This document shows positions 1-64,000 of a stretch of 64,000 nucleotides of DNA, piece after piece. The first letter of the stretch is position 1, and every line of letters starts with the position of its first letter. A program made the translations under genes and the position numbers. Location: contig JANJUB010000073.1 in NCBI GenBank assembly GCA_024710805.1, positions 38,713 to 102,712 of the forward strand, read 5' to 3'. Under the pieces are notes generated by a model. The model worked only from the letters and a program-made list of their open reading frames with translations. It made no database searches and had not been told where the DNA came from. Origin of the DNA: Fimbriimonadaceae bacterium. Lineage in GTDB: Bacteria > Armatimonadota > Fimbriimonadia > Fimbriimonadales > Fimbriimonadaceae.

Positions 1-29
1 CCTTAACTCGATGTTCTTCTCACCGCTGC

Positions 30-446
30 CTATCTTCTGCCGTGCACATCGACAGCCTCACGGAGACGCTCGACGTCCGGTTCAAGGATCCAACCTCCAT
101 TGCCCATAAGGAACGCACAAGCCCGCTCGACCCGATCCTTTGCGGGTCCCCACTCATCTTCATAGCCATGCATGAAGCACCGGCTCTCATCGGGGTCGGC
201 AAGTAGATTCAGGGGGATACTCTCAAATGGAATGCCGTAGAGTTGACAGCCCATCCAATCTGGGCCTGCGTCCACGCTCACTCCCACATCCAACTGCAGG
301 TAGTCGAGCGGGCGCTCCCAGTAAGCGTACAGGACCGCGTTTCCCTTGTGTCCGAACATGTGCGTGAACATCGGATGGTGCTTGCATTGGACGGTAAAGC
401 CCTGTTCTTCGAGCAGATTCTTCAAAGGCAGCAGGGGGGAGTTCAT
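30..446 (-). CDS. small hypothetical protein, paralogue of the gene at 63454-63861
   Basis: Encodes about 138 residues starting at MNSPLLPLKN. The longer ORF start at 527 is rejected because its extra N-terminus is a translated dispersed repeat (GAGAIVPRN). The protein aligns along its whole length with the 135-aa protein at 63454-63861: LLEEQGFTVQ versus LLRQHGFTVQ, YLQLDVG versus YLQVEAG, CQLYGIPFE versus TQLYGVQFE, and a shared RVERACAFL/AVERVCNFL block near the end. No signal peptide or membrane segment is visible. The family is not recognised. Because the paralogue sits between YD/RHS gene ends, an immunity-like role is possible, but this is inference only. Confidence 0.6.
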   Translation of the reverse strand: MNSPLLPLKNLLEEQGFTVQCKHHPMFTHMFGHKGNAVLYAYWERPLDYLQLDVGVSVDAGPDWMGCQLYGIPFESIPLNLLADPDESRCFMHGYEDEWGPAKDRVERACAFLMGNGGWILEPDVERLREAVDVHGRR

Positions 447-477
447 CCTAGCTTGGGTTATAGCCCCATCCGAACGG

Positions 478-562
478 TTGCGCGGCACGATCGCACCCGC
501 GCCCATCGTGACCTGGTCCTCGATCACTCAAGCGCTGTAAAACACCCCCGCGCGCCTCGTGC
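478..562. repeat. two adjacent copies of the GC-rich dispersed repeat (same as the fliK array)
   Basis: The stretch TTGCGCGGCACGATCGCA at 478-495 matches unit 6 of the fliK array with one mismatch in the first 23 bases, and CCCCCGCGCGCCTCGTG at 545-561 is identical to unit 4. It lies upstream of the minus-strand gene and before the symporter gene, outside any likely coding region. Confidence 0.7.
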
Positions 563-600
563 TTCCAGTGATCCCATGGAAGCTTGTCCCATCGCTCACA

Positions 601-2028
601 ATGGTAGGCGTGGTTCAACTCGCACCGCTCGACCTGGCCATCGTAGGCGTGTTTCTCGCCGCGTTGTTGGGGCTGGGGCTGTCGGCGCGTTTGCGGAGCC
701 AGGACGCGGTTGGATTCATTGCCGCCGGGCGGGCACTCACCCTGCCGATGTTCGTCGCCACACTCGTGTGCACGTGGTACGGCGGCATCCTCGGCATGGG
801 CGAGTCGGTGAGCTACTTCGGCCTCGGCACGTGGCTACTGCTCGGGCTTCCCTACTACGTGTTCGCCGCGATCTATGTGTGGCGGCTTGCCGGTCGGGTG
901 CGGGAGTCGGACCAGATTTCCATCCCCGAACGCTTGCGGTTGCGCTACGGTAACGGCGTCGCCCGGGCCGGGGCGGGGTTGCTGTTCGCGCTCGGCGCCC
1001 CCTCAGCGCATGTCGTCATGCTGGGAACGCTGGTGCAGGTGCTGACGGGGTGGTCGTGGCCGATCAGCCTCGCCGTCGGTCTGCTGTTCGGACTGTCGTT
1101 TTTGATGAAGGGCGGACTGCTCGCCGACGTGCGGGTGTCGGTGCTGTCGTTCGTGGCCATGTATGCGGGGTTCGGAGCGATCCTCATCTACTGCCTCACC
1201 CAGATGTCTTGGGGCGAGGCGGTTGCCAAGCTGCCTTCTCCCGAGATGCAGACCTTCACGGGGGGCCAGGGCCCGATTTCGATCCTCAGCTTCTTCCTAT
1301 TGGGCGCATGGACGCTGATCGACCCCGGATTCCACCAGCGCGTGGCGAGCGCGGGATCGGTCGATGTCGCGCGTCGCGGGCTTATCGTCTCGATCTTCTG
1401 CTGGATGGTGTTCGACCTGCTCTCGATCGGCACCGGCGTGTACGCGATGGCGATGCTCACCGAGGTGCCTGGGAACTTGGTCGCGATCTACCCCTTGTTT
1501 GGAAATCAAGTCCTTCCTGATGGGCTCAAGGCGCTGTTCCTGTGCGGGATGACGGGCACGATCGTCTCCGCGCTCGTTGGCTATGCGCTCGTCAGCGGAT
1601 CGACGCTCGGGCGCGATCTGTGGTCGGACGGGCGGGACGACGCGAAGACGATGTTGAGGGTGCGCATCGGCATCGCAATCGGCGGCCTAGTCGCGTACCT
1701 GCTGGGGCTGGCGATCCCCAGCGTGAAGGACCTTTGGTACAGCTGGGGGGGCTTGACGGTGGGCTCGCTGCTCATTCCCACGCTCTTGGCCTACGACCGG
1801 CTGTGGAAGTCGAGGCTTACTTCGGGTTGGATGCTCGCTTCCCTGCTCGCCGGCGCGTTCGTCGGGGGTGGGTTGCTGGCTTATGGGGTCAGGATCGGCA
1901 ACCCGTTTCTGCTGGTGGAATGGGCTGGCCAGTCGTTCAGCATCGGCACGCTGTTGCCGAGCCTGATCGCGAGCCTTGTCGTGGTGGGAATGGGAGAGAT
2001 GGCTGCGCGAGGACGCCCGACGATCTAG
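601..2028 (+). CDS. sodium:solute symporter family transporter
   Basis: A polytopic membrane protein of about 475 residues with 12-13 hydrophobic segments spread along its length. The early AAGRALTLPMFVATLVCTWY segment and the following GxxG-rich helices are typical of the SSS (solute:sodium symporter) family, which couples uptake of sugars, amino acids, urea or organic acids to the sodium gradient. The substrate cannot be told from the sequence. The ORF opens at 559, but the ATG at 601 gives MVGVVQLAPLDLAIVGVF, which starts just before the first helix and is preferred. The next gene starts 68 bp downstream with its own promoter-like site. Confidence 0.85.
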   Translation: MVGVVQLAPLDLAIVGVFLAALLGLGLSARLRSQDAVGFIAAGRALTLPMFVATLVCTWYGGILGMGESVSYFGLGTWLLLGLPYYVFAAIYVWRLAGRVRESDQISIPERLRLRYGNGVARAGAGLLFALGAPSAHVVMLGTLVQVLTGWSWPISLAVGLLFGLSFLMKGGLLADVRVSVLSFVAMYAGFGAILIYCLTQMSWGEAVAKLPSPEMQTFTGGQGPISILSFFLLGAWTLIDPGFHQRVASAGSVDVARRGLIVSIFCWMVFDLLSIGTGVYAMAMLTEVPGNLVAIYPLFGNQVLPDGLKALFLCGMTGTIVSALVGYALVSGSTLGRDLWSDGRDDAKTMLRVRIGIAIGGLVAYLLGLAIPSVKDLWYSWGGLTVGSLLIPTLLAYDRLWKSRLTSGWMLASLLAGAFVGGGLLAYGVRIGNPFLLVEWAGQSFSIGTLLPSLIASLVVVGMGEMAARGRPTI

Positions 2029-2096
2029 GCAATCGCCCAATCTACCTCTACCACCGCAGAGGGTCGAATCGTGTGCTCGGCGGGTATCTTGAACCT

Positions 2097-2828
2097 GTGA
2101 AGTTCTGCCGCTTTGAGTTACTCGAAGACCCGGGCACGCCCCGCACGGGCATCGCCTACGAAGGGCGCATCTTCGAGACGGATGGCACCAACTCCATCGG
2201 CGTTCACGAAGCCCAAGAGGTTCGGCTGCTGCCCCCGATCGGGCGCCCATCGACGGTTCGGCTGTTCCGACCCGGCGAGATGGCTTACGATTACTTGAAC
2301 CCGATGGTGGTGTTCGGGCCGAACGAAACCCTCCTGATGCCTCCTCATGCCGAGCGAATCGGGATGTTGCCCGCGCTGGCCGTCGTTGTGGGAGGAGCGG
2401 GGGCTCGGATTCCCGTGGCTCAGGCCGACGACGTCGTCCTCGGGGTCGGGTTGGCCAATGTGTTCACCACGCTGCGCGACCACGGCGGACGCGCGTTCGA
2501 CGTGGGAACGGCGATCGGCCCGGCGATTACCACGCCTGACGAGTTTGCCGAGATCAGCATTCGGCCGGGCACGGGCATGGTGTACGAAGACGAGGTGACG
2601 ATCATCCGGAACGGCCACGCGGTCGTGAGCTTCCAGTTGAGCGAAGCCGGGGCTAACCCTGCTCAGGCGATCGCGCACGCGAGCGAGTCGTGTGCCGTTG
2701 CAGAAGGGGACTTGATCCTGCTCGCACTGGGCGATCCGGTGCTGGCGCTAGAGCCTGGCGAGGAGATTCGCCTGTCGAGCACGAGGATCGGAGTGTTGGC
2801 AACGCGTCTCGCGGTTCCCGAGCCGTAG
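2097..2828 (+). CDS. fumarylacetoacetate hydrolase (FAH) family protein
   Basis: About 243 residues starting at GTG 2097 (VKFCRFELLEDPGTPRTG); the long upstream ORF extension is a shadow of the symporter. The N-terminal part resembles FAH proteins (MKFCRFE, RTGIAYEGRIFETDG), and the C-terminal part keeps the end of the fold (GSAGEEIRLSSTRIG-like ending, here LEPGEEIRLSSTRIGVLATRL). FAH proteins hydrolyse or decarboxylate acylpyruvates and related diacids using a divalent metal. The usual acidic metal ligands (ExE...D) are not obvious here, so activity is uncertain. A TATCTT hexamer lies six bases before the GTG, suggesting a leaderless message. Confidence 0.7.
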   Translation: MKFCRFELLEDPGTPRTGIAYEGRIFETDGTNSIGVHEAQEVRLLPPIGRPSTVRLFRPGEMAYDYLNPMVVFGPNETLLMPPHAERIGMLPALAVVVGGAGARIPVAQADDVVLGVGLANVFTTLRDHGGRAFDVGTAIGPAITTPDEFAEISIRPGTGMVYEDEVTIIRNGHAVVSFQLSEAGANPAQAIAHASESCAVAEGDLILLALGDPVLALEPGEEIRLSSTRIGVLATRLAVPEP

Positions 2829-2877
2829 GGCACCCGCCGGCCTCAGGGCCAGTTCTTCAACCGAACTCCTCCACCCC

Positions 2878-2907
2878 GAAACAAAACGACCCCGCCGGAG
2901 CGGGGTC
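2878..2907 (-). terminator. rho-independent terminator of the flagellin gene
   Basis: GACCCCGC-CGGA-GCGGGGTC stem-loop at 2888-2907; on the minus strand it is followed by GTTTTGTTT. It lies 31 bp after the flagellin stop codon. Confidence 0.8.
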
Positions 2908-2938
2908 ATTTGACTTGGAGGGTCATTCACCAATGAAG

Positions 2939-4393
2939 CTAGCCACGCAGGAGGTTCAGGATGCTCTGTGGCCCCTGATTGGCCTGCGCGAGAACGGACA
3001 TGCCGCTTTCGCGAAGGATTTGGAGGCGGGTTAGCGCGGTGATCTCGCTTGCCATGTCGGCGTCGCGGATCTGACTCTCGGAGCTGGTGAGATTCTCGTT
3101 GGCGATCTCCAGAGAGCGCGAGGTGGACTCGAGGAAGTTCTTCTGGAACGAGCCGAGTTCGCCGCGCATTCGGGCCAGTTGGGTGATCGCGTCGTCGATG
3201 ATCTTCATCGCGTCAGCCGCACCCTGCGGCGAAGTGACATCGAGGTCAGCGAGCGACTTGCCTGTGATCGCACTGGTTCCCAGCCGAGAAGCGAAGACAA
3301 CCGGCATCGAGAACGTTGTGCTCTGGTCGCCATTAGGACCAATCTGGAACCGAACTGCGCCAGCGGTCATCGATCCGAGCTGACGGGCGGTCGCGGTGAT
3401 GTTCGCATTGCCGTTCTCGCTCAGCACGATCGAGTTGCCGGTTCCGTCGCTGAGGAGCAGACCGGACTCGTTCGCGCTTCGGCCACCCGTGAAGGTGACG
3501 GTAGCGAGGCCTTCAGACGTCATCATCGAGACGTTGAACACACCGTCCACCCCGGTCGCCGAGGCTGAACCGGCGTTGTGGATGATGTTCGTCGTGTCGA
3601 AGAGGTCGATCTCGAACTGCGAACCGTAGTTCGTCTGCGTCAGCACGACGGTGACCGGACCGGTGCCCGTGAGCTGGGCATTCACACCGGTCGTGCCCGA
3701 GACCGCGTTGATCTTGTTGACCAAGCTCGAAACCGTCTCGGTGCCGTCGGTCGTGATCGCGTAACCGTTCACGACGAACGACCCAGGCGTCGTGACGATC
3801 GCGCTTGAGCTGGCAAAGCCCTTGCCGAGCGTCACCGCGGCCTTGGTGGATTGCGTAACGCGGGCGATGGTGATGGGGCCATTCGCGACGGTCTCGCCGT
3901 TGAACGAGCTACCCATGTAAATCGAGTTCGCCAAGGAGTTCGCGGTGATGTTGGCAACGGCGCCGGACGTGCCATCGAGCAGCTTCTTCTGGCCGAACGT
4001 GGTGTCCTTGGCGATGCGGTCGATGCTCTGAAGCGTCGATCGGATCTGGGTCTGGTTGGCTTGAAGCGTGGCCGCGTCGACAACCGCGGTGTTGGCGGAG
4101 TGTACGGAAAGCGCACGCATGTCGCGCAGAAGCCGCTGGACTTCGTCGAGGGCCCCTTCCGCGGTCTTCGCCATGTTGATCGCGTCTTGCGAGTTGCGGA
4201 TGGCTTGTCCGATGCCGCGCAGTTGCGAGCGCATGTTTTCGCTCACGATCAATCCGGCGGGATCATCCGCTGCGGTATTGATGCGCAGGCCCGTGCTGAG
4301 ACGGGTGATGGTGGTTCCCATCTGCCCATCTACCGTGCCCAAGTTGCGAAGGGCATTCATCGCCGAGACGTTTGTGTTTATCTTGAGGCTCAC
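2939..4393 (-). CDS. fliC: flagellin
   Basis: 484 residues. The N-terminal D0/D1 region (INTNVSAMNALRNL, then RLSTGLRINTAADDPAGL around residues 30-50) and the C-terminal D1/D0 region ending SVLAQANQGPQSILNLLRG are diagnostic. The central part, about residues 150-390, is a variable surface domain. The GTG at 4393 is chosen because it begins the canonical MSLKINTN and has GGGAG nine bases upstream; the tracked ATG 15 codons earlier lacks both. Secreted by the flagellar export apparatus and polymerised into the filament. It is monocistronic, with its own sigma-28 promoter and terminator, far from the hook genes at 52.8-56.6 kb. Confidence 0.97.
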   Translation of the reverse strand: MSLKINTNVSAMNALRNLGTVDGQMGTTITRLSTGLRINTAADDPAGLIVSENMRSQLRGIGQAIRNSQDAINMAKTAEGALDEVQRLLRDMRALSVHSANTAVVDAATLQANQTQIRSTLQSIDRIAKDTTFGQKKLLDGTSGAVANITANSLANSIYMGSSFNGETVANGPITIARVTQSTKAAVTLGKGFASSSAIVTTPGSFVVNGYAITTDGTETVSSLVNKINAVSGTTGVNAQLTGTGPVTVVLTQTNYGSQFEIDLFDTTNIIHNAGSASATGVDGVFNVSMMTSEGLATVTFTGGRSANESGLLLSDGTGNSIVLSENGNANITATARQLGSMTAGAVRFQIGPNGDQSTTFSMPVVFASRLGTSAITGKSLADLDVTSPQGAADAMKIIDDAITQLARMRGELGSFQKNFLESTSRSLEIANENLTSSESQIRDADMASEITALTRLQILRESGMSVLAQANQGPQSILNLLRG

Positions 4394-4444
4394 AGTGCGG
4401 CACTCCCAGGCTTTTTGCGGGTTTTTTGCACCCAGCATGGGAGA

Positions 4445-4471
4445 TCATCGGCAATGTGTGGAATAAGTTTA
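4445..4471 (-). promoter_or_regulatory. sigma-28 (FliA) promoter of the flagellin gene
   Basis: On the minus strand the sequence reads TAAA, 15 bases, GCCGATGA, against the enterobacterial and Bacillus consensus TAAA-N15-GCCGATAA. It ends about 50 bases before the flagellin GTG. Confidence 0.85.
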
Positions 4472-4496
4472 GGTTTCGCCCTTGAAAAACCTCGGA

Positions 4497-5591
4497 CTAC
4501 TTGGGAGGCAAGATCGTCACCGCACCAATGCCCGGCTTGATGAGCCACCAGCCACGGCTCTTCTTGAGGACGTCCGCGCCGCGGACCGATCCTCGGCCCA
4601 CCGGAACCCAAAGCTGCTTTCGTAGGTTCGGCGAAAGCTCGAGCACGATGCCTGTGCCGTAGTTCTCCACGGTTCGAATCACGCCTTCGGCAAAGTCCTT
4701 CGCCTGAGTCGATCCGGTGTCGCGCAACATTGCTGCATACACCCGAGGCGGGAAGATCTGGTCGAGCAGCAGGTTCAATCCGATGTACGCATCCATCGCC
4801 GCCGCACCCGTGCCTTCGAGGAGTCCGAATTGGGGACCCTCGTCGGCAGTCTTCTGTACGAGCGGATCGACGTGGACCTTGACCCACGCGTCGAGTTGTT
4901 CGAGGGTGGCATCCATGGCATCGATCGGCTCGATGCGCTTCGCCTTCATCTCATCGCGAAGGTAGCGCATGTACATCTTCTCGCCGAGATAGCCGTTGCC
5001 CCAATCCTCAGGTTCCTTGAAGCCACCCACGGCGGGAAGCGTTGCATGGCCGTACTCGTGGGCTATCTCGCGGGCCATCTCAACCGGATTCTTGAAGCTG
5101 TTCAGGTCGTAGATGTAGATCGTGTTAACTCTCTTGACGCCGGTCGGATCGACATCTTCGTCGAACAACTGCTCGCCGCCCGGGTCTCCACCCCAGCAGA
5201 GATACACGTCCACCGTGCCGTTGTTGTAAACCTTGGCGTGCTCCAGCGAGAAGCGAATGGCGTTGTTCTCCCACAGGCGAAGCAGCATTCGCACGACCTT
5301 GGGTGCCTTATCGTTTTCTGCTTTGCGCTCCTGCGAGAACACCCGGAATCGAGCCTCGAAGGGCTCCTTGTTCGCTCCGGATCGCCGCGCGAGTCCACCG
5401 ACGACCCACTCAAACAACAGAGGCGCGGGCGGATCGCCGAACTTCTTGGGGCTCGACTTCGGCGTGCTCATCTTCTCGTCTCGGATGAAGATCGCGAGCC
5501 GGGTCGTCGGCTTCTCGGGGTCGCCCACGTAGAAAACGCGCGAGGCGGCTTGGTCTTGTATCCAAGCCGAAGCGAGGAGGAGGCTCAGCAC
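4497..5591 (-). CDS. secreted protein with an HEXXH zinc-protease-like motif
   Basis: 364 residues. A short hydrophobic N-terminus (MLSLLLASAWIQDQAA) looks like a weak signal peptide. Around residue 185 the segment MAREIAHEYGHATLPAVGG contains HEYGH, the zinc-binding HEXXH motif of metallopeptidases, followed by a Gly-rich stretch. No known family is recognised. It is the last gene of a three-gene run (DUF2993 protein, trxB, this gene), starting one base after the trxB stop codon. The third zinc ligand is not identified, so protease activity is inference. Confidence 0.65.
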   Translation of the reverse strand: MLSLLLASAWIQDQAASRVFYVGDPEKPTTRLAIFIRDEKMSTPKSSPKKFGDPPAPLLFEWVVGGLARRSGANKEPFEARFRVFSQERKAENDKAPKVVRMLLRLWENNAIRFSLEHAKVYNNGTVDVYLCWGGDPGGEQLFDEDVDPTGVKRVNTIYIYDLNSFKNPVEMAREIAHEYGHATLPAVGGFKEPEDWGNGYLGEKMYMRYLRDEMKAKRIEPIDAMDATLEQLDAWVKVHVDPLVQKTADEGPQFGLLEGTGAAAMDAYIGLNLLLDQIFPPRVYAAMLRDTGSTQAKDFAEGVIRTVENYGTGIVLELSPNLRKQLWVPVGRGSVRGADVLKKSRGWWLIKPGIGAVTILPPK

Positions 5592-5592
5592 G

Positions 5593-6534
5593 TTAGTGGC
5601 CCTCCGCCTCGAGGAATCGTTCAGCCTCGATCGCGGCCATGCATCCCGTGCCGGCCGCCGTCACGGCTTGCCGGTAGACGCTGTCCGCGACGTCACCGGC
5701 GACGAAGACTCCGGGGATCGCGGTCTTCGCTGTACCCGGAACGGGCTTGAGATAGCCGAGATCGTCGACTTCGAGGATGCCTCGGAAGAGCTCACTGTTG
5801 GGCTTATGACCGATGGCGATAAACACGCCGTCAAGGGGAAGTTCTCGCGTCTCGCCCGTCACGGTGTCCTTGAGACGAACACCGGTGACGTGCTTAGCCG
5901 GCTGGTCTTTGCCGAGGATCTCGTCGATCGCCGAGTTCCAGATCACTTCGATCTTCTCGTTGGCAAGCACGCGGTCCTGCATGACTTTACTGGCCCGGAA
6001 CTGGTCGCGGCGGTGAATCACGTACACCTTGGACGCATGGCGGGTGAGGTAGTTAGCCTCTTCCATCGCGGTGTCTCCACCACCCACGACCGCCACGGTC
6101 TTGCCGCGGAAGAAGAAGCCGTCGCAGGTGGCGCATGCGCTCACGCCGTGACCGCCATAGGTCACTTCGGATTCCAGACCGAGCCACTTCGCCTCGGCAC
6201 CGGTTGCGATGATCACCGTGCGGGCATGATGCTCGGTGTCGCCCGTCCAAACGCGGAAGGGTCGCTGCGAAAAATCGACCTTGGTGACCATGTCGAACAC
6301 GACCTCGGAACCAAAGCGCTCGCACTGCTTGCGGAAGAGCTCCATCAGATCGGGACCCATCACTCCATCCGGAAATCCCGGATAGTTCTCGACGTCCGTG
6401 GTGATCATCAGCTGCCCGCCGGGTTGCGCGCCAGCGAAGATAATCGGGTTCAAACTGGCACGCGCGGCATAGAGCGCGGCGGTGTAGCCCGCGGGGCCAG
6501 AGCCAATGATGATGACGTTGTGAAGGGTCGCCAT
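5593..6534 (-). CDS. trxB: thioredoxin reductase
   Basis: 313 residues starting at [20 protein letters not shown]; the extra 38 codons of the ORF are rejected because the FAD-binding GxGPAG motif should lie near the N-terminus. The redox-active CATCDG motif is at about residue 135-140, followed by the NADPH-binding GGGDTAMEE motif. The C-terminal [10 protein letters not shown] motif contacts FAD. Reduces thioredoxin with NADPH in the cytoplasm. It lies 13 bp downstream of the DUF2993 gene and directly upstream of the HEXXH gene, so the three are probably cotranscribed. No thioredoxin gene is in the window. Confidence 0.96.
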
Positions 6535-6547
6535 AGACTCCGTCAGG

Positions 6548-7078
6548 TTACCCGGCAGGGCGGGGTCGGGCACGTCCGTGAAGGGTGATCGCCTGGCTCT
6601 CGACGACGACCCGTTCGAGGAGGATGTCGAACGGCAAGTCACCCACATCGAGCACCGGATTGATCTGCTCGAGCTGTCCTTGAATCATGCCCTTCGCCAT
6701 CGCCAAGCCCTCCACTTCCTCAAGCTGAACAAAGAGCTGCTTGCCCTCTCGGATGACCAAGCTGCAGACGGCGGTCGCCCGAAGCTCGACAATCACTTTC
6801 GCCGTTGCCGAGACCTTGACGAGGCCGGCTTCGATCGCAACCGCGAAATCGCGGAGGCCGCCAGGTGCCTCGTTGTTGAGGAAGGCGGCAAGGTCTTCGG
6901 CGGCCACGGTGGCCTTGATCGTTCCCCAATCGGCAAGGGTGACGTTTAGCGGGTCCGAACTGACTGTGGCATCCGCCGCGTCGATCACCACTTCCTGCAC
7001 GAGAAGCCCCATGGGGAGGCGTACGCGCTTCAAGGTCGAGGACAGAGTGCCCACCGTTACGTTTGCCGAGTCGGCCAT
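6548..7078 (-). CDS. DUF2993 (LmeA-like) protein
   Basis: 176 residues resembling the DUF2993/LmeA family: alternating short beta strands such as [22 protein letters not shown] and an early LPxG segment. In mycobacteria and cyanobacteria members of this family bind phospholipids at or near membranes. No signal peptide is obvious here. A TAGGAT hexamer ends six bases before the ATG, so the operon message may be leaderless. The start region is divergent from the response regulator gene. Confidence 0.65.
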
Positions 7079-7125
7079 ATCCCGATCCTACCGTGCCCAT
7101 CCGTCCATCTGGGCCTGGGGACTCA

Positions 7126-7154
7126 TTGACAGCATGGCCAGAATCTGGTAGCAT
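7126..7154 (+). promoter_or_regulatory. sigma-70-type promoter of the response regulator gene
   Basis: TTGACA (7126-7131), 17-base spacer, TAGCAT (7149-7154). The start codon is at 7213 with a GGAGATAGGA ribosome site, leaving a leader of about 50 bases. Confidence 0.75.
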
Positions 7155-7212
7155 CTTTCTCACGAACCGGGCGCGTTCCCCATGGGCACCGCTTGCCGGA
7201 ACGGAGATAGGA

Positions 7213-7620
7213 ATGGCTCTTAAGATTCTGGTTTGCGACGACGAACGCCACATCGTGCGCCTGATTCAGGTGAACCTCGAGCGACAGGGTTACCAAGTGG
7301 TAACCGCCTTTGACGGCAAGGAAGGCCTCGAGAAGATTCGGTCCGAAAAGCCGAACCTCGTTGTACTCGACGTAATGATGCCTTACATGGACGGCTTTGA
7401 GGTCCTCAAGGCCCTGCGCCGTGAACCGGAGACCGAGAGTCTCCCGGTCATCATGCTTACGGCCAAGGCGCAAGATAAGGACGTTTTCGAGGGTTACCAC
7501 TACGGGGCGGACATGTACCTGACCAAGCCGTTCAACCCGATGGAGCTGGTCACGTTCGTGAAGCGAATCACCCAGGGCCAAGACGGCCCCGACGGTGGAC
7601 CGAAGCGCTACGAGCTCTAA
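7213..7620 (+). CDS. single-domain response regulator (CheY/Spo0F-like)
   Basis: 135 residues consisting of one receiver domain. The acidic pocket is CDDE near residue 10, the phosphorylated Asp is in VVLDVMMPYMDG, the conserved Thr in MLTAKAQ and Lys in LTKPFNP. There is no output domain. ATG 7213 is chosen over the earlier tracked start because it has a ribosome site and a promoter upstream, and begins just before the first beta strand. No histidine kinase is adjacent. Could act in a phosphorelay or on a partner protein. Confidence 0.9.
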   Translation: MALKILVCDDERHIVRLIQVNLERQGYQVVTAFDGKEGLEKIRSEKPNLVVLDVMMPYMDGFEVLKALRREPETESLPVIMLTAKAQDKDVFEGYHYGADMYLTKPFNPMELVTFVKRITQGQDGPDGGPKRYEL

Positions 7621-7643
7621 GCTCACGATTTTTGATTCCACAG

Positions 7644-7677
7644 ACCCGCGGGGCGCTCGGCCCGGCGGGTTTTTTTC
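7644..7677 (+). terminator. rho-independent terminator after the response regulator
   Basis: GC-rich imperfect hairpin starting ACCCGC and ending GCGGGT at 7670, followed by a run of seven T. Confidence 0.85.
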
Positions 7678-7695
7678 ATTTTCTTGCGAATTTGT

Positions 7696-7760
7696 TTGCG
7701 TTTTCCAAATTGTGTGTTATCATGTGAATACGTATTCACGCGGTTGTGAATACGATTCTC
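7696..7760 (+). promoter_or_regulatory. promoter and LacI-type operator(s) of the repressor-amylase operon
   Basis: TTGCGT (7696-7701), 16 bases, TATCAT (7718-7723). Directly after the -10 lies the perfect 16-bp palindrome GTGAATACGTATTCAC (7724-7739), with an imperfect second copy GTGAATACGATTCTC at 7746-7760. The central CG and the position over the transcription start fit an autorepressing LacI-family operator. Confidence 0.8.
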
Positions 7761-7769
7761 GGACCGCCA

Positions 7770-8792
7770 ATGAGGGTGACGCAGCAGGATATCGCAAGAC
7801 TGGCCAACGTCTCGCAAGCGACGGTGAGCCGGGTCTTGTCGGGTGACGCCCGCGTCGAAACCGACATCAAGGACCGCGTTATGGCGGTCATTTCCGAGAC
7901 CAACTACCAGATCGATGTTCGGGCGCGTTCGCTTCGCAGCAAGCGCACCGGTCTCATCGGGCTGGTCGTCAAGCGCCCGCCGGGCGGACTCAACGACGAT
8001 CCCTTCTTCGCAAATTTGATCTCCCACATCATGGACTTCCTGGCGGGCAGGCCGTACCACCTGTGCGTCGAGATGGTGTCGTCGGCATCGAGCCAAGAAG
8101 CGGTTTACGACGAGCTGCTCCGCACCCGGCGAGTGGATGGGCTCATTCTCGTCGAGAGCGAAGCGAGAGACGAGCGCATTCTGCGCCTCCAAGCCGAGGG
8201 ATTCCCGTTTGTGCTCATTGGCAATCCGGTCGAAGAACGAGAAAGCACGATTTGGAGCGTCGACAACGACAACGTTCTGGCCGCCAAGACCGTGACCGAG
8301 CACCTGCGTGAGGCGGGTTACCAACGCGTCGGACTTCTCGCGGGCCCGAAAGGCATCACCGTTTCCGACGATCGAATCGAAGGCTATCGCCAGGGCATGT
8401 CCGGCAGCGATTGCGATGACCTGGTTTGGCACTGCGACTTCGGTTTCCTCGCCGCCCGCGACACGGCCTCGGACATTTTGCGGAACCCCTCTCGCCCCGA
8501 CGCCCTGCTCGTGCTCGACGACTTCATGGCGATGGGCGTGGTCCTCGCGGCCCGCGGCCAAGGACTCGTCATCCCCGAAGACTTGGGCGTGGCCAGTTTC
8601 AACGACTCCAGCCTATGCGACTTGTTTGAGCGAGGATTGACCTCGGTCAGCCTGAATATTCCGCAGATCGTGCGCACCGCTTGCGGCCGGTTGCTGAAGA
8701 TCATCGAGGACAAGCCGATCTACGGGCCGCGCCGGATGATCATCCCGACCGAGCTTTGCGTCCGCGGCTCGACCACTCGGAGGGACGTCTAA
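7770..8792 (+). CDS. LacI-family transcriptional repressor
   Basis: 340 residues. The N-terminal helix-turn-helix and hinge (VTQQDIARLANVSQATVSRVLSG) are typical of LacI/GalR proteins, followed by a periplasmic-binding-protein-like effector domain (GLIGLVVKRP onward, RVGLLAGP, DALLVLDDFMAMGV). ATG 7770 is preferred to GTG 7746 because the latter overlaps the second operator copy. The stop codon overlaps the amylase ATG (TAATG), so the two genes are translationally coupled, and the repressor probably responds to a malto-oligosaccharide or related sugar. The effector is inference. Confidence 0.93.
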   Translation: MRVTQQDIARLANVSQATVSRVLSGDARVETDIKDRVMAVISETNYQIDVRARSLRSKRTGLIGLVVKRPPGGLNDDPFFANLISHIMDFLAGRPYHLCVEMVSSASSQEAVYDELLRTRRVDGLILVESEARDERILRLQAEGFPFVLIGNPVEERESTIWSVDNDNVLAAKTVTEHLREAGYQRVGLLAGPKGITVSDDRIEGYRQGMSGSDCDDLVWHCDFGFLAARDTASDILRNPSRPDALLVLDDFMAMGVVLAARGQGLVIPEDLGVASFNDSSLCDLFERGLTSVSLNIPQIVRTACGRLLKIIEDKPIYGPRRMIIPTELCVRGSTTRRDV

Positions 8793-10933
8793 TGCTGCTG
8801 GCCCTTGCCATGGTGGCGGTAACGCAGACCATCACTCACGAGTTCGTCTACGTTGCGGACCAGCCGCGGAAAACGGTCTCGGTTGCCGGGAGCTTCAATA
8901 ACTGGGATCGAAACGCCAACCCGATGCGAGCCGATGCCGACGGGCGCACTTGGCGAACCAAGGTCGGCTTGGGCGTGGGCCAACATCAGTACAAGTTCGT
9001 TCTCGACGGCGACCAGTGGATCGTCGATCCGAAGTCGAAGGACAACCGCGACGACGGCAACGGCAACATCAACTCTTTTCTGACCCTGCTTCCCTCCGAT
9101 TACTCGGCCCCGGCGGTGCGCGGCGATGGTTCGATCACGCTCTCGGGGCTTCAACACGACGCCACGGACACGGCGGTGTATTGGGATCGCGGACACCTGA
9201 CGCTCCAGTTTAGGACCCGCAAAGATGACGTCGAGCGAGTCTCCGTTCGGGTCGGCACTTTGAACACCCCGATGTCGCGAACCAGCTCGGACGACCTTTA
9301 TGACTACTACCGAGCGCGGGTGAAGTGGGACGGCAAGTCGGATCTTGAATACGTATTCAACCTGCAGGATCGACGAGCCTTCACATACGGCTCGAAGGGA
9401 CTCGACGGCGGCACGTTCCGGATCTCGGCCAAGGATTTCAAGCCCTTCGCGATTCCAACCTGGGCGGAAGGCGCGGTCTTCTATCAGATCTTCCCCGAGC
9501 GCTTCGAGAACGGTGACCGATCGAACGATCCCGCCAACGCGATTGAGTGGGGCGGTAAGCCGGAGTGGTTTAACTTTATGGGGGGCGACCTCGCGGGTAT
9601 CCGCAAGCGCGCCAGCCATATCGTCGATCTCGGCGTGCAGGGCATCTACCTGAATCCGATCTTCGAGGGGCCGTCGAACCATGGCTACGAAACCACGGAC
9701 TACCTCAAGGTCGCCAAGCGGATGGGGACGAACGATGATCTGCGCGCCTTGGTGCGCGAACTCAAGCCTCAGGGCGTGCGTGTCGTCCTCGACGGCGTGT
9801 TCAACCACACCGCGACCGACTTCTTTGCCTTTACCGATCTTCGCGAGCGGGGAGAGGAGTCGAAGTATCGAGACTGGTTCTTCCCTCGCTCGTTCCCGAT
9901 CAAGGTCGGCGACCCGCCCAACTACGAGGCTTGGTTCGGCTTCCCTTCCATGCCCAAAGTGAACCTGCGCAACGCGGAGGCACGCAAGTACATGCTGGAC
10001 GTCACCCACTTCTGGCACCGCGAGGCGGGAATCGACGGCTGGCGGCTCGACGTCGCCAACGAGGTCGACATGGACTTCTGGCGAGACTTCCGCAAGACGG
10101 TCAAGGGTCTGTCTCCGGAGCAGTGGATCGTCGGCGAAGTCTGGGGTGATGCTCGCCAGTGGCTCCGCGGAGACCAGTGGGACTCCGCGATGGGCTACCA
10201 GTTCCGCGATGCCGCGCTCAAGTTCATCGCCGAGGGCAACACCACAGCTACTCAGTTCATCGACGCGTTGCTTCGTGTGTACGAAAGCTATCCGCCGCAG
10301 GTCTCGCGAAACCTGATGAATCTGTTGAGCAGCCACGATACGCCCCGGTTCCTCACGCTCTGCAAGGGTGATCGCGAGTTGGCTCTGCTTGGAGCAACGG
10401 TCCAGATGACCTGGCCGGGTTCACCGAGCATTTACTACGGAGAGGAACTCGGCATGGAAGGCGCGGCCGACCCCGACAACCGGCGCGGGATGGAATGGAA
10501 TCGACTGTCTGAAGACAACCCCTTCCTGAAGCACTACCGGCGGCTCATGAACCTTCGGTCGCGAAGCGCGGCGTTGCGCACGGGCGAACCGATCCGACTC
10601 CTGGCCGATGATGCGCGCCGGACGGTGGCCTACGGTCGCGTCGAAGGCTCCGACGTTGCTCTGGTCGCAGTCAATCGTTCGGACCAATCCCAAACGATTT
10701 CGATTCCGCTCGACCGCTTGAGCCATCTCAAGTTGCCGGGCGCGTTCGAAGACGCTCTCGCAGGCGCGACGGTGCGCCGATCGGGAGCCCAACTCGTCGT
10801 CACGCTTACCCCGAGGAGCGCCGCCGTGCTGTTGCCGGCGTCGCGGGGCACGGCCCGTTCCGTCCGCGACGCTTCGCGCGCCTCGGCACCCAACAATTTC
10901 ACTCGAAACGCATCCTTGAGGAGACATCCATGA
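8792..10933 (+). CDS. GH13 alpha-amylase / neopullulanase-like glycoside hydrolase
   Basis: 713 residues. A short hydrophobic start ([13 protein letters not shown]) suggests export. Residues about 15-100 form a glycogen-recognition E-set domain ([35 protein letters not shown]). The catalytic barrel carries all four GH13 regions: DGVFNHT near 334, GWRLDVANE with the nucleophile Asp near 419, VGEVWG with the acid Glu near 448, and SSHDTPR near 513. The order matches cyclomaltodextrinase/neopullulanase-type enzymes that cleave alpha-1,4-glucans. Coupled to the LacI gene upstream; its end overlaps the prepilin start by four bases (ATGA). Confidence 0.92.
9345..9360. promoter_or_regulatory. LacI-operator-like palindrome inside the amylase gene
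   Basis: TTGAATACGTATTCAA is a perfect palindrome sharing the 12-base core GAATACGTATTC with the operator at 7724-7739. It encodes part of LEYVFN in the amylase. Possible auxiliary operator. Confidence 0.45.
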
Positions 10934-11793
10934 ACAATCGCAGGGGCTTTACGCTCATTGAACTGCTCGTCGTCATCGCGATCATCGCCATTTTGGCGGC
11001 GATCCTCTTCCCTGTCTTTGCCCAGGCAAAGGTCGCGGCCAAAAAGATCGTGTCGCTCAGCAACATGAAGCAGCTGAATCTAGCTTCGATCATGTACCAG
11101 TCTGACTTCGACGATAACTTCGGCACCAAGGTGCGCGTTGGCTTCGGCCCGGCGCAGGGCGGTGGTGATCCCGAAGTTGCGATGAGCTTCGACAAGCTCA
11201 TTCAGCCGTACACCAAGAGTTATCAGATCTGGGTCTCGCCGACCGACTCGCGGGCCAAGTTCTCCACTCCGTACGGACTCGGCCGACGCAGCTACGCGCT
11301 TGCCAGCAACGTGTTCACCGGCGTTCAGGTTCGACCTGGTCACTGGGGGTCGTTCGTGGGTAAGGGCTCGATCAGCACCAGCGCAGTGCCCGCGCCAGCC
11401 GGAACGGTGTCCTTTGGCGAGAAGCGCCAGCGAACCAACCCAGCGCTTGGTGCGAACGCATGGACCAATGAAGAGTGGTTCTACGGTATCGAGCTGAACA
11501 ACTCGCGACGCGATGACCTACCGGGCGATGATCCTTCGAGCTGCTGCGGCGAAGTCGCCTACTCGTTCAGCGAGGGCGCAAACTGGGCGTTCGTCGACGG
11601 ACACGTGAAGTGGGTGGCGATGACCGGCCGACGTTTGACCGACGGCAAGAAGATCGGCACGCGATTCCCCGGATACGCCGAGAAGGCCGCGCAGTGGGTC
11701 GGCGCTCCGGATCCGTATTGGGATACCGGTCTGAGCTGCTTCGACTCGGGTTGGGCCGCCACCGATGGCGACTGCCCTCTCCCGCAAGAGTAA
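10930..11793 (+). CDS. prepilin-type N-terminal methylation domain protein
   Basis: 287 residues. [20 protein letters not shown] is a class-III prepilin leader: a prepilin peptidase would cut after the Gly and methylate the Phe, and the hydrophobic helix would anchor or assemble the pseudopilin. The C-terminal domain ends with [12 protein letters not shown], the DGH motif of the DUF1559-like pseudopilin group abundant in Armatimonadota and Planctomycetota; the usual upstream His is absent. The start overlaps the amylase stop codon, and a GAGGAGA ribosome site lies upstream. Shares its N-terminus with the protein at 13004. Confidence 0.88.
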
Positions 11794-11805
11794 GCTGAGA
11801 ACATC

Positions 11806-12078
11806 ATGAAGAAGGAAATCTCACCGGGCGCAGTGATCGGAATCGCCGCCGTAGCCCTTGCCATCGCTGGCGGACTCGGCTTCATGTGGTTCCAAAAGGC
11901 CACGGGCGATGCTCCGGTCTCGCAAGAGCAGATCGACCGCGAGAGGAAGGCAACGGAGGACCGGTACAAGGGGATGGGCGTGCAAACGTCTCCTTCCACC
12001 GCCGGAACACCTCCGACGGCCGGCACCAATCCCGAGGCGGATGCTCGATCGCAGTATCCAGGCGGCTCCGGCCGCTAA
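11806..12078 (+). CDS. small single-pass membrane protein downstream of prepilin
   Basis: 90 residues: MKKEISPG, a single transmembrane helix (VIGIAAVALAIAGGLGFMWF, about residues 10-29), then a hydrophilic Pro/Thr/Gly-rich tail. Lies 12 bp after the prepilin gene, followed by a terminator, so the LacI-amylase-prepilin-membrane protein genes may form one transcript. Small proteins of this layout next to pseudopilin genes recur in related genomes, to my knowledge; function unknown. Confidence 0.7.
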   Translation: MKKEISPGAVIGIAAVALAIAGGLGFMWFQKATGDAPVSQEQIDRERKATEDRYKGMGVQTSPSTAGTPPTAGTNPEADARSQYPGGSGR

Positions 12079-12094
12079 GGTCCCTTCTCGAACT

Positions 12095-12135
12095 GCGGGC
12101 TCCTTCGAACTCCGAAGGAGCCCGCTTTGTTTTAT
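12095..12135 (+). terminator. rho-independent terminator
   Basis: Thirteen-base stem (GCGGGCTCCTTCG ... CGAAGGAGCCCGC, 12095-12125) followed by TTTGTTTTAT. The T-rich tail runs into the TATACT hexamer of the next gene. Confidence 0.9.
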
Positions 12136-12145
12136 ACTTCCTTGC

Positions 12146-12886
12146 ATGCTCGATGTCCGCTCCGAAGGCTCCGTCCTCCGCATCACCCTTGCTCGACCCG
12201 AGGTGCGCAATGCATTCAACGACGAGCTCATTTCCCGCCTTACCGACGCGCTCAGGGGGGTAAGCAACGAGACTCGTCTGGTCGTGCTGAGCGGCGAGGG
12301 GAAAGCGTTCTGCGCGGGCGGAGACCTCGAATGGATGAGGCGTGCCTCCTCCTATTCGAGAGACGAGAACGTGGCCGATGCCCTCAAGTTGGCCGGCCTC
12401 TTCGAGTCGGTCGCAAGCTGCAACGCTCCTGTGCTCTCGCGAGTCCACGGTGCCTGTTTTGGCGGCGGCTGCGGTCTGGTTGCGGCCTCGGACCTTGCCA
12501 TCGCCGATCCGGGCACGCTCTTCGCGTTCAGCGAAGTGCGCTTGGGGCTCATCGCCGGCACAATTTCGAGCCATGTCATTCCGAAAATCGGCAAGGGGCA
12601 TGCGCGCGCGCTTTATGCGACCGGAGAAGCGTTCGACGCATCGCGGGCGCTCTTGATTGGATTGGTTCACCAGGTGGGCGACCTCGATGAAATCGAAGCG
12701 AAGATCATCAAGCAGGTGCTGTCGGTGAGCCCGAATGCGGTTCGGGAGTCGAGGAAGATCGTGCGCGACTTCCCGCTGTCGGTCGACGAGTGCGCGAACC
12801 GCCTCGCCGACATCCGATCGAGCGACGAGGGTCGCGAGGGTGTCGCGGCGTTCCTGGAGAAGCGCAAAGCGAGTTTCGCCGAATGA
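12146..12886 (+). CDS. enoyl-CoA hydratase/isomerase family protein
   Basis: 246 residues of the crotonase fold. GKAFCAGGDLEWM forms the first half of the oxyanion hole and HGACFGGGCGLVAASD the second. The AGGDLEWM form is common in methylglutaconyl-CoA hydratases of leucine breakdown, so that role is possible, but general enoyl-CoA hydratase activity cannot be excluded. ATG 12146 is chosen because the ORF upstream overlaps the previous gene and terminator, and because TATACT sits seven bases before it, indicating a leaderless message. No other fatty-acid or leucine pathway gene is adjacent. Confidence 0.85.
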   Translation: MLDVRSEGSVLRITLARPEVRNAFNDELISRLTDALRGVSNETRLVVLSGEGKAFCAGGDLEWMRRASSYSRDENVADALKLAGLFESVASCNAPVLSRVHGACFGGGCGLVAASDLAIADPGTLFAFSEVRLGLIAGTISSHVIPKIGKGHARALYATGEAFDASRALLIGLVHQVGDLDEIEAKIIKQVLSVSPNAVRESRKIVRDFPLSVDECANRLADIRSSDEGREGVAAFLEKRKASFAE

Positions 12887-12897
12887 TCTTCCCTATC

Positions 12898-12944
12898 TTA
12901 ATGAGCTTAATGACCCGTTAATCGCCGGCTAATGCCCCCTTAAT
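12898..12944 (+). promoter_or_regulatory. five helically phased TTAAT-type boxes upstream of a prepilin gene
   Basis: TTAAT begins at 12898, 12907, 12918 and 12940, with CTAAT at 12929; spacings are 9, 11, 11 and 11 bases. This is close to one helical turn, as in direct-repeat sites for OmpR/PhoB-type regulators. The prepilin start is 60 bases downstream. Confidence 0.5.
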
Positions 12945-13003
12945 CTCGGCCCTTTAGAGTGACTGGAAGGAGCTTCCCGCGTTGCTCCGGAGGAGGAATC
13001 ACT

Positions 13004-13888
13004 TTGAAGAGGGCATTTACCCTGATTGAGCTGCTGGTGGTCATCGCGATCATCGCGATCTTGGCGGCGATCTTGTTCCCGGTGTTCGCGCAGGCGAAAG
13101 AAGCCGCAAAGAAGACCGGCGACCTATCGAACCTGAAGCAGCTCGGCACCGCGTTGATGCTGTACATGGGCGATACGGACGACACGCCGCCGCAGACCAC
13201 GTGGAACGAAAAGGATCTTATCACGCGGGTGCGCCTTCACTCTGCGAAGGTCCACTGGAGCTGGACCATGCAGCCCTACGTGAAGAACCTCGATATCTTC
13301 TACAGCCCGGGCGACCCCAATCCTGCGACGCCTCGAACTCCGGGGTGTACGACGGTCGCACAGATGAACGCCGACCCGTGGCCGTATACCTGCGATAAGC
13401 AGGCCCCCAAGCTCTCGTACATCAATAGCTACAACGTCATTCCGGCGCACGACTTCATTCCGCAGTCGGCGAGCGCCTACGACTCACCGTCAAACAACGT
13501 TGTGTTCACGCATCGTCGAGCCAAGCCGGTGGGTCTGATGACCAGTCCATTCGGCCCCTGGAAAGGCGTGAGTGGATTCAAGACCATTGGGTCGGCCTCG
13601 TTCATGAAGGACACGCCTTGCTCGTTCCATCGATACGGAACGGACTATGTCTACTCGACGCTTCAGGACGCGCAGAACGGCATGATCAACAACGTCAACG
13701 ACGGAACACCGACGACGCTGGTCCGGATGTTGTACACGCGATTCAACGGTGGAGCGAACTATACGTTCCTCGACGGACACGCGAAGTTCCACAAGCTTGA
13801 GCAAACCCTCGACCCGCTGAACCCCAAGTGGGGCGACCGGTTCTACCCGGTTGACGCCCCTTGGAACGAAGACTGCAACCCTTGGTAG
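13004..13888 (+). CDS. prepilin-type N-terminal methylation domain protein
   Basis: 294 residues. The start is TTG 13004 ([17 protein letters not shown]), seven bases after a strong GGAGGAGGA ribosome site; the longer tracked start has neither a ribosome site nor a fitting leader. As in the 10930 protein, a class-III leader and hydrophobic helix are followed by [11 protein letters not shown] and a globular domain ending [12 protein letters not shown]. Likely a pseudopilin or surface protein of a type II/IV-like machine. Preceded by phased TTAAT boxes and followed by its own terminator, so it is a separate unit. Confidence 0.88.
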
Positions 13889-13898
13889 TCTGAGGCAC

Positions 13899-13941
13899 CG
13901 GCCCGCGACCGTCGTTCGATGATCGCGGGCCGTTTTCGTTT
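13899..13941 (+). terminator. rho-independent terminator
   Basis: Ten-base stem CGGCCCGCGA ... TCGCGGGCCG (13899-13932) followed by TTTTCGTTT. Confidence 0.9.
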
Positions 13942-13959
13942 GTCACATACTGACGTGGG

Positions 13960-14397
13960 ATGCGACGAGACTTCCGCCGCTGGGCCGCTAGTTACGAACG
14001 GCGTCTGACTCTGTCCGAGATCGAGACGCTTGCAAACGGTAGGCACGTCGATGACCGATGCCTTGCACTGATGGCCCTTCGGGACTATGCGGCCCCAGAT
14101 GCTGAGATGATCACGAGACGGTTGCTTCGCGATCGGAGCTTTCGAGTGAGGCTCGACGCCGCGGCGACGGTGGGATGCAGCAAGATCTTCTCGCTCGCCG
14201 ATCAAGTCCACGATTTGGCGGTTGCGGATCCGCACATCCGGGTTCGACTGTGGTCGGTACAGGCCCTGCGATACCTTCGCGATCCTCGCTGGCTTGAGCT
14301 CATGCCAAAGATCGACGGCCCGGGCCTCAACTCGTATGAACAAGCTGACCGGGGCAAGCTCAAGCGGCTGTTGCGGATTCTTGCAGGTTCGCGCTGA
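13960..14397 (+). CDS. HEAT-repeat-like small protein
   Basis: 145 residues of alpha-helical repeats: DDRCLALMALRDYAAPDAEMITRRLLRD, SFRVRLDAAATVGCSK and HIRVRLWSVQALRYLRDP are three consecutive HEAT/PBS-like helical pairs. Such repeats bind other proteins. Arg-rich N-terminus, no signal peptide. Convergent with the next gene, whose stop lies two bases away. Specific function not known. Confidence 0.6.
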   Translation: MRRDFRRWAASYERRLTLSEIETLANGRHVDDRCLALMALRDYAAPDAEMITRRLLRDRSFRVRLDAAATVGCSKIFSLADQVHDLAVADPHIRVRLWSVQALRYLRDPRWLELMPKIDGPGLNSYEQADRGKLKRLLRILAGSR

Positions 14398-14398
14398 C

Positions 14399-15541
14399 TC
14401 AGAGATGGGTCGGCATTCTCCTCTTGCGGCGGCGGCGCACGTACAGCACAACCGCTACGAGAATCGCCGTGCCGGCCACGGCGAAGAACCGATTCGCGCC
14501 GTAGGGATCCCAGCGCCGGATGTGGTCGCTCAGGCTGTCCTTATCCAGGGGACGCGGCGGGCGCTCCGTATAACCCTCCCAGAAGTTCTGGTCTGTGTCC
14601 GGGTGCTTGCCCTCGCCGAGCCGCTTGAGGACGAACGCTTCGCGCTCCTTGGCCCACGCGTCGGCGTCCTTCCGCAACTCCCGGTATTCAGCGCGTACCC
14701 GTTTTGGCTCGGAGAGAGACGTGCTGATGACCATCTCCTCTTCGTTCGCCAGTAGGCTCCTCTTCCCGACCTTCAGCAGTTCTCGCGCTCGTTCATTCGC
14801 CAACTCGGCAACCGCACCTTCGCCCAGTTGCCGGGCGGAGATATGGCCGATCGCCTGGAAGACGTCGACGCTCTCCCATGCGTTGCCCAGCATCACCAAA
14901 CCGACCAACCCCTTGCGCGCCCGCTCGGACGAGATTCTGCCTTCGTTGTACGAGTCCAAGTAGCCACCCAAATCACTCTGGGGACCCTCGATCACCCAAT
15001 CCATCGTGGCCAGCTGCACATCTTCCCTGCCAAAGTGGGCGCCCGGGTTCAGTTCGATCGCATTGGCGATCAGGTTGCGCCCCCTCCCGAGGTCGTCCAC
15101 TTTCTCTCGATTCGCCCCTTTCCCAAACCAACGGTGGGCATACAGCGTGCCCGCGTTCGCATAGAAGCGATACCAGTGATCCTTCTGCTTCGTCTTCGTC
15201 GGATCCTCAGTTTCCAGCAGCGCGCGCTTGCGCTCGATCATCGCGACGGCTTCATCGCTCCGCTTCAGCCGGTCGAGCGCGACGGCGGCATTGTCGAGCC
15301 GCTCGAGCTGGTCCTCGAGCGATAGCCCACCCTGATCGAGTTCTCGGGTCACGCGCTCGAGGCGCATCTCGTAGTAGCGGTCCGGCCAGCGCTCGAACCG
15401 ACCCGTGAGGACCCGAACGATGTCCATATTGCCCGACGCTTCCGCGCGGAGGGTGTCGTAGTCCCAGAGGCACGCACTCGCAATCGAGGCGACCAAGAGC
15501 AACAGCGCAAGACCTACTGCTCGCAGCTTCATCCTATCCAT
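14399..15541 (-). CDS. membrane-anchored tetratricopeptide-like protein
   Basis: 380 residues (or 377 from the second Met at 15532). The N-terminus VGLALLLLVASIASACLWDYDTL is a signal peptide, possibly a lipoprotein signal with Cys near residue 24. The C-terminus has one transmembrane helix (FFAVAGTAILVAVVLYV) followed by RRRRKRR. Between them lie helical repeats (LDNAAVALDRLKRSDEAVAMIERK). The combination CLWDYDTL plus LTGRFERWPDRYYEMRLERV recalls a family of TPR proteins seen in Planctomycetes and Armatimonadota. No enzymatic motif seen. Confidence 0.65.
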   Translation of the reverse strand: MDRMKLRAVGLALLLLVASIASACLWDYDTLRAEASGNMDIVRVLTGRFERWPDRYYEMRLERVTRELDQGGLSLEDQLERLDNAAVALDRLKRSDEAVAMIERKRALLETEDPTKTKQKDHWYRFYANAGTLYAHRWFGKGANREKVDDLGRGRNLIANAIELNPGAHFGREDVQLATMDWVIEGPQSDLGGYLDSYNEGRISSERARKGLVGLVMLGNAWESVDVFQAIGHISARQLGEGAVAELANERARELLKVGKRSLLANEEEMVISTSLSEPKRVRAEYRELRKDADAWAKEREAFVLKRLGEGKHPDTDQNFWEGYTERPPRPLDKDSLSDHIRRWDPYGANRFFAVAGTAILVAVVLYVRRRRKRRMPTHL

Positions 15542-15590
15542 CCTAACTCACTCGGCGGCACGCTTTAGCTTGAATCCGTAGAATCTGTCT

Positions 15591-16883
15591 GTGCTTTCCG
15601 TGCTCTTGACCCTCAATACGCCACCACCTCTGCAGATCGTCGAACCCGTTCGCTCGGAAGTCATCCAGCCGATTCGAAACGCAAGTTTCAACAAGGACGG
15701 CAAGGCGCGCAAGCGCAAGCAGGGCGGAAATCCTCGTACCGTGGATGGCATCTTGATGTTCGACGGCGCGCAGGATGGCAATCGCCAGGTCGATCCGCAA
15801 ATCTCGGTCGGGGGTAACTACGTGTTCCACGGCACCAACAGCGGATTGGTGATCTACGACAAGCAAGGCAACTACGTGGACGGCGTACCGCAGTCAGAGT
15901 TCAACGAAGGCATCGATCCCAAAATGGGGTTCTGCCTGAGCAATCGAGTGCACTTCTTCAATCTGTGGAATCCTTGGGACAAGGAGAAGAAGAAACCCGT
16001 CAACGTTTCAGTCTCTGAATCGGCTGATCCGCGCGGTGCGTGGAACACGTATCCGATTCCCGCTCCGGCGGGCGTCGACGGAGGCGGAATCGGCAACAGC
16101 CGCAAGTGGATCGGCTACAGCTTCCCGGGAGGCAGCGAACGCACCTTCGTGCTTTCCCTCAAAGACGCGAAGGCGGGCAAGCCGGTCACCGTGCACCACT
16201 TCGCGGGCAGCCTCGGACACCCGGTGTTCACTCAAGATCCCGTCGACGACCTTCTTTTCGTCAACCTAAGCAATGAGGAGATTGTCTTGACGACGGTCGG
16301 CGACGGACCCAAAGGTGTCCCGGTGGTCAAGTCGGTATTGCGACAGCCCCACGCGTTTCTGCACTTCGGCCGCCCGCCCGCATCACCGATGAAGGGCACG
16401 GAGGCGACGACCGCATCCGGAGATAGGAACCCGAAGACTCTCGTCGTTCAGGGTGGGCATCTGTGGTTCTCCCACACGGTGAATGTCAACGGCCGGGCGG
16501 GGGTTCAGTGGCATCAGGTGCGCGTGTCCGACGGCAAGTTCGTTCAGAGCGGGCTGGTCGCCGACCCGAAGAACAGCTTCATCCAAACGACGATCGGGGT
16601 GAACAAGCGCAACGACGTGCTGGTCGGATTTCAGGAAACGGGGCCAGACATGTTCATTTCGGGACGGTTTGCCGTGAGGCGCGCGGGGGATCAAGCGGGA
16701 CGTCTCGGTCCGATCCGAAAGCTGGTCGAAGGGGTGGCCGCGACGGAAGGTGGAGCGTGGGGCGACTACAGCGGCTCGACGGTCGATGGAGACAATCACC
16801 TCGACCTCTGGACAATCCAGAGTTTCGCCAATGAGCAGGGCCGCGGGGGCACAATCATCGCGCGAATCCGAGCGGAGGACTGA
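15591..16883 (+). CDS. hypothetical beta-propeller-like protein
   Basis: 430 residues starting at GTG 15591, with TAGAAT six bases upstream (leaderless candidate). The N-terminus MLSVLLTLNTPPPLQIVEPVR could be a weak signal. The body contains repeated beta segments (GGNYVFHGTNSGLVIYDKQGN, NSRKWIGYSFPGG) and ends WGDYSGSTVDGDNHLDLWTIQSFA, a pattern seen at the end of secreted propeller proteins in many environmental bacteria. No catalytic residues recognised. Convergent with the next gene without any gap. Confidence 0.6.
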   Translation: MLSVLLTLNTPPPLQIVEPVRSEVIQPIRNASFNKDGKARKRKQGGNPRTVDGILMFDGAQDGNRQVDPQISVGGNYVFHGTNSGLVIYDKQGNYVDGVPQSEFNEGIDPKMGFCLSNRVHFFNLWNPWDKEKKKPVNVSVSESADPRGAWNTYPIPAPAGVDGGGIGNSRKWIGYSFPGGSERTFVLSLKDAKAGKPVTVHHFAGSLGHPVFTQDPVDDLLFVNLSNEEIVLTTVGDGPKGVPVVKSVLRQPHAFLHFGRPPASPMKGTEATTASGDRNPKTLVVQGGHLWFSHTVNVNGRAGVQWHQVRVSDGKFVQSGLVADPKNSFIQTTIGVNKRNDVLVGFQETGPDMFISGRFAVRRAGDQAGRLGPIRKLVEGVAATEGGAWGDYSGSTVDGDNHLDLWTIQSFANEQGRGGTIIARIRAED

Positions 16884-17984
16884 TCAGACCTTGGCTAGCT
16901 CACGCGCGAGCTCACCGGTAACCTGATAGCACTTTGCGCCAGCTGGATGATCGACCCAAAGGAGCTTCGAGGCGGGGTCATAGTGCCCAACGAGCGTAAG
17001 TTGATCACTGACTAGCCCGACCAGTCGTGCCTTCGCCGGCTTCTTTCCCTCAGGCTCGGTGAGTTTCAACGTGCCCTCTGCCTTGGAGCCTGTTGGCAAT
17101 CGCCAGGCGCGCTCCAAAATGCTCTTGCTGGCCTGCTCGGTACCTGCCGAGCGCGACTGACTCAGGTCAGCTCCAAACACCATGATGGCTTCACCGGTGA
17201 CCGCGTCGACAAGCACATTCTGCCACCCAAACCAAAACGAATACGCGAGCACGGCCCGCTTTTCGACAACATGTCCGCGATACTTGTCGCTCGCCCAGTA
17301 GGCAAAGGGCGCGGTGGCCTTGGCGAGTGCCTCGGGCGTCTGTTCAATTGAAGCACCGACCCAACGGAGTCCAAACCGGGTCTCCGGAGCAACGGCAATC
17401 GGCTTCACTTGCATGTACTTAGCCCAAGCGGCCTCATAGCAAGCCTCTTCGGTGAACTGGGGTCTCATGGAAGGGTCGGTAGTCCAGTCGAAAGAAGGCG
17501 CATGAAGCCGAAGAGGCTTTGAAGTCCGTGCATCTATAGCCAGATTAATGGGGGTGCGGTGCGTTGGGTAACCGTCCACCACGTACGACCAACTCACCAG
17601 AAACCGGTTGCTGTCTTCACTGTAGACGCTCCGGTCAATGCGGGGTGTAAGACGTCCGGGCGCAAGCAACTTCAATACCGCGCCAACTCGCACGAGCAAA
17701 ATGGGTTCACTCAACACTGGAATATGGGCAGTGTCGCGCTCAGGGGCAAACTGACCCCAGACAATCCTCGCATCGTCTGGGTGAAAAGAGACCGTGTCGT
17801 TGTTACTAAACACAAGGTCAGCTAGAACGCCAGGAGCTATGCGATACCGTATCGCCTGAGAACTCCAGCCCGATCCGCCGGTAGAGGCACGCCAAATAGC
17901 TTGAAGTTTCTCCAGAGCCACGGATTCGTTGGGCAACGGGTCTGAGCCGGTGGATAGCGCAAGGTATGCGAGAAGTGACAACAT
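16884..17984 (-). CDS. hypothetical secreted protein
   Basis: 366 residues from ATG 17984 (MLSLLAYLALSTGSDPLPNE), a short signal-peptide-like start with GGAG eight bases upstream; the tracked start 35 codons earlier lacks these features. No family recognised. It contains several Trp-rich segments (YRIAPGVLADLVFSNNDTV, AYSFWFGWQNVLVDAVTGEAIMVFG); the last of these resembles the PepSY-like pattern of YVDAxTGE. Its stop codon abuts the convergent gene. Confidence 0.55.
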   Translation of the reverse strand: MLSLLAYLALSTGSDPLPNESVALEKLQAIWRASTGGSGWSSQAIRYRIAPGVLADLVFSNNDTVSFHPDDARIVWGQFAPERDTAHIPVLSEPILLVRVGAVLKLLAPGRLTPRIDRSVYSEDSNRFLVSWSYVVDGYPTHRTPINLAIDARTSKPLRLHAPSFDWTTDPSMRPQFTEEACYEAAWAKYMQVKPIAVAPETRFGLRWVGASIEQTPEALAKATAPFAYWASDKYRGHVVEKRAVLAYSFWFGWQNVLVDAVTGEAIMVFGADLSQSRSAGTEQASKSILERAWRLPTGSKAEGTLKLTEPEGKKPAKARLVGLVSDQLTLVGHYDPASKLLWVDHPAGAKCYQVTGELARELAKV

Positions 17985-18089
17985 TATTGTTCTCCAAGGG
18001 GAATGTCCAGTCGCGCCCAGTTCTTGAACGGATTGACACTGGCATTCCATTGCGTAAGAGTTAAGTATACGTAGTAGAAGTCGCGTCAA

Positions 18090-18115
18090 GGAATCACCGA
18101 CGAGATCGTGATTCC
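18090..18115. promoter_or_regulatory. inverted repeat between divergent genes
   Basis: GGAATCAC (18090-18097), ten bases, GTGATTCC (18108-18115): a perfect eight-base inverted repeat about 105 bp upstream of the minus-strand gene and 100 bp upstream of udk. Operator-like; no T run for a terminator. Confidence 0.45.
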
Positions 18116-18213
18116 AGGTATTTCTACCAGTATGTCACCTAGGCCAGTAGCTACTGTCAATCAGGAGAGTCGACTTGTGCCGTGGGCTCCTCAACGCTCG
18201 GTAGACTGAACCC

Positions 18214-19017
18214 ATGGAACGCCCCCTGCTCATCGGCATCGCCGGAGGTTCGGGATCGGGCAAGACGTACTTGGCGCGCAAGGTGCTGGGCATGGTGGGC
18301 GAGGCGGCCGCCCTCGTCAGTATGGATCAGTATTTCCGCAGCGTGGATGGCACGCGCAAGGTCGATGCCCACGACATCAACTTCGACCACCCGGCCCACT
18401 TGGACCTCGACGGGATGGTGCGCGATTTGGAGCAGCTCATGCGCGGAGAGGTGGCGATGACGCCGGCGTATGACTTTGCGACGCAAACCCAAACGCCCGC
18501 GGCGATCCGAGTCGAGCCTAAACCGGTGATCTTGGTCGAAGGGCTGTTCGTCCTCGCGGAGCCGGTGGCTCACCTCTTCGACCTCACGGTCTTCCTGGAT
18601 GTCGAGGCCGACCAGCGCCTGATCGGGCGGATTCTGCGCGATGTGAAGGAGCGCGGCAGTTCGCTGGAGTGGGCGATCGACCGCTACCAGCGGTTCGTGC
18701 GACCGAGCTATGAGGTGTTTGTCGACCCGACCAAGCAATACGCCGATGTGGTGGTGGACTTCACCTATCGAAGGGCATTCTTCCAGGAGTTGCTCACGAA
18801 TGCGATTGCGGTGGTGGTGAAGTCGAAGGTTCCGGTGCAGGAAGCGCTGCGCAAGTTGCGTGACGACCAGATTGCGCTTGGCCTGATGCCCGGGCGGGCC
18901 ATGCGGCCGGTGGGGATCAACATTTTGGAGCTCGCGAAGATCTGCCCCGAGGATGTGTGCCCCTCGGTGGCCCCGATGCCGGCGGTATCGCCGCACATCT
19001 TCGGGTCATCCACATGA
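18214..19017 (+). CDS. udk: uridine kinase
   Basis: 267 residues. The P-loop GIAGGSGSGKT is at residues 8-18, followed by VSMDQYFR and NFDHPAHLDLD, the nucleoside-binding region of uridine/cytidine kinases and phosphoribulokinase relatives, and RDVKERG with the Arg-rich lid. It would phosphorylate uridine and cytidine with ATP or GTP in pyrimidine salvage. It is about 50 residues longer than the E. coli enzyme at the C-terminus. TAGACT lies six bases before the ATG (leaderless candidate). Confidence 0.85.
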   Translation: MERPLLIGIAGGSGSGKTYLARKVLGMVGEAAALVSMDQYFRSVDGTRKVDAHDINFDHPAHLDLDGMVRDLEQLMRGEVAMTPAYDFATQTQTPAAIRVEPKPVILVEGLFVLAEPVAHLFDLTVFLDVEADQRLIGRILRDVKERGSSLEWAIDRYQRFVRPSYEVFVDPTKQYADVVVDFTYRRAFFQELLTNAIAVVVKSKVPVQEALRKLRDDQIALGLMPGRAMRPVGINILELAKICPEDVCPSVAPMPAVSPHIFGSST

Positions 19018-19045
19018 GCCTAGAGATTCTCGGTTGGTCAAAGAC

Positions 19046-19094
19046 GCTCCCATCTTGAGGGGAGCTGGCTCGCTTAGCGAGACTGAGGGGTTTT
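19046..19094. repeat. double hairpin element left of the DUF559 gene
   Basis: GCTCCC...GGGGAGC (19046-19065) followed by CTCGCTTAGCGAG (19069-19081) and GGGGTTTT. On the minus strand it reads AACCCCTCAGTC...AGCTCCCCT, a pattern I have seen beside DUF559 genes in unrelated bacteria. May also end udk transcription. Confidence 0.5.
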
Positions 19095-19095
19095 G

Positions 19096-19123
19096 TTGAC
19101 CCCCATCCATCATCCGCTAAAAT
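19096..19123 (+). promoter_or_regulatory. promoter of the DUF559 gene, leaderless type
   Basis: TTGACC (19096-19101), 16 bases, TAAAAT (19118-19123), then five bases to ATG 19129. Confidence 0.65.
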
Positions 19124-19128
19124 CGGCC

Positions 19129-19476
19129 ATGGACGAGACAAGACGCCGGGCCCGTGAGCTGCGTCGCAACTCAACCGAGGCGGAAAAGGCACTATGGCGT
19201 CATTTGCGTGCGCGCCCCTTTGGGCTCAGATTCCGAAGGCAATACCCCATCCCGCCTTACATCGTTGACTTCTACTGTCCGAGCATCAGACTGGCGATCG
19301 AAGTCGACGGAGACAGCCACGAATGGCAGCGTGATTACGATGAGCACCGCGACAGAGCGATTCAAGCCAAGGGCGTCACCATCTTGCGCGTAGGCAACGA
19401 CGAGGCCAGGCTCGACCCGGGATCGGTTCTTGACACGCTTGAGAAGCTGCTGATCCAGCAACGCAGCAAGAGTTGA
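19129..19476 (+). CDS. DUF559 endonuclease-domain protein
   Basis: 115 residues from MDETRRRARELRRNSTEAEKALW. The family hallmarks are all present: LRRNxTxAExxLW, LRARPFGLRFRRQYPIPPYIVDFYCP and the catalytic-looking IEVDGDSH (restriction-endonuclease fold, related to Vsr). Usually called very-short-patch-repair-like or DUF559 proteins; the cellular role is unsettled. It stands alone with its own promoter and is bracketed by hairpin elements, which suggests a small mobile or dispersed cassette. Confidence 0.88.
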   Translation: MDETRRRARELRRNSTEAEKALWRHLRARPFGLRFRRQYPIPPYIVDFYCPSIRLAIEVDGDSHEWQRDYDEHRDRAIQAKGVTILRVGNDEARLDPGSVLDTLEKLLIQQRSKS

Positions 19477-19520
19477 GCTTATCTAGACGAACCCCACCCC
19501 GGTTCGCGAACGCTCACCGA

Positions 19521-19545
19521 CCCTCCCCTGCATGCAAGGGAGGGG
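19521..19545. repeat. palindrome right of the DUF559 gene
   Basis: Near-perfect palindrome centred on TGCATGCA with arms CCCTCCC/GGGAGGG. It lies between the DUF559 stop and the end of the convergent CoA-transferase gene and could serve as a bidirectional terminator. Confidence 0.6.
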
Positions 19546-19578
19546 TACTCAACTCGATGAAGTTGCATCCGCAAGTGG

Positions 19579-20856
19579 TTAGTCGTGCGAGCCAAACCGT
19601 TCGCGCGCGTACCGCTCGAGTCCCTCTCGATGGTCGGGGTGGGCGATGTTGATCAGCGCTCGTGCGCGCTGGCGGAGGTTCTTCCCGTACAGATACGCAA
19701 CCCCGTATTCGGTGATGATGTAGTGGACGTTGGCGCGGGTCGTCACCACGCCGCCACCAGGCTTGATTTCGGGCACGATTCGCGACTCGCCTCGGCTGGT
19801 CACCGACGGTAACGCGATCATCGGCTTTCCGCCTTCGGAGAGCGAGGCGCCGCGGATGAAGTCCATCTGGCCGCCAACGCCGCTGTACATCTTCGTGCCG
19901 ATCGAGTCGGCGCAAACCTGGCCGGTAATATCGACCTCAATCGCGCTGTTGATCGCCACGACCTTCGGGTTGCGGCGGATGACCGCCGCGTCGTTGATGT
20001 AGGCGACATCGAGCATCGCCACTTGCGGATTGTCGTCGACGAAATCGAACAGCCTTCGCGACCCGAGCACGAAGCTGGCGACCAGCTTGCCGGGGTGGAC
20101 ACGCTTCTTGCTGCCGTTGATGACTCCCTTCTCGACCAACTCGATCACCCCGTCGGAGAACATCTCCGAGTGGACGCCGAGGTCCTTATGGTGGGTCAGC
20201 GCGGCGAGGACGGCGTCCGGGATGCCGCCGATGCCCATTTGCAGGGTCGAGCCGTCTTCGATCAGCTCGGCGCAAAACCGCCCAATCTTGCTCTCGATCT
20301 CGCCCGGTGCGCCCGGCAAGTGCTCAGGGAGCGGCTCATGGTGTTCGCAAACCGCGGTCAGGCTGTCGACATGGATGACGCCATCGCCGTGGGTGCGCGG
20401 CATGTGGCGATTGATCTGGGCGATCACGCGCTTTGCGGAGAGCGTGGCGGCGCGGGTCGCTTCAATCGAAACGCCCAACGAACAGAAGCCATGGCGATCG
20501 GGGGGCGAAACCTGGATGAGGACGGCATCGAGGGGCAGAATGCCCTGAGTGAACATCTTCGGCACTTCGCTGAGGAACACCGGGATAAAGTCGGCGCGCC
20601 CGTCGTTCACTGCCCCACGAATATTGCCACCCACGAAGAGCGCATTCACTCGGAAGTGTCCTGCCATGTCGGGCGCGGCGTAGGGCGCAACCCCTTCGGT
20701 GTGGAGTTGGACGATCTCGACGTCGCGGAGTTGGTCCTTGCGTTCGGCGAGAGCTTTGACGAGCGCCTGAGGCGCTCCGGCCATGCCGTGGACATAAACT
20801 CGATCACCAGAACCAATCCCCGAAACGGCCTCTAGGGCCGACGCAGCAAGTTGCAT
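19579..20856 (-). CDS. acetyl-CoA hydrolase/transferase family protein (4-hydroxybutyrate CoA-transferase-like)
   Basis: 425 residues of the Cat1/Cat2 family of CoA-transferases. Conserved segments include GIGGIPDAVLAALTHHKDLGVHSEMFSDG, INSAIEVDITGQVCADSIG, and SGVGGQMDFIRGASLSEGGKPMIA; these form the CoA-binding and active site, with a catalytic Glu forming the glutamyl-CoA thioester. It would move CoA between acetate and another short acid such as 4-hydroxybutyrate or butyrate. No partner enzyme is nearby, so the substrate is open. Confidence 0.88.
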   Translation of the reverse strand: MQLAASALEAVSGIGSGDRVYVHGMAGAPQALVKALAERKDQLRDVEIVQLHTEGVAPYAAPDMAGHFRVNALFVGGNIRGAVNDGRADFIPVFLSEVPKMFTQGILPLDAVLIQVSPPDRHGFCSLGVSIEATRAATLSAKRVIAQINRHMPRTHGDGVIHVDSLTAVCEHHEPLPEHLPGAPGEIESKIGRFCAELIEDGSTLQMGIGGIPDAVLAALTHHKDLGVHSEMFSDGVIELVEKGVINGSKKRVHPGKLVASFVLGSRRLFDFVDDNPQVAMLDVAYINDAAVIRRNPKVVAINSAIEVDITGQVCADSIGTKMYSGVGGQMDFIRGASLSEGGKPMIALPSVTSRGESRIVPEIKPGGGVVTTRANVHYIITEYGVAYLYGKNLRQRARALINIAHPDHREGLERYARERFGSHD

Positions 20857-20895
20857 AGCTTCATTTTGAAAGGGCGTGCCCTATCCATGCTTGGA

Positions 20896-21738
20896 TTACC
20901 GCCGCCGGAACAGGTCTTGGACCCGTGACTTCGCCATCTGCCAGATCGCTGAGACCCCTAGTAATGCGAGCCTGCCAACGGCCTTGCCCACTCCCTCATC
21001 CTCGACCAACGCGGCCCGTTCCATGCTCGCTTTGAACTCGAGGCCTAGTTCGGGAGCCTTCAGAAGCTCTTCCACCAAGACATGAAACCGCTCGTGAGAG
21101 ACCGTCGATCGAACCTCCAGAAACGAATGGGCTTGGGGATACATCGAGGAGTGCCACGGCAGAACCTCTCGCTCAGTGGCCGCGAACCACTCCGCCCACC
21201 GCGTCCAATCCGCGTCTTCGACTCGAAACAGGAGATAGATGCATCCAAACGCGACGTACAGATAGTCTTCGTCCCACGGTTCGCTGTGAACGAGGAGCTC
21301 CACGAGCAGCTTGATCAGCGGCACGATGAGCTCAGGATCGAGTTCGGGAACTGCCGTGAGCAGCGCGCCGACTGAGTCCGCCTCCAGGAAACCCTCGTTG
21401 CTGGCCTCCCATGGTATGACGATGAGCGCGCAAGCGCAGAACGAGGTCGCAAGGTGTCGATCATGAGCTGGCCACTCGGCGGGCGCCCCCCAGCGCACCA
21501 GCTCAAGTACCTCGCGGGGATGCCAGTCGAGCCGTTGGTCCTCGCCCTCCCGACTGCGTACCCGCTTGAGAGCCTCGATATGCTCCCGCACGTCGTTGCC
21601 GTAATCCGCTTGAGCGATCGACTTCAGCAGCGAATCCGGAACCTGACTCCGGAGCAAGTCGAACAAGACGAAGCGGTCCGGTGGATAACGCTCCACGATT
21701 TCGGAGGGTATTCGCAGTTCGTCGAAGTCCTCGCGCAC
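20896..21738 (-). CDS. hypothetical protein
   Basis: 280 residues, largely alpha-helical and acidic, starting at GTG 21738 with TACACT six bases upstream (leaderless candidate). No family recognised. Hydrophobic segments such as ELIVPLIKLLVELLVH and YVAFGCIYLLFRV are amphipathic rather than clear membrane helices. It resembles immunity or regulatory helical-repeat proteins only in general composition. Divergent from the M50 protease gene, with 41 bases between start codons. Confidence 0.5.
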   Translation of the reverse strand: MREDFDELRIPSEIVERYPPDRFVLFDLLRSQVPDSLLKSIAQADYGNDVREHIEALKRVRSREGEDQRLDWHPREVLELVRWGAPAEWPAHDRHLATSFCACALIVIPWEASNEGFLEADSVGALLTAVPELDPELIVPLIKLLVELLVHSEPWDEDYLYVAFGCIYLLFRVEDADWTRWAEWFAATEREVLPWHSSMYPQAHSFLEVRSTVSHERFHVLVEELLKAPELGLEFKASMERAALVEDEGVGKAVGRLALLGVSAIWQMAKSRVQDLFRRR

Positions 21739-21779
21739 GCAAGCAGTGTAGCCCTCACGTCACCCAGTAGACTCTTGAT

Positions 21780-22868
21780 ATGAAGTGGGCTTGGCGGATT
21801 GCCCGGATCGGTGGAGTGGATATCTTCATCCATTTCACCTTCCTGTTCCTGCTGGCTTGGATCGGGATAGCCCACTATTCGGAACGCCAAGAATTCACGG
21901 ACGTCGTCGAAGGGATCGGGTTCATCCTGGTGATCTTCTTCATCGTGGTGCTCCACGAGTTCGGCCATTCGCTAGCGGCGCGCCGGTTCGGCATCAAGAC
22001 GAAGGACATCACGTTGCTGCCGATTGGCGGCCTTGCTCGGCTGGAGCGCATGCCCGAGAAGCCCAGCCAAGAGCTGGTGGTGGCGATCGCGGGCCCGGCG
22101 GTCAACGTGGTCCTCGCGGTGGTCTTTGGGATCATCTTGACCCTGACTGGCGGGTGGAGCCCCGTCGAGGAGATCTCGGTGACCGGAGGATCGTTCATGG
22201 AGCGACTCTTCGCGGTCAACCTGATGCTCATCATCTTCAACCTGCTGCCGGCGTTCCCCATGGACGGCGGACGGGTGCTACGCGCGCTGTTAGCGATGCA
22301 CAAGCCTTACGCAGAGGCCACGCGTCTCGCGGCCACGATCGGCCAAGCGATGGCCCTCCTGTTGGGGCTTGCCGGGATGTTCTTCAACCCGATGCTCGTC
22401 TTCATCGCCCTCTTTGTCTGGGTCGGGGCCGCCCAGGAGGCACAAGGCGTCGAGACCAAGTCCGCCTTGGCGGGCGTGCCCATCGACGATCTGATGATCC
22501 GCAGGTTTCAAGCCCTTCGTCGAACCGACTCCCTGGAGTCAGTGGTGGGCTACGTACTGGAGGGCTTCCAAGTCGACTTCCCCGTCATCGACGACCACGG
22601 CCAAGTCGTGGGGATTCTCACGCGCAACGGTCTCCTCAATGGGCTGGCACGCCGCCAGCCCGACCTGCGGGTGATCGACGTGATGGACACCAACTTCTGC
22701 GTCGTCGACCGTTCGGAGACGGTAGAAACGGCGGTGCAACGACTGCAGACCGGCGACTGTACGACCCTGCCCGTCGTCGATCAAGGGCGGCTGGTGGGCC
22801 TGCTGACCATCGAGAATGTGGGCGAGTTCTTGCTGATCAAGCAGGCGCGGACTCAGACTCGCGTGTAG
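21780..22868 (+). CDS. site-2-protease-like M50 metalloprotease with CBS domains
   Basis: 362 residues. Membrane segments are interrupted by HEFGH at residues 59-63, the zinc site of M50 intramembrane proteases, and by NLLPAFPMDGGRVLRALLA near 155-170, which supplies the third ligand Asp. From about 235 to 355 there is a pair of CBS domains (IDDLMIRRFQALRRTDSLESV; VIDVMDTNFCVVDRSETVETA), which usually sense adenine nucleotides. Family members cleave membrane-bound anti-sigma factors or pro-sigma proteins. TAGACT ends six bases before ATG, and the 3' end overlaps the convergent DUF1579 gene by 16 bases. Confidence 0.93.
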   Translation: MKWAWRIARIGGVDIFIHFTFLFLLAWIGIAHYSERQEFTDVVEGIGFILVIFFIVVLHEFGHSLAARRFGIKTKDITLLPIGGLARLERMPEKPSQELVVAIAGPAVNVVLAVVFGIILTLTGGWSPVEEISVTGGSFMERLFAVNLMLIIFNLLPAFPMDGGRVLRALLAMHKPYAEATRLAATIGQAMALLLGLAGMFFNPMLVFIALFVWVGAAQEAQGVETKSALAGVPIDDLMIRRFQALRRTDSLESVVGYVLEGFQVDFPVIDDHGQVVGILTRNGLLNGLARRQPDLRVIDVMDTNFCVVDRSETVETAVQRLQTGDCTTLPVVDQGRLVGLLTIENVGEFLLIKQARTQTRV

Positions 22869-23356
22869 GTGACCTTCATGAAGGCCGACCACTCGCCCTG
22901 GTCATCTTGGGCATAAGAGGTCATCGTCCGCGTGTTCTCGTCGATCAACTCGATCACGTCTCGGTAGTTGGCGGTCTCGCCATCCTTCTCCATGTGGGGC
23001 CCTTCGCAATCGAGGGTCATCGTGCGGCCATCCTCACTCAGCGTGCCGACGTATTTCCAGAGATGCGACGATTGGTCGGCGATCCAAAATCCGCGGTACT
23101 CCTTGAAGCTCACGTCGTAGCCGAGACCGGTCTTGTACTGCATCTGCTGGCCGCCCGGGACTTCTCCGTCGCCCTCGGTGAAGGCCCACAGTCCGCCAAG
23201 GCTGACGACCCGCTCGCTGCCGCGGCTGGTCATCGTGCTCCCATCGGGCATCGTCATGACGGCTTCGGTGCGCCACTCGCCGAGCAACTTCTTGAGCCAC
23301 TCGTGCTCGGCGACCGGCCTCGTACCCATTCCTTCTGAACTCGTTTCGTTGCTCAT
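22853..23356 (-). CDS. DUF1579 family protein
   Basis: 167 residues. The motif order EHEWLKKLLGEWRTEAVMTMPDG, then SLGGLWAFTEGDGEVPGG, then GYDVSFKEYRGFWI is characteristic of DUF1579, a lipocalin-like beta-barrel family of unknown role. Cytoplasmic by appearance. ATG 23356 has GGGAGGA close upstream. The last 16 bases overlap the M50 protease gene on the other strand. Confidence 0.8.
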   Translation of the reverse strand: MSNETSSEGMGTRPVAEHEWLKKLLGEWRTEAVMTMPDGSTMTSRGSERVVSLGGLWAFTEGDGEVPGGQQMQYKTGLGYDVSFKEYRGFWIADQSSHLWKYVGTLSEDGRTMTLDCEGPHMEKDGETANYRDVIELIDENTRTMTSYAQDDQGEWSAFMKVTYTRV

Positions 23357-23398
23357 GTCATCCTCCCAGATTCGGCGAGCCTACCCCCGTGAAATGTG

Positions 23399-23424
23399 AA
23401 GGGCCGCCCAAAGGCGGCCCTTTT
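23399..23424 (-). terminator. terminator hairpin of the PEP-CTERM gene
   Basis: GGGCCGCC-CAAA-GGCGGCCC at 23401-23420 with AA before and TTTT after, 17 bases beyond the PEP-CTERM stop codon. The T run is better on the plus strand, so it may work in both directions. Confidence 0.7.
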
Positions 23425-23440
23425 GATGTTCTTCGGACCG

Positions 23441-24103
23441 TTACTGAGCCTTGCGGCGTCGGCGGAGCGCCATCACGCCCGCACCGAGAGCCAACGCAGC
23501 CATTGTTGCGGGCTCGGGCACCACAGCGTAGTGCAGTTCACCCACCATGGCTCGCGACGTGAAGAATGAGCCGGTGGTCGTAAAAGGAACGGACCGCGCA
23601 TCACCGGTCGTCGCCTGCAGGAACGAATCGCTGTAGACGCTGTACGGGGGCGTGCCCGTGCCGAAATAGCGAGGACCAACGCCCAAGAAACGCAAGGCGA
23701 CGCCCACCGTTTGACCAGAACCGACCGCGATATCGGGGATATCGATCAGTTCGGACACCTGGCTAGCCACGGGTCCCTGGACGGCGGCCGCGGTTCCGAG
23801 AAATGTCCAACCGGCGGACGAACTGCCTGGCCCCGAACCAACCGGACCACCGAGACCACTACCGGCAAAGGTGTAAACCTCGACGTTGAATCCGACACCA
23901 GCCCCTCCGGTATTGGCCGTCTTAAGGTGGGTCACGTTCAGGGGACTGCTCAGCGCCTGCACATCGAAGAAAATGGCCCATCCGGCGCTGCCGCCGTTGT
24001 TGGCTGGACCGGGATTAAGATTGAGAATCTGCCCAAACGCCGATCCGGTAGCTATGGCCATCACAGCGAAGGACGAGGTTAGTCGTTTGAGATCTACTGA
24101 CAT
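23441..24103 (-). CDS. PEP-CTERM sorting domain protein
   Basis: 220 residues from MSVDLKRLTSSFAVMAIATGSAFGQ, a clear signal peptide. The C-terminus VVPEPATMAALALGAGVMALRRRRKAQ is a complete PEP-CTERM anchor: PEP motif, transmembrane helix and basic tail, recognised by an exosortase during sorting to the cell surface or into exopolysaccharide. The central region is a Gly/Ser/Thr-rich beta domain. ATG 24103 is chosen because TTGGCA-N17-TATAGT lies just six bases before it. Confidence 0.88.
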   Translation of the reverse strand: MSVDLKRLTSSFAVMAIATGSAFGQILNLNPGPANNGGSAGWAIFFDVQALSSPLNVTHLKTANTGGAGVGFNVEVYTFAGSGLGGPVGSGPGSSSAGWTFLGTAAAVQGPVASQVSELIDIPDIAVGSGQTVGVALRFLGVGPRYFGTGTPPYSVYSDSFLQATTGDARSVPFTTTGSFFTSRAMVGELHYAVVPEPATMAALALGAGVMALRRRRKAQ

Positions 24104-24109
24104 GCACTC

Positions 24110-24138
24110 ACTATAATCGTTTCTGGCTTCTTTGCCAA
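24110..24138 (-). promoter_or_regulatory. leaderless promoter of the PEP-CTERM gene
   Basis: Minus strand: TTGGCA, 17 bases, TATAGT, then GAGTGC and ATG. Transcription should start at or within a base or two of the start codon. Confidence 0.75.
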
Positions 24139-24183
24139 GAGCAATCGACAAAAACCCGGTAATTTTTCGCGTTCACCCTTGAC

Positions 24184-24212
24184 CTGACAACAAAGGAGAT
24201 GAACCATACTAT
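24184..24212 (+). promoter_or_regulatory. leaderless promoter of the phosphodiester glycosidase gene
   Basis: CTGACA (24184-24189), 17 bases, TACTAT (24207-24212), then six bases to ATG 24219. An AAAGGAG sequence is present but 18 bases from the ATG, too far to serve it. Confidence 0.7.
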
Positions 24213-24218
24213 TGGACT

Positions 24219-24917
24219 ATGCTCATCGGCCTGCTCGTCCTAGCAAGCAAGACAGATGTCCGACATCAGCAAACAACCTTGACCACAGCGAAGGTTGATG
24301 TGGTTTCCGTGCCCATGTCGTCGGGCAAGTACCGAATCGATGTCATCCTTCCTTCCGGCTTTCCCGGCTCAGACGAAGACTTTGGCTCGATGGTGAAGCG
24401 GCCCGGGCTGGTCGCGGCGATCAACGGCGCTTACTTTGACCGCTACTCAAAGAAGCCGATCGGCGACATTTGGTCGGGGGGCAGATTGCGGCACTTCGGC
24501 GCGATGGGTACTGCGCTGACCGTGGGGACTGACGGCACCTTGGACATATCCCGCGTCCAGCGGCATAAGCGAGTGGATTGGTCCGCGTACGAGACCGTTC
24601 TCGCGTGCGGCCCCGCCCTTGTCTTGGAAGGCCAGATTGACTGCGACCCCGCCAGCGAGGGTTTCCGCGATCCGGCGGTGATGGGGCGAGTGCCACGAAT
24701 GGGGGTCGGTTACACCGACGCGGGCGACTTGATGTTGGTCCGGTGCGCCAAATCGGTTACGTTTCGCGAGTTCGCCGACGTGATGCGGCAACTCGGTTGC
24801 CGCGAGGCGATGAACCTCGACAGCGGTGCCAGCTCGGCGCTGTGGATGAAAGGCAAGACGATCGTCCCCGCGGGGCGTCGGCTGACCAACGTGATTGGCG
24901 TGTTCGCTAAGGGCTAG
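24219..24917 (+). CDS. phosphodiester glycosidase (NAGPA-domain) family protein
   Basis: 232 residues. Begins with a short hydrophobic segment (MLIGLLVLAS). The family motifs are AAINGAYFD near residue 70, PRMGVGYTDAGDLMLV, and REAMNLDSGASSALWMKGK near 200, which match the NAGPA/DUF2233 domain named for the lysosomal uncovering enzyme. Bacterial members act on surface glycans or peptidoglycan-linked phosphodiesters. Divergent from the PEP-CTERM gene; substrate unknown. Confidence 0.85.
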   Translation: MLIGLLVLASKTDVRHQQTTLTTAKVDVVSVPMSSGKYRIDVILPSGFPGSDEDFGSMVKRPGLVAAINGAYFDRYSKKPIGDIWSGGRLRHFGAMGTALTVGTDGTLDISRVQRHKRVDWSAYETVLACGPALVLEGQIDCDPASEGFRDPAVMGRVPRMGVGYTDAGDLMLVRCAKSVTFREFADVMRQLGCREAMNLDSGASSALWMKGKTIVPAGRRLTNVIGVFAKG

Positions 24918-24934
24918 ATGTCCTTGAACGCAAA

Positions 24935-24967
24935 GAAGTCCGCCCGCCGAATCAGCGGACGGACTTC
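24935..24967. terminator. bidirectional terminator hairpin
   Basis: GAAGTCCG ... CGGACTTC with an inner CCGC/GCGG stem, between the convergent glycosidase and PEP-CTERM genes. Confidence 0.75.
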
Positions 24968-24984
24968 CTAGTAGTCGGCCTCAC

Positions 24985-25782
24985 TTAAGACTTGCGGGAC
25001 TTGAGGCGACGTCGGACGAAGAGACCAGCGGAAGCCAGTCCCAAGCCCATGGTGAAGGGCTCCGGTACGACGCCCGGACTGTAGCGGAGACTATTGTCGA
25101 TCGCCAGCGTTCCGAACTGATTGTGCGAAAACCAACCGTAGCGGTTCCCACCCACATTGGCGGCGACATCGGCCGGATTGCTGAGGGTCCACGAGTGCAG
25201 GAGGGCTCCACCGGCGGCACGCAGCCTCATATCGACACTGAGCACGCCGCCGACAATACCGAAGGAGTGTTCCATCGTGTACCAGCCGGTCGTCGAGACG
25301 GTAAACGGATCACGGCTTGGATCTCGCGGCCAACCCGGTGAGTTGTTGCTGGCCGAAAACACAAACCGGTTGCCGAGACCAAGATCGTTGTAGAACCCGC
25401 CGCTGAAGACGAAGTCGCGAAGGTGAGTCCCCCCGCTGTTATTGATCGCGCTTGTGTAGGCGAACCGTGTATCGTTGTTGTAGGCCCCGTTCATGTCGAG
25501 GTAGACGTCGACCGAGGTGACATAACCGGTTGAAGCAAAGCTCTGGTTGTATCCACCCCAGTTTGTTGCCGCTGTTCCCGTCTGTCCGTAAAAGCCACCG
25601 GTTGCAGCCGTGATCCCATTGGTTCCGCTGGCAACGCGCGTTGCATTGAACGAACCACCAAAGACGTCCCAACCGGAGACATCCGTTTCAAAGCCGTTGA
25701 AAAAGTCAGCGGCGAGCGCACTCCCGCAAAGAACCGTAGCGAAGGTCGCCAGCGCCCCAGCCTTCATCATTGTCGTATTCAA
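24985..25782 (-). CDS. PEP-CTERM sorting domain protein
   Basis: 265 residues. Signal peptide MMKAGALATFATVLCGSALA, a beta-rich LamG-like middle (FFNGFETDVSGWDVFGGSF, WYTMEHSFGIVGGVLSVDM), and a C-terminal anchor VVPEPFTMGLGLASAGLFVRRRLKSRKS. The start is TTG 25782 with GGAGGGG upstream; an internal ATG four codons later is the alternative. An exosortase substrate, exported and anchored like the protein at 23441. A TATACT hexamer on the minus strand at 25819-25824 may be its -10. Confidence 0.85.
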   Translation of the reverse strand: MNTTMMKAGALATFATVLCGSALAADFFNGFETDVSGWDVFGGSFNATRVASGTNGITAATGGFYGQTGTAATNWGGYNQSFASTGYVTSVDVYLDMNGAYNNDTRFAYTSAINNSGGTHLRDFVFSGGFYNDLGLGNRFVFSASNNSPGWPRDPSRDPFTVSTTGWYTMEHSFGIVGGVLSVDMRLRAAGGALLHSWTLSNPADVAANVGGNRYGWFSHNQFGTLAIDNSLRYSPGVVPEPFTMGLGLASAGLFVRRRLKSRKS

Positions 25783-25922
25783 GAAACCCCTCCAGATGCC
25801 CGCACACAGGCATCAAACCCAGTATACGACCCTTCTTCTGACTTGAGTCCTGACAAAATTGCCGGGATTCAAGCTGATTACAGTGGGGTACTTCGATCAC
25901 TCCGACCCGGAGTTCGGAAGAG

Positions 25923-26837
25923 CTAGTCCCGAAGAGGCGCCAAGCGGTCGCGCAGGATCTCACGGTGGCTCCGGTAATCCACCGCACGAGCGAACTGGTT
26001 CTCGCGGTGGCTGGCGGCCAACAGCTCGAACCCGGGCTTCGGTGACTCCCAGAGAAGGGGATCGCTTGCCTCGACCCGCTGCTGCAGCTTTTCCAGACGC
26101 GCAAGGGTAACCGCGCTGTCGTTCAGCGAACCGAGCGTCTCTTGCAGCTCGGCAAGCGCCTCGAGTCCGCGTCGCGCGGTCTGCTTTTCGATACACCCGG
26201 CGAACATCTCGAGGGTGTAGCGCGCGCGCTTCCCTCGGATCCGCACGGCGTGGAGCTGATCGGTCGTGGGATCTTCTTGATCGAGCGCATCGAGGACACT
26301 CGCGATCCGCGGGCGGAGCACCGGTTCGATCAGGTCACCAAGCTTTTCGACGTCGGCCTTGCCACTCAGGCGCTTCGAAAATCGCTTGGACCGCCGACCA
26401 AGCTCCTTGGGAGGCATCGCTTCGAAGAGTCGCTCAAGGGCACGTTGGGCCGCGGTCCGCTCGCCCTGGGCGTACCCGATCAAGAACGTCACGGTCGGCA
26501 GTGCTTCGGGGGGAGCAACCTCGCGCCAACGTTGGAGGCTGTCGATGAAGACGTCGCAGTCTCGTGCCTGGCCAGCAACCCCGCGGAGATCTCTCAAGGC
26601 GCGGGCGAGTGGCCGACGATCTGCGCCCGGCGCGAGGGACGAGAACGCCTTGACGGCGGCCCCGGCCCGCCGGCTGAAGACCCGCAACTGGTGGATGTCC
26701 TCGCTGTTCGCGTAGGGCTGATCCACGGCTCGGTTGTAGTGACGCCTTAGCCGCCGTATCGGCGTGTCGATCAGCAGGCGTGCCGCCTCATCGACCGGCG
26801 TTTCGGAGTCGAGCTTCGGGGGCGAACCACTTCCCAC
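25923..26837 (-). CDS. CHAD domain protein
   Basis: 304 residues from GTG 26837 (VGSGSPPKLDSE). The CHAD helical domain is recognisable by VHQLRVFSRRAGAAVKAF-type and LHAVRIRGKRARYTLEMF segments, with conserved His and basic residues that bind polyphosphate. The tracked start 95 codons upstream overlaps the divergent gene and is rejected; TACACT lies six bases before the GTG. No CYTH domain or polyphosphate kinase is adjacent. Likely role: binding of inorganic polyphosphate. Confidence 0.85.
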   Translation of the reverse strand: MGSGSPPKLDSETPVDEAARLLIDTPIRRLRRHYNRAVDQPYANSEDIHQLRVFSRRAGAAVKAFSSLAPGADRRPLARALRDLRGVAGQARDCDVFIDSLQRWREVAPPEALPTVTFLIGYAQGERTAAQRALERLFEAMPPKELGRRSKRFSKRLSGKADVEKLGDLIEPVLRPRIASVLDALDQEDPTTDQLHAVRIRGKRARYTLEMFAGCIEKQTARRGLEALAELQETLGSLNDSAVTLARLEKLQQRVEASDPLLWESPKPGFELLAASHRENQFARAVDYRSHREILRDRLAPLRD

Positions 26838-26888
26838 ACTCAGAGTGTACGTCGGACGTCTCGGGATTGAGTACGATTCGGGGGCGCC

Positions 26889-27707
26889 GTGCCAACTTAT
26901 CCCGCCTATTACTTGGTCAACGACCGACCCGTGAAGCTGGTTCCCACCCATGAGGGAGGACTCGACGCGCTGGTGTTCGACTGGAAGTGCGGGGCGTTCG
27001 TGCCGGACCGCAGCTACTTTGGGAAGGTCTCCGATGTGGGCATCGGCAAGGACGTCGACTCGCTCTCCGAAGCACAGTTCAGACCCAATGTCGCGGAGCT
27101 GAGACGCGCGATCATCCAGCAACTCGTAGCTGCTTCCCTGGTTTGGGAGGCGACAGGAGATGGCGAGTCCCCGTACCGATCGAGCGTGGAGGGACGCAGG
27201 TTAACGATTCGGGTCAATGACTTCCCCGCTGAACCCATGTACACGTTGATCGCGGAGGGAGACGAGATCGCAGATCTGGAGGATTGGCCTGCCGCGTGGA
27301 TCAAGCCCGACCCCTTAGCCCTGGTGTTACGAGGGTTGGCCGAGCGGCTTTGCGCCGTAGAGTTGGGATCCGAGTCCGAGATGAGGACCGCCTTGGGAGT
27401 GCCGGTCGACCCTCCACCGCTTGGGGCAAGTCACTGCTACCTTCGAGGAGGCCCCCTCTCACTGGCCACGGTCGAGTTGCAGTTCGAGTCACCCAAGCTG
27501 ATCAGGGCGGAACTTGATTCCATCTTGGGCGAGGGGGAGCTGCTACCCCGGACAGGGCCTGGAGCGCGCTTTGTCCTCGCCTACGAGGTCCAGGTCGCTG
27601 GCGCGCCCGCGATGGTCCGGATCTTCGCCCGATTCAGCGAGCCGCCGCAGGCGGCCTCGGCACTGCTTGGTGTCACCTTGCGCATCGACCCTGCAGAGCA
27701 ACTCTGA
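26889..27707 (+). CDS. hypothetical protein
   Basis: 272 residues starting at GTG 26889. The first 60 residues (YYLVNDRPVKLVPTHEGGLDALVFDWKCGAFVPD, DVDSLSEAQF) resemble short stand-alone hypothetical proteins of environmental bacteria; the rest is unrecognised and contains no signal peptide, membrane helix or catalytic motif. Divergent from the CHAD gene with 51 bases between starts. TACGAT is eleven bases before the start, a poorer leaderless candidate than its neighbours. Confidence 0.5.
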   Translation: MPTYPAYYLVNDRPVKLVPTHEGGLDALVFDWKCGAFVPDRSYFGKVSDVGIGKDVDSLSEAQFRPNVAELRRAIIQQLVAASLVWEATGDGESPYRSSVEGRRLTIRVNDFPAEPMYTLIAEGDEIADLEDWPAAWIKPDPLALVLRGLAERLCAVELGSESEMRTALGVPVDPPPLGASHCYLRGGPLSLATVELQFESPKLIRAELDSILGEGELLPRTGPGARFVLAYEVQVAGAPAMVRIFARFSEPPQAASALLGVTLRIDPAEQL

Positions 27708-27749
27708 CGCGAGAGCGAGGAGAGGGGGAGTTTCTGATGACTCCCAGGA

Positions 27750-28112
27750 TCAGATCCAGTCATCCAGCGGTGCCGTAAGCTCCCCGCCCGCCTCGCCGGT
27801 ATTGACCACTCCACGCGGCTCGATAATCAACGCATGGCACTCTCGCTCGGCTCGGGTGATGTGTTCCGCACCCTTCGGAACTACGTAAAGCTGTCCTTCT
27901 CCCACTCGGACAACCCGATCTCGGAACTCGACGATCATCTCGCCTTGGATCACCAAGAACGCCTCGTCCGTGTCGTCGTGCTTGTGCCAGACGAAGTCGC
28001 CCTCGAACTTCACCAGCTTGAACTGGATGTCGTTCAGCTCCGCGATGACCCTCGGATGCCAGTGGTCGCTGATGGCAGCCAGCTTCTCTCGTAAGTCAAT
28101 CGCATCAATCAT
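27750..28112 (-). CDS. cupin domain protein
   Basis: 120 residues. The two cupin motifs are FVWHKHDDTDEAFLVIQGEMIVEF (metal ligands His, His, Glu) and GEGQLYVVPKGAEHITRAERE (final His ligand). Similar to small mannose-6-phosphate isomerase-like cupins, whose substrates are often unknown. Its ATG overlaps the GNAT stop codon by four bases, so it is translationally coupled and last in the helicase-GNAT-cupin run. Confidence 0.88.
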   Translation of the reverse strand: MIDAIDLREKLAAISDHWHPRVIAELNDIQFKLVKFEGDFVWHKHDDTDEAFLVIQGEMIVEFRDRVVRVGEGQLYVVPKGAEHITRAERECHALIIEPRGVVNTGEAGGELTAPLDDWI

Positions 28113-28549
28113 TTCGGTTCTGCTCCGTCCGGGCTCAAGGGGTAAAGGTACATCACGATCCTGTCGTCCGACTCTTGTCCCCCAGTTGACCGATACAGGG
28201 CCCGGGCGGCCTCATTCTCCCATTCTGTTGCGACCCACGCTTCCACCGCACCGCGGCGCTGGCCCTCGTCGAGCAGGGCACGGACCAGCTGCTTGCCGAG
28301 CCCTCGACCCTGGAAGGCGTCATCGACACCGACCTCGTTGACAAACAGCTGCCTCGGCTTGTCGGGGTGGACATACACGATGCCGGTTGCCATTCCTACA
28401 ACCACGCCCTCCTCCAAAGCAACAACCAAGATGTTGCTTGGATTAGCGAGGAACTCGACGAGAAGATCTGGCTGAACCGCATGATCGAAGACGCCGCTCG
28501 CCACGCGGTCGAGAAGGTGGGACTCCGATAGCTGAACCCGTTGGATCAT
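28109..28549 (-). CDS. GNAT-family N-acetyltransferase (AAC(6')-like)
   Basis: 146 residues from MIQRVQLSESHLLDRVASGVF. The acetyl-CoA-binding motif is VGVDDAFQGRGLGKQLVRALLDEG (Q/RxxGxG/A) and the C-terminal WVATEWENEAARALYRSTGG is typical. The early part resembles aminoglycoside 6'-acetyltransferase-like GNAT proteins, but resistance is not implied. The longer ORF start is rejected because it runs into the helicase gene. It starts 27 bases after the helicase stop codon. Confidence 0.88.
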   Translation of the reverse strand: MIQRVQLSESHLLDRVASGVFDHAVQPDLLVEFLANPSNILVVALEEGVVVGMATGIVYVHPDKPRQLFVNEVGVDDAFQGRGLGKQLVRALLDEGQRRGAVEAWVATEWENEAARALYRSTGGQESDDRIVMYLYPLSPDGAEPK

Positions 28550-28575
28550 GCGCGTTAAGCGTACCGGGACGCGCG

Positions 28576-31500
28576 CTATCGCGACGGTGGGTAGAGGAGC
28601 CCATCTCTCTCGACAACGCCGCCGGCTTCGAGGAGCTTCTCCAGCACGACGGAGGCTCTGGCGACGGCACTCGAGGTCGCACGTCGGAAGCCCAGCAAGG
28701 ACCACGTTTCCTTGGCCGCCTCCGACTCGGTGATGCCAAAGGATCTGCGAACCACCGACTTCAGTGCGGCCGCAACCTCGGCCTGGGTGACGTACTGCGT
28801 CTTCCGTTCATCGTCCGGCCGGTCGGTCCAGTCTCTAGGCAACCCCAGCTGAGCGATCACCAGATAGTAACCGTCCTCAACACGCTGTACCCCGTCCAAC
28901 TCGGCAATGATCGACTCAAACCACTGCCTGATGTTCGAGCCCACCCGACCGACTCCCATCGCTCCGCGCATTCGCGAGAGCAACAAATCATGATGGACCG
29001 GTCCTTCGGTGCGAATGATGTCGAAGGCATACGCCTTGAGCTCCTCGTGCGTTTCGGCGGTTCGGTGGGGTGCCGCATGGTACGGCCGCGTCAGGAACGA
29101 GTCGCGCGTCGGTGTTTCGACCTGCTCCACAAACTGCTCCTCGCTCGATGATCGATCGGGAAGGGGGTTGGCCTCGCTGGCCGAGATCGCGTCCTCGACC
29201 GCACCCAGTAGGCGGGCGATTTCGGCGTCGCGATCTTGCCACCAATCAGGCGACCAAATGCGATGCAGCCGCCAGCCCCGGTTCTCTAGGACTCGCTGTC
29301 GCAGTTTGTCGCGGTCGCGAGCGCTGCGAGCCGAATGGTAGGTCGCACCGTCGCACTCGATGCCGAGCGCGTATCGCCCTTGCTGGTGGGGATCGACCAC
29401 GCACAAGTCGATCCGATACCCTTCGCATCCCACCTGCGAATGCACCTCGTATCCCGCCCTCTCAAGCGCGTCGGCAACTTCAATTTCGAAGGGCGATTCC
29501 GGTCCGTCACCCTCTTCTTGGGGCACGTAGAGCAATCCGCGCTCGGCAAACTGGAGAAACGCCTTGAGCGCGGCTACGCCCGCCCGACCCGCATCCGCCC
29601 GAATGTCGTCTGCCCGAAGATTGCTGAATACTTCGCATCGTCGTCGAGCACGGGTAAAAAGAACGTTCAGCCGCCGCTCGCCGCCTTCCTGCAGGATTGG
29701 ACCGAACTGCTGGCGAATCACACCCGAAGCATCGCGACCGTAGGTGATGCTCACCATCACGACATCGCGTTCGTCACCTTGAACCGTTTCCAGGTTCTTC
29801 ACGGACAGCGGCTCGTGTGGATGGCGCGCCCGGAAGGCGTTGAACTCAGCAGGATGTATTCGCTCCAGCTTGGCAACCTCGTCGTAGATGAGGTCCGCTT
29901 GCGGTTTGTTCATCGCCGCAACCAGCAGGCTCTCCTCGGGGTGGTTCTTGATGTGCGCGAGAACCGCCTGAGCAACCGCCTCGGCTTCCTTCGGATTGAT
30001 GCGCTTACGAGTTCCGCTCTCGTAGACCGACTCCGCGCCATGACGAAACACCACCCCGATACGACGACCCTCCACTTCCACGGACGGACTTGGGAAGATG
30101 ACCAGTTGCTTGTCGTAGAACAGCTCATTCGAGGGCTGAATGAGGGAAGGGTGTACGCTTCGGTAGTGCCAGCGAAGCATGGGGCGGCGCTTTGAGTCCG
30201 TCGCGACGGCTCCCAGGAGGGACAGGATGCTCTCTAGCTTTCGCGCCTCCGCGCCGTACTCGTGCTCTTCGTCGACTTCTTCCTCGCCCTCGTCGGCCAG
30301 CACCCGATCGAAGAACGACGTTGGCGGCATCTGCTTCGTGTCCCCAACCACGATGCACTGCTTCGCCCGAGCAATCGCGCAGAGCGCATCTTCGGGACGC
30401 ACCTGCGAAGCCTCGTCGAAGATCACCATGTCGAACTCGGGCAGTTCAGGAGGAATGTGGATGGCCACCGAAAGCGGGCTCATCAGGAAAACCGGCTTAA
30501 TCCTCAGAACCGCCTCGCCCGCCCGCGCCATCGCCCAGCGGATCGGCTTGTGCTTGCGGGTAAGGCCGCATTGGAGCTTGAGGGTGGCCAAGTTGCCGGT
30601 CGCCGAACCGAACGAGGGTAGCCGGCGATGATGCTCTAATCGTACTCGCGCGCGGTTGTAGCGGAGCTTGAAGTCGTCGAGGCTCTGGAACTCAGCAATC
30701 GCCTGCTCGTGGGCATTCCGCTCGAAGTTGCGCAAGTCGGGCCGCTCTTGCATCGCGAACTTGACCACCCCCGCGAAGTAGCTCCGCTGGTAGGTGGTCG
30801 CGAGCCGGGACGAGGCAAGGGGCCAGCGGTCGCTGAGTTCGATCACCTCTGCGGGCACGACCTCGGCGGCCTGGCGACGCGATTCGCGGAAGGCGATGTA
30901 GTCCGATAGCCGCGGCAAGTTCTGCTGCCAGTTGCGCGTCCGCGTGAGAAGCTCGCTCAGGTTTGTCTGGGATAGCGTCGCGAAAGGATAGTCGAGGGTC
31001 TGGGCAAGGGCACGGACTTTCTCCACCGCTCCCGTCACCGATTGTTCGGCCTGCGCGACGGCTTCCATGACTTCCGGGAGCGGAGTCTTGCCGGCGAAGA
31101 AGTCGAGCAGGCCAGACGGCAGCGTGCCTTGCTCCACATCCTGCCGGAGCGACAGCACCCACTCGAGCAGAACCTCTAACACCTTAGGCTCCGAGTCTAC
31201 GCCCGCCCACTGCGTGCCGAAGAGCCGGTTCATCGTACCGTCGAGTTCTTTGAGTCGGGCATCGGCAGACTGGGCCTGCCGAACCTCCTCGATGAGGCTG
31301 AGTTGCCCCGCCGGATCTGCCGGAGCGGACTCGCTCAGCCACCCTCGAAGCGTGGTTCGCGCGCTGCGGAAGGCTCCCGAAAGGAACCGATACCAGCGCC
31401 CAGACCAGTCTTGGTACGCGACGGCGATCGCGCTCAGGTCCGCCGTCCATATCTCCGGTCGCACCTGGCTTCCCCGCGCGTGTCGAATCCGTTGACGCGT

Positions 31501-33300
31501 GTTCAGAGCCGCGATCGCCTCAAGGACGGCGGGGGTCTCCGCATGCCACGTCGCCGCTTTCAGGGCGACGCCATCGAGTTCGGGTGCGGCCTCGGCGCGC
31601 TCAGCACACCGCCGCAGCACCTGAATCCGGTCCAGCGTCGGTTCGACGTCCACTCGAAGTACATCACCCGCCGACTGCCACTGCGCGGCGGCTCGCTCCA
31701 AAGCCGCCATCGCCGCCGCCAGGTCCTGCTCCAAATCCATCCGCAGGGCAGGGTCGAGATACGCGATCTCCGATCCCCAGAAGGGATGCTCGATGGGCAC
31801 CCCTAGAGAGTGTAAGCGCGCTTCCAAAGCCGTCAATCTGGGCAGGGCACGATCGATGTCCGCAACGGTCTTCCCTTTCAGCGCCGCAAAGTCAATTCGG
31901 CCCTCACGATCCTCGGGAGTCTCCTTTGGGAGCCGCGCGAGCCTCCCCATGGCGACAAACGGCGTCGTGCCGAACGGCTCTAGCGGCTCATTGACCGCGC
32001 GACTGTACCGAGTTAGCAAGTCGCGCAGCTCGGTCAGCCGTTGGACACGTTCTTGTTCGTCGACCAGCTTCAGGTTCCGCGAGACCGTGCGGTTGATCTC
32101 GGCATAGAACGCCTTTCGGTTAGCACCCTTGTCGTGGAGGTCGAGGTAGACATCCTTCAGTCCCGCTTCGTCGAGCCTCCTAGTGACGACTTCGAGGGCC
32201 GCGCGCTTGGCGGAGACGAACAGCACCGTTTTGCCCGCCGCCACCGCCTCGGCGATGATGTTCGTGATGGTCTGCGACTTGCCGGTACCGGGAGGGCCCT
32301 CGACCACCATCGAATACCCTTCGGCGGCTCGCACCATGGCGATCGTCTGCGAGCTGTCGGCATCGTACACCTCGTGACACTCCGCGACGGGCCGAACGTC
32401 GTCCAGGTAGCAGTCTCCGAAGACCTCGGAGTCGGCAGAGGCATAGCCGCCGCCGAACATGGCGACGAGGTCGGGATTCTGCCAGGGCTTGCGTCCGTCC
32501 GGCCAGTTCTCGCCCCCGAGATCGATGTACATCGCGTACTTCTCGTAGCTGAAGAAGCCGAGGTGGACTTCGTCCATGTGGACGGCCCAATCGCGCCGAT
32601 CTCGGACCGTGGCGGCGACTTCGAGGAAGTAACTGGTGAGCGACTTCTCGTCATTCCACTCGGGGAGTCGGATATTGTGCTCGGCAAGCTTTGCCGAGAG
32701 CGGAAGATTCGTGCCGGGGTCGCCGCCCTCGTGCATCAAACGGACGCTGCCGTTGGCCAGGGTGATCAGCTTGACAGGAACGAACACGAGAGGCGCGCGA
32801 AAGGTCCGGTCGGAAGTCTCGCACCACTCGAGCGTGCCCAAGGTGAGGAACAGCGTGTTGATGCCGAGTTCTTCGCTCGCGAGGTTGGCTTCGCGCAGGA
32901 TCGTACGCAGCTTCGGCTGGAGCACCGACTCATACTCGGTCGTGTTCAGCTTGGTGTCGGTCTTGTCCGGGGAAAAGGCGGGCTGACCGAGAAAGCCCTC
33001 CAACTCGGCAATGGCCTCCTCGCGGTGCCTCGCCATGCTGATGTCGTCATCCGCACCGAGCAAATCAGGATTGCTCTGTGCCCCTTCTCTCAGCGGGTCG
33101 GGTTTGCCAACGAAGGAAAACCGCTTGCCCTCTTCAACCAGCAACGTGAAAAGAGCGGTTGACTCTTCGCCTTCGATAACGATGCTGAGCCGCTTCGACG
33201 GCCGGTAGTTCAACATCCGGTTGCGTAACGTCAAGTCGAGGAGCTTCTCGCGAAGCGCCTCGATTTGATTCCGAACGTATGCCTCAGTCGGAGGGGGCAT
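28576..33300 (-). CDS. DUF4011-type superfamily 1 helicase with Vsr-like nuclease and DUF3320 domains
   Basis: 1574 residues. Residues about 1-260 form the DUF4011 domain (LREKLLDLTLRNRMLNYRP). Walker A is EGPPGTGKSQT near 333, Walker B FDEASQVRPEDAL near 958, and TVQGDERDVVMVS a later helicase motif. Around 1280-1370 lies a restriction-endonuclease-fold (Vsr/MTES_1575-like) domain: GYRIDLCVVDP, GIECDGATYHSARSARDRD, VLENRGWRLHRIWSPDWW. The C-terminus resembles DUF3320. Large helicase-nucleases of this type are often found in defence islands, but here the neighbours are a GNAT and a cupin. TAGACT is five bases before the ATG (leaderless). Confidence 0.9.
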   Translation of the reverse strand: MPPPTEAYVRNQIEALREKLLDLTLRNRMLNYRPSKRLSIVIEGEESTALFTLLVEEGKRFSFVGKPDPLREGAQSNPDLLGADDDISMARHREEAIAELEGFLGQPAFSPDKTDTKLNTTEYESVLQPKLRTILREANLASEELGINTLFLTLGTLEWCETSDRTFRAPLVFVPVKLITLANGSVRLMHEGGDPGTNLPLSAKLAEHNIRLPEWNDEKSLTSYFLEVAATVRDRRDWAVHMDEVHLGFFSYEKYAMYIDLGGENWPDGRKPWQNPDLVAMFGGGYASADSEVFGDCYLDDVRPVAECHEVYDADSSQTIAMVRAAEGYSMVVEGPPGTGKSQTITNIIAEAVAAGKTVLFVSAKRAALEVVTRRLDEAGLKDVYLDLHDKGANRKAFYAEINRTVSRNLKLVDEQERVQRLTELRDLLTRYSRAVNEPLEPFGTTPFVAMGRLARLPKETPEDREGRIDFAALKGKTVADIDRALPRLTALEARLHSLGVPIEHPFWGSEIAYLDPALRMDLEQDLAAAMAALERAAAQWQSAGDVLRVDVEPTLDRIQVLRRCAERAEAAPELDGVALKAATWHAETPAVLEAIAALNTRQRIRHARGSQVRPEIWTADLSAIAVAYQDWSGRWYRFLSGAFRSARTTLRGWLSESAPADPAGQLSLIEEVRQAQSADARLKELDGTMNRLFGTQWAGVDSEPKVLEVLLEWVLSLRQDVEQGTLPSGLLDFFAGKTPLPEVMEAVAQAEQSVTGAVEKVRALAQTLDYPFATLSQTNLSELLTRTRNWQQNLPRLSDYIAFRESRRQAAEVVPAEVIELSDRWPLASSRLATTYQRSYFAGVVKFAMQERPDLRNFERNAHEQAIAEFQSLDDFKLRYNRARVRLEHHRRLPSFGSATGNLATLKLQCGLTRKHKPIRWAMARAGEAVLRIKPVFLMSPLSVAIHIPPELPEFDMVIFDEASQVRPEDALCAIARAKQCIVVGDTKQMPPTSFFDRVLADEGEEEVDEEHEYGAEARKLESILSLLGAVATDSKRRPMLRWHYRSVHPSLIQPSNELFYDKQLVIFPSPSVEVEGRRIGVVFRHGAESVYESGTRKRINPKEAEAVAQAVLAHIKNHPEESLLVAAMNKPQADLIYDEVAKLERIHPAEFNAFRARHPHEPLSVKNLETVQGDERDVVMVSITYGRDASGVIRQQFGPILQEGGERRLNVLFTRARRRCEVFSNLRADDIRADAGRAGVAALKAFLQFAERGLLYVPQEEGDGPESPFEIEVADALERAGYEVHSQVGCEGYRIDLCVVDPHQQGRYALGIECDGATYHSARSARDRDKLRQRVLENRGWRLHRIWSPDWWQDRDAEIARLLGAVEDAISASEANPLPDRSSSEEQFVEQVETPTRDSFLTRPYHAAPHRTAETHEELKAYAFDIIRTEGPVHHDLLLSRMRGAMGVGRVGSNIRQWFESIIAELDGVQRVEDGYYLVIAQLGLPRDWTDRPDDERKTQYVTQAEVAAALKSVVRRSFGITESEAAKETWSLLGFRRATSSAVARASVVLEKLLEAGGVVERDGLLYPPSR

Positions 33301-33316
33301 GCTTCAGTCTATCAGG

Positions 33317-33353
33317 AAATGAAAAGCGGGCCGGTCCACTGGACCGGCCCGCT
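33317..33353 (-). terminator. terminator of the ribosomal protein operon
   Basis: Perfect 13-base stem (AGCGGGCCGGTCC ... GGACCGGCCCGCT, 33325-33353) followed on the minus strand by TTTTCATTT, 22 bases after the rplE stop codon. It cleanly ends the operon before rpsN would be expected. The helicase promoter lies just downstream. Confidence 0.95.
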
Positions 33354-33375
33354 CAGAGAGTCTACGAGTCGCGCC

Positions 33376-33957
33376 TTACTTGTCGCGGAGCGGCATGCCC
33401 ATCGACTTCAAGAACACGCGCGCTTCATCGTCGGTCTTCGCCGTCGTGCAGATGACGATGTCCATACCGCGGATGCGGTCGAACGTGTCATAGGGGATTT
33501 CGGGGAACACCAACTGCTCCTTCAGACCCAACGCGTAGTTACCGCGGCCATCGAACGAGTTCGGCGAAAGGCCCTGGAAGTCTCGAATACGCGGCAGAAC
33601 GACCGTCGCCAGCTTGTCCAAGAAGTGCATCGCGCGATCGCCGCGGAGGGTGACCTTGCAGCCGATCTTCATACCCTCGCGGAGTTTGAAGTTCGAGATC
33701 GCTTTGCGGGAGACGGTCGCCACCGGCTTCTGACCGGAGATCAGCGTAAGGTCGCGGATCGAGTTCTCGAGGTGCTTCTCGTCGATGCCGGTGCCCATGT
33801 TGATGACGATTTTCTCCAAGCGCGGTGCCTGCATCACCGACGTGTACTTGAAGTCCTCCATCAGTTTGGGGAGAACCGTTTCCTTGTAAACCTTCTTGAG
33901 ACGGGGCGAAGGCAGCGTGCCAGTCACCGTCGGTGCGTTTTTATCTTTCCTAGCCAT
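33376..33957 (-). CDS. rplE: 50S ribosomal protein L5
   Basis: 193 residues. [49 protein letters not shown] and the ending [23 protein letters not shown] are diagnostic of L5, which binds 5S rRNA in the central protuberance. It has a short extra N-terminus ([17 protein letters not shown]). It is the last gene of the cluster here; in most bacteria rpsN and rpsH follow. Confidence 0.97.
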
Positions 33958-34015
33958 GTTGTTTTCTCGTTTCGGCAGCCTGATTACCGACCAGGCCTAT
34001 GGGAAGTGGGGTTGA

Positions 34016-34426
34016 TTACCCCTTGTTGATTGCTTCGACGTCGGGGAGATTCTCGCCGCTCTTCTTTGCGTAGCGGACGAGTTTGTCGTCGACCTTCTTG
34101 CGGCCCACGCGAGAGGGCTCGCCCGTCTTCGGATCCAGCACCATCACGTTGCTCACGTGGATGGGCACCGGGATTCGAACCCGAGCCGAACGCTCGCCCT
34201 GATAGCGCGCCTTACGATGCTTGATCGCCGCGTTCAGGGGCAAGAACTCCTCGGGATTCTCCGGGTTCTCCTGAAGCACCAAAACCTTCTGCTCCTTGGG
34301 AGCGACGACGGCGACCACGCCGATCTGGCCCTTGTCCTTGCCGGCGATGATCATTACCTTGTCGCCCTTTCGGACTTTCAGTTTGATGTGTTGCTTCTGT
34401 TGCTTAAGTTCAGCTTTGGTAGGCAT
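34016..34426 (-). CDS. rplX: 50S ribosomal protein L24
   Basis: 136 residues, longer than the usual 100-105. The KOW motif is KVRKGDKVMIIAGKDKGQIG and the later segment RIPVPIHVSNVMVLDPKTGEPSRVGRK is typical of L24, which starts assembly of the large subunit. The extra length comes from an N-terminal Lys/Gln-rich stretch and a C-terminal tail. It starts four bases after the rplN stop. Confidence 0.96.
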   Translation of the reverse strand: MPTKAELKQQKQHIKLKVRKGDKVMIIAGKDKGQIGVVAVVAPKEQKVLVLQENPENPEEFLPLNAAIKHRKARYQGERSARVRIPVPIHVSNVMVLDPKTGEPSRVGRKKVDDKLVRYAKKSGENLPDVEAINKG

Positions 34427-34430
34427 GTTG

Positions 34431-34814
34431 TTAGACCACCTCAGGGGCCAGCGACACGATCTTCATGAAGTTCTTGTCGCGCAGTTCGCGGGCCACGGGG
34501 CCAAAGACGCGGGTGCCGCGAGGATCGTACTCTGCATCCTTCGGCTTCTTGGTGACGAGCACACAAGCGTTGTCGTCGAATCGGACGGTGCTGCCGTCGC
34601 TCCGGCGGGTCATCCGCTTCGTGCGGACGATCACGGCCTGGATAACGTCACCTTTCTTGACCGGCATGTTCGGGGTGGCAACCTTGACCGAAGCGACGAT
34701 GATGTCGCCAACTCGGCCATAGCGCGGCTGCGAGCCCTTGAGTACACGGATGCACATGACATTCCGGGCACCGGAGTTGTCGGCCACTTTCAGTCTCGTA
34801 AACTGTTGAATCAT
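34431..34814 (-). CDS. rplN: 50S ribosomal protein L14
   Basis: 127 residues starting [25 protein letters not shown], the universal L14 N-terminus, and ending [21 protein letters not shown]. Binds 23S rRNA near the L3 and L19 sites and the subunit interface. A GAAGGAA ribosome site lies upstream. Within the contiguous minus-strand operon between rpsQ and rplX, the usual order. Confidence 0.97.
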
Positions 34815-34871
34815 TGCTATGCGTTCCTTCGTTCAATGGCGGATGGAGGAGTGCGCCTCCACCCGGCCGGA

Positions 34872-35147
34872 TTACTTCACCTTTTCGATGATGCGGATGA
34901 CTCGCCAGCGCTTGTCCTTGCTGAGCGGACGAGTCTCCATGATCTCGACGGTATCGCCGATGTCGCAGCTGAGTTCGTCGTGCGCCTTCAGCTTGTTCGT
35001 TCGGATGAGGACCTTGCTATACAGCGCGTGCTGTACGCGGCGCTCGATCTTCACGACCACCGTCTTCTCCATCTTGTTCGAGGTCACCAGACCGACGCGG
35101 ACCTTTCGGCCCGCTCGCTCGGCGGCGTTGTTCTCAGTGGCAGCCAT
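34872..35147 (-). CDS. rpsQ: 30S ribosomal protein S17
   Basis: 91 residues: [33 protein letters not shown] is the S17 core OB fold that binds 16S rRNA helix 11. The ATG overlaps the rpmC stop codon by one base (TAATG), so the genes are coupled. Confidence 0.97.
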
Positions 35148-35353
35148 TACGCTTGACCTCCCTTCTTCTCGGTGATGAGGGTGTGGATCCGGGCGATGTT
35201 GTGTCGCCGGATCTTGAGGCTCGCCGTGTCGGTCATCTGTCGGAAGACCAGGTCACGGCGCGCTTTGTACAGCGACGCCTTCTCTTGTAGGAGCATCTCT
35301 TCCAGCTCAGGCACCGACTTCTCGCGGAGTTCTTTCGATTTCAGGTTCTTCAT
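35147..35353 (-). CDS. rpmC: 50S ribosomal protein L29
   Basis: 68 residues from [21 protein letters not shown], the typical L29 helical hairpin located at the peptide exit tunnel. The longer tracked ORF start is rejected because it lies inside rplP. Five bases separate it from the rplP stop codon. Confidence 0.95.
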
Positions 35354-35358
35354 AAGCG

Positions 35359-35806
35359 TTAGGCCTCCGTCCCCGTGCTGGCCGCAAGTGCGGCGGCAGC
35401 TTCGGCTTCGAGCTCGGCCTTGGTCACGAACCGACACTTGATCGGTAGTTTGTGCATGGCAAGTCGCATGGCTTCCTTCGCCACATCGACCGGAACGCCA
35501 TTCATTTCGAACATCACGCGGCCCGGCTTGACGACGGCGACCCAGCCCTCGACGCCCGCCTTACCCTTACCCATGCGCTGCTCGAGCGGCTTCTTGGTGA
35601 AGGGCTTGTCGGGGAAGATGCGAATCCACACCTTTCCGCCACGCTTGATGTGGCGGGTCATGGCGATACGAGCAGACTCGATCTGTCGGCTGGTGATCCA
35701 GGCGGCGTCCATCGAGACGAGCCCATATTCACCGAAGGCCACCGTGTTGCCACGGGTCGCCTTGCCGGCACGACGTCCGCGATGCTGTTTGCGGAACTTG
35801 GTTCGC

Positions 35807-35814
<8 letters not shown>
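35359..35814 (-). CDS. rplP: 50S ribosomal protein L16
   Basis: 151 residues from [23 protein letters not shown]. The [25 protein letters not shown] segment is the L16 hallmark. It organises the A-site region of the large subunit. A slightly upstream ATG (two codons) is possible. The start overlaps the end of rpsC by eight bases. Confidence 0.97.
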
Positions 35815-36517
<703 letters not shown>

Positions 36518-37117
36518 TTAAGCTCCCTTCTCCTCTTCGTTGGCTTCCACCGCCGGCTCTTCGGCCGGTGCTTCGGCAACCGTTTCTGGCTCAGCCGGAG
36601 TCTCTTCCGGGGTGGCCTCGACTACTTCTTCGACGACAGGCGTCTCGACAACTTCCTCGACCACCGGAGCGGCGGCCACGGCTTCCTCAGCCTTCTCTTC
36701 CGCCTTCTTCTTGCCCTTCTTGGGTGCGGCAAAGGTCGGTCGCGGCTTGGCCTTCGTGCCGTGCGGCTTGACGGCGCCAGCCGGTTCGAACTCTTCGACA
36801 ATCACGGTGATGTGGCTCGTCTTCTTGAGAATACGGTTGCCCCGGCCCATGGCGCGAGGCATCATTCGCTTCATGCTTGGACCCTCATCGACCATGATTC
36901 GCGCGATCCGCAGATTCTCAGGATCGACTCCGTGATTCTCACGGGCGTTGGCCATGGCGCTGATGAGCACCTTTCGAAGCGCTTGCGCACTCTTGCTCGT
37001 GTGATATCGGAGCTCAGCGACGCACTGGGCGGCGGGTTTCCCGTTCACCTCGTCGGCCACGATCCGAACCTTGCGCGGTTGGACCCGGATGTATTTGGCT
37101 ACAGCTTGTACTTGCAT
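36518..37117 (-). CDS. rplV: 50S ribosomal protein L22 with a long acidic C-terminal tail
   Basis: 199 residues. The L22 core is residues 1-110 ([49 protein letters not shown]). After it comes about 90 residues: a Lys-rich linker ([19 protein letters not shown]) and then a Val/Glu/Pro/Ala-rich acidic repeat ([21 protein letters not shown]). L22 lines the exit tunnel, so the tail would project from the ribosome surface. Alanine/glutamate tails on L22 occur in some other bacteria; function unknown. Confidence 0.95.
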
Positions 37118-37135
37118 CTTTCCTTACCAACCGCC

Positions 37136-37423
37136 TTAGCGGATCTTGGTCCCCCGTTCCGGAAGCGATCCTCCGTGGCCTCGGTACGTTCGCGTCGGTG
37201 CGAACTCGCCCAACTTGTGGCCGATCATATTCTCGGTGACGAACACCGGAACGTGCTTTCGACCGTCGTGAACCGCAAAGGTGTGACCCACGAAGTCAGG
37301 GGTGATGGTCGAACGTCGCGACCACGTCTTGATCAGTTTCTTCTCACCGGATACATTCATGGTGAGCACCTTCTTCATCAGGTGATCGTCCACGAAGAAC
37401 CCTTTCTTTAAGCTTCTTGCCAT
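37136..37423 (-). CDS. rpsS: 30S ribosomal protein S19
   Basis: 95 residues: [19 protein letters not shown] at the N-terminus and [18 protein letters not shown] at the C-terminus are universal S19 signatures. It contacts S13 in the head of the small subunit. Normal position between rplB and rplV. Confidence 0.97.
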
Positions 37424-37476
37424 TTGTCTCCTGTGTTAACCATCGCCCTTGCGGGCGGGCAGTGCACTACGTGCGA

Positions 37477-38310
37477 TTACTTCTTCGACCTCCGTCGAAC
37501 AATGAACTTGTCGGTGCGCTTGTTCTTTCGAGTTCGCTCACCCAGAGCCTTATTGCCCCAGCGATCGACGGGGCCCTTCTTACGGCCAACCGGCGACTTC
37601 GCTTCACCACCACCATGGGGGTGATCGCGCGGGGACTTGACGACACCACGGACGTGCGGCTTGCGGCCCAGTCCTCGGTTCTTACCAGCCTTACCGATCG
37701 ATTCGTTCTCGTGCTCGGCGTTGCCGACTTCACCCACGGTGGCGCGGCAGGTGGCGTGCACCATCCGCATCTCGCCGCTGGGCAAGCGAAGCGTGACATA
37801 AAGCCCTTCCTTCGCCATCACCTGGGCAGCTGCGCCCGCGGATCGGACGATCTGGCCGCCACGGCCCGGGTTCAGCTCGATGTTGTGAACGAGCGTACCG
37901 AGAGGGATGTTGCGAAGTTCGAGCGTGTGGCCCGGGAGGATGTCGGCACCCTCGCCGCTGCGCACCACGGTGCCCACCGCCAAGTTCTTCGGCGCGAGGA
38001 TGTACCGCTTCTCGCCGTCCATGTAGTGGAGCAGCGCAATGCGACAGGTGCGGTTCGGATCGTATTCGATCGCGGCGACCTTGGCATCGATGCCATCCTT
38101 GTTCCGCTTGAAGTCGACCATTCGGTAGCGCTGCTTGTTGCCGCCACCCCGGTTGAACGACGTGATGCGTCCGGTACCGTTGCGGCCGCCACTCTTGCTA
38201 ATCGAAGAGGTCAGCTTCTTTTCAGGCTTGCCTTTGGTGACTTCGGCGTACGTCGAGGCGACCTTAAAACGGCGCCCCGGCGAAGTCGGTTTCATACGCT
38301 TGACTGGCAT
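37477..38310 (-). CDS. rplB: 50S ribosomal protein L2
   Basis: 277 residues: [30 protein letters not shown] in the N-terminal half and [24 protein letters not shown] near residue 225, with the conserved His of the peptidyl-transferase region, identify L2. Starts with [15 protein letters not shown]. One base separates its start from the rplW stop codon. Confidence 0.98.
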
Positions 38311-38311
38311 C

Positions 38312-38662
38312 TTAGACTCCGTAATCCTCTAGCAACTGGCCCTTGGCGAGCGTGATGATGGCCTTCTTGCGTGCGGCTCGATAGCCGGTTCGCGCGCCCA
38401 CACGCCGCTTCTTGGCAGCCATGTTGATCGTGCGGACGGTCTCGACGGCGATCTTCTCGTCGTCCTTCTTGCCCGCGTTGTAAATCTCCTCGATGGCCCG
38501 CTTGATCTCGATCTTGTTGGCATCCGGAGCGACGATGAACGTGTACTTTCGCTGAAGATCCTTTTCGTCGCGGATTCGGGGGTCGCCATAAGAGGCGGAT
38601 ACCGACCGCTCGGTGATGTGGGGCTTCAAAATGATGTCGTAGCAGCTCTTCACTTCGCCCAT
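38312..38662 (-). CDS. rplW: 50S ribosomal protein L23
   Basis: 116 residues: [46 protein letters not shown] identify L23, the docking site for trigger factor and SRP at the exit tunnel. ATG 38662 lies only one base after an AGGAGG motif and overlaps rplD by 13 bases; GTG 38653, ten bases after the motif, is a good alternative start. Confidence 0.94.
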
Positions 38663-39309
38663 ACCTCCTCGATCTGCTTAAGCGCGTCCTGGGCGACCAC
38701 GATCTTGTGGGCAACCGCAAGGTCACGCGCGGAGAATACGTCGGTTTTCACTTCGGCACTCGTGCTCGGGGCGGTCTTCACCACCACGTTAGGCAGATTG
38801 CGGAAGCTCCGGTAAGTCTTCTCGTCGATGGCGGGGATGATGACGAGCACCCGCTTCGCTTCGGCGACACCAAACGCGGCGAGGAACGCGGTTGCGTCCT
38901 TCGTCTTCGGCGCGGCGAACACGATCTGATCGACAACCTGAACGTCACCCGACTCGATCTTGGCGTTCAGCACACCAAGGATCGCGGCGCGGCGCTCCTT
39001 CTTGTTGACCTTCTTATCGTAGTCGCGAGGCTTGACCGCGAGGGCCATGCCGCCGTGGGTGAAGTGCGGAGCGCGGATCGTTCCCTGTCGGGCGTTACCG
39101 GTCTTCTTCTGCTTGTACGGCTTTCGGCCACCACCGCGAACTTCCGACCGCGTCTTGGCACTCTGCGTACCCTGGCGCGAGTTGGCTTCCTCAGCGACGA
39201 CGGTTCGATGGACGACCGACTGATCCGGCTTTGCCGCCAAGATCGCTTCGCTGAGCTTGTGCGTGCCGACCTTCTTGCCGGCTGTGCTCTTGATTTCGAG
39301 ATTTGCCAT
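38650..39309 (-). CDS. rplD: 50S ribosomal protein L4
   Basis: 219 residues: RQGTQSAKTRSEVRGGGRKPYKQKKTGNARQGTIRAPHF is the tunnel-loop signature of L4. In E. coli L4 represses the S10 operon through its leader; a leader of about 150 bases exists here, but no such structure was demonstrated. It lies two bases after the rplC stop codon. Confidence 0.97.
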   Translation of the reverse strand: MANLEIKSTAGKKVGTHKLSEAILAAKPDQSVVHRTVVAEEANSRQGTQSAKTRSEVRGGGRKPYKQKKTGNARQGTIRAPHFTHGGMALAVKPRDYDKKVNKKERRAAILGVLNAKIESGDVQVVDQIVFAAPKTKDATAFLAAFGVAEAKRVLVIIPAIDEKTYRSFRNLPNVVVKTAPSTSAEVKTDVFSARDLAVAHKIVVAQDALKQIEEVWAK

Positions 39310-39311
39310 GG

Positions 39312-39938
39312 TTACCTGACCGCCTTGTTGATGGTCACGAGGGCGCCGTTCGGGCCCGGGACGCTACCCGTCACCAGGATGAGCCCGCGCTCGACGTCGA
39401 CTTGGAACACTTGCATTCCCTTCTGAGTGACGCGGTCGGTACCCATTCGGCCCGGCTTCTTGGTGCCCTTGAAGACGCGCTGGGGACCGGTCGCACCGCT
39501 GGAGAGCGGTCGGCGGTGCGTCATATAGCCGTGGGTCATGTGCTGACCCCTAAAGTGGTATCGCTTCACGCCGCCGGCGAAGCCGCGACCCTTGCTGATT
39601 CCCGTCACCGTGATCTCTTCACCAGGGGCAAAGATGTCGGCGGTGATCTCTTGGCCAAGCTCCACGCCGTCGACGGCGTCGACTCGGAACTCGCGCAACG
39701 TGCGCAGATTCTTGTTCACGTTGGCTTTCTTCAGGTGGCCGTACTTCGGGAAGGTGAGTTGCTTCTCCTTCACGTCGCCATAGCCAACCTGGACAGCGGC
39801 ATATCCGTCACGCTCGATCGTCTTGATCTGCGTAACGTACACCGGCCCCGCCTGGATGACGGTCACCGGCACCATTTTTCCCTCTTCGGTGAAGAGGTGG
39901 GTCATTCCTATCTTAGTTCCGAGGATTCCCGGCAGCAT
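39312..39938 (-). CDS. rplC: 50S ribosomal protein L3
   Basis: 208 residues: GTKIGMTHLFTEEGKMVPVTVIQAGP at the start and TGISKGRGFAGGVKRYHFRGQHMTHG identify L3. First gene of the operon here, with AAGGAG seven bases before ATG. In most bacteria rpsJ (S10) precedes it; here the upstream 550 bases contain no rpsJ. Confidence 0.97.
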   Translation of the reverse strand: MLPGILGTKIGMTHLFTEEGKMVPVTVIQAGPVYVTQIKTIERDGYAAVQVGYGDVKEKQLTFPKYGHLKKANVNKNLRTLREFRVDAVDGVELGQEITADIFAPGEEITVTGISKGRGFAGGVKRYHFRGQHMTHGYMTHRRPLSSGATGPQRVFKGTKKPGRMGTDRVTQKGMQVFQVDVERGLILVTGSVPGPNGALVTINKAVR

Positions 39939-39981
39939 TCAACACTCCTTGCTGCATTCGCATTGCGAACACATGAGATTT

Positions 39982-40083
39982 CTATCGTTTCAGCTTCGCG
40001 CGCTCTCGAACGGATCGGGTGCCGTTGCCCAACGTGGGGGCGGCGCCGTTCGCAGCTATGAAGCCGTCGATGAGCCCTGGCAT
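39982..40083 (-). CDS. possible 33-residue leader ORF of the ribosomal operon
   Basis: Reads MPGLIDGFIAANGAAPTL... and ends RERAKLKR, between the promoter and rplC, with stop codon 43 bases before the rplC ATG. GC-biased third positions are consistent with coding, and the C-terminus is basic. No ribosome site is clear; the ATG lies about ten bases from the predicted transcript start. Could be a regulatory leader peptide or chance. Confidence 0.3.
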   Translation of the reverse strand: MPGLIDGFIAANGAAPTLGNGTRSVRERAKLKR

Positions 40084-40099
40084 GCCAAGGCCAGCGAAT

Positions 40100-40128
40100 A
40101 TGATACCCGCGAGGGACACTGAAGTCAA
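40100..40128 (-). promoter_or_regulatory. promoter of the rplC-rplE operon
   Basis: Minus strand: TTGACT, 17 bases, TATCAT. The transcript would begin near 40093, giving a leader of about 155 bases before rplC. Confidence 0.8.
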
Positions 40129-40173
40129 GGGGTGCGCGGAATGGCTCGGATTGGTTCGGATTGTCCGGGTCTG

Positions 40174-40199
40174 AGCGACGGGCCCCGCGCGCCTCTTGG
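40174..40199. repeat. copy of the GC-rich dispersed repeat
   Basis: GCGACGGGCCCCGCGCGCCTCTTGG matches ACGACGGCCCCCGCGCGCCTCGTGG of the fliK array units with a few differences. It lies upstream of the ribosomal promoter. Confidence 0.55.
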
Positions 40200-40486
40200 C
40201 TGATCACCTTTCATCGAGCAAAGAGCTAACCCGAGCCACCCGACAACCCCGAACCTACCGGGCATTTCACGGAACATCTTCAAGCTAGATGGCGTCGTAA
40301 CGACTGTAGCGCCGAGGTTCACACGGAGGGGCGACCTGTAGGGAGCAGGGGGTGAGGGCCCGCTATTCCTACCGGATCGTGAAAATGCGGATAAATTCTG
40401 GCGTCGGCATCTCAGAAAGGGCCTGGCCCTGTGGAAAGAGCTAGTCAAGCGGTTAGAGACATCACACGAGGGGTGGGATAGAGACA

Positions 40487-40765
40487 ATGCCAATGCCAAC
40501 GACCACAAGAACGGACTCCGGCGGACGTGCCGTTCGATTGACCAAGCGAGAGATCGAAGTGCTGAGCTTGATTGCTCAGGGAAACAGCAGCAAGGAAGCG
40601 GCGGACTCCCTGTATGTATCCAAGCGAACGGTGGATTTCCATCTGGCGAACATTTACGACAAGCTTCAGGTTAACAATCGAGTACAAGCGTTCCGAGCGG
40701 CGACGCGACTGGGACTGATTCCTTTCGAGCCTACGTTCGGACCGGCACGCGGCGACGCGGCCTAA
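40487..40765 (+). CDS. stand-alone LuxR-type helix-turn-helix protein
   Basis: 92 residues. After a Ser/Thr-rich start, residues 17-75 form a complete LuxR/GerE domain: LTKREIEVLSLIAQGNSSKEAADSLYVSKRTVDFHLANIYDKLQVNNRVQA. No receiver or ligand domain. Such short proteins can act as DNA-binding regulators partnered with a separate receiver; the single-domain receiver at 7213 shows receivers without outputs exist in this genome, but no link is shown. Monocistronic, followed by a terminator. Confidence 0.88.
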   Translation: MPMPTTTRTDSGGRAVRLTKREIEVLSLIAQGNSSKEAADSLYVSKRTVDFHLANIYDKLQVNNRVQAFRAATRLGLIPFEPTFGPARGDAA

Positions 40766-40787
40766 GAGAGCACGGGTTCTTAAGGTT

Positions 40788-40832
40788 AAGGCCTCGCTGG
40801 GGAAATCTAGCGGGGCCTTCTTGCTTTTCTTT
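40788..40832 (+). terminator. rho-independent terminator
   Basis: AAGGCC(T)CGCT ... AGCG(G)GGCCTT at 40788-40819, then CTTGCTTTTCTTT. Confidence 0.85.
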
Positions 40833-40867
40833 GCACCGATTTCCTTGCCTTGCCTCGTCCCTTAGGC

Positions 40868-41260
40868 ATGGAGACTTTTGGCAGCCTGCTCGCTCAGCAA
40901 GTCCAGATGGAAGGCAATCCGATCGTCGCGCTGATCTCTGGCGTCGTCGGCCTCTTCTTCTGGCTCGGTCTTTACATCGTTATGGCGGTCGCCCTAATGA
41001 CGATCGCGAAGAAAACCAACACCCCCAACGAATGGTGGGCTTGGGTGCCGATCCTGAACATCATCCTGATGCTCCAGATCGCCCAACTGGAGATCTGGTA
41101 CATCGTCCTGCTGTTTATCCCGTGCGTGAACCTCTTCGTCGCGATCTACACCTGGTGGAAGATCGCCGAACGGCGAGGAAAGCCCGGCGCGATATCGATC
41201 CTCATGATCGTCCCGTTCATCAACTTCTTCGTCCCGCTCTACATCGCGTTCAGCGATTGA
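40868..41260 (+). CDS. DUF5684-like small membrane protein
   Basis: 130 residues with four hydrophobic segments (ALISGVVGLFFWLGLYIVMAVAL, VPILNIILMLQIA, WYIVLLFIPCVNLFVAIYTW, ISILMIVPFINFFVPLYIAF). The NEWWAWVPILNIILMLQIA and PCVNLFVAIYTWWKIAE segments match DUF5684, a membrane family of unknown function seen near signal peptidases in some genomes. ATG 40868 is chosen; 40850 is possible. The end overlaps the convergent DinB gene by 11 bases. Confidence 0.7.
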   Translation: METFGSLLAQQVQMEGNPIVALISGVVGLFFWLGLYIVMAVALMTIAKKTNTPNEWWAWVPILNIILMLQIAQLEIWYIVLLFIPCVNLFVAIYTWWKIAERRGKPGAISILMIVPFINFFVPLYIAFSD

Positions 41261-41777
41261 CGGTTCGAAGCCGCTTGTACATCTCGTGAAGGAGCACGGC
41301 CTGGCCGCCGTGGTAGGAGTCGTGCTCCACGAGATGCGCGAGAATCCAGCGGTACGTGAACGAGTTCTTCTTGCCCCGCGACAGGACTTCCACCGATTCG
41401 ACCTGGTTGCGGATGTAGTCGAGGTTCACGGCTCGACGATCGTCGAGCAGCTCCAGGTACCACATGAGCGGCTTCTTGGGAGGCTTCGGCCAGTAAGCCT
41501 TGTATTGATCCAACTCCCGGTTGTAGATCGCCTCGGGCGTCGTGGCGTCGTCAGCTTCGCCGGCTCCGATACACCGGAGCCACCAGTTCTCCGCGTCGAT
41601 GAGGTGCAGGATGATCCCGCCGATCGACGGTCCGTTCTCGTAAGGTTGCCATATGACTGCGGCCTGCGACGCCCGCCCGAGGTTCTCGCGCCACTCCCGC
41701 GTGCCGTCTTGCAGGGTGGCCATCAACAACCCAAGTTCGGGATGGGATTCTCGATCAGGAGCGACATCGTAGAGCAT
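41250..41777 (-). CDS. DinB family protein
   Basis: 175 residues from MLYDVAPDRESHPELG. A four-helix bundle with metal-ligand-like His residues in GGIILHLIDAENWWLR and in LAHLVEHDSYHGGQAVLL, the DinB/YfiT pattern. Members include thiol-dependent transferases and damage-inducible proteins; the substrate here is unknown. TAATCT lies seven bases before the ATG, so the message may be leaderless. Confidence 0.85.
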   Translation of the reverse strand: MLYDVAPDRESHPELGLLMATLQDGTREWRENLGRASQAAVIWQPYENGPSIGGIILHLIDAENWWLRCIGAGEADDATTPEAIYNRELDQYKAYWPKPPKKPLMWYLELLDDRRAVNLDYIRNQVESVEVLSRGKKNSFTYRWILAHLVEHDSYHGGQAVLLHEMYKRLRTVNR

Positions 41778-41839
41778 AACCTTCAGATTATCACGGCTAT
41801 CGCAGTCAAGGGCGGCCAAAAGTAAGGTAAGAACCGCCC

Positions 41840-43582
41840 GTGTGGCGAGTGCGCATGCTCGGAAGGTTCGAGGTGATTGGCGAAGAAGGCCAGCCTGCGG
41901 TCTTTCGTTCGCGCAAGGTCGGCTGCTTGCTTGCCTTTCTATGCTTGAACCTCGGGCGCCCGATCTCGAACCACACGCTCAAGGAGTTGCTTTGGCCCGA
42001 CTCGGACGGCGACCGACAGTCCCAGAGCCTTCGCCGGGCAATCACCGACCTACGCGACGCCCTGGAGACGAACACGAGCCGGGGCCGGCTGGTCCACACC
42101 GAATCAGGCTCGGTCGCGCTCGACGAGGACGCGATCGACTTCGACGTGCGCCGGTTCGAGTCGCTGCTCACGTGCCCGGTCGATTCGGAGGACTACATGG
42201 TTCGAGCCGCCGAGGCTCTGGCGCTGTATGCCGGACCCATCTCCGCTCCCCTCGAGGATGAATGGGTGTATCCGTATCGACGGCAGTATGAAGAGGAGTA
42301 CTGCGCGGCGGTCGAGCAGTTCTGTTCGTCACTGATCGCACACGGCCAAGCGGCACAAGCGGTCCGCATTGCGAACACGGCGCTGCACGTCGCACCTTTG
42401 CGTGAGGAACCGTTTGTTGCGTCGATTCGGGCGCACACCGCGGCGGGCAATGCCAGCATGGCCCTCCGACAGTTTGAGGCGCTCGAGCAGATGCTCGACG
42501 ACAACTTCGGCCAAACCCCTTCCGAGCGCGCGCTGGAGGCCCTCGAGAGCCAATCCGTAATCGGCGCACCCGTCCGGAGAGTCGAGATCCCCGAATCCGG
42601 AGGGGCCGTCCCATCGGAGTCGCGGTTTTACGTACGCCGCGAAGCCGACGAGCAGTTTGAAGCCGCGCTCGACGCCGACGAGGGCGTGCTCATCGTGTTC
42701 GGCCCGCGCCAAGTTGGAAAGACTTCCCTGCTGGCGCAGATGGCGGACTATGCCCGCGATCAAGGTCGGCAGGTCGCGGTTACCGACTTCCAATCGCTCA
42801 GTTCCTCCGAAGTCGGGCGCGTAGTTCCGCTCTACCACAGCCTCCTCCACAGCCTGGCGACCCAGTTGGACGTTGACTACCAACCGTCGTGGAATGAGTG
42901 GGTGGGGCCAAACTCGAACCTAAACAACCTGATCGCGGACGTGCTGAAGCGCACCCCCCACCGCGTGGTGTGGGCGATGGACGAGGTCGACCGGTTGTTT
43001 GGAGCCGACTACTCCGACGACTTCTTCGGTCTGATCCGCAGCTGGTACAACCGCCGAGCCCTTGATCCGGCCGGACCATGGCGAAAGCTGACGATCGCGA
43101 TCAGCTATGCGACCGAAGCCCATCTGTTCATCAAGGACATGAGCCAATCCCCGTTCAATGTGGGCGTGCGGGTGAACTTGAGGGACTTCACGAGCGCGGA
43201 GGTCGAGGATCTCGCCCGGCGCTATGGAGACGCAACTCGCAAGCACGTTGGCGACGTCTACGCGCTGACCCATGGGCATCCCTTCCTCACCCGTAGGGCA
43301 CTCGGCTACCTCGACGGCGGAACCGGGATCGGCATGTTGAACCAGCTTGCCGACTCTGATGAAGGTCCGTTTGGTGACCACCTGCGGAGGTTGAAGGAGG
43401 CGGTCCACCGCGACCCGGAGACCCTGGCCGAGGTCCGCCGGGTGTTGGATGGCGATGACACGGGCGACCCCGCCGTTCGAAGGCGGCTGGTGTCCGCCGG
43501 GGTGCTGTTAGAGACCGGCCCCGGAAGCTGGACGTTTAGGGTGCCGGTTTACGAGGCGTACCTGCGGCGGGTTTTGTCTTAG
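41840..43582 (+). CDS. SARP/BTAD-type regulator fused to an AAA-like ATPase
   Basis: 580 residues from GTG 41840 (WRVRMLGRFEVIGEEG). Residues 1-95 are an OmpR/SARP-type winged helix (LKELLWPDSDGDRQSQSLRRAITDLRDAL), 100-240 a BTAD helical-repeat domain (AVRIANTALHVAPLREEPFVASIRAHTAAGN), and 260-540 an AAA-like domain with Walker A FGPRQVGKTSLL and Walker B VWAMDEVDRLF. Similar STAND-like regulators use nucleotide binding to switch transcription. It overlaps the convergent AAA-WD40 gene by 47 bases, and both proteins carry the same kind of ATPase domain. Confidence 0.85.
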   Translation: MWRVRMLGRFEVIGEEGQPAVFRSRKVGCLLAFLCLNLGRPISNHTLKELLWPDSDGDRQSQSLRRAITDLRDALETNTSRGRLVHTESGSVALDEDAIDFDVRRFESLLTCPVDSEDYMVRAAEALALYAGPISAPLEDEWVYPYRRQYEEEYCAAVEQFCSSLIAHGQAAQAVRIANTALHVAPLREEPFVASIRAHTAAGNASMALRQFEALEQMLDDNFGQTPSERALEALESQSVIGAPVRRVEIPESGGAVPSESRFYVRREADEQFEAALDADEGVLIVFGPRQVGKTSLLAQMADYARDQGRQVAVTDFQSLSSSEVGRVVPLYHSLLHSLATQLDVDYQPSWNEWVGPNSNLNNLIADVLKRTPHRVVWAMDEVDRLFGADYSDDFFGLIRSWYNRRALDPAGPWRKLTIAISYATEAHLFIKDMSQSPFNVGVRVNLRDFTSAEVEDLARRYGDATRKHVGDVYALTHGHPFLTRRALGYLDGGTGIGMLNQLADSDEGPFGDHLRRLKEAVHRDPETLAEVRRVLDGDDTGDPAVRRRLVSAGVLLETGPGSWTFRVPVYEAYLRRVLS

Positions 43583-46500
43583 GCGTGTGCCAGGGCTGGC
43601 TATCAAACACGCGAATAACGCCATCCAGGCAGTCGACCTTGACTTTCTTGCCGCCCTTGATAAACGTGGCCCGATCACCATAGTTGGGACTTGGGGGCCG
43701 ATCGGACTTGATGGGTTCGTAATCAAAGGTAAAGAGTTGCTCTCCGCTCTTGAGGTCGTGCAGAGTCGCGGAAGCACCAAGGTTGCTGAGGGTGAAACGT
43801 GTGAGGTCAGGCGAAAAACTGACGGCAAAGGTCCGAGCTCCTGGGAAGACTTCGTACATCACCTTATTGGACTTCAGATCCCAGAAGTAGGCGGATCCCA
43901 GCCCGGTTACCGCGACAAGGTAGCGACTCTCCGGACTGACATGAAGATGACCGAGCGGAGTCGAAGGGAACGGCAGCTTGTTCTGCACCTTACCCGTCGT
44001 CGGGTCGATCTTGACGATGTCACAGTGCGCAGGATTATCTCCTCCGGTGAAGGCGGCAATCACGGTCGTGCCTTTGTCCGCGGTCACCAAGTCCCACAGA
44101 CTCCGACCGAGATCGAGTCGTCGCATGAACTTACCATCCTCCGTCGCGTAGAACAGCAAGCTGCCCTCATCATACGCCAGAAGGACGTACTTCCCGGCGA
44201 CAGATCCCGTGATCTTCATCGGCATCTGCGCCTTCAAATCCTCTGGTACCTTGAGTCTGGTAATGCTCCGCAAATCGGCAAAGTTAAGGAGATGTACTTC
44301 CACTTCACTAGCATCGGAACACGCAACAACCCATCTTTGTGAGAGTGGAAACTCGTTCAACCATGTGACTGCCTTCGATGAGATCTTCCACTTGTCCTCC
44401 ACTTTCAGGGTAGGGACAGACAGCTTCTCGATTGTGCCATCTGCCAAGCCAACATAGACCTGGCCATGCACAGACCGCACGGTTCGCATCAAAGTACCAC
44501 CAAGGGATCGACGGTACACCTGCCCGTTCGCGTTATCCCTGGAAAACAACTTTCCATCGATCGTGATGCCATACACTGCGGACTCGTTATCGGGCAGCGA
44601 GGTCCCTCGGATGTCCAGCTCGCCCGTGGGATAAGATCGAATCGCGGCACGAAGTCCGATCTTCGAGACCCTAAGGACCGAACGATCATCGATGGAGGCC
44701 ACATGGTACGAATCTGCGACGAAGTGGACATCTTTAACCGAGGTCCGATGACCCGCAAGGGATGCTAGCAGCTTTCCAGAAGCCACGTCATACACCCTAA
44801 CGACTCCGTCCAGAGTACCAACGACGATTCGGTCACCCTTGGGAGAGAATGCCATCGCGTAGGGGCGAATCTCGGGACCGTCGAACGTCCGAATGATGTT
44901 CAAGTCTTCGGTCGACCGTAACTCGAGTCGACGCGGATCCCAGTTCCAAGCGAAGAAGTGGCGGCGATCCGGACTAATGGTGAGGTGGTTGCCCCAGTTG
45001 GGCCAAAGGTCTCTCATCTCCAGCATATGCTGCTGCGTGCCCTTGGTATCCCAACGGATGAGCTTTCGACTTTGATGCAGGCTGATGATGGAACCATCGT
45101 GCAGGAACTTGGCCCCGGTCGTGAATCCTTCACCAGAAACAAGGGTTGTATCCTTCAGAGTATCGAGGTGTCTGGAGTAGAGAACTGGCCCGTTGGATCC
45201 GCTCTCACTCCAAAGAATCATATTCGCTTCAGGCAGCACATCCCAGACTCTTAGCAATGGTTTGGGACCGGAGACGATCTTGCCGGTCTCCTCATCCCGA
45301 ACAACATTGACATACTGCGCCAAGGGTCGGAGGACTTGGAAGCGACCAACCTGGATATCGAAGTAGTGGCCTTTCAACGCAACTTCGGCGTGGGTGGCCG
45401 AGGCTGGAGTGACATGTACTGCACGACGGGGGGAATGAGCGATCAACCGACCTCGTTGATCGATGGCCAACCTTGAATCAGGGTCCAACTGCTGCTCATA
45501 CACGTACTCGCCCAAGCGCAGGGACGCGTGGCCCCACTCCCAGCCCTTATTCGGATAGTCCCGTGCACGGTCGAGGAAGGTAGCGGCTCGCATGAGTTGG
45601 TTCTTTGACAGAGCGAGGCCCATAGCGTTCATCATGCCGTTGTAGCTGCTCTCGGACAGAGCCGCCGAGGTCCTTTCCAAGTTGGTAAGCGCGTCTCTGC
45701 GCCCTTCGGAGACCCTCTCCAGTTCCCGGTTCTTGACTTCAAGTTCGCGCAATGATGCTGCGCGAAGGCCAGAGAGTCGCAAAAGTTCCTGGTTGCGGAG
45801 ATCGATTTCGGCCAGCGACCTCGCACGCTCCTCTGAGAGTTGCGACACTTCTTTGGCGCGCTGCTGTAGATTCTCCAGCGTGCGCGCTCGTTCATCCGAA
45901 ACGCGCTCCAACTCACCCGACTGCTGCTTCAGTTCGCGAAGTGCCTGTTCACGGTCGTAGGCGAGCCAGTTGCGATTGACGGCAAGCGAAGTCACGCCCA
46001 GCACAATCACCCCCGCGACCGTAGCGGTGCGCAGCAGTGCGACCCGAGCGGCGCCTCGTTGGCGACGCAACTCCGCATCGGGAAGGCTGCTTCGTCGCCA
46101 ACGTTCGTCAAACACCATGCGATAGAGCCGGTTACGAAGCGCGAGCGCTCGTCGATCTTCGAGGCCGACTCCGGCAAGGCGAAGGGTAGCGACGATCGGG
46201 TTCTCTTCGCGGGTCTCGATTCGCTGACCTTTCAACAACTTCCCATAAAGTTCGAGAACCTGGATGCGGCGCTCTTCGGGCGAGAGGCCGGGGACATCGG
46301 GATCGAGCAGCCGCCGTTCGACATCGGCGAAGTTGGGTTCTCGCTGACGACCCTCGGGGGTCAGAAAGATCCGCCGCACCAGGGTATCGACATCGCGTTT
46401 GGTGTGCACCCAATCGTTGGCCTCGATATGGCTGCACAAGAGTTGGGTCAGGTAGGGATGGCCGTTCAACCAGTAGTGCACCCGGGCCATCAGCTTAGTG

Positions 46501-47180
46501 CCATCCCGGTTCGGGCCGTCGAGCTTCTTTTCGTACGAGTTCGTATCCTCGACTTCGAAGTCGGCGAGGTCGATCCGGCGGCCGATATTGAATGGAGTGA
46601 TCTCAGGGTTGCGGATGAGTTGGCCGGGGGTGGCAACTCCGACCAAGCAAAAGGTCAGACGCTCAAAGCCCTTGGCTTCCGAACGCCGGTTGAAGCAGTC
46701 TCGGATCGCAGCAAAAAACTCGTCGGTCGCAAACGGAAGCGCACGGACGAAGTCGACCTCGTCGATGAAGACGACCAAAGGGACGTCGAGCTTCGGTAAG
46801 ACGACGTCGCGGAGCGCGCCAATCCAGCGGGCCAGGGGACCGACGGCCTGCTGGTCGCGCCAGTAAGCAAACACCTCGTCGGAGAGAACGAGTTCGTCGC
46901 CAATCTCACTGAGCAGACCCGCGTACCATTGCTCGGTCGTCACGTTGGCTCCAATGCGCTGGAGATCCAGTTTCACGGTCCTTATTCCGCGTTCTCTGAG
47001 CTTGACCATCGCGCGGGCAACCAGAGACGACTTCCCTTTCTGGCGCGAATCGAGCACAAACACGTACTCGCCCGAGGACAGCGCGGCAAACAAGTCGGCG
47101 TCGGCTTGCCGCTCGATATAGCTCGGCGCGCTGGGATCCATGGTTCCGCCGGGACGGAAGAAGGACTTCGAGGCATCCAT
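43536..47180 (-). CDS. AAA-like ATPase with transmembrane helix, coiled coil and WD40 propeller
   Basis: 1214 residues from ATG 47180, which has TATCAT seven bases upstream. Residues 15-320 form an AAA-like (AAA_35-type) domain: YIERQADADLFAALSSGEYVFVLDSRQKGKSSLV with Walker A SRQKGKSS, and VPLVVFIDEVDFVRAL as Walker B. One helix near 385-405 (TATVAGVIVLGVTSLAV) crosses the membrane, followed by a coiled coil of about 110 residues with the repeat ERVSDERARTLENL. The rest is a WD40-like propeller (AMAFSPKGDRIVVGTLDGVVRVYDVASGKLLASL). Probably a membrane sensor or effector of unknown signal. Confidence 0.85.
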   Translation of the reverse strand: MDASKSFFRPGGTMDPSAPSYIERQADADLFAALSSGEYVFVLDSRQKGKSSLVARAMVKLRERGIRTVKLDLQRIGANVTTEQWYAGLLSEIGDELVLSDEVFAYWRDQQAVGPLARWIGALRDVVLPKLDVPLVVFIDEVDFVRALPFATDEFFAAIRDCFNRRSEAKGFERLTFCLVGVATPGQLIRNPEITPFNIGRRIDLADFEVEDTNSYEKKLDGPNRDGTKLMARVHYWLNGHPYLTQLLCSHIEANDWVHTKRDVDTLVRRIFLTPEGRQREPNFADVERRLLDPDVPGLSPEERRIQVLELYGKLLKGQRIETREENPIVATLRLAGVGLEDRRALALRNRLYRMVFDERWRRSSLPDAELRRQRGAARVALLRTATVAGVIVLGVTSLAVNRNWLAYDREQALRELKQQSGELERVSDERARTLENLQQRAKEVSQLSEERARSLAEIDLRNQELLRLSGLRAASLRELEVKNRELERVSEGRRDALTNLERTSAALSESSYNGMMNAMGLALSKNQLMRAATFLDRARDYPNKGWEWGHASLRLGEYVYEQQLDPDSRLAIDQRGRLIAHSPRRAVHVTPASATHAEVALKGHYFDIQVGRFQVLRPLAQYVNVVRDEETGKIVSGPKPLLRVWDVLPEANMILWSESGSNGPVLYSRHLDTLKDTTLVSGEGFTTGAKFLHDGSIISLHQSRKLIRWDTKGTQQHMLEMRDLWPNWGNHLTISPDRRHFFAWNWDPRRLELRSTEDLNIIRTFDGPEIRPYAMAFSPKGDRIVVGTLDGVVRVYDVASGKLLASLAGHRTSVKDVHFVADSYHVASIDDRSVLRVSKIGLRAAIRSYPTGELDIRGTSLPDNESAVYGITIDGKLFSRDNANGQVYRRSLGGTLMRTVRSVHGQVYVGLADGTIEKLSVPTLKVEDKWKISSKAVTWLNEFPLSQRWVVACSDASEVEVHLLNFADLRSITRLKVPEDLKAQMPMKITGSVAGKYVLLAYDEGSLLFYATEDGKFMRRLDLGRSLWDLVTADKGTTVIAAFTGGDNPAHCDIVKIDPTTGKVQNKLPFPSTPLGHLHVSPESRYLVAVTGLGSAYFWDLKSNKVMYEVFPGARTFAVSFSPDLTRFTLSNLGASATLHDLKSGEQLFTFDYEPIKSDRPPSPNYGDRATFIKGGKKVKVDCLDGVIRVFDSQPWHTPKTKPAAGTPRKPAP

Positions 47181-47203
47181 AGTCCACATGATACAAATCT
47201 GTT

Positions 47204-47220
47204 GTGACGAAAATCGTCAC
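47204..47220. promoter_or_regulatory. inverted repeat in the AAA-WD40 / subtilase divergent promoter region
   Basis: GTGACGA-AAA-TCGTCAC is a perfect seven-base inverted repeat, 10 bases upstream of the TATCAT element of the AAA-WD40 gene, so it would overlap its spacer and -35. Operator-like. Confidence 0.55.
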
Positions 47221-47305
47221 ACCTTTTTCACAGTTCATCCCTTATCATGGGTCTGAAGGCACCCGTTCCATGTGACCGGCGCCGAGATCGGAGGGAGATC
47301 ACAGA

Positions 47306-49003
47306 ATGAGACTGACTCTTAAACACGGAGGGCTTGCCCTTCTCGCCATCGCCGCGACTGCGCAAGGGCAGGCCGATGTAGCCAACCCGAGGCTCACCGC
47401 CGCCGTCCACGCTCGATCCGCCGAGGCGCTTCGGGCCAATCCGCTGCTCGACCACAACCCGTATGCGGTGCTCGTGCGATTCGACTCGCGGGCATCCGAA
47501 GAGGTGCGTAACCTCGCGCGGAGCTTCACCGGCGCGGTCAAGCTTCGGGGATACCCACTGGTGCCCGGACTTGAGTTGGTCAGCACGGGCGGACGCAGCC
47601 CCGGGGCCATGGTGGCTGCGTTGAGATCGATGCCGGGAGTCCTGTACGCCGAGCCGGATGTGGTGATGCACACGGCTCAGAATCAGCTGTTCCCCCGAAA
47701 CACCAACTTTCAGCCTTACCAATGGAACATGCATAACACGGGGACGGCCTTTAACAGCTGGCAACCTACTGCCGGAGCTGACGTCAACGCTCCGGAGGCT
47801 TGGTACGTGAACACCGGGGATCCGAATTTCGCAATCGCCGTCATCGACGGCGGCGTCGAGTACTGGCGCGACCGCATCGACGACAACATCTGGACCAACC
47901 CCGGAGAAGTCGCCGGCAACGGAATCGACGACGACGGGAACGGCTACGTGGACGACATCCACGGATGGGACTTCTCGGCGGGCGACAACGATCCCGATGA
48001 TGAAAGCGGGCACGGGACGCACGTGGCCGGCATCATCGGTGCCGAAGAGAACGAAGGCGGCGGCGTGGTCGGCATGATGTGGCAGTGCAAGATCATGTCG
48101 CTGCGTTGCTTCGACGCCAATGGAAGTGGCTACATGTCGAACGCCGCGCTTGCCGTGCAGTACGCCGTTCAGAAGGGCGCGAAGGTCTCGAACAACAGCT
48201 ATGGCTACGGGACGAGCTCGATCATCCAGTCGCTTTACGACGCGATCCAGGCGGCAGGCAACGCGGGCCACATTTTTGTGGCGGCGGCGGGCAACAACGC
48301 GCAGAACATCGACAGCAAGAACGGTAGGTACTACCCGGCGGGATTCGACTTGCCGAACATCATCAGCGTGGCCGCAACCACCATGAACGACCAGCGAGCG
48401 TCCTTTAGCAACTACGGCAAGACGTCGGTGGACATCGGTGCTCCAGGAGACACCATTCTCAGCCTGTACCTGCTCGATTGGGGCGGCCCCGGCTACACCC
48501 AGCGCTGGCTCAGCGGCACCTCGATGGCGGCCCCGCATGTTGCAGGCGTCGTCGGGCTCGTTTGGGCGGAGAATCCGACCTGGACGTGGACGCAGGTCAA
48601 GAACCAGATCATGAGCACCGCTCGTCCGATCGCGGGACTTGCCAACGTCACCGTGACGGGTGGCGTGGTCGACGCCGGGGCCGCGCTTGGCAATGGCGCG
48701 CCTCCGCCTCCATCGCCTCCCGCGGCTCCGGGTACCCCGACGCTATCGAATCTGAGCGGACTCCAAGTGCAGATCGCTTGGGCCGACAACTCGAACAACG
48801 AAGTCGATTTTCTCGTCGCCCGCGAGAAGAAGGGGAGCGGTAACAAGTGGGTCGGAGCAACGACCCTCCCGCCGGTTGCCGCCAACACAACCTCCACCGT
48901 TGATGGCACGATCACGTCGACTGGAACCTACCGGTACCGCGTGCAGGCTCGAAATGCAGCGGGAACGTCGGCCTGGACCTCCTGGGTACAGATCAACCGC
49001 TGA
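47306..49003 (+). CDS. secreted S8 subtilisin-like serine protease with fibronectin-like C-terminus
   Basis: 565 residues. Signal peptide LKHGGLALLAIAATAQGQA; an inhibitor-I9-like propeptide (YAVLVRFDSRASEEVRN, MPGVLYAEPDV) to about 125; the catalytic domain with Asp in FAIAVIDGGVEYW, His in ESGHGTHVAGI and Ser in LSGTSMAAPHVAG; then a Pro-rich linker (PPPPSPPAAPG) and a beta domain of about 90 residues (fibronectin III-like). The Asp motif is followed by an insert rich in Asp/Asn (GNGIDDDGNGYVDDIHG), likely Ca-binding. Start has GGAGGGAG upstream. Confidence 0.93.
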   Translation: MRLTLKHGGLALLAIAATAQGQADVANPRLTAAVHARSAEALRANPLLDHNPYAVLVRFDSRASEEVRNLARSFTGAVKLRGYPLVPGLELVSTGGRSPGAMVAALRSMPGVLYAEPDVVMHTAQNQLFPRNTNFQPYQWNMHNTGTAFNSWQPTAGADVNAPEAWYVNTGDPNFAIAVIDGGVEYWRDRIDDNIWTNPGEVAGNGIDDDGNGYVDDIHGWDFSAGDNDPDDESGHGTHVAGIIGAEENEGGGVVGMMWQCKIMSLRCFDANGSGYMSNAALAVQYAVQKGAKVSNNSYGYGTSSIIQSLYDAIQAAGNAGHIFVAAAGNNAQNIDSKNGRYYPAGFDLPNIISVAATTMNDQRASFSNYGKTSVDIGAPGDTILSLYLLDWGGPGYTQRWLSGTSMAAPHVAGVVGLVWAENPTWTWTQVKNQIMSTARPIAGLANVTVTGGVVDAGAALGNGAPPPPSPPAAPGTPTLSNLSGLQVQIAWADNSNNEVDFLVAREKKGSGNKWVGATTLPPVAANTTSTVDGTITSTGTYRYRVQARNAAGTSAWTSWVQINR

Positions 49004-49129
49004 TCCCCCACGATCGGCCCGCCGCTCAGGGGGACGGCGGGACCGAACCTTCACGAACAGACACCATGGCAGAACTTCCGCACCGCATATGACCTCTAAG
49101 CCTCCGTCTTGCTCGGGCGGGGGCTCTTC

Positions 49130-49945
49130 TTATGCTTCGCGGGAGTTGTTCTTGGGATCGAACCGAGCGCGGAGCCCGTCACCTACGAAGTTCAGAGCGA
49201 AGATCGTGATGCTGAGCAAGACGCACGGCCACACCAGCAACACCGGATGCGAGTTCATATCGCCGCGGGCATTGTTGATCATGCTGCCCCAGCTCGGAGT
49301 CGGCGGCTGAACGCCAATCCCCAAGAAGCTGAGCGTGCTCTCGGCAAGGATCGTGCCTGCCATGTCGACCATGCTCACCGCGAGCAAGATTCCCCACAGT
49401 TGCGGCAGGATGTGCTTGAGAATCAGGTAGCGCGTCGAAGCCCCGGCGGCGCGCGCGGCGGCGACGTACTCCCGGTCCTTCAGCGATGCCAACTGAGTCG
49501 CGACCAACCTCGCCACTCCCGGCCATGACGTGATCGACAACGCGACAATCACCGGAATGACGCCGGTCGACCACACGCCGATGATCAGCATGGCGAGCAG
49601 GATGTCGGGGAAGGCGAACATGCCGTCGGTGAACCGATTCACGACGTTGCGCAGCCAAGTCGGCGAGAATACGCCGAGGGTGCCCATCGTGATGCCGACG
49701 GTCAGGGCAATCATCTGGACGACGATGCCGACGAAGAGCGAGATGCGGGCCCCGGCGGCAAGTCGGCTGAGGATGTCGCGGCCGAGTTCGTCGGTACCCA
49801 GCAGATGATCCCCGCTCGGCGGCTGGAAGGGCGGCCCGGTCTTGAGCGGATCGGGGCCAAAGATCGGATAGAGGACGGCGAAAGCGATGAGCAGGACGAC
49901 GAAGCTCAAGCCGGCCATAAGCAAGGGATCGCGTCGGCGTTTCAA
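49130..49945 (-). CDS. ABC transporter permease, dipeptide/oligopeptide type (DppC/OppC-like)
   Basis: 271 residues from TTG 49945, whose start overlaps the upstream permease stop codon (TTGA). After one helix comes HLLGTDELGRDILSRLAAGARISLFVG, the DppC signature, and the EAA loop EYVAAARAAGASTRYLILKHILPQ that contacts the ATPases. Imports peptides, nickel or related solutes together with a second permease. The tracked start 32 codons earlier lies inside the upstream gene. Confidence 0.92.
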   Translation of the reverse strand: MKRRRDPLLMAGLSFVVLLIAFAVLYPIFGPDPLKTGPPFQPPSGDHLLGTDELGRDILSRLAAGARISLFVGIVVQMIALTVGITMGTLGVFSPTWLRNVVNRFTDGMFAFPDILLAMLIIGVWSTGVIPVIVALSITSWPGVARLVATQLASLKDREYVAAARAAGASTRYLILKHILPQLWGILLAVSMVDMAGTILAESTLSFLGIGVQPPTPSWGSMINNARGDMNSHPVLLVWPCVLLSITIFALNFVGDGLRARFDPKNNSREA

Positions 49946-50919
49946 ACCTGGGCCTCCCGAATGCGCGGATCGAGCGCGGGCAGCAGTAAGTCGACGATCA
50001 GATTGATCGCAAGGAACATCAGTCCCGTGACGATGATGCAACCCTGCACGACGGGGGCGTTCGTCTGTTTAATCGCCTCGATCGTCTCGCGGCCCAGCCC
50101 GGGAAGCAAGAAGAAGCTCTCGGTCACAAATGAGCCGGTCAGCAAGAAGCCAAAACTGGTGCCGGTCGCGGTAACCACCGGCAGGATCGCGTTTCGCAGG
50201 GCGTGTTTGATGACCAGGCGCCGGAACGGAACTCCCTTCGCGATGGCGGTTCGGATGAACTCCTGCTGCATCGTCTCGATCATGCTGGCGCGGGTGAGGC
50301 GGGTAAGCATCGCGGCCGGGCGGGCTGAAAGCACGACGACCGGCAAGATCAGATAGAGCCAGTCGGCTTGCTTGCGATTCGTCGACCACGAGTCGGCTAC
50401 GTACACGCCAAAGCTGCCATAGATGTAGTCGTTCAGGTAGTTGTTGAAGAGGATGGCAAGCAAGGGGCCCAGCACAAACGCAGGCACCGTGACCCCGAAG
50501 GTGCTGAGCGTGAGCACCGCCCGATCCGCGCCCCGGTTTTCGTAGATTGCGGCCAGGGTGCCAAGCGTCAGGCCGATCGTCACGGCGAGCAGAATCGCGA
50601 CCATCGCGAGCCGCATGGTCATCGGCAGGTTTCGTTTGATGATGTCGATGACCGGCTCGCGGATGCCGAGGTAGCTTTCGCCGAAGTCGCCCCGCGACAT
50701 CTTGCCGAGCGTCTCCACGTAGCGCACATGCCACGGGCGGTCGAGACCCATGTCGCGGCGGAGTCGCTCGATCTGGGCGAGCGTCGCCTTCTCGCCCGCG
50801 CGGACGGTCGCGGCATCTCCGGGAGCAAGCTCGTCGGCAATGAACGCGACGAACGTGATGAAGATCAAACTCACCACGCCAAAAAGCAACCGTAGCAGGA
50901 TGGCTTTGGCTAGCCGCAC
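49942..50919 (-). CDS. ABC transporter permease, dipeptide/oligopeptide type (DppB/OppB-like)
   Basis: 325 residues from GTG 50919: LLRLLFGVVSLIFITFVAFI, the LGLDRPWHVRYVE motif (here MGLDRPWHVRYVE), and the EAA loop EFIRTAIAKGVPFRRLVIKHALRNAILP typify DppB. Forms the transport channel with the DppC-like protein. TATAAT lies eight bases upstream. Neither a substrate-binding protein nor ATPase genes are in the neighbourhood, so these are presumably encoded elsewhere. Confidence 0.92.
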   Translation of the reverse strand: MRLAKAILLRLLFGVVSLIFITFVAFIADELAPGDAATVRAGEKATLAQIERLRRDMGLDRPWHVRYVETLGKMSRGDFGESYLGIREPVIDIIKRNLPMTMRLAMVAILLAVTIGLTLGTLAAIYENRGADRAVLTLSTFGVTVPAFVLGPLLAILFNNYLNDYIYGSFGVYVADSWSTNRKQADWLYLILPVVVLSARPAAMLTRLTRASMIETMQQEFIRTAIAKGVPFRRLVIKHALRNAILPVVTATGTSFGFLLTGSFVTESFFLLPGLGRETIEAIKQTNAPVVQGCIIVTGLMFLAINLIVDLLLPALDPRIREAQV

Positions 50920-50948
50920 GACGTGCGATTATACGCCCATAATCCCCT

Positions 50949-52628
50949 ATGGCCCTCGATCTCACCGACGTCACCAAACTGCTCGAGTCCCGGAGACGGG
51001 AGCGAGCACGGTCGCGGGTCGCTCCTGCGGACCCGATCGAGGTTCGCCGTTGCCTCGGATTGGAGCCTTTGCCTCCCCGCACGGACCTGCACCTGCAGCA
51101 AGTGTCGCGGACAGACTTTGAAGGCTACGTGGTCGAGCGGTGGCAGTTCGAATCGCAGCCGGGAGTCGTGGTGCCCGTGTCGGTCTACCGCCCCGCAGCC
51201 GACGGGCCCCACTACGCCATCGTGTACGCCGCCGATGCTTGGGGCGATGGTCGTAATGCCGAATGGGCCCAGAGCTTTGGCATCGCCATGGCCCTTCACG
51301 GATTTGTGACCCTCGCCCTCGATCCGCCGGGCGTCAGCGACCGGGCCGCCATGGGCGATCGAAACGACCCGACGCTGGCGGACGCCGCGCCGGCTCTCGG
51401 AGTGTACGTCTGGGACTTGCTGCGGACGCTCGACGTTGTCGTCGCGCTGGGCGGATTGCTCATCGAGAAGGTGGGATTGACCGGCGCAGGTTATGGGGGC
51501 GACGCCGCTTTGCTCGCCTCCGTTCTCGATGAACGGTTCTACGCCGTCGCCGTGACGGGGTGCGGACACAGTCAGGAGTCGCACGTGGCAGGCGCGTTCA
51601 CATCGGTTCCCGGCTTGAGCGAACTCGGAGATTGGGCGCACTTACTGGCGGTTCGTGCGCCGAAACCCCTTTCGCTCATGGTCGCCGAAGAAGACGATCC
51701 GGCCGGGGTCGAGGCCACGCACAAGAAGCTCGCGGGATCGTATCGGCGCTCGGAAGGCAACCTGGGCTGGACCCGCTTCCTCGGAGCGCGCGACTACACG
51801 AGGCGGATGCGCGAGGCGGCAGCCGCGTTTTTCCGTCACCACCTTCAGGGCGAGCCGGCGGCGCCGTATGCGGTCGAGCCGCGCCCGCTGACGGACAGCG
51901 CGACCAATCCCCACCCGGCGGGGACGGTTGCCGCCGACCACCTAAGCCAACCGGTCGGAACCGCCGGATTCCTCGAGTTGCGCCGGACAGCGCTCGCCAA
52001 GCCCTATCCGGGCAAGGATCCCGAGCTTCGGGCTTGGGGCAAGCATGGGCGGGTCGAGCCGCCCGAGGCAGCAGAGTCGTTACGGCTCGTCGATGCGGGC
52101 GAAGCGACCGGAGTGACGGTCTTGCCCGCCTTGCCCGACGCGGCGCTCATCGCATCGGGATTGAGCGCGCCCGAGTTCTACGCGCAGGTCTTGCATCTCG
52201 TGTTGCCGGGCGGGCCGGAGGGTTGGGAGCCGTTGGCGCTCACCGGCGACTCGCTGTCTGCGGTGATCGCTTCGGTCCGGACCCTGATAAAAGCGAACGA
52301 TCCGCCGCCGATCGTGAAGTCGATCGATGCGGAAGGTCCGCTCGCCAGCTTGACCGCGAAGTTCTTTACGCGCTACCGCCCCGATGTCGCGATCCGAACC
52401 ACGCACGATGTGCGCAGTTGGGAAGAGGTTGCATCTCTCGGTTTGCTGGTTCCGGGCGCACGGTATCGTCCTTGGCCGTGGCCCAGCGAGAGCGTGGCTC
52501 CACCGGTGCCGATCGAAGAGCCGGTCGAGGCCTCGCCGATGCTGTTCGAGGACTCCGAGCGGGGCGTTCCGATTTGGGTTGAGGATGACGGGCCGCCGGC
52601 TCCGGAGACCGATGTGGATCAGCCCTGA
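50949..52628 (+). CDS. alpha/beta-hydrolase-fold protein lacking the usual nucleophile
   Basis: 559 residues. Residues 60-300 look like an alpha/beta hydrolase of the acetyl-xylan-esterase type (PVSVYRPAADGPHYAIVYAADAWGD, ALDPPGVSDRAAMGD). At the nucleophile elbow the sequence is VGLTGAGYGGDAALL, where the family normally has GxSxG; the Ser position is Gly. No signal peptide. A C-terminal region of about 200 residues is unrecognised and ends in an acidic Pro/Glu tail. CATAAT is five bases before the ATG. Possibly a non-catalytic binding protein. Confidence 0.6.
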   Translation: MALDLTDVTKLLESRRRERARSRVAPADPIEVRRCLGLEPLPPRTDLHLQQVSRTDFEGYVVERWQFESQPGVVVPVSVYRPAADGPHYAIVYAADAWGDGRNAEWAQSFGIAMALHGFVTLALDPPGVSDRAAMGDRNDPTLADAAPALGVYVWDLLRTLDVVVALGGLLIEKVGLTGAGYGGDAALLASVLDERFYAVAVTGCGHSQESHVAGAFTSVPGLSELGDWAHLLAVRAPKPLSLMVAEEDDPAGVEATHKKLAGSYRRSEGNLGWTRFLGARDYTRRMREAAAAFFRHHLQGEPAAPYAVEPRPLTDSATNPHPAGTVAADHLSQPVGTAGFLELRRTALAKPYPGKDPELRAWGKHGRVEPPEAAESLRLVDAGEATGVTVLPALPDAALIASGLSAPEFYAQVLHLVLPGGPEGWEPLALTGDSLSAVIASVRTLIKANDPPPIVKSIDAEGPLASLTAKFFTRYRPDVAIRTTHDVRSWEEVASLGLLVPGARYRPWPWPSESVAPPVPIEEPVEASPMLFEDSERGVPIWVEDDGPPAPETDVDQP

Positions 52629-52776
52629 CGCACGCGCATCTGTTTGGGCGTTGTGCCCTCTCTGAGCCCGTCGGAGTCCCGGCTGGCTAATCAAGGCGCC
52701 TTGTGGGTGAAGGGATGCGTCGTGCCCTCGCACTCACGCCAATGTGCCCCACGTGTTGAACTGGCTAATAACCGAC

Positions 52777-52805
52777 AAAAAAACCCCTCGCAATGATGCG
52801 AGGGG
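52777..52805 (-). terminator. rho-independent terminator of the flagellar operon
   Basis: CCCCTCGCA-ATGA-TGCGAGGGG at 52784-52805, followed on the minus strand by seven T. It is 21 bases after the flgE stop. Confidence 0.93.
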
Positions 52806-52825
52806 ATGGACATCTAGCTAGGCCT

Positions 52826-54103
52826 TTATCGCTTGATGTTGATCAGGTCCTGCAGCATTTCGTCGACCGTGGTGACGACCCGGGTGTTCGCCTGGAAGCC
52901 ACGCTGGGTGACGATCAGCTCGGTGAACTCGGTGCCGATGTCGACATTCGACTGCTCGAGAAAGCCGGCGTTGATGATGCCGCGGCCGCCGGACTTGGGC
53001 ACGCCGATTGAGGCGATTCCCGAGTTGTCGGTCTGACGCCACTGGTTGCTGCCGATGCGCTCCAAACCGCCCGAGTTCGGGAAGTTGGCGAGGGCGATCT
53101 GGCCGAGTTGACGGGTGAGACCGTTCGTGAAGATGCCGGTGACAATGCCCTCGGAGCTGACCGAGAAGCCCTGCAACGAACCGGCCGGATAGCCGTTCTG
53201 GCCGCTGACCTGAACGCTGGTCTCCGAGGACAGCTGCGTGATGGCGCGGAAGTTCAGGTTCACGTTGAACGTTTCTGAGGCACCGCGGGCGGGAATCGCC
53301 ACCGTGCCCATGGCCTCGGGATTCAGCAACGTACCGGTTCCATCGAAGTAAAGCCGCTGATTGGTGCCCGAAGAGAAGTCACCGATGGGGGTCTCTCCCT
53401 CGAAGGCCTGCCACTCCCAGCTCGACGTCGCACCGGTCGGCCCGTTGCCGTCGGCGGGGCTCTGGCGGTTGCTGAAGCGAATCGTGATGTCGTGCGAACC
53501 ACCCAGCGCGTCGTAGGTTCGAACCGTCGTCGTCCACGTGTCGGTGGCAGTTGCCGAACCCTTCAGGTTGCCGGCCATGTCCACTTGCGTTGTCTGCTGG
53601 ACGGCGCTCTGCTGGCCAACGGGAATGTTGATCGCCGAAGCGGCGTCGACGGGGGTGTTCGAGTCGATGAGGCCGAAAGAGTCGGCACGCCAGCCCATGA
53701 CGCGCTGACCGGTCGATCGCATGACCAGATCACCGTTCGCATCGAGATCGAAGGAGCCATCTCGAGAGAAGGTCAGGGCCGAACCATCGCTGACGATGAA
53801 GAAGCCGTTCCCTTGAATCGCCAAATCGGCCGGGCGGTTTGTGGCGTTGAGCGATCCCTGCTCCATATTGGTATCCGTTCCCCCCACAAACACGCCCAAG
53901 CCGAGTTGGAGCGGGTTGCGGCCACCCAAGGCGCTGCCGGGACGAGACGCCCCCCGCAGGGTCTGGGAAATCATGTCTTGGAAAGTGACGCGGGAGCTCT
54001 TGAACGCCGTCGTATTAACGTTCGCGAGGTTGTTGCCGATGACGTTCATCCGCGTCTGCTGCGCTTTGATGCTGGCAACGCCAGCGAGTAGGGCCTGTAG
54101 CAT
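52826..54103 (-). CDS. flgE: flagellar hook protein FlgE
   Basis: 425 residues from MLQALLAGVASIKAQQTRMNVIGNNLANVNTTAFK, the conserved flagellar rod/hook N-terminus. GFFIVSDGSALTFSRDGSFDLDANGDLV and the C-terminus EFTELIVTQRGFQANTRVVTTVDEMLQDLINIKR match hook proteins. AAGGAG lies upstream; the longer ORF start is rejected. Exported and assembled into the hook whose length is set by FliK, encoded three genes upstream in the same operon. Confidence 0.95.
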   Translation of the reverse strand: MLQALLAGVASIKAQQTRMNVIGNNLANVNTTAFKSSRVTFQDMISQTLRGASRPGSALGGRNPLQLGLGVFVGGTDTNMEQGSLNATNRPADLAIQGNGFFIVSDGSALTFSRDGSFDLDANGDLVMRSTGQRVMGWRADSFGLIDSNTPVDAASAINIPVGQQSAVQQTTQVDMAGNLKGSATATDTWTTTVRTYDALGGSHDITIRFSNRQSPADGNGPTGATSSWEWQAFEGETPIGDFSSGTNQRLYFDGTGTLLNPEAMGTVAIPARGASETFNVNLNFRAITQLSSETSVQVSGQNGYPAGSLQGFSVSSEGIVTGIFTNGLTRQLGQIALANFPNSGGLERIGSNQWRQTDNSGIASIGVPKSGGRGIINAGFLEQSNVDIGTEFTELIVTQRGFQANTRVVTTVDEMLQDLINIKR

Positions 54104-54243
54104 GGTTTCGTTATCTCCTTCGTTCCGTTCGTAGCGGTCGTGGCAAAGGAGAGAGAAAGCCAAGTCGGGCGTTCTCGGCGCATCCCCGGGTTTGCCGGGG
54201 GCCTGCGGTTGGTTCCTTTGCCGGGTTAAGTCGTTAGGTGGGG

Positions 54244-54603
54244 TTACACCACCACCGCACTGTCAATATTCGTGAACACGTTCTCCTTGAGGTTGGCCTT
54301 GTCGACCGCGGTGATCACCGTGCGGTTCTTCACCGACACGACGAGCGCGATGTCATCGACCATCACCAGAGAGTCGCGGGCGCCCTTTTCGGCGGCCTTG
54401 TTGACTCCGTTCATCACCCGCTCCCATTGATCCGCGCCGAGCTCGATGTTTCGGCTCTGCAGACGGGTCTGGGCGTGGCCCGACAGCTTCAGCTGATCCT
54501 GGAGGATCGTGCCGAAATCGGGACCGGTGCTTTGCACTTGAGCTGGGGCCGGGGCGACCTGCCCCTGCATCAGCTCTTGAACTCGGGTGTTTTGGATCTT
54601 CAT
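54244..54603 (-). CDS. flagellar operon protein (TIGR02530 type)
   Basis: 119 residues. The segment LKLSGHAQTRLQSRNIELGADQWERVMNGVNKAAEKGARDSLVMVDDIALVVSVKNRTVITAVD is characteristic of TIGR02530, a small protein found between flgD and flgE in Bacillus-like flagellar operons. Function is not well defined. It starts nine bases after the flgD stop codon. Confidence 0.85.
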   Translation of the reverse strand: MKIQNTRVQELMQGQVAPAPAQVQSTGPDFGTILQDQLKLSGHAQTRLQSRNIELGADQWERVMNGVNKAAEKGARDSLVMVDDIALVVSVKNRTVITAVDKANLKENVFTNIDSAVVV

Positions 54604-54612
54604 GGCTCTACA

Positions 54613-55053
54613 TCAAGACTGCGTTGCCGCAGCGGTCGCCTCCTGAATCTGCAGAACGTTGCCCATCTCGACTTCGACGAGGCCATCGTTGGCCTCGCGT
54701 ACGACGAGGTAGTTTCGGCCGTCCCGGATGATCACCCGTTCGACCTTGCCTTCAACCAGCGGACTGGTCTCGTTGCCCACGACCGAGAAGGGTCGGATCG
54801 CGGTCACCTTCTTGCCGATCATGCCTGCGGCTTGACTGGCGTCGAGGCTGCCTCGCATGGCGTCCATCCCCTGCACGGTTCCGAGCTGAGCCATCTGCGC
54901 AAAGAAATCGCGGTCGCTCATCGGTTCGAGCGGGTTTTGGGTCGCCAACTGAACCGTGAGGAGGACCAAGAAGGTCTCCATGTTCAGCGTGCTTCCCGGG
55001 GTCGTGCTGCCCCCGGCTTTCGTGGGCAGACTGTTGATCGGATTGATGTTCAT
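54613..55053 (-). CDS. flgD: flagellar hook assembly protein FlgD
   Basis: 146 residues. The N-terminal motif METFLVLLTVQLATQNPLEPMSDRDFFAQMAQLGTVQGM is the FlgD signature; this region caps the growing hook. The protein is short and seems to lack most of the C-terminal FLG-Ig domain of enterobacterial FlgD, as in Bacillus-type proteins. Between fliK and the TIGR02530 gene, the usual order. Confidence 0.93.
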   Translation of the reverse strand: MNINPINSLPTKAGGSTTPGSTLNMETFLVLLTVQLATQNPLEPMSDRDFFAQMAQLGTVQGMDAMRGSLDASQAAGMIGKKVTAIRPFSVVGNETSPLVEGKVERVIIRDGRNYLVVREANDGLVEVEMGNVLQIQEATAAATQS

Positions 55054-55066
55054 AGGTTCCTCTGGT

Positions 55067-56584
55067 CTAAATCGTCAGGTCGACGCCCGTTGCCCGGGTC
55101 GGGGCGTAGGTCGGGCGGACGGGTGCCGCGTTGGTCGCAAACTCTCGAACGGCGGGCATGAACTGCGGCTGCGGTTGCGACGGGTTCTGGCGGCTCGGCT
55201 CTTGGTGGCTACCGAAATCGCTCACCGAGAACGCGCCAAGATGAACCCCGCGCTGTTCGAGCGACTGGCGCAACTCGGCTTGGACGGCGTGAACGGCCTG
55301 TCGAACGCGCTCGTTATCAGTAACAATCTGTGCCTCAACCTGGTCATTTTGCTGGGTAAGGACAACCTTGATGTCGCCGAGGTCGAGGGGTCGAAACTCA
55401 ATGGTGATGCGCTCTTGCGGGCGGGTGGCCAGGGCGGTCTCGATCCGATCCGCGAGGGCGCGGACCAGTTCGTGGGTCGCTACCGGGCGATCAAGGGATT
55501 CGATCTTGGGAGCCGCCACCGCCTTCGCAACCGGGGCGTTGGCTTCGATCAAAGTCGGCTTGGGTTGGTGCGGATTCTCGCTGTTGCTTTGCTCGTGAGA
55601 CGGCTCGCCAAAGCGGCGCTGAGGGGTCTCGGAGCCCTCTCCGTCGATTGACAGGATGCTGTCAGCGCCCTTCGTGGCTCCTTCTTCGGGAAGGTGCGGT
55701 ACGACGGCCCCCGCGCGTCTCGTTGTTTCGTTCTCTGCGTTGCGCGGCACAAAGGCATCCGCTCCCTTCGTCGTTGGTTCCTCGACGTTGCGCGGCTCGA
55801 CGGGATCGAAGGTTCTCGCTTCGGAAGGGCGCGGTACAACAGCCCCCGCGCGCCTCGTGGTTTCTTCTCCTGCGTTGCGCGGTACGACGGTCCCGGCGCT
55901 GCTCGTGGTTTCTTCCCCTGCGCTGCGCGGCACGATCGCATCCGCGCTGTTCGTCAGTTCTCCGTCAGCATTGCGCGGTACGACGGCCCCCGCGCTCCTC
56001 GCGGTTTCTTCCCCGACGTTGCGAGGCACGATAGCATCGATGCCCGTCTTCACGTCTCGATCAACCGCAATGCGGGTAATGCCCAGTTCGGGGTTGTCGA
56101 GCAGCTTCACCAACGCGGCGCGCTCATCAAGCGAAGCCGGGGACTTGCTGAGAAGCACGTCGGGAGCGATTTCCACGACTGGCTCGGTAGGCGCAGAAGC
56201 AAACGGTGCGAGCGAAGGCGAAGGCGTAAGCGATCCGGCCACATCGGTTTGGGCAAGTGCCATCGCGAAAGCGAGGTTCGCGTTCTGGGCGTCTGCGGCG
56301 GAGTCCGGTTGGATCGACTGAGCATTCGGCTCGGGAGTCGTCAACTTCTCGCCGCAGGGAATGGTTTCCCCGGGCGGCGCGCCCGGTGGTTCGGGACCTC
56401 CCGCCGCGGCCAGCAGCTGCGCGATCAGCATCTCGAATCCGGCGGGTGCGCCGTTTGAGGGCACCTCCACCTGGGGATTCGTGATTCCGAGTAATGCGCT
56501 GATCTGCATTGCGACACTGAGATCATCGGCAACATTGCGGGGAAACTCAGGCAGATTTTTCGGGGCGTCCCCCGAATCTGTCAT
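55067..56584 (-). CDS. fliK: flagellar hook-length control protein FliK with an internal tandem repeat
   Basis: 505 residues. The C-terminal hook-length domain (residues 365-480) contains ITIEFRPLDLGDIKVVLTQQNDQVEAQIVTDNERVRQAVH, which switches export specificity when the hook reaches the right length. The N-terminal and middle parts, acting as a ruler in other bacteria, are low in complexity and include about eight 16-residue repeats of the form AGAVVPRNAGEETTR (residues 178-297). The start is ATG 56584, only two bases from the start of the divergent HAD gene; no ribosome site is visible. Confidence 0.9.
   Translation of the reverse strand: MTDSGDAPKNLPEFPRNVADDLSVAMQISALLGITNPQVEVPSNGAPAGFEMLIAQLLAAAGGPEPPGAPPGETIPCGEKLTTPEPNAQSIQPDSAADAQNANLAFAMALAQTDVAGSLTPSPSLAPFASAPTEPVVEIAPDVLLSKSPASLDERAALVKLLDNPELGITRIAVDRDVKTGIDAIVPRNVGEETARSAGAVVPRNADGELTNSADAIVPRSAGEETTSSAGTVVPRNAGEETTRRAGAVVPRPSEARTFDPVEPRNVEEPTTKGADAFVPRNAENETTRRAGAVVPHLPEEGATKGADSILSIDGEGSETPQRRFGEPSHEQSNSENPHQPKPTLIEANAPVAKAVAAPKIESLDRPVATHELVRALADRIETALATRPQERITIEFRPLDLGDIKVVLTQQNDQVEAQIVTDNERVRQAVHAVQAELRQSLEQRGVHLGAFSVSDFGSHQEPSRQNPSQPQPQFMPAVREFATNAAPVRPTYAPTRATGVDLTI
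55693..56050. repeat. tandem array of about eight 48-bp units inside fliK, related to a dispersed repeat
   Basis: Units begin at about 55693, 55741, 55789, 55828, 55876, 55924, 55972 and 56020. Most are 48 bp, one is 39 bp; all keep the fliK frame. The core TGCGCGGTACGACGGCCCCC can fold as GCGCGG...CCGCGC. Closely matching copies occur in non-coding DNA at 478-562, 40174-40199 and 62038-62076. Confidence 0.9.
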
Positions 56585-56586
56585 AC

Positions 56587-57297
56587 TTGGATGTGCCAGA
56601 GCGCGAACACTCCCCTTTGCAGGCGGTTCTTTTCGACGTCGATGGCACGCTGGTCGATTCGTTTCCCATGTGCATCCCCGGCCTGGCCGACACGTATGAG
56701 CACTTCACCGGAAACCGACCTTCGGACGAAACCCTTCGCTCCATCATGGGCATCCCGCTCAAGGTTCAAATGCGTCTGTTTCAGGAGACCGAACCCGACG
56801 AGGAGACCGTCGAGCGAATGATCGCCTACGCATTGGAGCGATACGACGTCTACGCGCACCGCGAACGACTGTTCGATGGCGCCGTCGATGCCCTTCGCAT
56901 CTTGCACCGAGCCGGGATCAAAACCGCCCTGGTGACGAGCAAGAACGCGACGGAGGTGGCTTCGTTCCTGTCCCGATTTTCTGCCCGCGACGCCGTCGAC
57001 ACCACCGTGTGTGCCAGCGACGTCGTCCATCCGAAACCCCACGCCGAATCGGCGATCTTGGCCTGCTCCCGACTTGGAGTCTCGCCCGATCGCGCCGCTT
57101 TCGTGGGTGATTCCGTCTTTGACTTACAGTGTGCCCATGCTGCCGGGATTGCGACTTCGGTCGCAGTTACCTACGGCGGAGGCACCGAGACCGCGCTGCG
57201 TGCGGAGCAACCGAGTTGGGTCTTCCCCACTCCCGAGGCTCTGCGCGAATGGGCGCAAAACGAAGTAGCAACCTTATGCCTCGACGCAAGAACGTAA
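56587..57297 (+). CDS. HAD-superfamily phosphatase (phosphoglycolate phosphatase-like)
   Basis: 236 residues from TTG 56587; GTG 56593 or TTG 56615 are alternatives. Motif I is VLFDVDGTLVDS, motif II TALVTSKNA, motif III Lys in HPKPHAES and motif IV FVGDSVFDLQCA. The cap region is alpha-helical as in PpaX and Gph. Likely hydrolyses phosphoglycolate, pyrophosphate or a related small phosphate. The 3' end overlaps the next gene by 22 bases; era lies two genes downstream. Confidence 0.88.
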   Translation: MDVPEREHSPLQAVLFDVDGTLVDSFPMCIPGLADTYEHFTGNRPSDETLRSIMGIPLKVQMRLFQETEPDEETVERMIAYALERYDVYAHRERLFDGAVDALRILHRAGIKTALVTSKNATEVASFLSRFSARDAVDTTVCASDVVHPKPHAESAILACSRLGVSPDRAAFVGDSVFDLQCAHAAGIATSVAVTYGGGTETALRAEQPSWVFPTPEALREWAQNEVATLCLDART

Positions 57298-60200
57298 CCC
57301 CCGATTTATCGACCCCGGCCGAAACCACGGCCCCGACCGAAACGAAATCGACGCGAAGCCGCAAGCCCAAGGTGGAAACGCCAGCGGCTGAAGTGCCCGT
57401 GGTCGAGACCCCCAAGCCGCGCACCCGGCGGGCCGCAAAGCCCAAGGCCGAGCCGGAGCCGGTGGTCGTAGAGGCGAAAGCCCCGCGATCCCGCAAGCCG
57501 AAGGTCGAAGCCGACGCTGAACCCGCGACGGTAGTCGAGGAATCGAAGCCTGCCCGTTCGCGACGCGGCCGAGCCAAGGTCGAAGAGGCTCCCGTCGCCG
57601 AAGCCGTGGCGGAGCCTAAACCGTCGCGAGCTCGAACCCGAACTCGAAAGCCCACCGCGGCCGATGCCGCGCTCGAAGCTCTGGTCGCCGAAGCGGACGT
57701 CGCCCCCATCCAATGGCGACCCCGCACCATCAAGGAGAAGCCCGCCCCCACAGAGTCGCAAGCCGCCCGAACCGATGAACCGCGCGGACGCCGACGGCGT
57801 CGTGGCCGAGGTGGCTCCGCGCAAGGCGAAACGCTGAACTTGGCGCCAACCACGGAAGCCGCCGCCGAAGCGCCGGTAACCGAAGAAGCTGTCGAAGATG
57901 GGGAAGCTCCCCGAGGCCGACGACGACGAGGCGGTCGACGCTCCGATGCGAAGGTCGAGCCGAAGTCCGAGCCAACCCCGGTGGTTGCGGTCGTGGCCGC
58001 TCCCGAGCCGCCTGCCATTCCGATGCGCCCGAGCATCGTGATTCCGCCGGACGCACCCCAGGTGATCCTCCGTGAAGGTCTGCCGACGCTGGTGCGCAAC
58101 GGACGGGTCTACCCGCCGATCGCCTTCTTTGGCGATGCGCGCAACGAGACCAAGGCAAAGACGGTTATCGATGAGATTCGCATGGCGGGCGAGGCCGGAG
58201 TTCATCTCCATAGCCTGACCATCGACTTTGAAGTTGACTCCGACACCGTGGGCGACCACGTTGCCCTCGCCGGCTACTTGCTCAAGAAGGTCCTGGAGGC
58301 CGACCCCGAGGCGCAAGTGTTCTTCCGCGTCGTGTTCGCCGCGCCAAAGGGCTGGACCGAACGGTATCCGGGTGCCAAGTACACGATGGCGACCGGCGAA
58401 GTCGCCGAGCCCAGTGTCTGCGACGACCGTTTCTGGTCGGACGCGCAGGAGTGCCTTGAGCGGTTTGTTCGTCAGTTGCGGTTGCTTCCCCAGAAGGACT
58501 CGATCCTCGGCGTGCACCTCGATCGCGGCGAGTGGTTCTATCCCGATGGCGTGGGCTATGACACCTCTCGCGCCGCGCGGGACAAGTTCCAGGACTGGGC
58601 GAGAGCCCGTTATCGCAACGACATCGTGTCGCTGCGCGCGGCATGGTTCAACGGGTCCGCGGAGTTCGGGCGGCTCGAAGTTCCGAAGTACGAGCGGCCG
58701 ACCGACGACAAGTTTGTGCGCGCCAACCGCCAGGAGCGATCATGGGTGGACTACCACCTGTTCCTCAGCGACGCGGCGGTGAACCGGATCAGCGACCTTG
58801 CCTACACGGTCAAGGAAGCAAGCGATGGCTACTTCGTGGTCGGCGTGAGCTACGGATACACCTTCGAGTGGTCGCACCCCGCCAGCGGGCACCTTTCCCT
58901 CGGCAAGCTCCTTCGGATGCGCGAGATCGACTTCGTGGCTGGCCCGCCGAGCTACCGAAACCGCGAGCCCGGCGGCGCCGCTTCATTCCCCGGCCCGGTC
59001 GACAGCTTTGCGCTCAACGGCAAGCTGTTCCTCAGCGAAGAGGACTACAAGACCAGCCTCGGCAGCGGCTATGATCCCGACGACTTCAACCCGATGATCA
59101 AGACCCCGCAAGCGCTGGAGAGCGTCCATTGGCGCGGCATCGGCGCGGCGCTGGCCCACGGCTCGGGCGTCACGTGGATGGACCTCTGGGGCAACGGCTG
59201 GCTGAAGACGCCGAGCGCCTGGCAGCGGGCCGAAGTCGCTCGCGAGACGATGGTCTTGCGAATGGCGTCCCCCGAGACTCCCGCCGACGTCGCTGTGTTC
59301 ATCGACGAGCGGTCGCTGGCGTACCTTGTGGATCAGAAGGGCTTCAATCTCCTGGTGCAGAACGTGCGCGAGTCGGTGATGCGTTCGGGCATGAGCGCCG
59401 CGTTCTACTTGCTCAGCGATCTGCAGCACCGCGAGACGTTCCCCGAGAGCAAGCTGTACGTGTTCCTGAACGCTTGGGACGTGCGGCCCGAGCTGCGCGC
59501 GGCGATCAAGAGCCGTTTGCAGCGCGGCAACAAGGTGTTGTTCTGGGTGTACACCGCGGGACTGTTCGACTCCGGCCGCGAGTCCTTGGAGCGCGCCCGT
59601 GAAGTCACCGGCATCGCCCTCAAGCCGCAGCCCTTCCACAGCAAGACGGGGACGACGATTGTCAATCGCCGGCATCCGCTTTGTGAGGTGTTCGAGGACA
59701 AAACCAACGTCGGCGGCGCCCACTTGGAGCCCAGCTACTTCGCGATTCCCGAGGACGGCATTGTTCTCGGCGAATACACCCAGACCGGCTTGCCCAGCTT
59801 TGTGCTGCGAGAGTTCCGTTCGGAGACCGATCCGGCTTCGACCTGGAAGTCGGTCTTCCTTGGCGAGCCCATCGTCACCCCTTCGCTGCTTCGCACGTTG
59901 GGCGAAATGGCCGGAGCCCACGTGTGGAGCTTCACCGAGGACGTCGTTCATGTTCGCGCGCCGTTCCTCACCGTGCACTGCACGGGCACCGGCCCCCGCA
60001 CGATCACCTTGCCCGCCAAGTGGTCGGCGTACAGCCTGACCAACCGCGAGTGGGTGAGCACGGACGCGACCAGCCTGCGGTTCACGGCGACCGACGGTTC
60101 GACTCATGCCTTCTTGGTCGGTGTTCGCGACGATCTGGAGCATCTGCTCAACCTCGATCCCACGGCGATGCTGAAGATCGACAAGCTGCCCGAACGGGAC

Positions 60201-60500
60201 GCCAACACGGTGGACGCCGATTCGTTCTCGTTCGACGTGCCGATCATGAAGCTCGACGAATGGATGGAGGGTCAAGAGGGCGACGACATCGCCGACGACC
60301 TGCTCTTCAAGACGCGCCTGCTCGAAGATCTTCCTGCCGTCCCCGAGGAAGAGGATGAACCGCTTCGATCGGGCCGGCGCAGGAAACGACGTCGCCGCGG
60401 AGGCAGCGAGGAGACAGCTGGACGCCGACGCGATGGCGAGGCGGTCCAAGTGGATGCCGACCTCGGAATGAGCGTCGTGTTCCGTAGGCGAGACACATGA
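57276..60500 (+). CDS. GH42-like protein with long Arg/Lys/Pro-rich tails
   Basis: 1074 residues from MPRRKNVTPDL. Residues 1-240 are low complexity, alternating basic clusters (RSRKPKVE, RTRRAAKPKAE) and acidic stretches, with GRRRRRGRGG near 170 like the RNA-binding tails of RNase E/G. Residues 255-960 resemble GH42 beta-galactosidase architecture: PIAFFGDARNE, ILGVHLDRGEWFYPDG, an FVAGPPSYRNREPGG segment, and a trimerisation-like domain. The C-terminus is again acidic then RRRKRRRRGG. No signal peptide. It overlaps both HAD and era (ATGA), so it is in their operon. An odd fusion; function unknown. Confidence 0.65.
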   Translation: MPRRKNVTPDLSTPAETTAPTETKSTRSRKPKVETPAAEVPVVETPKPRTRRAAKPKAEPEPVVVEAKAPRSRKPKVEADAEPATVVEESKPARSRRGRAKVEEAPVAEAVAEPKPSRARTRTRKPTAADAALEALVAEADVAPIQWRPRTIKEKPAPTESQAARTDEPRGRRRRRGRGGSAQGETLNLAPTTEAAAEAPVTEEAVEDGEAPRGRRRRGGRRSDAKVEPKSEPTPVVAVVAAPEPPAIPMRPSIVIPPDAPQVILREGLPTLVRNGRVYPPIAFFGDARNETKAKTVIDEIRMAGEAGVHLHSLTIDFEVDSDTVGDHVALAGYLLKKVLEADPEAQVFFRVVFAAPKGWTERYPGAKYTMATGEVAEPSVCDDRFWSDAQECLERFVRQLRLLPQKDSILGVHLDRGEWFYPDGVGYDTSRAARDKFQDWARARYRNDIVSLRAAWFNGSAEFGRLEVPKYERPTDDKFVRANRQERSWVDYHLFLSDAAVNRISDLAYTVKEASDGYFVVGVSYGYTFEWSHPASGHLSLGKLLRMREIDFVAGPPSYRNREPGGAASFPGPVDSFALNGKLFLSEEDYKTSLGSGYDPDDFNPMIKTPQALESVHWRGIGAALAHGSGVTWMDLWGNGWLKTPSAWQRAEVARETMVLRMASPETPADVAVFIDERSLAYLVDQKGFNLLVQNVRESVMRSGMSAAFYLLSDLQHRETFPESKLYVFLNAWDVRPELRAAIKSRLQRGNKVLFWVYTAGLFDSGRESLERAREVTGIALKPQPFHSKTGTTIVNRRHPLCEVFEDKTNVGGAHLEPSYFAIPEDGIVLGEYTQTGLPSFVLREFRSETDPASTWKSVFLGEPIVTPSLLRTLGEMAGAHVWSFTEDVVHVRAPFLTVHCTGTGPRTITLPAKWSAYSLTNREWVSTDATSLRFTATDGSTHAFLVGVRDDLEHLLNLDPTAMLKIDKLPERDANTVDADSFSFDVPIMKLDEWMEGQEGDDIADDLLFKTRLLEDLPAVPEEEDEPLRSGRRRKRRRRGGSEETAGRRRDGEAVQVDADLGMSVVFRRRDT

Positions 60501-61378
60501 GCCACCGTTTCGGATACGTCGCGCTGATCGGCCAGCCCAACGTGGGCAAGAGCACCTTGCTCAATGCCCTCGTGGGGCAGAAGGTGTCGATCGTCAGCGA
60601 TAAAGCACAGACCACGCGCCGCAACGTCATCGGCGTCATGCAGGGCGAGGGATTCCAGATCGCCTTCATCGACACGCCCGGCGTTCACGAGCCGCACACC
60701 GTGCTGGGCAAAACCATGCTCGAGGCGGCGCGAACGGGGCTCAGCGGGGTCGACCTTACAGTGGTCGTCGTCGATATCAGCCGACGGCCGAACGAAGCGG
60801 ACAAGCGAATCGCGAAGATGGTAGGCGATGCGCCAAAGATCCTGGCGATGAACAAGATGGATCGGTTGCGCGCCGAGATGGTCGTTCCGCACACCGAAGC
60901 GTACTGCCAGTTATTCGGCACCGAGGACTACATGATGACCACCGCGACCCAAGGGGTTAACCTGGACAAGCTGGTCGAGATGATCGTCGAGCGGCTGGAA
61001 GAAGGCGAGCCGGAGTTCGACTCCGAGACCTACACCGACCAGACCGTGCGGTTTATGGCCGCCGAGCTGATCCGAGAGAAGGTGCTCGTCGCGACCCGAC
61101 AGGAAGTCCCCCACGCCTGCGCGGTGCACATTCGCGAGTGGGAAGAGGAAGAGGGACGGGTAACGATTTACGCGGACATCTTGGTGGAGAAGGATGGGCA
61201 GAAGGCGATCCTCATCGGCAACAAGGGCCAGTTCATCAAGACGATTGGAACCCAAGCCCGGCTGGAAATCGCGGAGCTGATCGGGAAGCCGGTGCACCTA
61301 GACCTGCACATCAAGGTCCGCCCGGACTGGCGGCAAAGCCCGCGCACGATTCGAGAGTTGCAAGAAGAGACAGGGTAA
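60497..61378 (+). CDS. era: GTPase Era
   Basis: 293 residues. G1 is GQPNVGKST, G2 around KAQTTRRNVIG, G3 DTPG, G4 NKMD; the C-terminal KH domain has ILVEKDGQKAILIGNKGQFIKTIG. Era binds 16S rRNA near its 3' end and promotes 30S maturation. The ATG overlaps the stop codon of the GH42-like gene, so translation is coupled. Confidence 0.96.
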   Translation: MSHRFGYVALIGQPNVGKSTLLNALVGQKVSIVSDKAQTTRRNVIGVMQGEGFQIAFIDTPGVHEPHTVLGKTMLEAARTGLSGVDLTVVVVDISRRPNEADKRIAKMVGDAPKILAMNKMDRLRAEMVVPHTEAYCQLFGTEDYMMTTATQGVNLDKLVEMIVERLEEGEPEFDSETYTDQTVRFMAAELIREKVLVATRQEVPHACAVHIREWEEEEGRVTIYADILVEKDGQKAILIGNKGQFIKTIGTQARLEIAELIGKPVHLDLHIKVRPDWRQSPRTIRELQEETG

Positions 61379-61384
61379 CGCTGG

Positions 61385-62017
61385 ATGAGAGTCCTCTCGC
61401 TGAACGTTGGCAAGATCGGCACTCTGAATCACGCTGGGGAGATCGTTCCCAGTGCGATCGGAAAGCAACCGATTGAAGACCGAGTTGGGCTAGGGCTCCT
61501 CGGCTTCACCGGCGACCAACAGGCCGATCGAAAGAACCACGGCGGGTCCGACAAAGCCGTGTGTGTCTATGCCAGCGAACACTACCACCACTTTGGTGAG
61601 CGCTTGGGAAAGCCCCTCGGAATCCCGGCCTTCGGTGAGAACTTGACGACCGTCGGCATGCTCGAGGCGCAGGTCTGCATCGGGGATGTTTACGGGGTCG
61701 GCTCGGCGACTCTGCAAGTGTCGCAGCCGCGCCAGCCCTGTTTCAAGCTTGGCGCGCGTCATGGTGAGCCTCGGCTACATGAGTGGGTGCGGGATTCCCG
61801 CTTGACCGGGTTCTACTTCCGCGTTCTGCAGGCCGGTGAAGTCCAAGTCGGCGATGCTTTCGAGCTCTTATCCCGCGGCAAGATCTCCGTGGCCAGGGCT
61901 AATGAACTACGGTACGGCGAGTTCGACCGCGAGGGTATCCAAGCACTGGTGAACGAGGATGCCCTTTCGGCATCGTGGCAACGCAGCCTCCGCGGCCGAC
62001 TACTCCACGCTGAGTAG
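61385..62017 (+). CDS. MOSC domain protein (YiiM-like)
   Basis: 210 residues. The MOSC hallmarks are GFTGDQQADRKNHGGSDKAVCVYASEHY, GENLTTVGMLEAQVCIGDVYGVGSATLQVSQPRQPCFKLG, with the conserved Cys of PRQPCFK. MOSC proteins carry sulfur from pyridoxal enzymes or reduce N-hydroxylated compounds using molybdenum cofactor. It follows era by six bases, probably cotranscribed. Confidence 0.92.
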   Translation: MRVLSLNVGKIGTLNHAGEIVPSAIGKQPIEDRVGLGLLGFTGDQQADRKNHGGSDKAVCVYASEHYHHFGERLGKPLGIPAFGENLTTVGMLEAQVCIGDVYGVGSATLQVSQPRQPCFKLGARHGEPRLHEWVRDSRLTGFYFRVLQAGEVQVGDAFELLSRGKISVARANELRYGEFDREGIQALVNEDALSASWQRSLRGRLLHAE

Positions 62018-62037
62018 TGGCGTGGGCTACCAAGTCT

Positions 62038-62076
62038 GGCGCGGTACGACGGCCCCCGCGCGCCTCGTGATCTTTC
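62038..62076. repeat. intergenic copy of the fliK-array repeat
   Basis: GGCGCGGTACGACGGCCCCC followed by GCGCGCCTCGTG is essentially identical for about 33 bases to fliK array units 4 and 7. It lies just downstream of the MOSC gene stop codon. Confidence 0.85.
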
Positions 62077-62102
62077 CTTAACTTGATGGACTGACCTGTA
62101 GG

Positions 62103-62142
62103 CGCAGGTTTCGAGTCTGAGCGGAGCGAAAGACGAGGCCCT
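62103..62142. repeat. 40-bp direct repeat, copy 1
   Basis: CGCAGGTTTCGAGTCTGAGC begins a 40-base element that matches 62592-62631 at 36 of 40 positions. The two copies bracket the small gene at 62205-62552. Confidence 0.8.
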
Positions 62143-62204
62143 GTGCAATGGTGCGTCGGGACGAGCCCACCGACGACCTCAGGGTTTTCCCCACTTCACT
62201 CGAC

Positions 62205-62552
62205 CTACCACGCGAGGTAGTACTCGTTGATCCGTCTGCCGCATCCACCTTGCTGCACGCGGCGATTGGACTGACGCGGCACTTGCTGGCCGGGCTTGTT
62301 GCCGGTCCACACGAAGGCATCGATCTCGGTCAGCTTCCACTCATCATCGCGCACCAGTTTCGTCTCGCCCGGAATCAAGCGAATCTTCTCACGAATGGGC
62401 AACCGCACCTCGATGGGCACGTCGCCGCTGTTCGTGACATAGACATCGACGAGAGGCGCTGAATCGCCCAGCATGGCGCTGGTCATGCCAATGCTATACA
62501 GCAGGAGCAAGACAACAAAGACCCAGCCAGCCGCCCGCTTTACGTCTGCCAT
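62205..62552 (-). CDS. small membrane-anchored protein
   Basis: 115 residues from MADVKRAAGW. One membrane segment (VFVVLLLLYSIGMTSAML, about 11-28), then a globular beta-rich part (DVYVTNSGDVPIEVRLPIREKIRLIPGETKLVRDDEWKLTEIDAFVW). No family recognised. The tracked start 30 codons earlier lies within the 40-bp direct repeat and is rejected. The gene sits between two direct repeats and so may be a cassette. Confidence 0.55.
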   Translation of the reverse strand: MADVKRAAGWVFVVLLLLYSIGMTSAMLGDSAPLVDVYVTNSGDVPIEVRLPIREKIRLIPGETKLVRDDEWKLTEIDAFVWTGNKPGQQVPRQSNRRVQQGGCGRRINEYYLAW

Positions 62553-62591
62553 GAAGGATAAGACGCACGGGCACCGCACGTTGGTTGAAGA

Positions 62592-62631
62592 CGCAGGTTT
62601 CGAGCCCGAGCGGAGCGAAGGACGAGCCCCT
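62592..62631. repeat. 40-bp direct repeat, copy 2
   Basis: CGCAGGTTTCGAGCCCGAGC begins the second copy, 489 bases from the first and in the same orientation. Confidence 0.8.
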
Positions 62632-62644
62632 CCGGTCTTCATAG

Positions 62645-62851
62645 TTATGACTCGTCCTCCGCTTCACTCTTGCTCAATACCCAGAGTCCAACACCGGCCA
62701 GGATAAACAGGAAGCCCGCGACGCGCCCCGATGTGCCCTCCAGACGCGAGAGTCCCGGCACAAAGGTGAACCAGAGGGAAGCACCCGTGACGAGTGCATA
62801 AACTCCCCCAGCGATCCACATTGTGCCAAACAAACGAGTAATGCAACTCAT
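62645..62851 (-). CDS. small two-helix membrane protein
   Basis: 68 residues with two hydrophobic segments (MWIAGGVYALVTGASLWFTFVP and VAGFLFILAGVGLWVL) and an acidic end (SKSEAEDES). No family recognised. Lies between two other small membrane protein genes on the same strand, after the YD gene fragments; it could be an immunity-type or simply hypothetical protein. Confidence 0.5.
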   Translation of the reverse strand: MSCITRLFGTMWIAGGVYALVTGASLWFTFVPGLSRLEGTSGRVAGFLFILAGVGLWVLSKSEAEDES

Positions 62852-62910
62852 TCTGGGGCGATCACTCTCCTGAAAATGGGGTGTCCATGGTCCGAGTGCA
62901 TTAGCTTCAC

Positions 62911-63255
62911 CTAGCTAGAATGGTCATCGGTGAGTGACCGGATTCTCCCTTGCTCTCTTCTTAGCATAGCCAATGATAAGCGATATAAAGCCACGAAGAC
63001 GATCAGGCCAATGAAGATTACGGCTGGCACCTTGACGGTCGACTCAAGCACCTTATCTAAGACGATGGACACGGCAATCACACTCGCTCCTCCGCGTGCC
63101 AACGACGACATTGTGATCGCCTCATCATCGGACAGGTCACGTCTGCCAATCAGTTGTTTGCTCGCGAAGAACTTGCCCATCCTTGGTGTGTAGAGCAACC
63201 ATCCAACAACCAAGAACAAAGTCGCCGCGATCAGATCGTTGGTGTTTTGCTTCAC
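62911..63255 (-). CDS. small membrane protein coupled to a YD-repeat gene end
   Basis: 114 residues from GTG 63255 (VKQNTNDLIAATLFLVVGWLLY). Hydrophobic segments at about residues 8-24, 50-66 and 75-95, and a hydrophilic C-terminus (RREQGRIRSLTDDHSS). The GTG overlaps the TGA of the YD fragment (GTGA), as in a toxin-immunity pair where the small protein follows the toxin. No family recognised. Confidence 0.5.
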   Translation of the reverse strand: MKQNTNDLIAATLFLVVGWLLYTPRMGKFFASKQLIGRRDLSDDEAITMSSLARGGASVIAVSIVLDKVLESTVKVPAVIFIGLIVFVALYRLSLAMLRREQGRIRSLTDDHSS

Positions 63256-63356
63256 GGGAGACTCCGTCTCCCTTCCCGCCACACTCGCAGTGTGTCGGAC
63301 TCTAACGTCTTGGGCGGCACTCCACCCAACGACACCTGGGTCAGCTTGACGTCGCA
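63252..63356. repeat. 105-bp direct repeat, copy A, with two inverted repeats
   Basis: Matches 63896-64000 over its whole length at the same spacing. It contains GGGAGACTCCGTCTCCC at 63256-63272 and CACACTCGCAGTGTG next to it, two perfect hairpins. Confidence 0.9.
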
Positions 63357-63455
63357 GTCGACGGTGTACGTCTCGGTCATCCCATTCACCGTCCGCGATG
63401 GGTGATTTCCGTTCGCCTCATACGTAAACGACGCCGAATACCCGTTGCGGGATTC
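63252..63455 (-). pseudogene. YD/RHS-repeat gene end (displaced C-terminal fragment)
   Basis: Reads SRNGYSASFTYEANGNHPSRTVNGMTETYTVDCDVKLTQVSLGG and stops shortly after. TYEANGN...SRTVNGxTxTYT is the YD-repeat pattern of RHS/teneurin-type proteins, which often carry variable toxin ends. There is no start codon of its own before the YD part; upstream lies the 135-residue gene in another frame. Best read as an orphan end left by recombination or duplication. Confidence 0.65.
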
Positions 63456-63861
63456 ACCGGCAATGAGCTTCGAGTGCATCGGATATGCGTTCAATGTCTG
63501 GCGCGAGTAGCCATGCTTCGCTTTCAAGGAAGTTGCACACGCGCTCGACGGCCGAGAAAGGTTCGACAACGTCACCAAACGAGCCAGCCAGACTTGACGG
63601 GTCACTTGCGATAACCTGTAAGGGACAGGTCTCGAACTGTACACCATAGAGCTGGGTGCCGCGCCAGCCCGCAGTCGCTGCTAAGGTGAGTCCTGCTTCA
63701 ACTTGTAGATACGGTGGTGGATAGTCATACAGCGCGAAGATGCATGCTGAGTTCTTCACAGCAAGGATCTTATGTGACCGATGGTTGGTCACTGTTCCCT
63801 GAACCGTGAAGCCATGTTGCCTTAAGAGGGAGATAAGCGAGTTCATTGGGGAGTGATTCAT
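63454..63861 (-). CDS. small hypothetical protein between two YD/RHS gene ends
   Basis: 135 residues (MNHSPMNSLISLLRQHGFTVQG). A full-length paralogue of the gene at 30-446. It starts 34 bases after the stop codon of the upstream YD gene end and finishes at the edge of the downstream YD fragment. This arrangement, YD end followed by a small unrelated gene, is the usual layout of RHS toxins with immunity genes, so an immunity role is possible; the protein family is not recognised. Confidence 0.6.
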   Translation of the reverse strand: MNHSPMNSLISLLRQHGFTVQGTVTNHRSHKILAVKNSACIFALYDYPPPYLQVEAGLTLAATAGWRGTQLYGVQFETCPLQVIASDPSSLAGSFGDVVEPFSAVERVCNFLESEAWLLAPDIERISDALEAHCR

Positions 63862-63895
63862 AGGTCATCAAGGCTCCATACCGACCTAGGCGTTT

Positions 63896-64000
63896 TCACG
63901 GGAGACTCCGTCTCCCTTCCCGCCACCCTCGCAGTGTGGCGGACTCTAACGTCTTGCTGGCAACGCCACCCAACGACACCTGGGTCAGCTTGACGCCGCA
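63896..64000 (-). CDS. 3' end of a YD/RHS-repeat gene, truncated by the window edge
   Basis: Reads CGVKLTQVSLGGVASKTLES and continues to a TGA at 63896-63898. It is the second copy of the 105-bp element and presumably the end of a larger YD-repeat gene that begins beyond position 64000. Ends with the same REGRRSLP peptide as the downstream fragment. Confidence 0.6.
   Translation of the reverse strand, partial: CGVKLTQVSLGGVASKTLESATLRGWREGRRSLP

Follow-up and report, generated by a model that had tools for sequence, protein, structure and literature searches.

A probable toxin-less array of orphan RHS immunity genes, spaced by YD stubs and REP hairpins, at a contig end in a Fimbriimonadaceae genome

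INTRODUCTION

Why would a short piece of RHS/YD coding sequence occur twice in quick succession, each time with a different small gene directly behind it? The question is posed by the right-hand end of the window, by which we mean the whole 64,000-nucleotide stretch analyzed here (G000:C194:38713-102712, G000 being the genome and C194 the contig, whose last base is window position 64000). The first-pass annotation described a 105-bp element encoding the end of a YD-repeat protein and suggested displaced RHS toxin tips with immunity genes, possibly immunity-only remnants. Displacement has been established or proposed as the origin of both orphan RHS/CDI modules and orphan immunity arrays, and the immunity genes may be retained as protection against kin (PMC3150448, PMC3967940, PMC5361080). 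The immunity-only suggestion is also the best reading of the follow-up analysis: with a probability of about 0.7, we consider the locus a displaced, toxin-less RHS orphan-immunity array, with cassettes cut back at REP/RAYT elements.

THE ARRAY AND ITS CONTINUATION

Two minus-strand copies, at 63251-63356 and 63895-64000, do lie 644 bp apart (start to start) and are 92% identical (BLAST E ~1e-38). The length of 105 bp reflects only the part visible before the contig ends; the full repeat is a unit of ~206 bp, as seen when window 63251-63456 is aligned with L015:36-241 on contig C74. How does C74 relate to C194? In a contig-end comparison, its first 141 bases proved identical to window 63860-64000. 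This exact overlap, together with the same gene order on contig C5 of G001, a genome of the same genus, makes C74 the likely continuation of C194. A 141-bp overlap would fit the longest word of a de Bruijn assembler, in our estimation, and the repeat is probably what broke C194 at window 64000. The components are as follows.

62205-62552, minus strand: 115-aa ORF, flanked by a second, unrelated repeat
62645-62851, minus strand: 68-aa ORF, hydrophobic; possible further remnant, with a sub-threshold SdpI match
62911-63255, minus strand: 114-aa ORF, hydrophobic, membrane-type; putative orphan immunity gene with its GTG start at the REP edge
63255-63300, minus strand: REP copy 2, a double hairpin (REP model 65.6 bits; DNA fold -15.8 kcal/mol, z -4.5)
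63304-63456, minus strand: YD stub 2, RHS/YD coding fragment ESRNGYSAS...VPPKT; its first bases are the TGA stop of the 135-aa gene
63454-63861, minus strand: 135-aa ORF, putative orphan immunity gene, with a stop codon that doubles as the opening TGA of YD stub 2
63899-63944, minus strand: REP copy 1 (REP model 66.1 bits; DNA fold -16.6 kcal/mol, z -4.3)
63948-64000, minus strand: 3' portion of YD stub 1, with the remainder assigned to C74, up to base 241 of L015, from the 141-bp overlap and synteny with G001:C5
L015:239-688 on C74: 149-aa gene, first in minus-strand order, upstream of YD stub 1
30-446, minus strand: 138-aa paralogue of the 135-aa protein (37-39% identity)
60497-61378, plus strand: era-type GTPase gene, outside the array; syntenic anchor with G001:C5

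Read along the minus strand, the array thus runs from the 149-aa gene through YD stub 1 and REP 1 to the 135-aa gene, YD stub 2, and REP 2, followed by the 114-aa gene and then the 68- and 115-aa ORFs. The small genes directly after the two copies were correctly described, including the GTGA overlap at the start of the 114-aa gene. A full RHS gene past 64000 was looked for, and C74 does not bear it out: the contig has only a single stub beside the 149-aa gene, and then Mu-like phage head genes.

The corresponding site in the second genome (G001:C5, JADZEW010000005.1) holds the Mu-like head genes, the 149-aa gene, a YD stub, a 195-aa gene, era, and a 1082-aa gene. This synteny lends independent support to the C194-C74 join. 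Could the repeat and the break nevertheless be chimeric joins made at the YD/REP repeat during assembly? The ends of C194, C74, C89, C113, and C13 all fall within RHS or REP sequence or close to it, as such an artifact would have it, but gene order agrees with that of the independent genome and the two copies differ by 8%, which leaves this explanation very improbable.

The Mu-like head genes that adjoin the array (L015:864-3948 on C74 and L075:3114-6189) comprise a protease/scaffold gene, the gene for a gpT major head protein, and a 134-aa gene. Their order is kept, with ~92% DNA identity, between the two species, which suggests an old or domesticated prophage segment. The G001 record itself (JADZEW010000005.1; L079) is titled “Methanoregulaceae archaeon isolate SJ84,” a label that looks wrong for a sequence that encodes era, Mu-like head genes, and close relatives of the bacterial G000 sequence.

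YD STUBS THAT END IN A REP HAIRPIN

The ~206-bp unit is a composite of ~153 to 156 bp of RHS/YD coding sequence and a double-hairpin REP of ~46 bp. Both stubs open with TGAATCCCGC, the TGA of which terminates the small gene in front, as the junction alignment makes plain. They share ~84-92% DNA identity with intact YD stretches of the same genome and genus; stub 2 is 87% identical to the intact YD ORF on C89, and it matches the C74 stub at ~92%. In a full Rhs protein, the stubs correspond to residues 819-881 (stub 2) and 824-878. Detached RHS/YD core fragments are therefore present at the locus, and the description of the element as YD sequence was sound. As the end of a YD protein it was not: homology to the intact ORF of C89 extends to AAGACGTT, and the GTCCGCCACACTGCGAGGGTGGCGGGAAGGGAGACGGAGTCTCCC double hairpin comes next. 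Since YD homology stops where the REP begins, what looks like a protein end arises where the YD frame continues into a hairpin and is no natural terminus. At the 3' edge of REP copy 2 stand a TGA in frame (63252-63254) and the GTG with which the 114-aa gene starts. Near-identical stubs, each starting at the preceding stop codon and each cut by a REP, thus separate the small genes in G000.

What is the REP? It is a GC-rich, multicopy palindrome whose hairpins fold with z scores of -4.3 to -6.2. A covariance model built from 14 copies, with sites counted at E<=1e-3, finds 18 distinct sites in G000, some of them within or fused to RHS coding sequence, and 11 in G001; it has no match in RHS loci from three other genera (L070-L074). 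On contig C2, a REP at 273-318 (minus strand) and another at 1027-1072 (plus strand) stand as inverted copies around a RAYT gene (345-968) for a full-length Y1 transposase. The C2 protein shares 95% identity with a G001 protein whose score clears the cutoff of NF047646, the NCBIfam model for REP-associated tyrosine transposases (80.9 against 80 bits). RAYT remnants, also set between REPs, occur on C89 and C16. Five of the 11 REP clusters in G000 fall within 1.5 kb of RHS sequence, giving a binomial P of 1e-8 to 1e-7 when RHS neighborhoods are taken, on our own estimate, as 0.8-1.2% of the genome; this value is a guide only, because REP copies may lack independence.

Might the whole unit be a mobile chimera, in which a REP took up 156 bp of a neighboring rhs gene and spread beside non-RHS genes? 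The identical end points of both copies, the dispersal of the REP half, and the full-length RAYT transposase gene in the genome (its family assigned via the G001 homologue) are what one would expect of such an element. Three observations speak against it. (i) The stub at the orthologous site in G001 starts at the same TGA and has no REP, so stub and REP arrived separately. (ii) Outside the array, neither G000 nor G001 has the 206-bp unit in full. (iii) The 135-aa protein ends where its 138-aa paralogue ends and is therefore probably not truncated by an insertion. We regard the chimera as quite unlikely. A simple genome-wide repeat was also considered and rejected; occurrence beside unrelated genes across the genome, which the first-pass annotation had named as grounds for abandoning its reading, applies to the REP half, and the YD part is not dispersed.

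THE SMALL GENES

If the array is indeed one of orphan immunity genes, what are the genes themselves? The libraries searched were Pfam, NCBIfam, PHROGs, PADLOC, PDB, phages, plasmids, GTDB contigs, and 291 genomes of the phylum, each small protein being compared with all or some of them. In these searches the 135-, 149-, and 114-aa proteins match no known family; apart from the window paralogue and the G001 orthologue, the sole match is a marginal one to the 114-aa protein in the phylum genomes. The last protein also has a weak, sub-threshold match to DUF1761. The 135-aa family thus has two members, both in G000; the 290 remaining genomes of the phylum contributed no others. Structure models built from two-row alignments (pLDDT 41 and 52) were too poor to compare. 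The genes adjoin stubs, and their immunity role is putative.

Some observations run against an immunity role: there is no immunity-family match, none of the small proteins was found beside a cognate toxin, and the 138-aa paralogue at 30-446, correctly recognized from the start, sits outside any RHS context, inspection of its flanks having revealed neither YD nor REP sequence. That paralogue is flanked in its non-RHS setting by a repeat, GCGCnGTAnAACACCCCnGCGCnCCTCGTG, and its inverse (window 532-561; L014 ~5450-5480 and 5632-5661). Another repeat, AGGTTTCGAGnCnGAGCGGAGCGAA, brackets the 115-aa ORF at 62097-62142 and 62586-62631; the two copies are 87% identical, and none is expected by chance.

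SELECTION AND THE AGE OF THE ARRAY

The 149-aa gene is 84% identical between G000 and G001, and the presence of both this gene and its stub at the orthologous site makes the pair older than the species split. The gene after the stub is wholly different in the two genomes. Comparison of G000 with G001 gives the 149-aa gene, the only small gene for which selection could be estimated (the 135- and 114-aa genes are without a close relative), a dN/dS of 0.41 (bootstrap 95% limits, 0.22-0.72). The intact YD sequence stands at 0.045 and the stubs at 0.3-0.7, with wide limits; for era, dN is 0.023 and dS is 0.47. Over the same 42 codons, the intact YD pair differs by 6 synonymous and no amino acid changes, while the stub pair differs by 6 synonymous and 8 amino acid changes (8/14 versus 0/6; Fisher P 0.04). 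The 149-aa gene is kept by purifying selection, and the stubs are relaxed and drifting.

These figures bear on the view that stubs, REPs, and small genes are all functionless, decaying RHS remains. Relaxed constraint on the stubs, their breakage by REPs, and the near-complete lack of relatives of the 135- and 114-aa proteins accord with decay of this sort. It does not account for a dN/dS of 0.41 with an upper bound of 0.72 in the 149-aa gene, or for small genes that remain intact ORFs next to decaying stubs, and fast-evolving immunity genes are likewise without relatives. Pure debris is, in our opinion, an unlikely description of the locus.

RHS CASSETTES ELSEWHERE IN THE GENUS

Are toxin-bearing cassettes found anywhere in these genomes? 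They are, and to that extent the proposed displaced-RHS layout stands, although no toxin tip is present at this locus. Two cassettes on contig C13 have an Rhs core (TIGR03696). In one, the ORF is 378 aa long, has an HHLVP tip, and precedes a 211-aa gene; in the other, a 292-aa ORF with Ntox50 (E 5e-24) is followed by a 110-aa gene. The C13 array meets REPs at both ends, one at C13:98-143 breaking the Rhs core after GPFG and one at C13:3418-3461 preceding YD sequence. On C89, the order is REP, RAYT remnant, REP, an 85-aa ORF in the REP frame, a 126-aa gene, and YD sequence; on C133, REPs occur with a 191-aa gene and a YD stub. Of the two genomes, only G001 has a full rhs gene, for a 1239-aa protein with orphan modules, and its locus is other than the array site; multimodule RHS arrays occur in other genera of the family as well.

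On G001:C8, a YD ORF (core and tip, with a 117-aa gene) begins <=3 bp from a REP beside a RAYT gene, and another REP comes after. This cassette between REPs (L065:6211-9361) has 87% DNA identity to the main rhs gene on G001:C1, as if it had moved whole. The orthologous site in G000, on C2, is likewise REP-RAYT-REP, and homology ends at about the REP edge. Beside it, L022:1-272 holds an apparent short C-terminal tail and then an ORF that opens with ATGA; this may be a further RHS cassette trimmed by a REP, together with its immunity gene, that the end of the contig truncates. As candidate toxin tails, the C89 85-aa ORF and the C2 ORF beside the REP match no family, and the former has only one plasmid match, at E = 1.

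HOW THE ARRAY MAY HAVE FORMED

On the orphan-immunity reading, the 149-, 135-, and 114-aa genes would be RHS immunity genes retained after loss of their toxin tips, and they would shield the cell from relatives that still deploy those tips. Toxin and core would have been removed through REP/RAYT insertion, recombination, or adjacent deletion at REP/RAYT and YD repeats. The ~206-bp stub-plus-REP units form direct repeats, so RecA could recombine them and in this way add or remove single small genes.

A bolder proposal is that REP/RAYT elements in this genus repeatedly trim and shuffle RHS cassettes, and that recurring stub-REP units make the locus an integron-like row of swappable immunity genes. 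Here, single-strand transposition or deletion at the hairpins would strip core and toxin and spare the downstream immunity gene. We hold this to be improbable.

COMPARISON WITH KNOWN SYSTEMS

Orphan immunity arrays are known, and loss of the toxin half with retention of the immunity half has so far been mostly inferred. At this locus and others like it, the cut points are visible, with a RAYT-type REP hairpin at the break in several RHS cassettes. The sister site, with no REP and a different second gene, adds to a concrete hypothesis of REP/RAYT-assisted trimming in a little-studied bacterial group. In a limited literature search, the RAYT papers made no mention of rhs, and no paper described an association of RAYT/REP with RHS cut points; with coverage of that extent, our claim to novelty is a modest one.

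Like the T6SS orphan immunity arrays of Vibrio cholerae (PMC5361080), the locus is a row of different orphan genes that may derive from displaced effectors and may protect against kin. The V. cholerae arrays stand behind T6SS clusters and have been inferred to reflect effector-immunity insertions in succession, whereas here the separators are YD stubs and REP hairpins and no secretion cluster is seen at the site. The orphan rhs-CT/rhsI and cdiA-CT/cdiI modules of Enterobacteriaceae (PMC3150448, PMC3967940) are similar in that displaced core fragments follow an immunity-type gene in tandem; start signals are usually missing from them, and disruption by transposable elements has been reported. 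They differ in keeping a toxin tip: here, neither the DPxGL region of the Rhs core nor a toxin tip lies between a stub and the next gene, and in each copy a REP terminates the core fragment. Since the tip was sought and is absent, the locus is not a complete orphan toxin/immunity module. Finally, the REPs resemble published REP/RAYT systems (PMC2817692) in their GC-rich palindrome and in the placement of a RAYT gene between two inverted REPs (C2 and G001:C8). Those systems have >100 mostly extragenic copies, whereas the ~18 sites described here are over-represented at RHS loci and lie in part within coding sequence.
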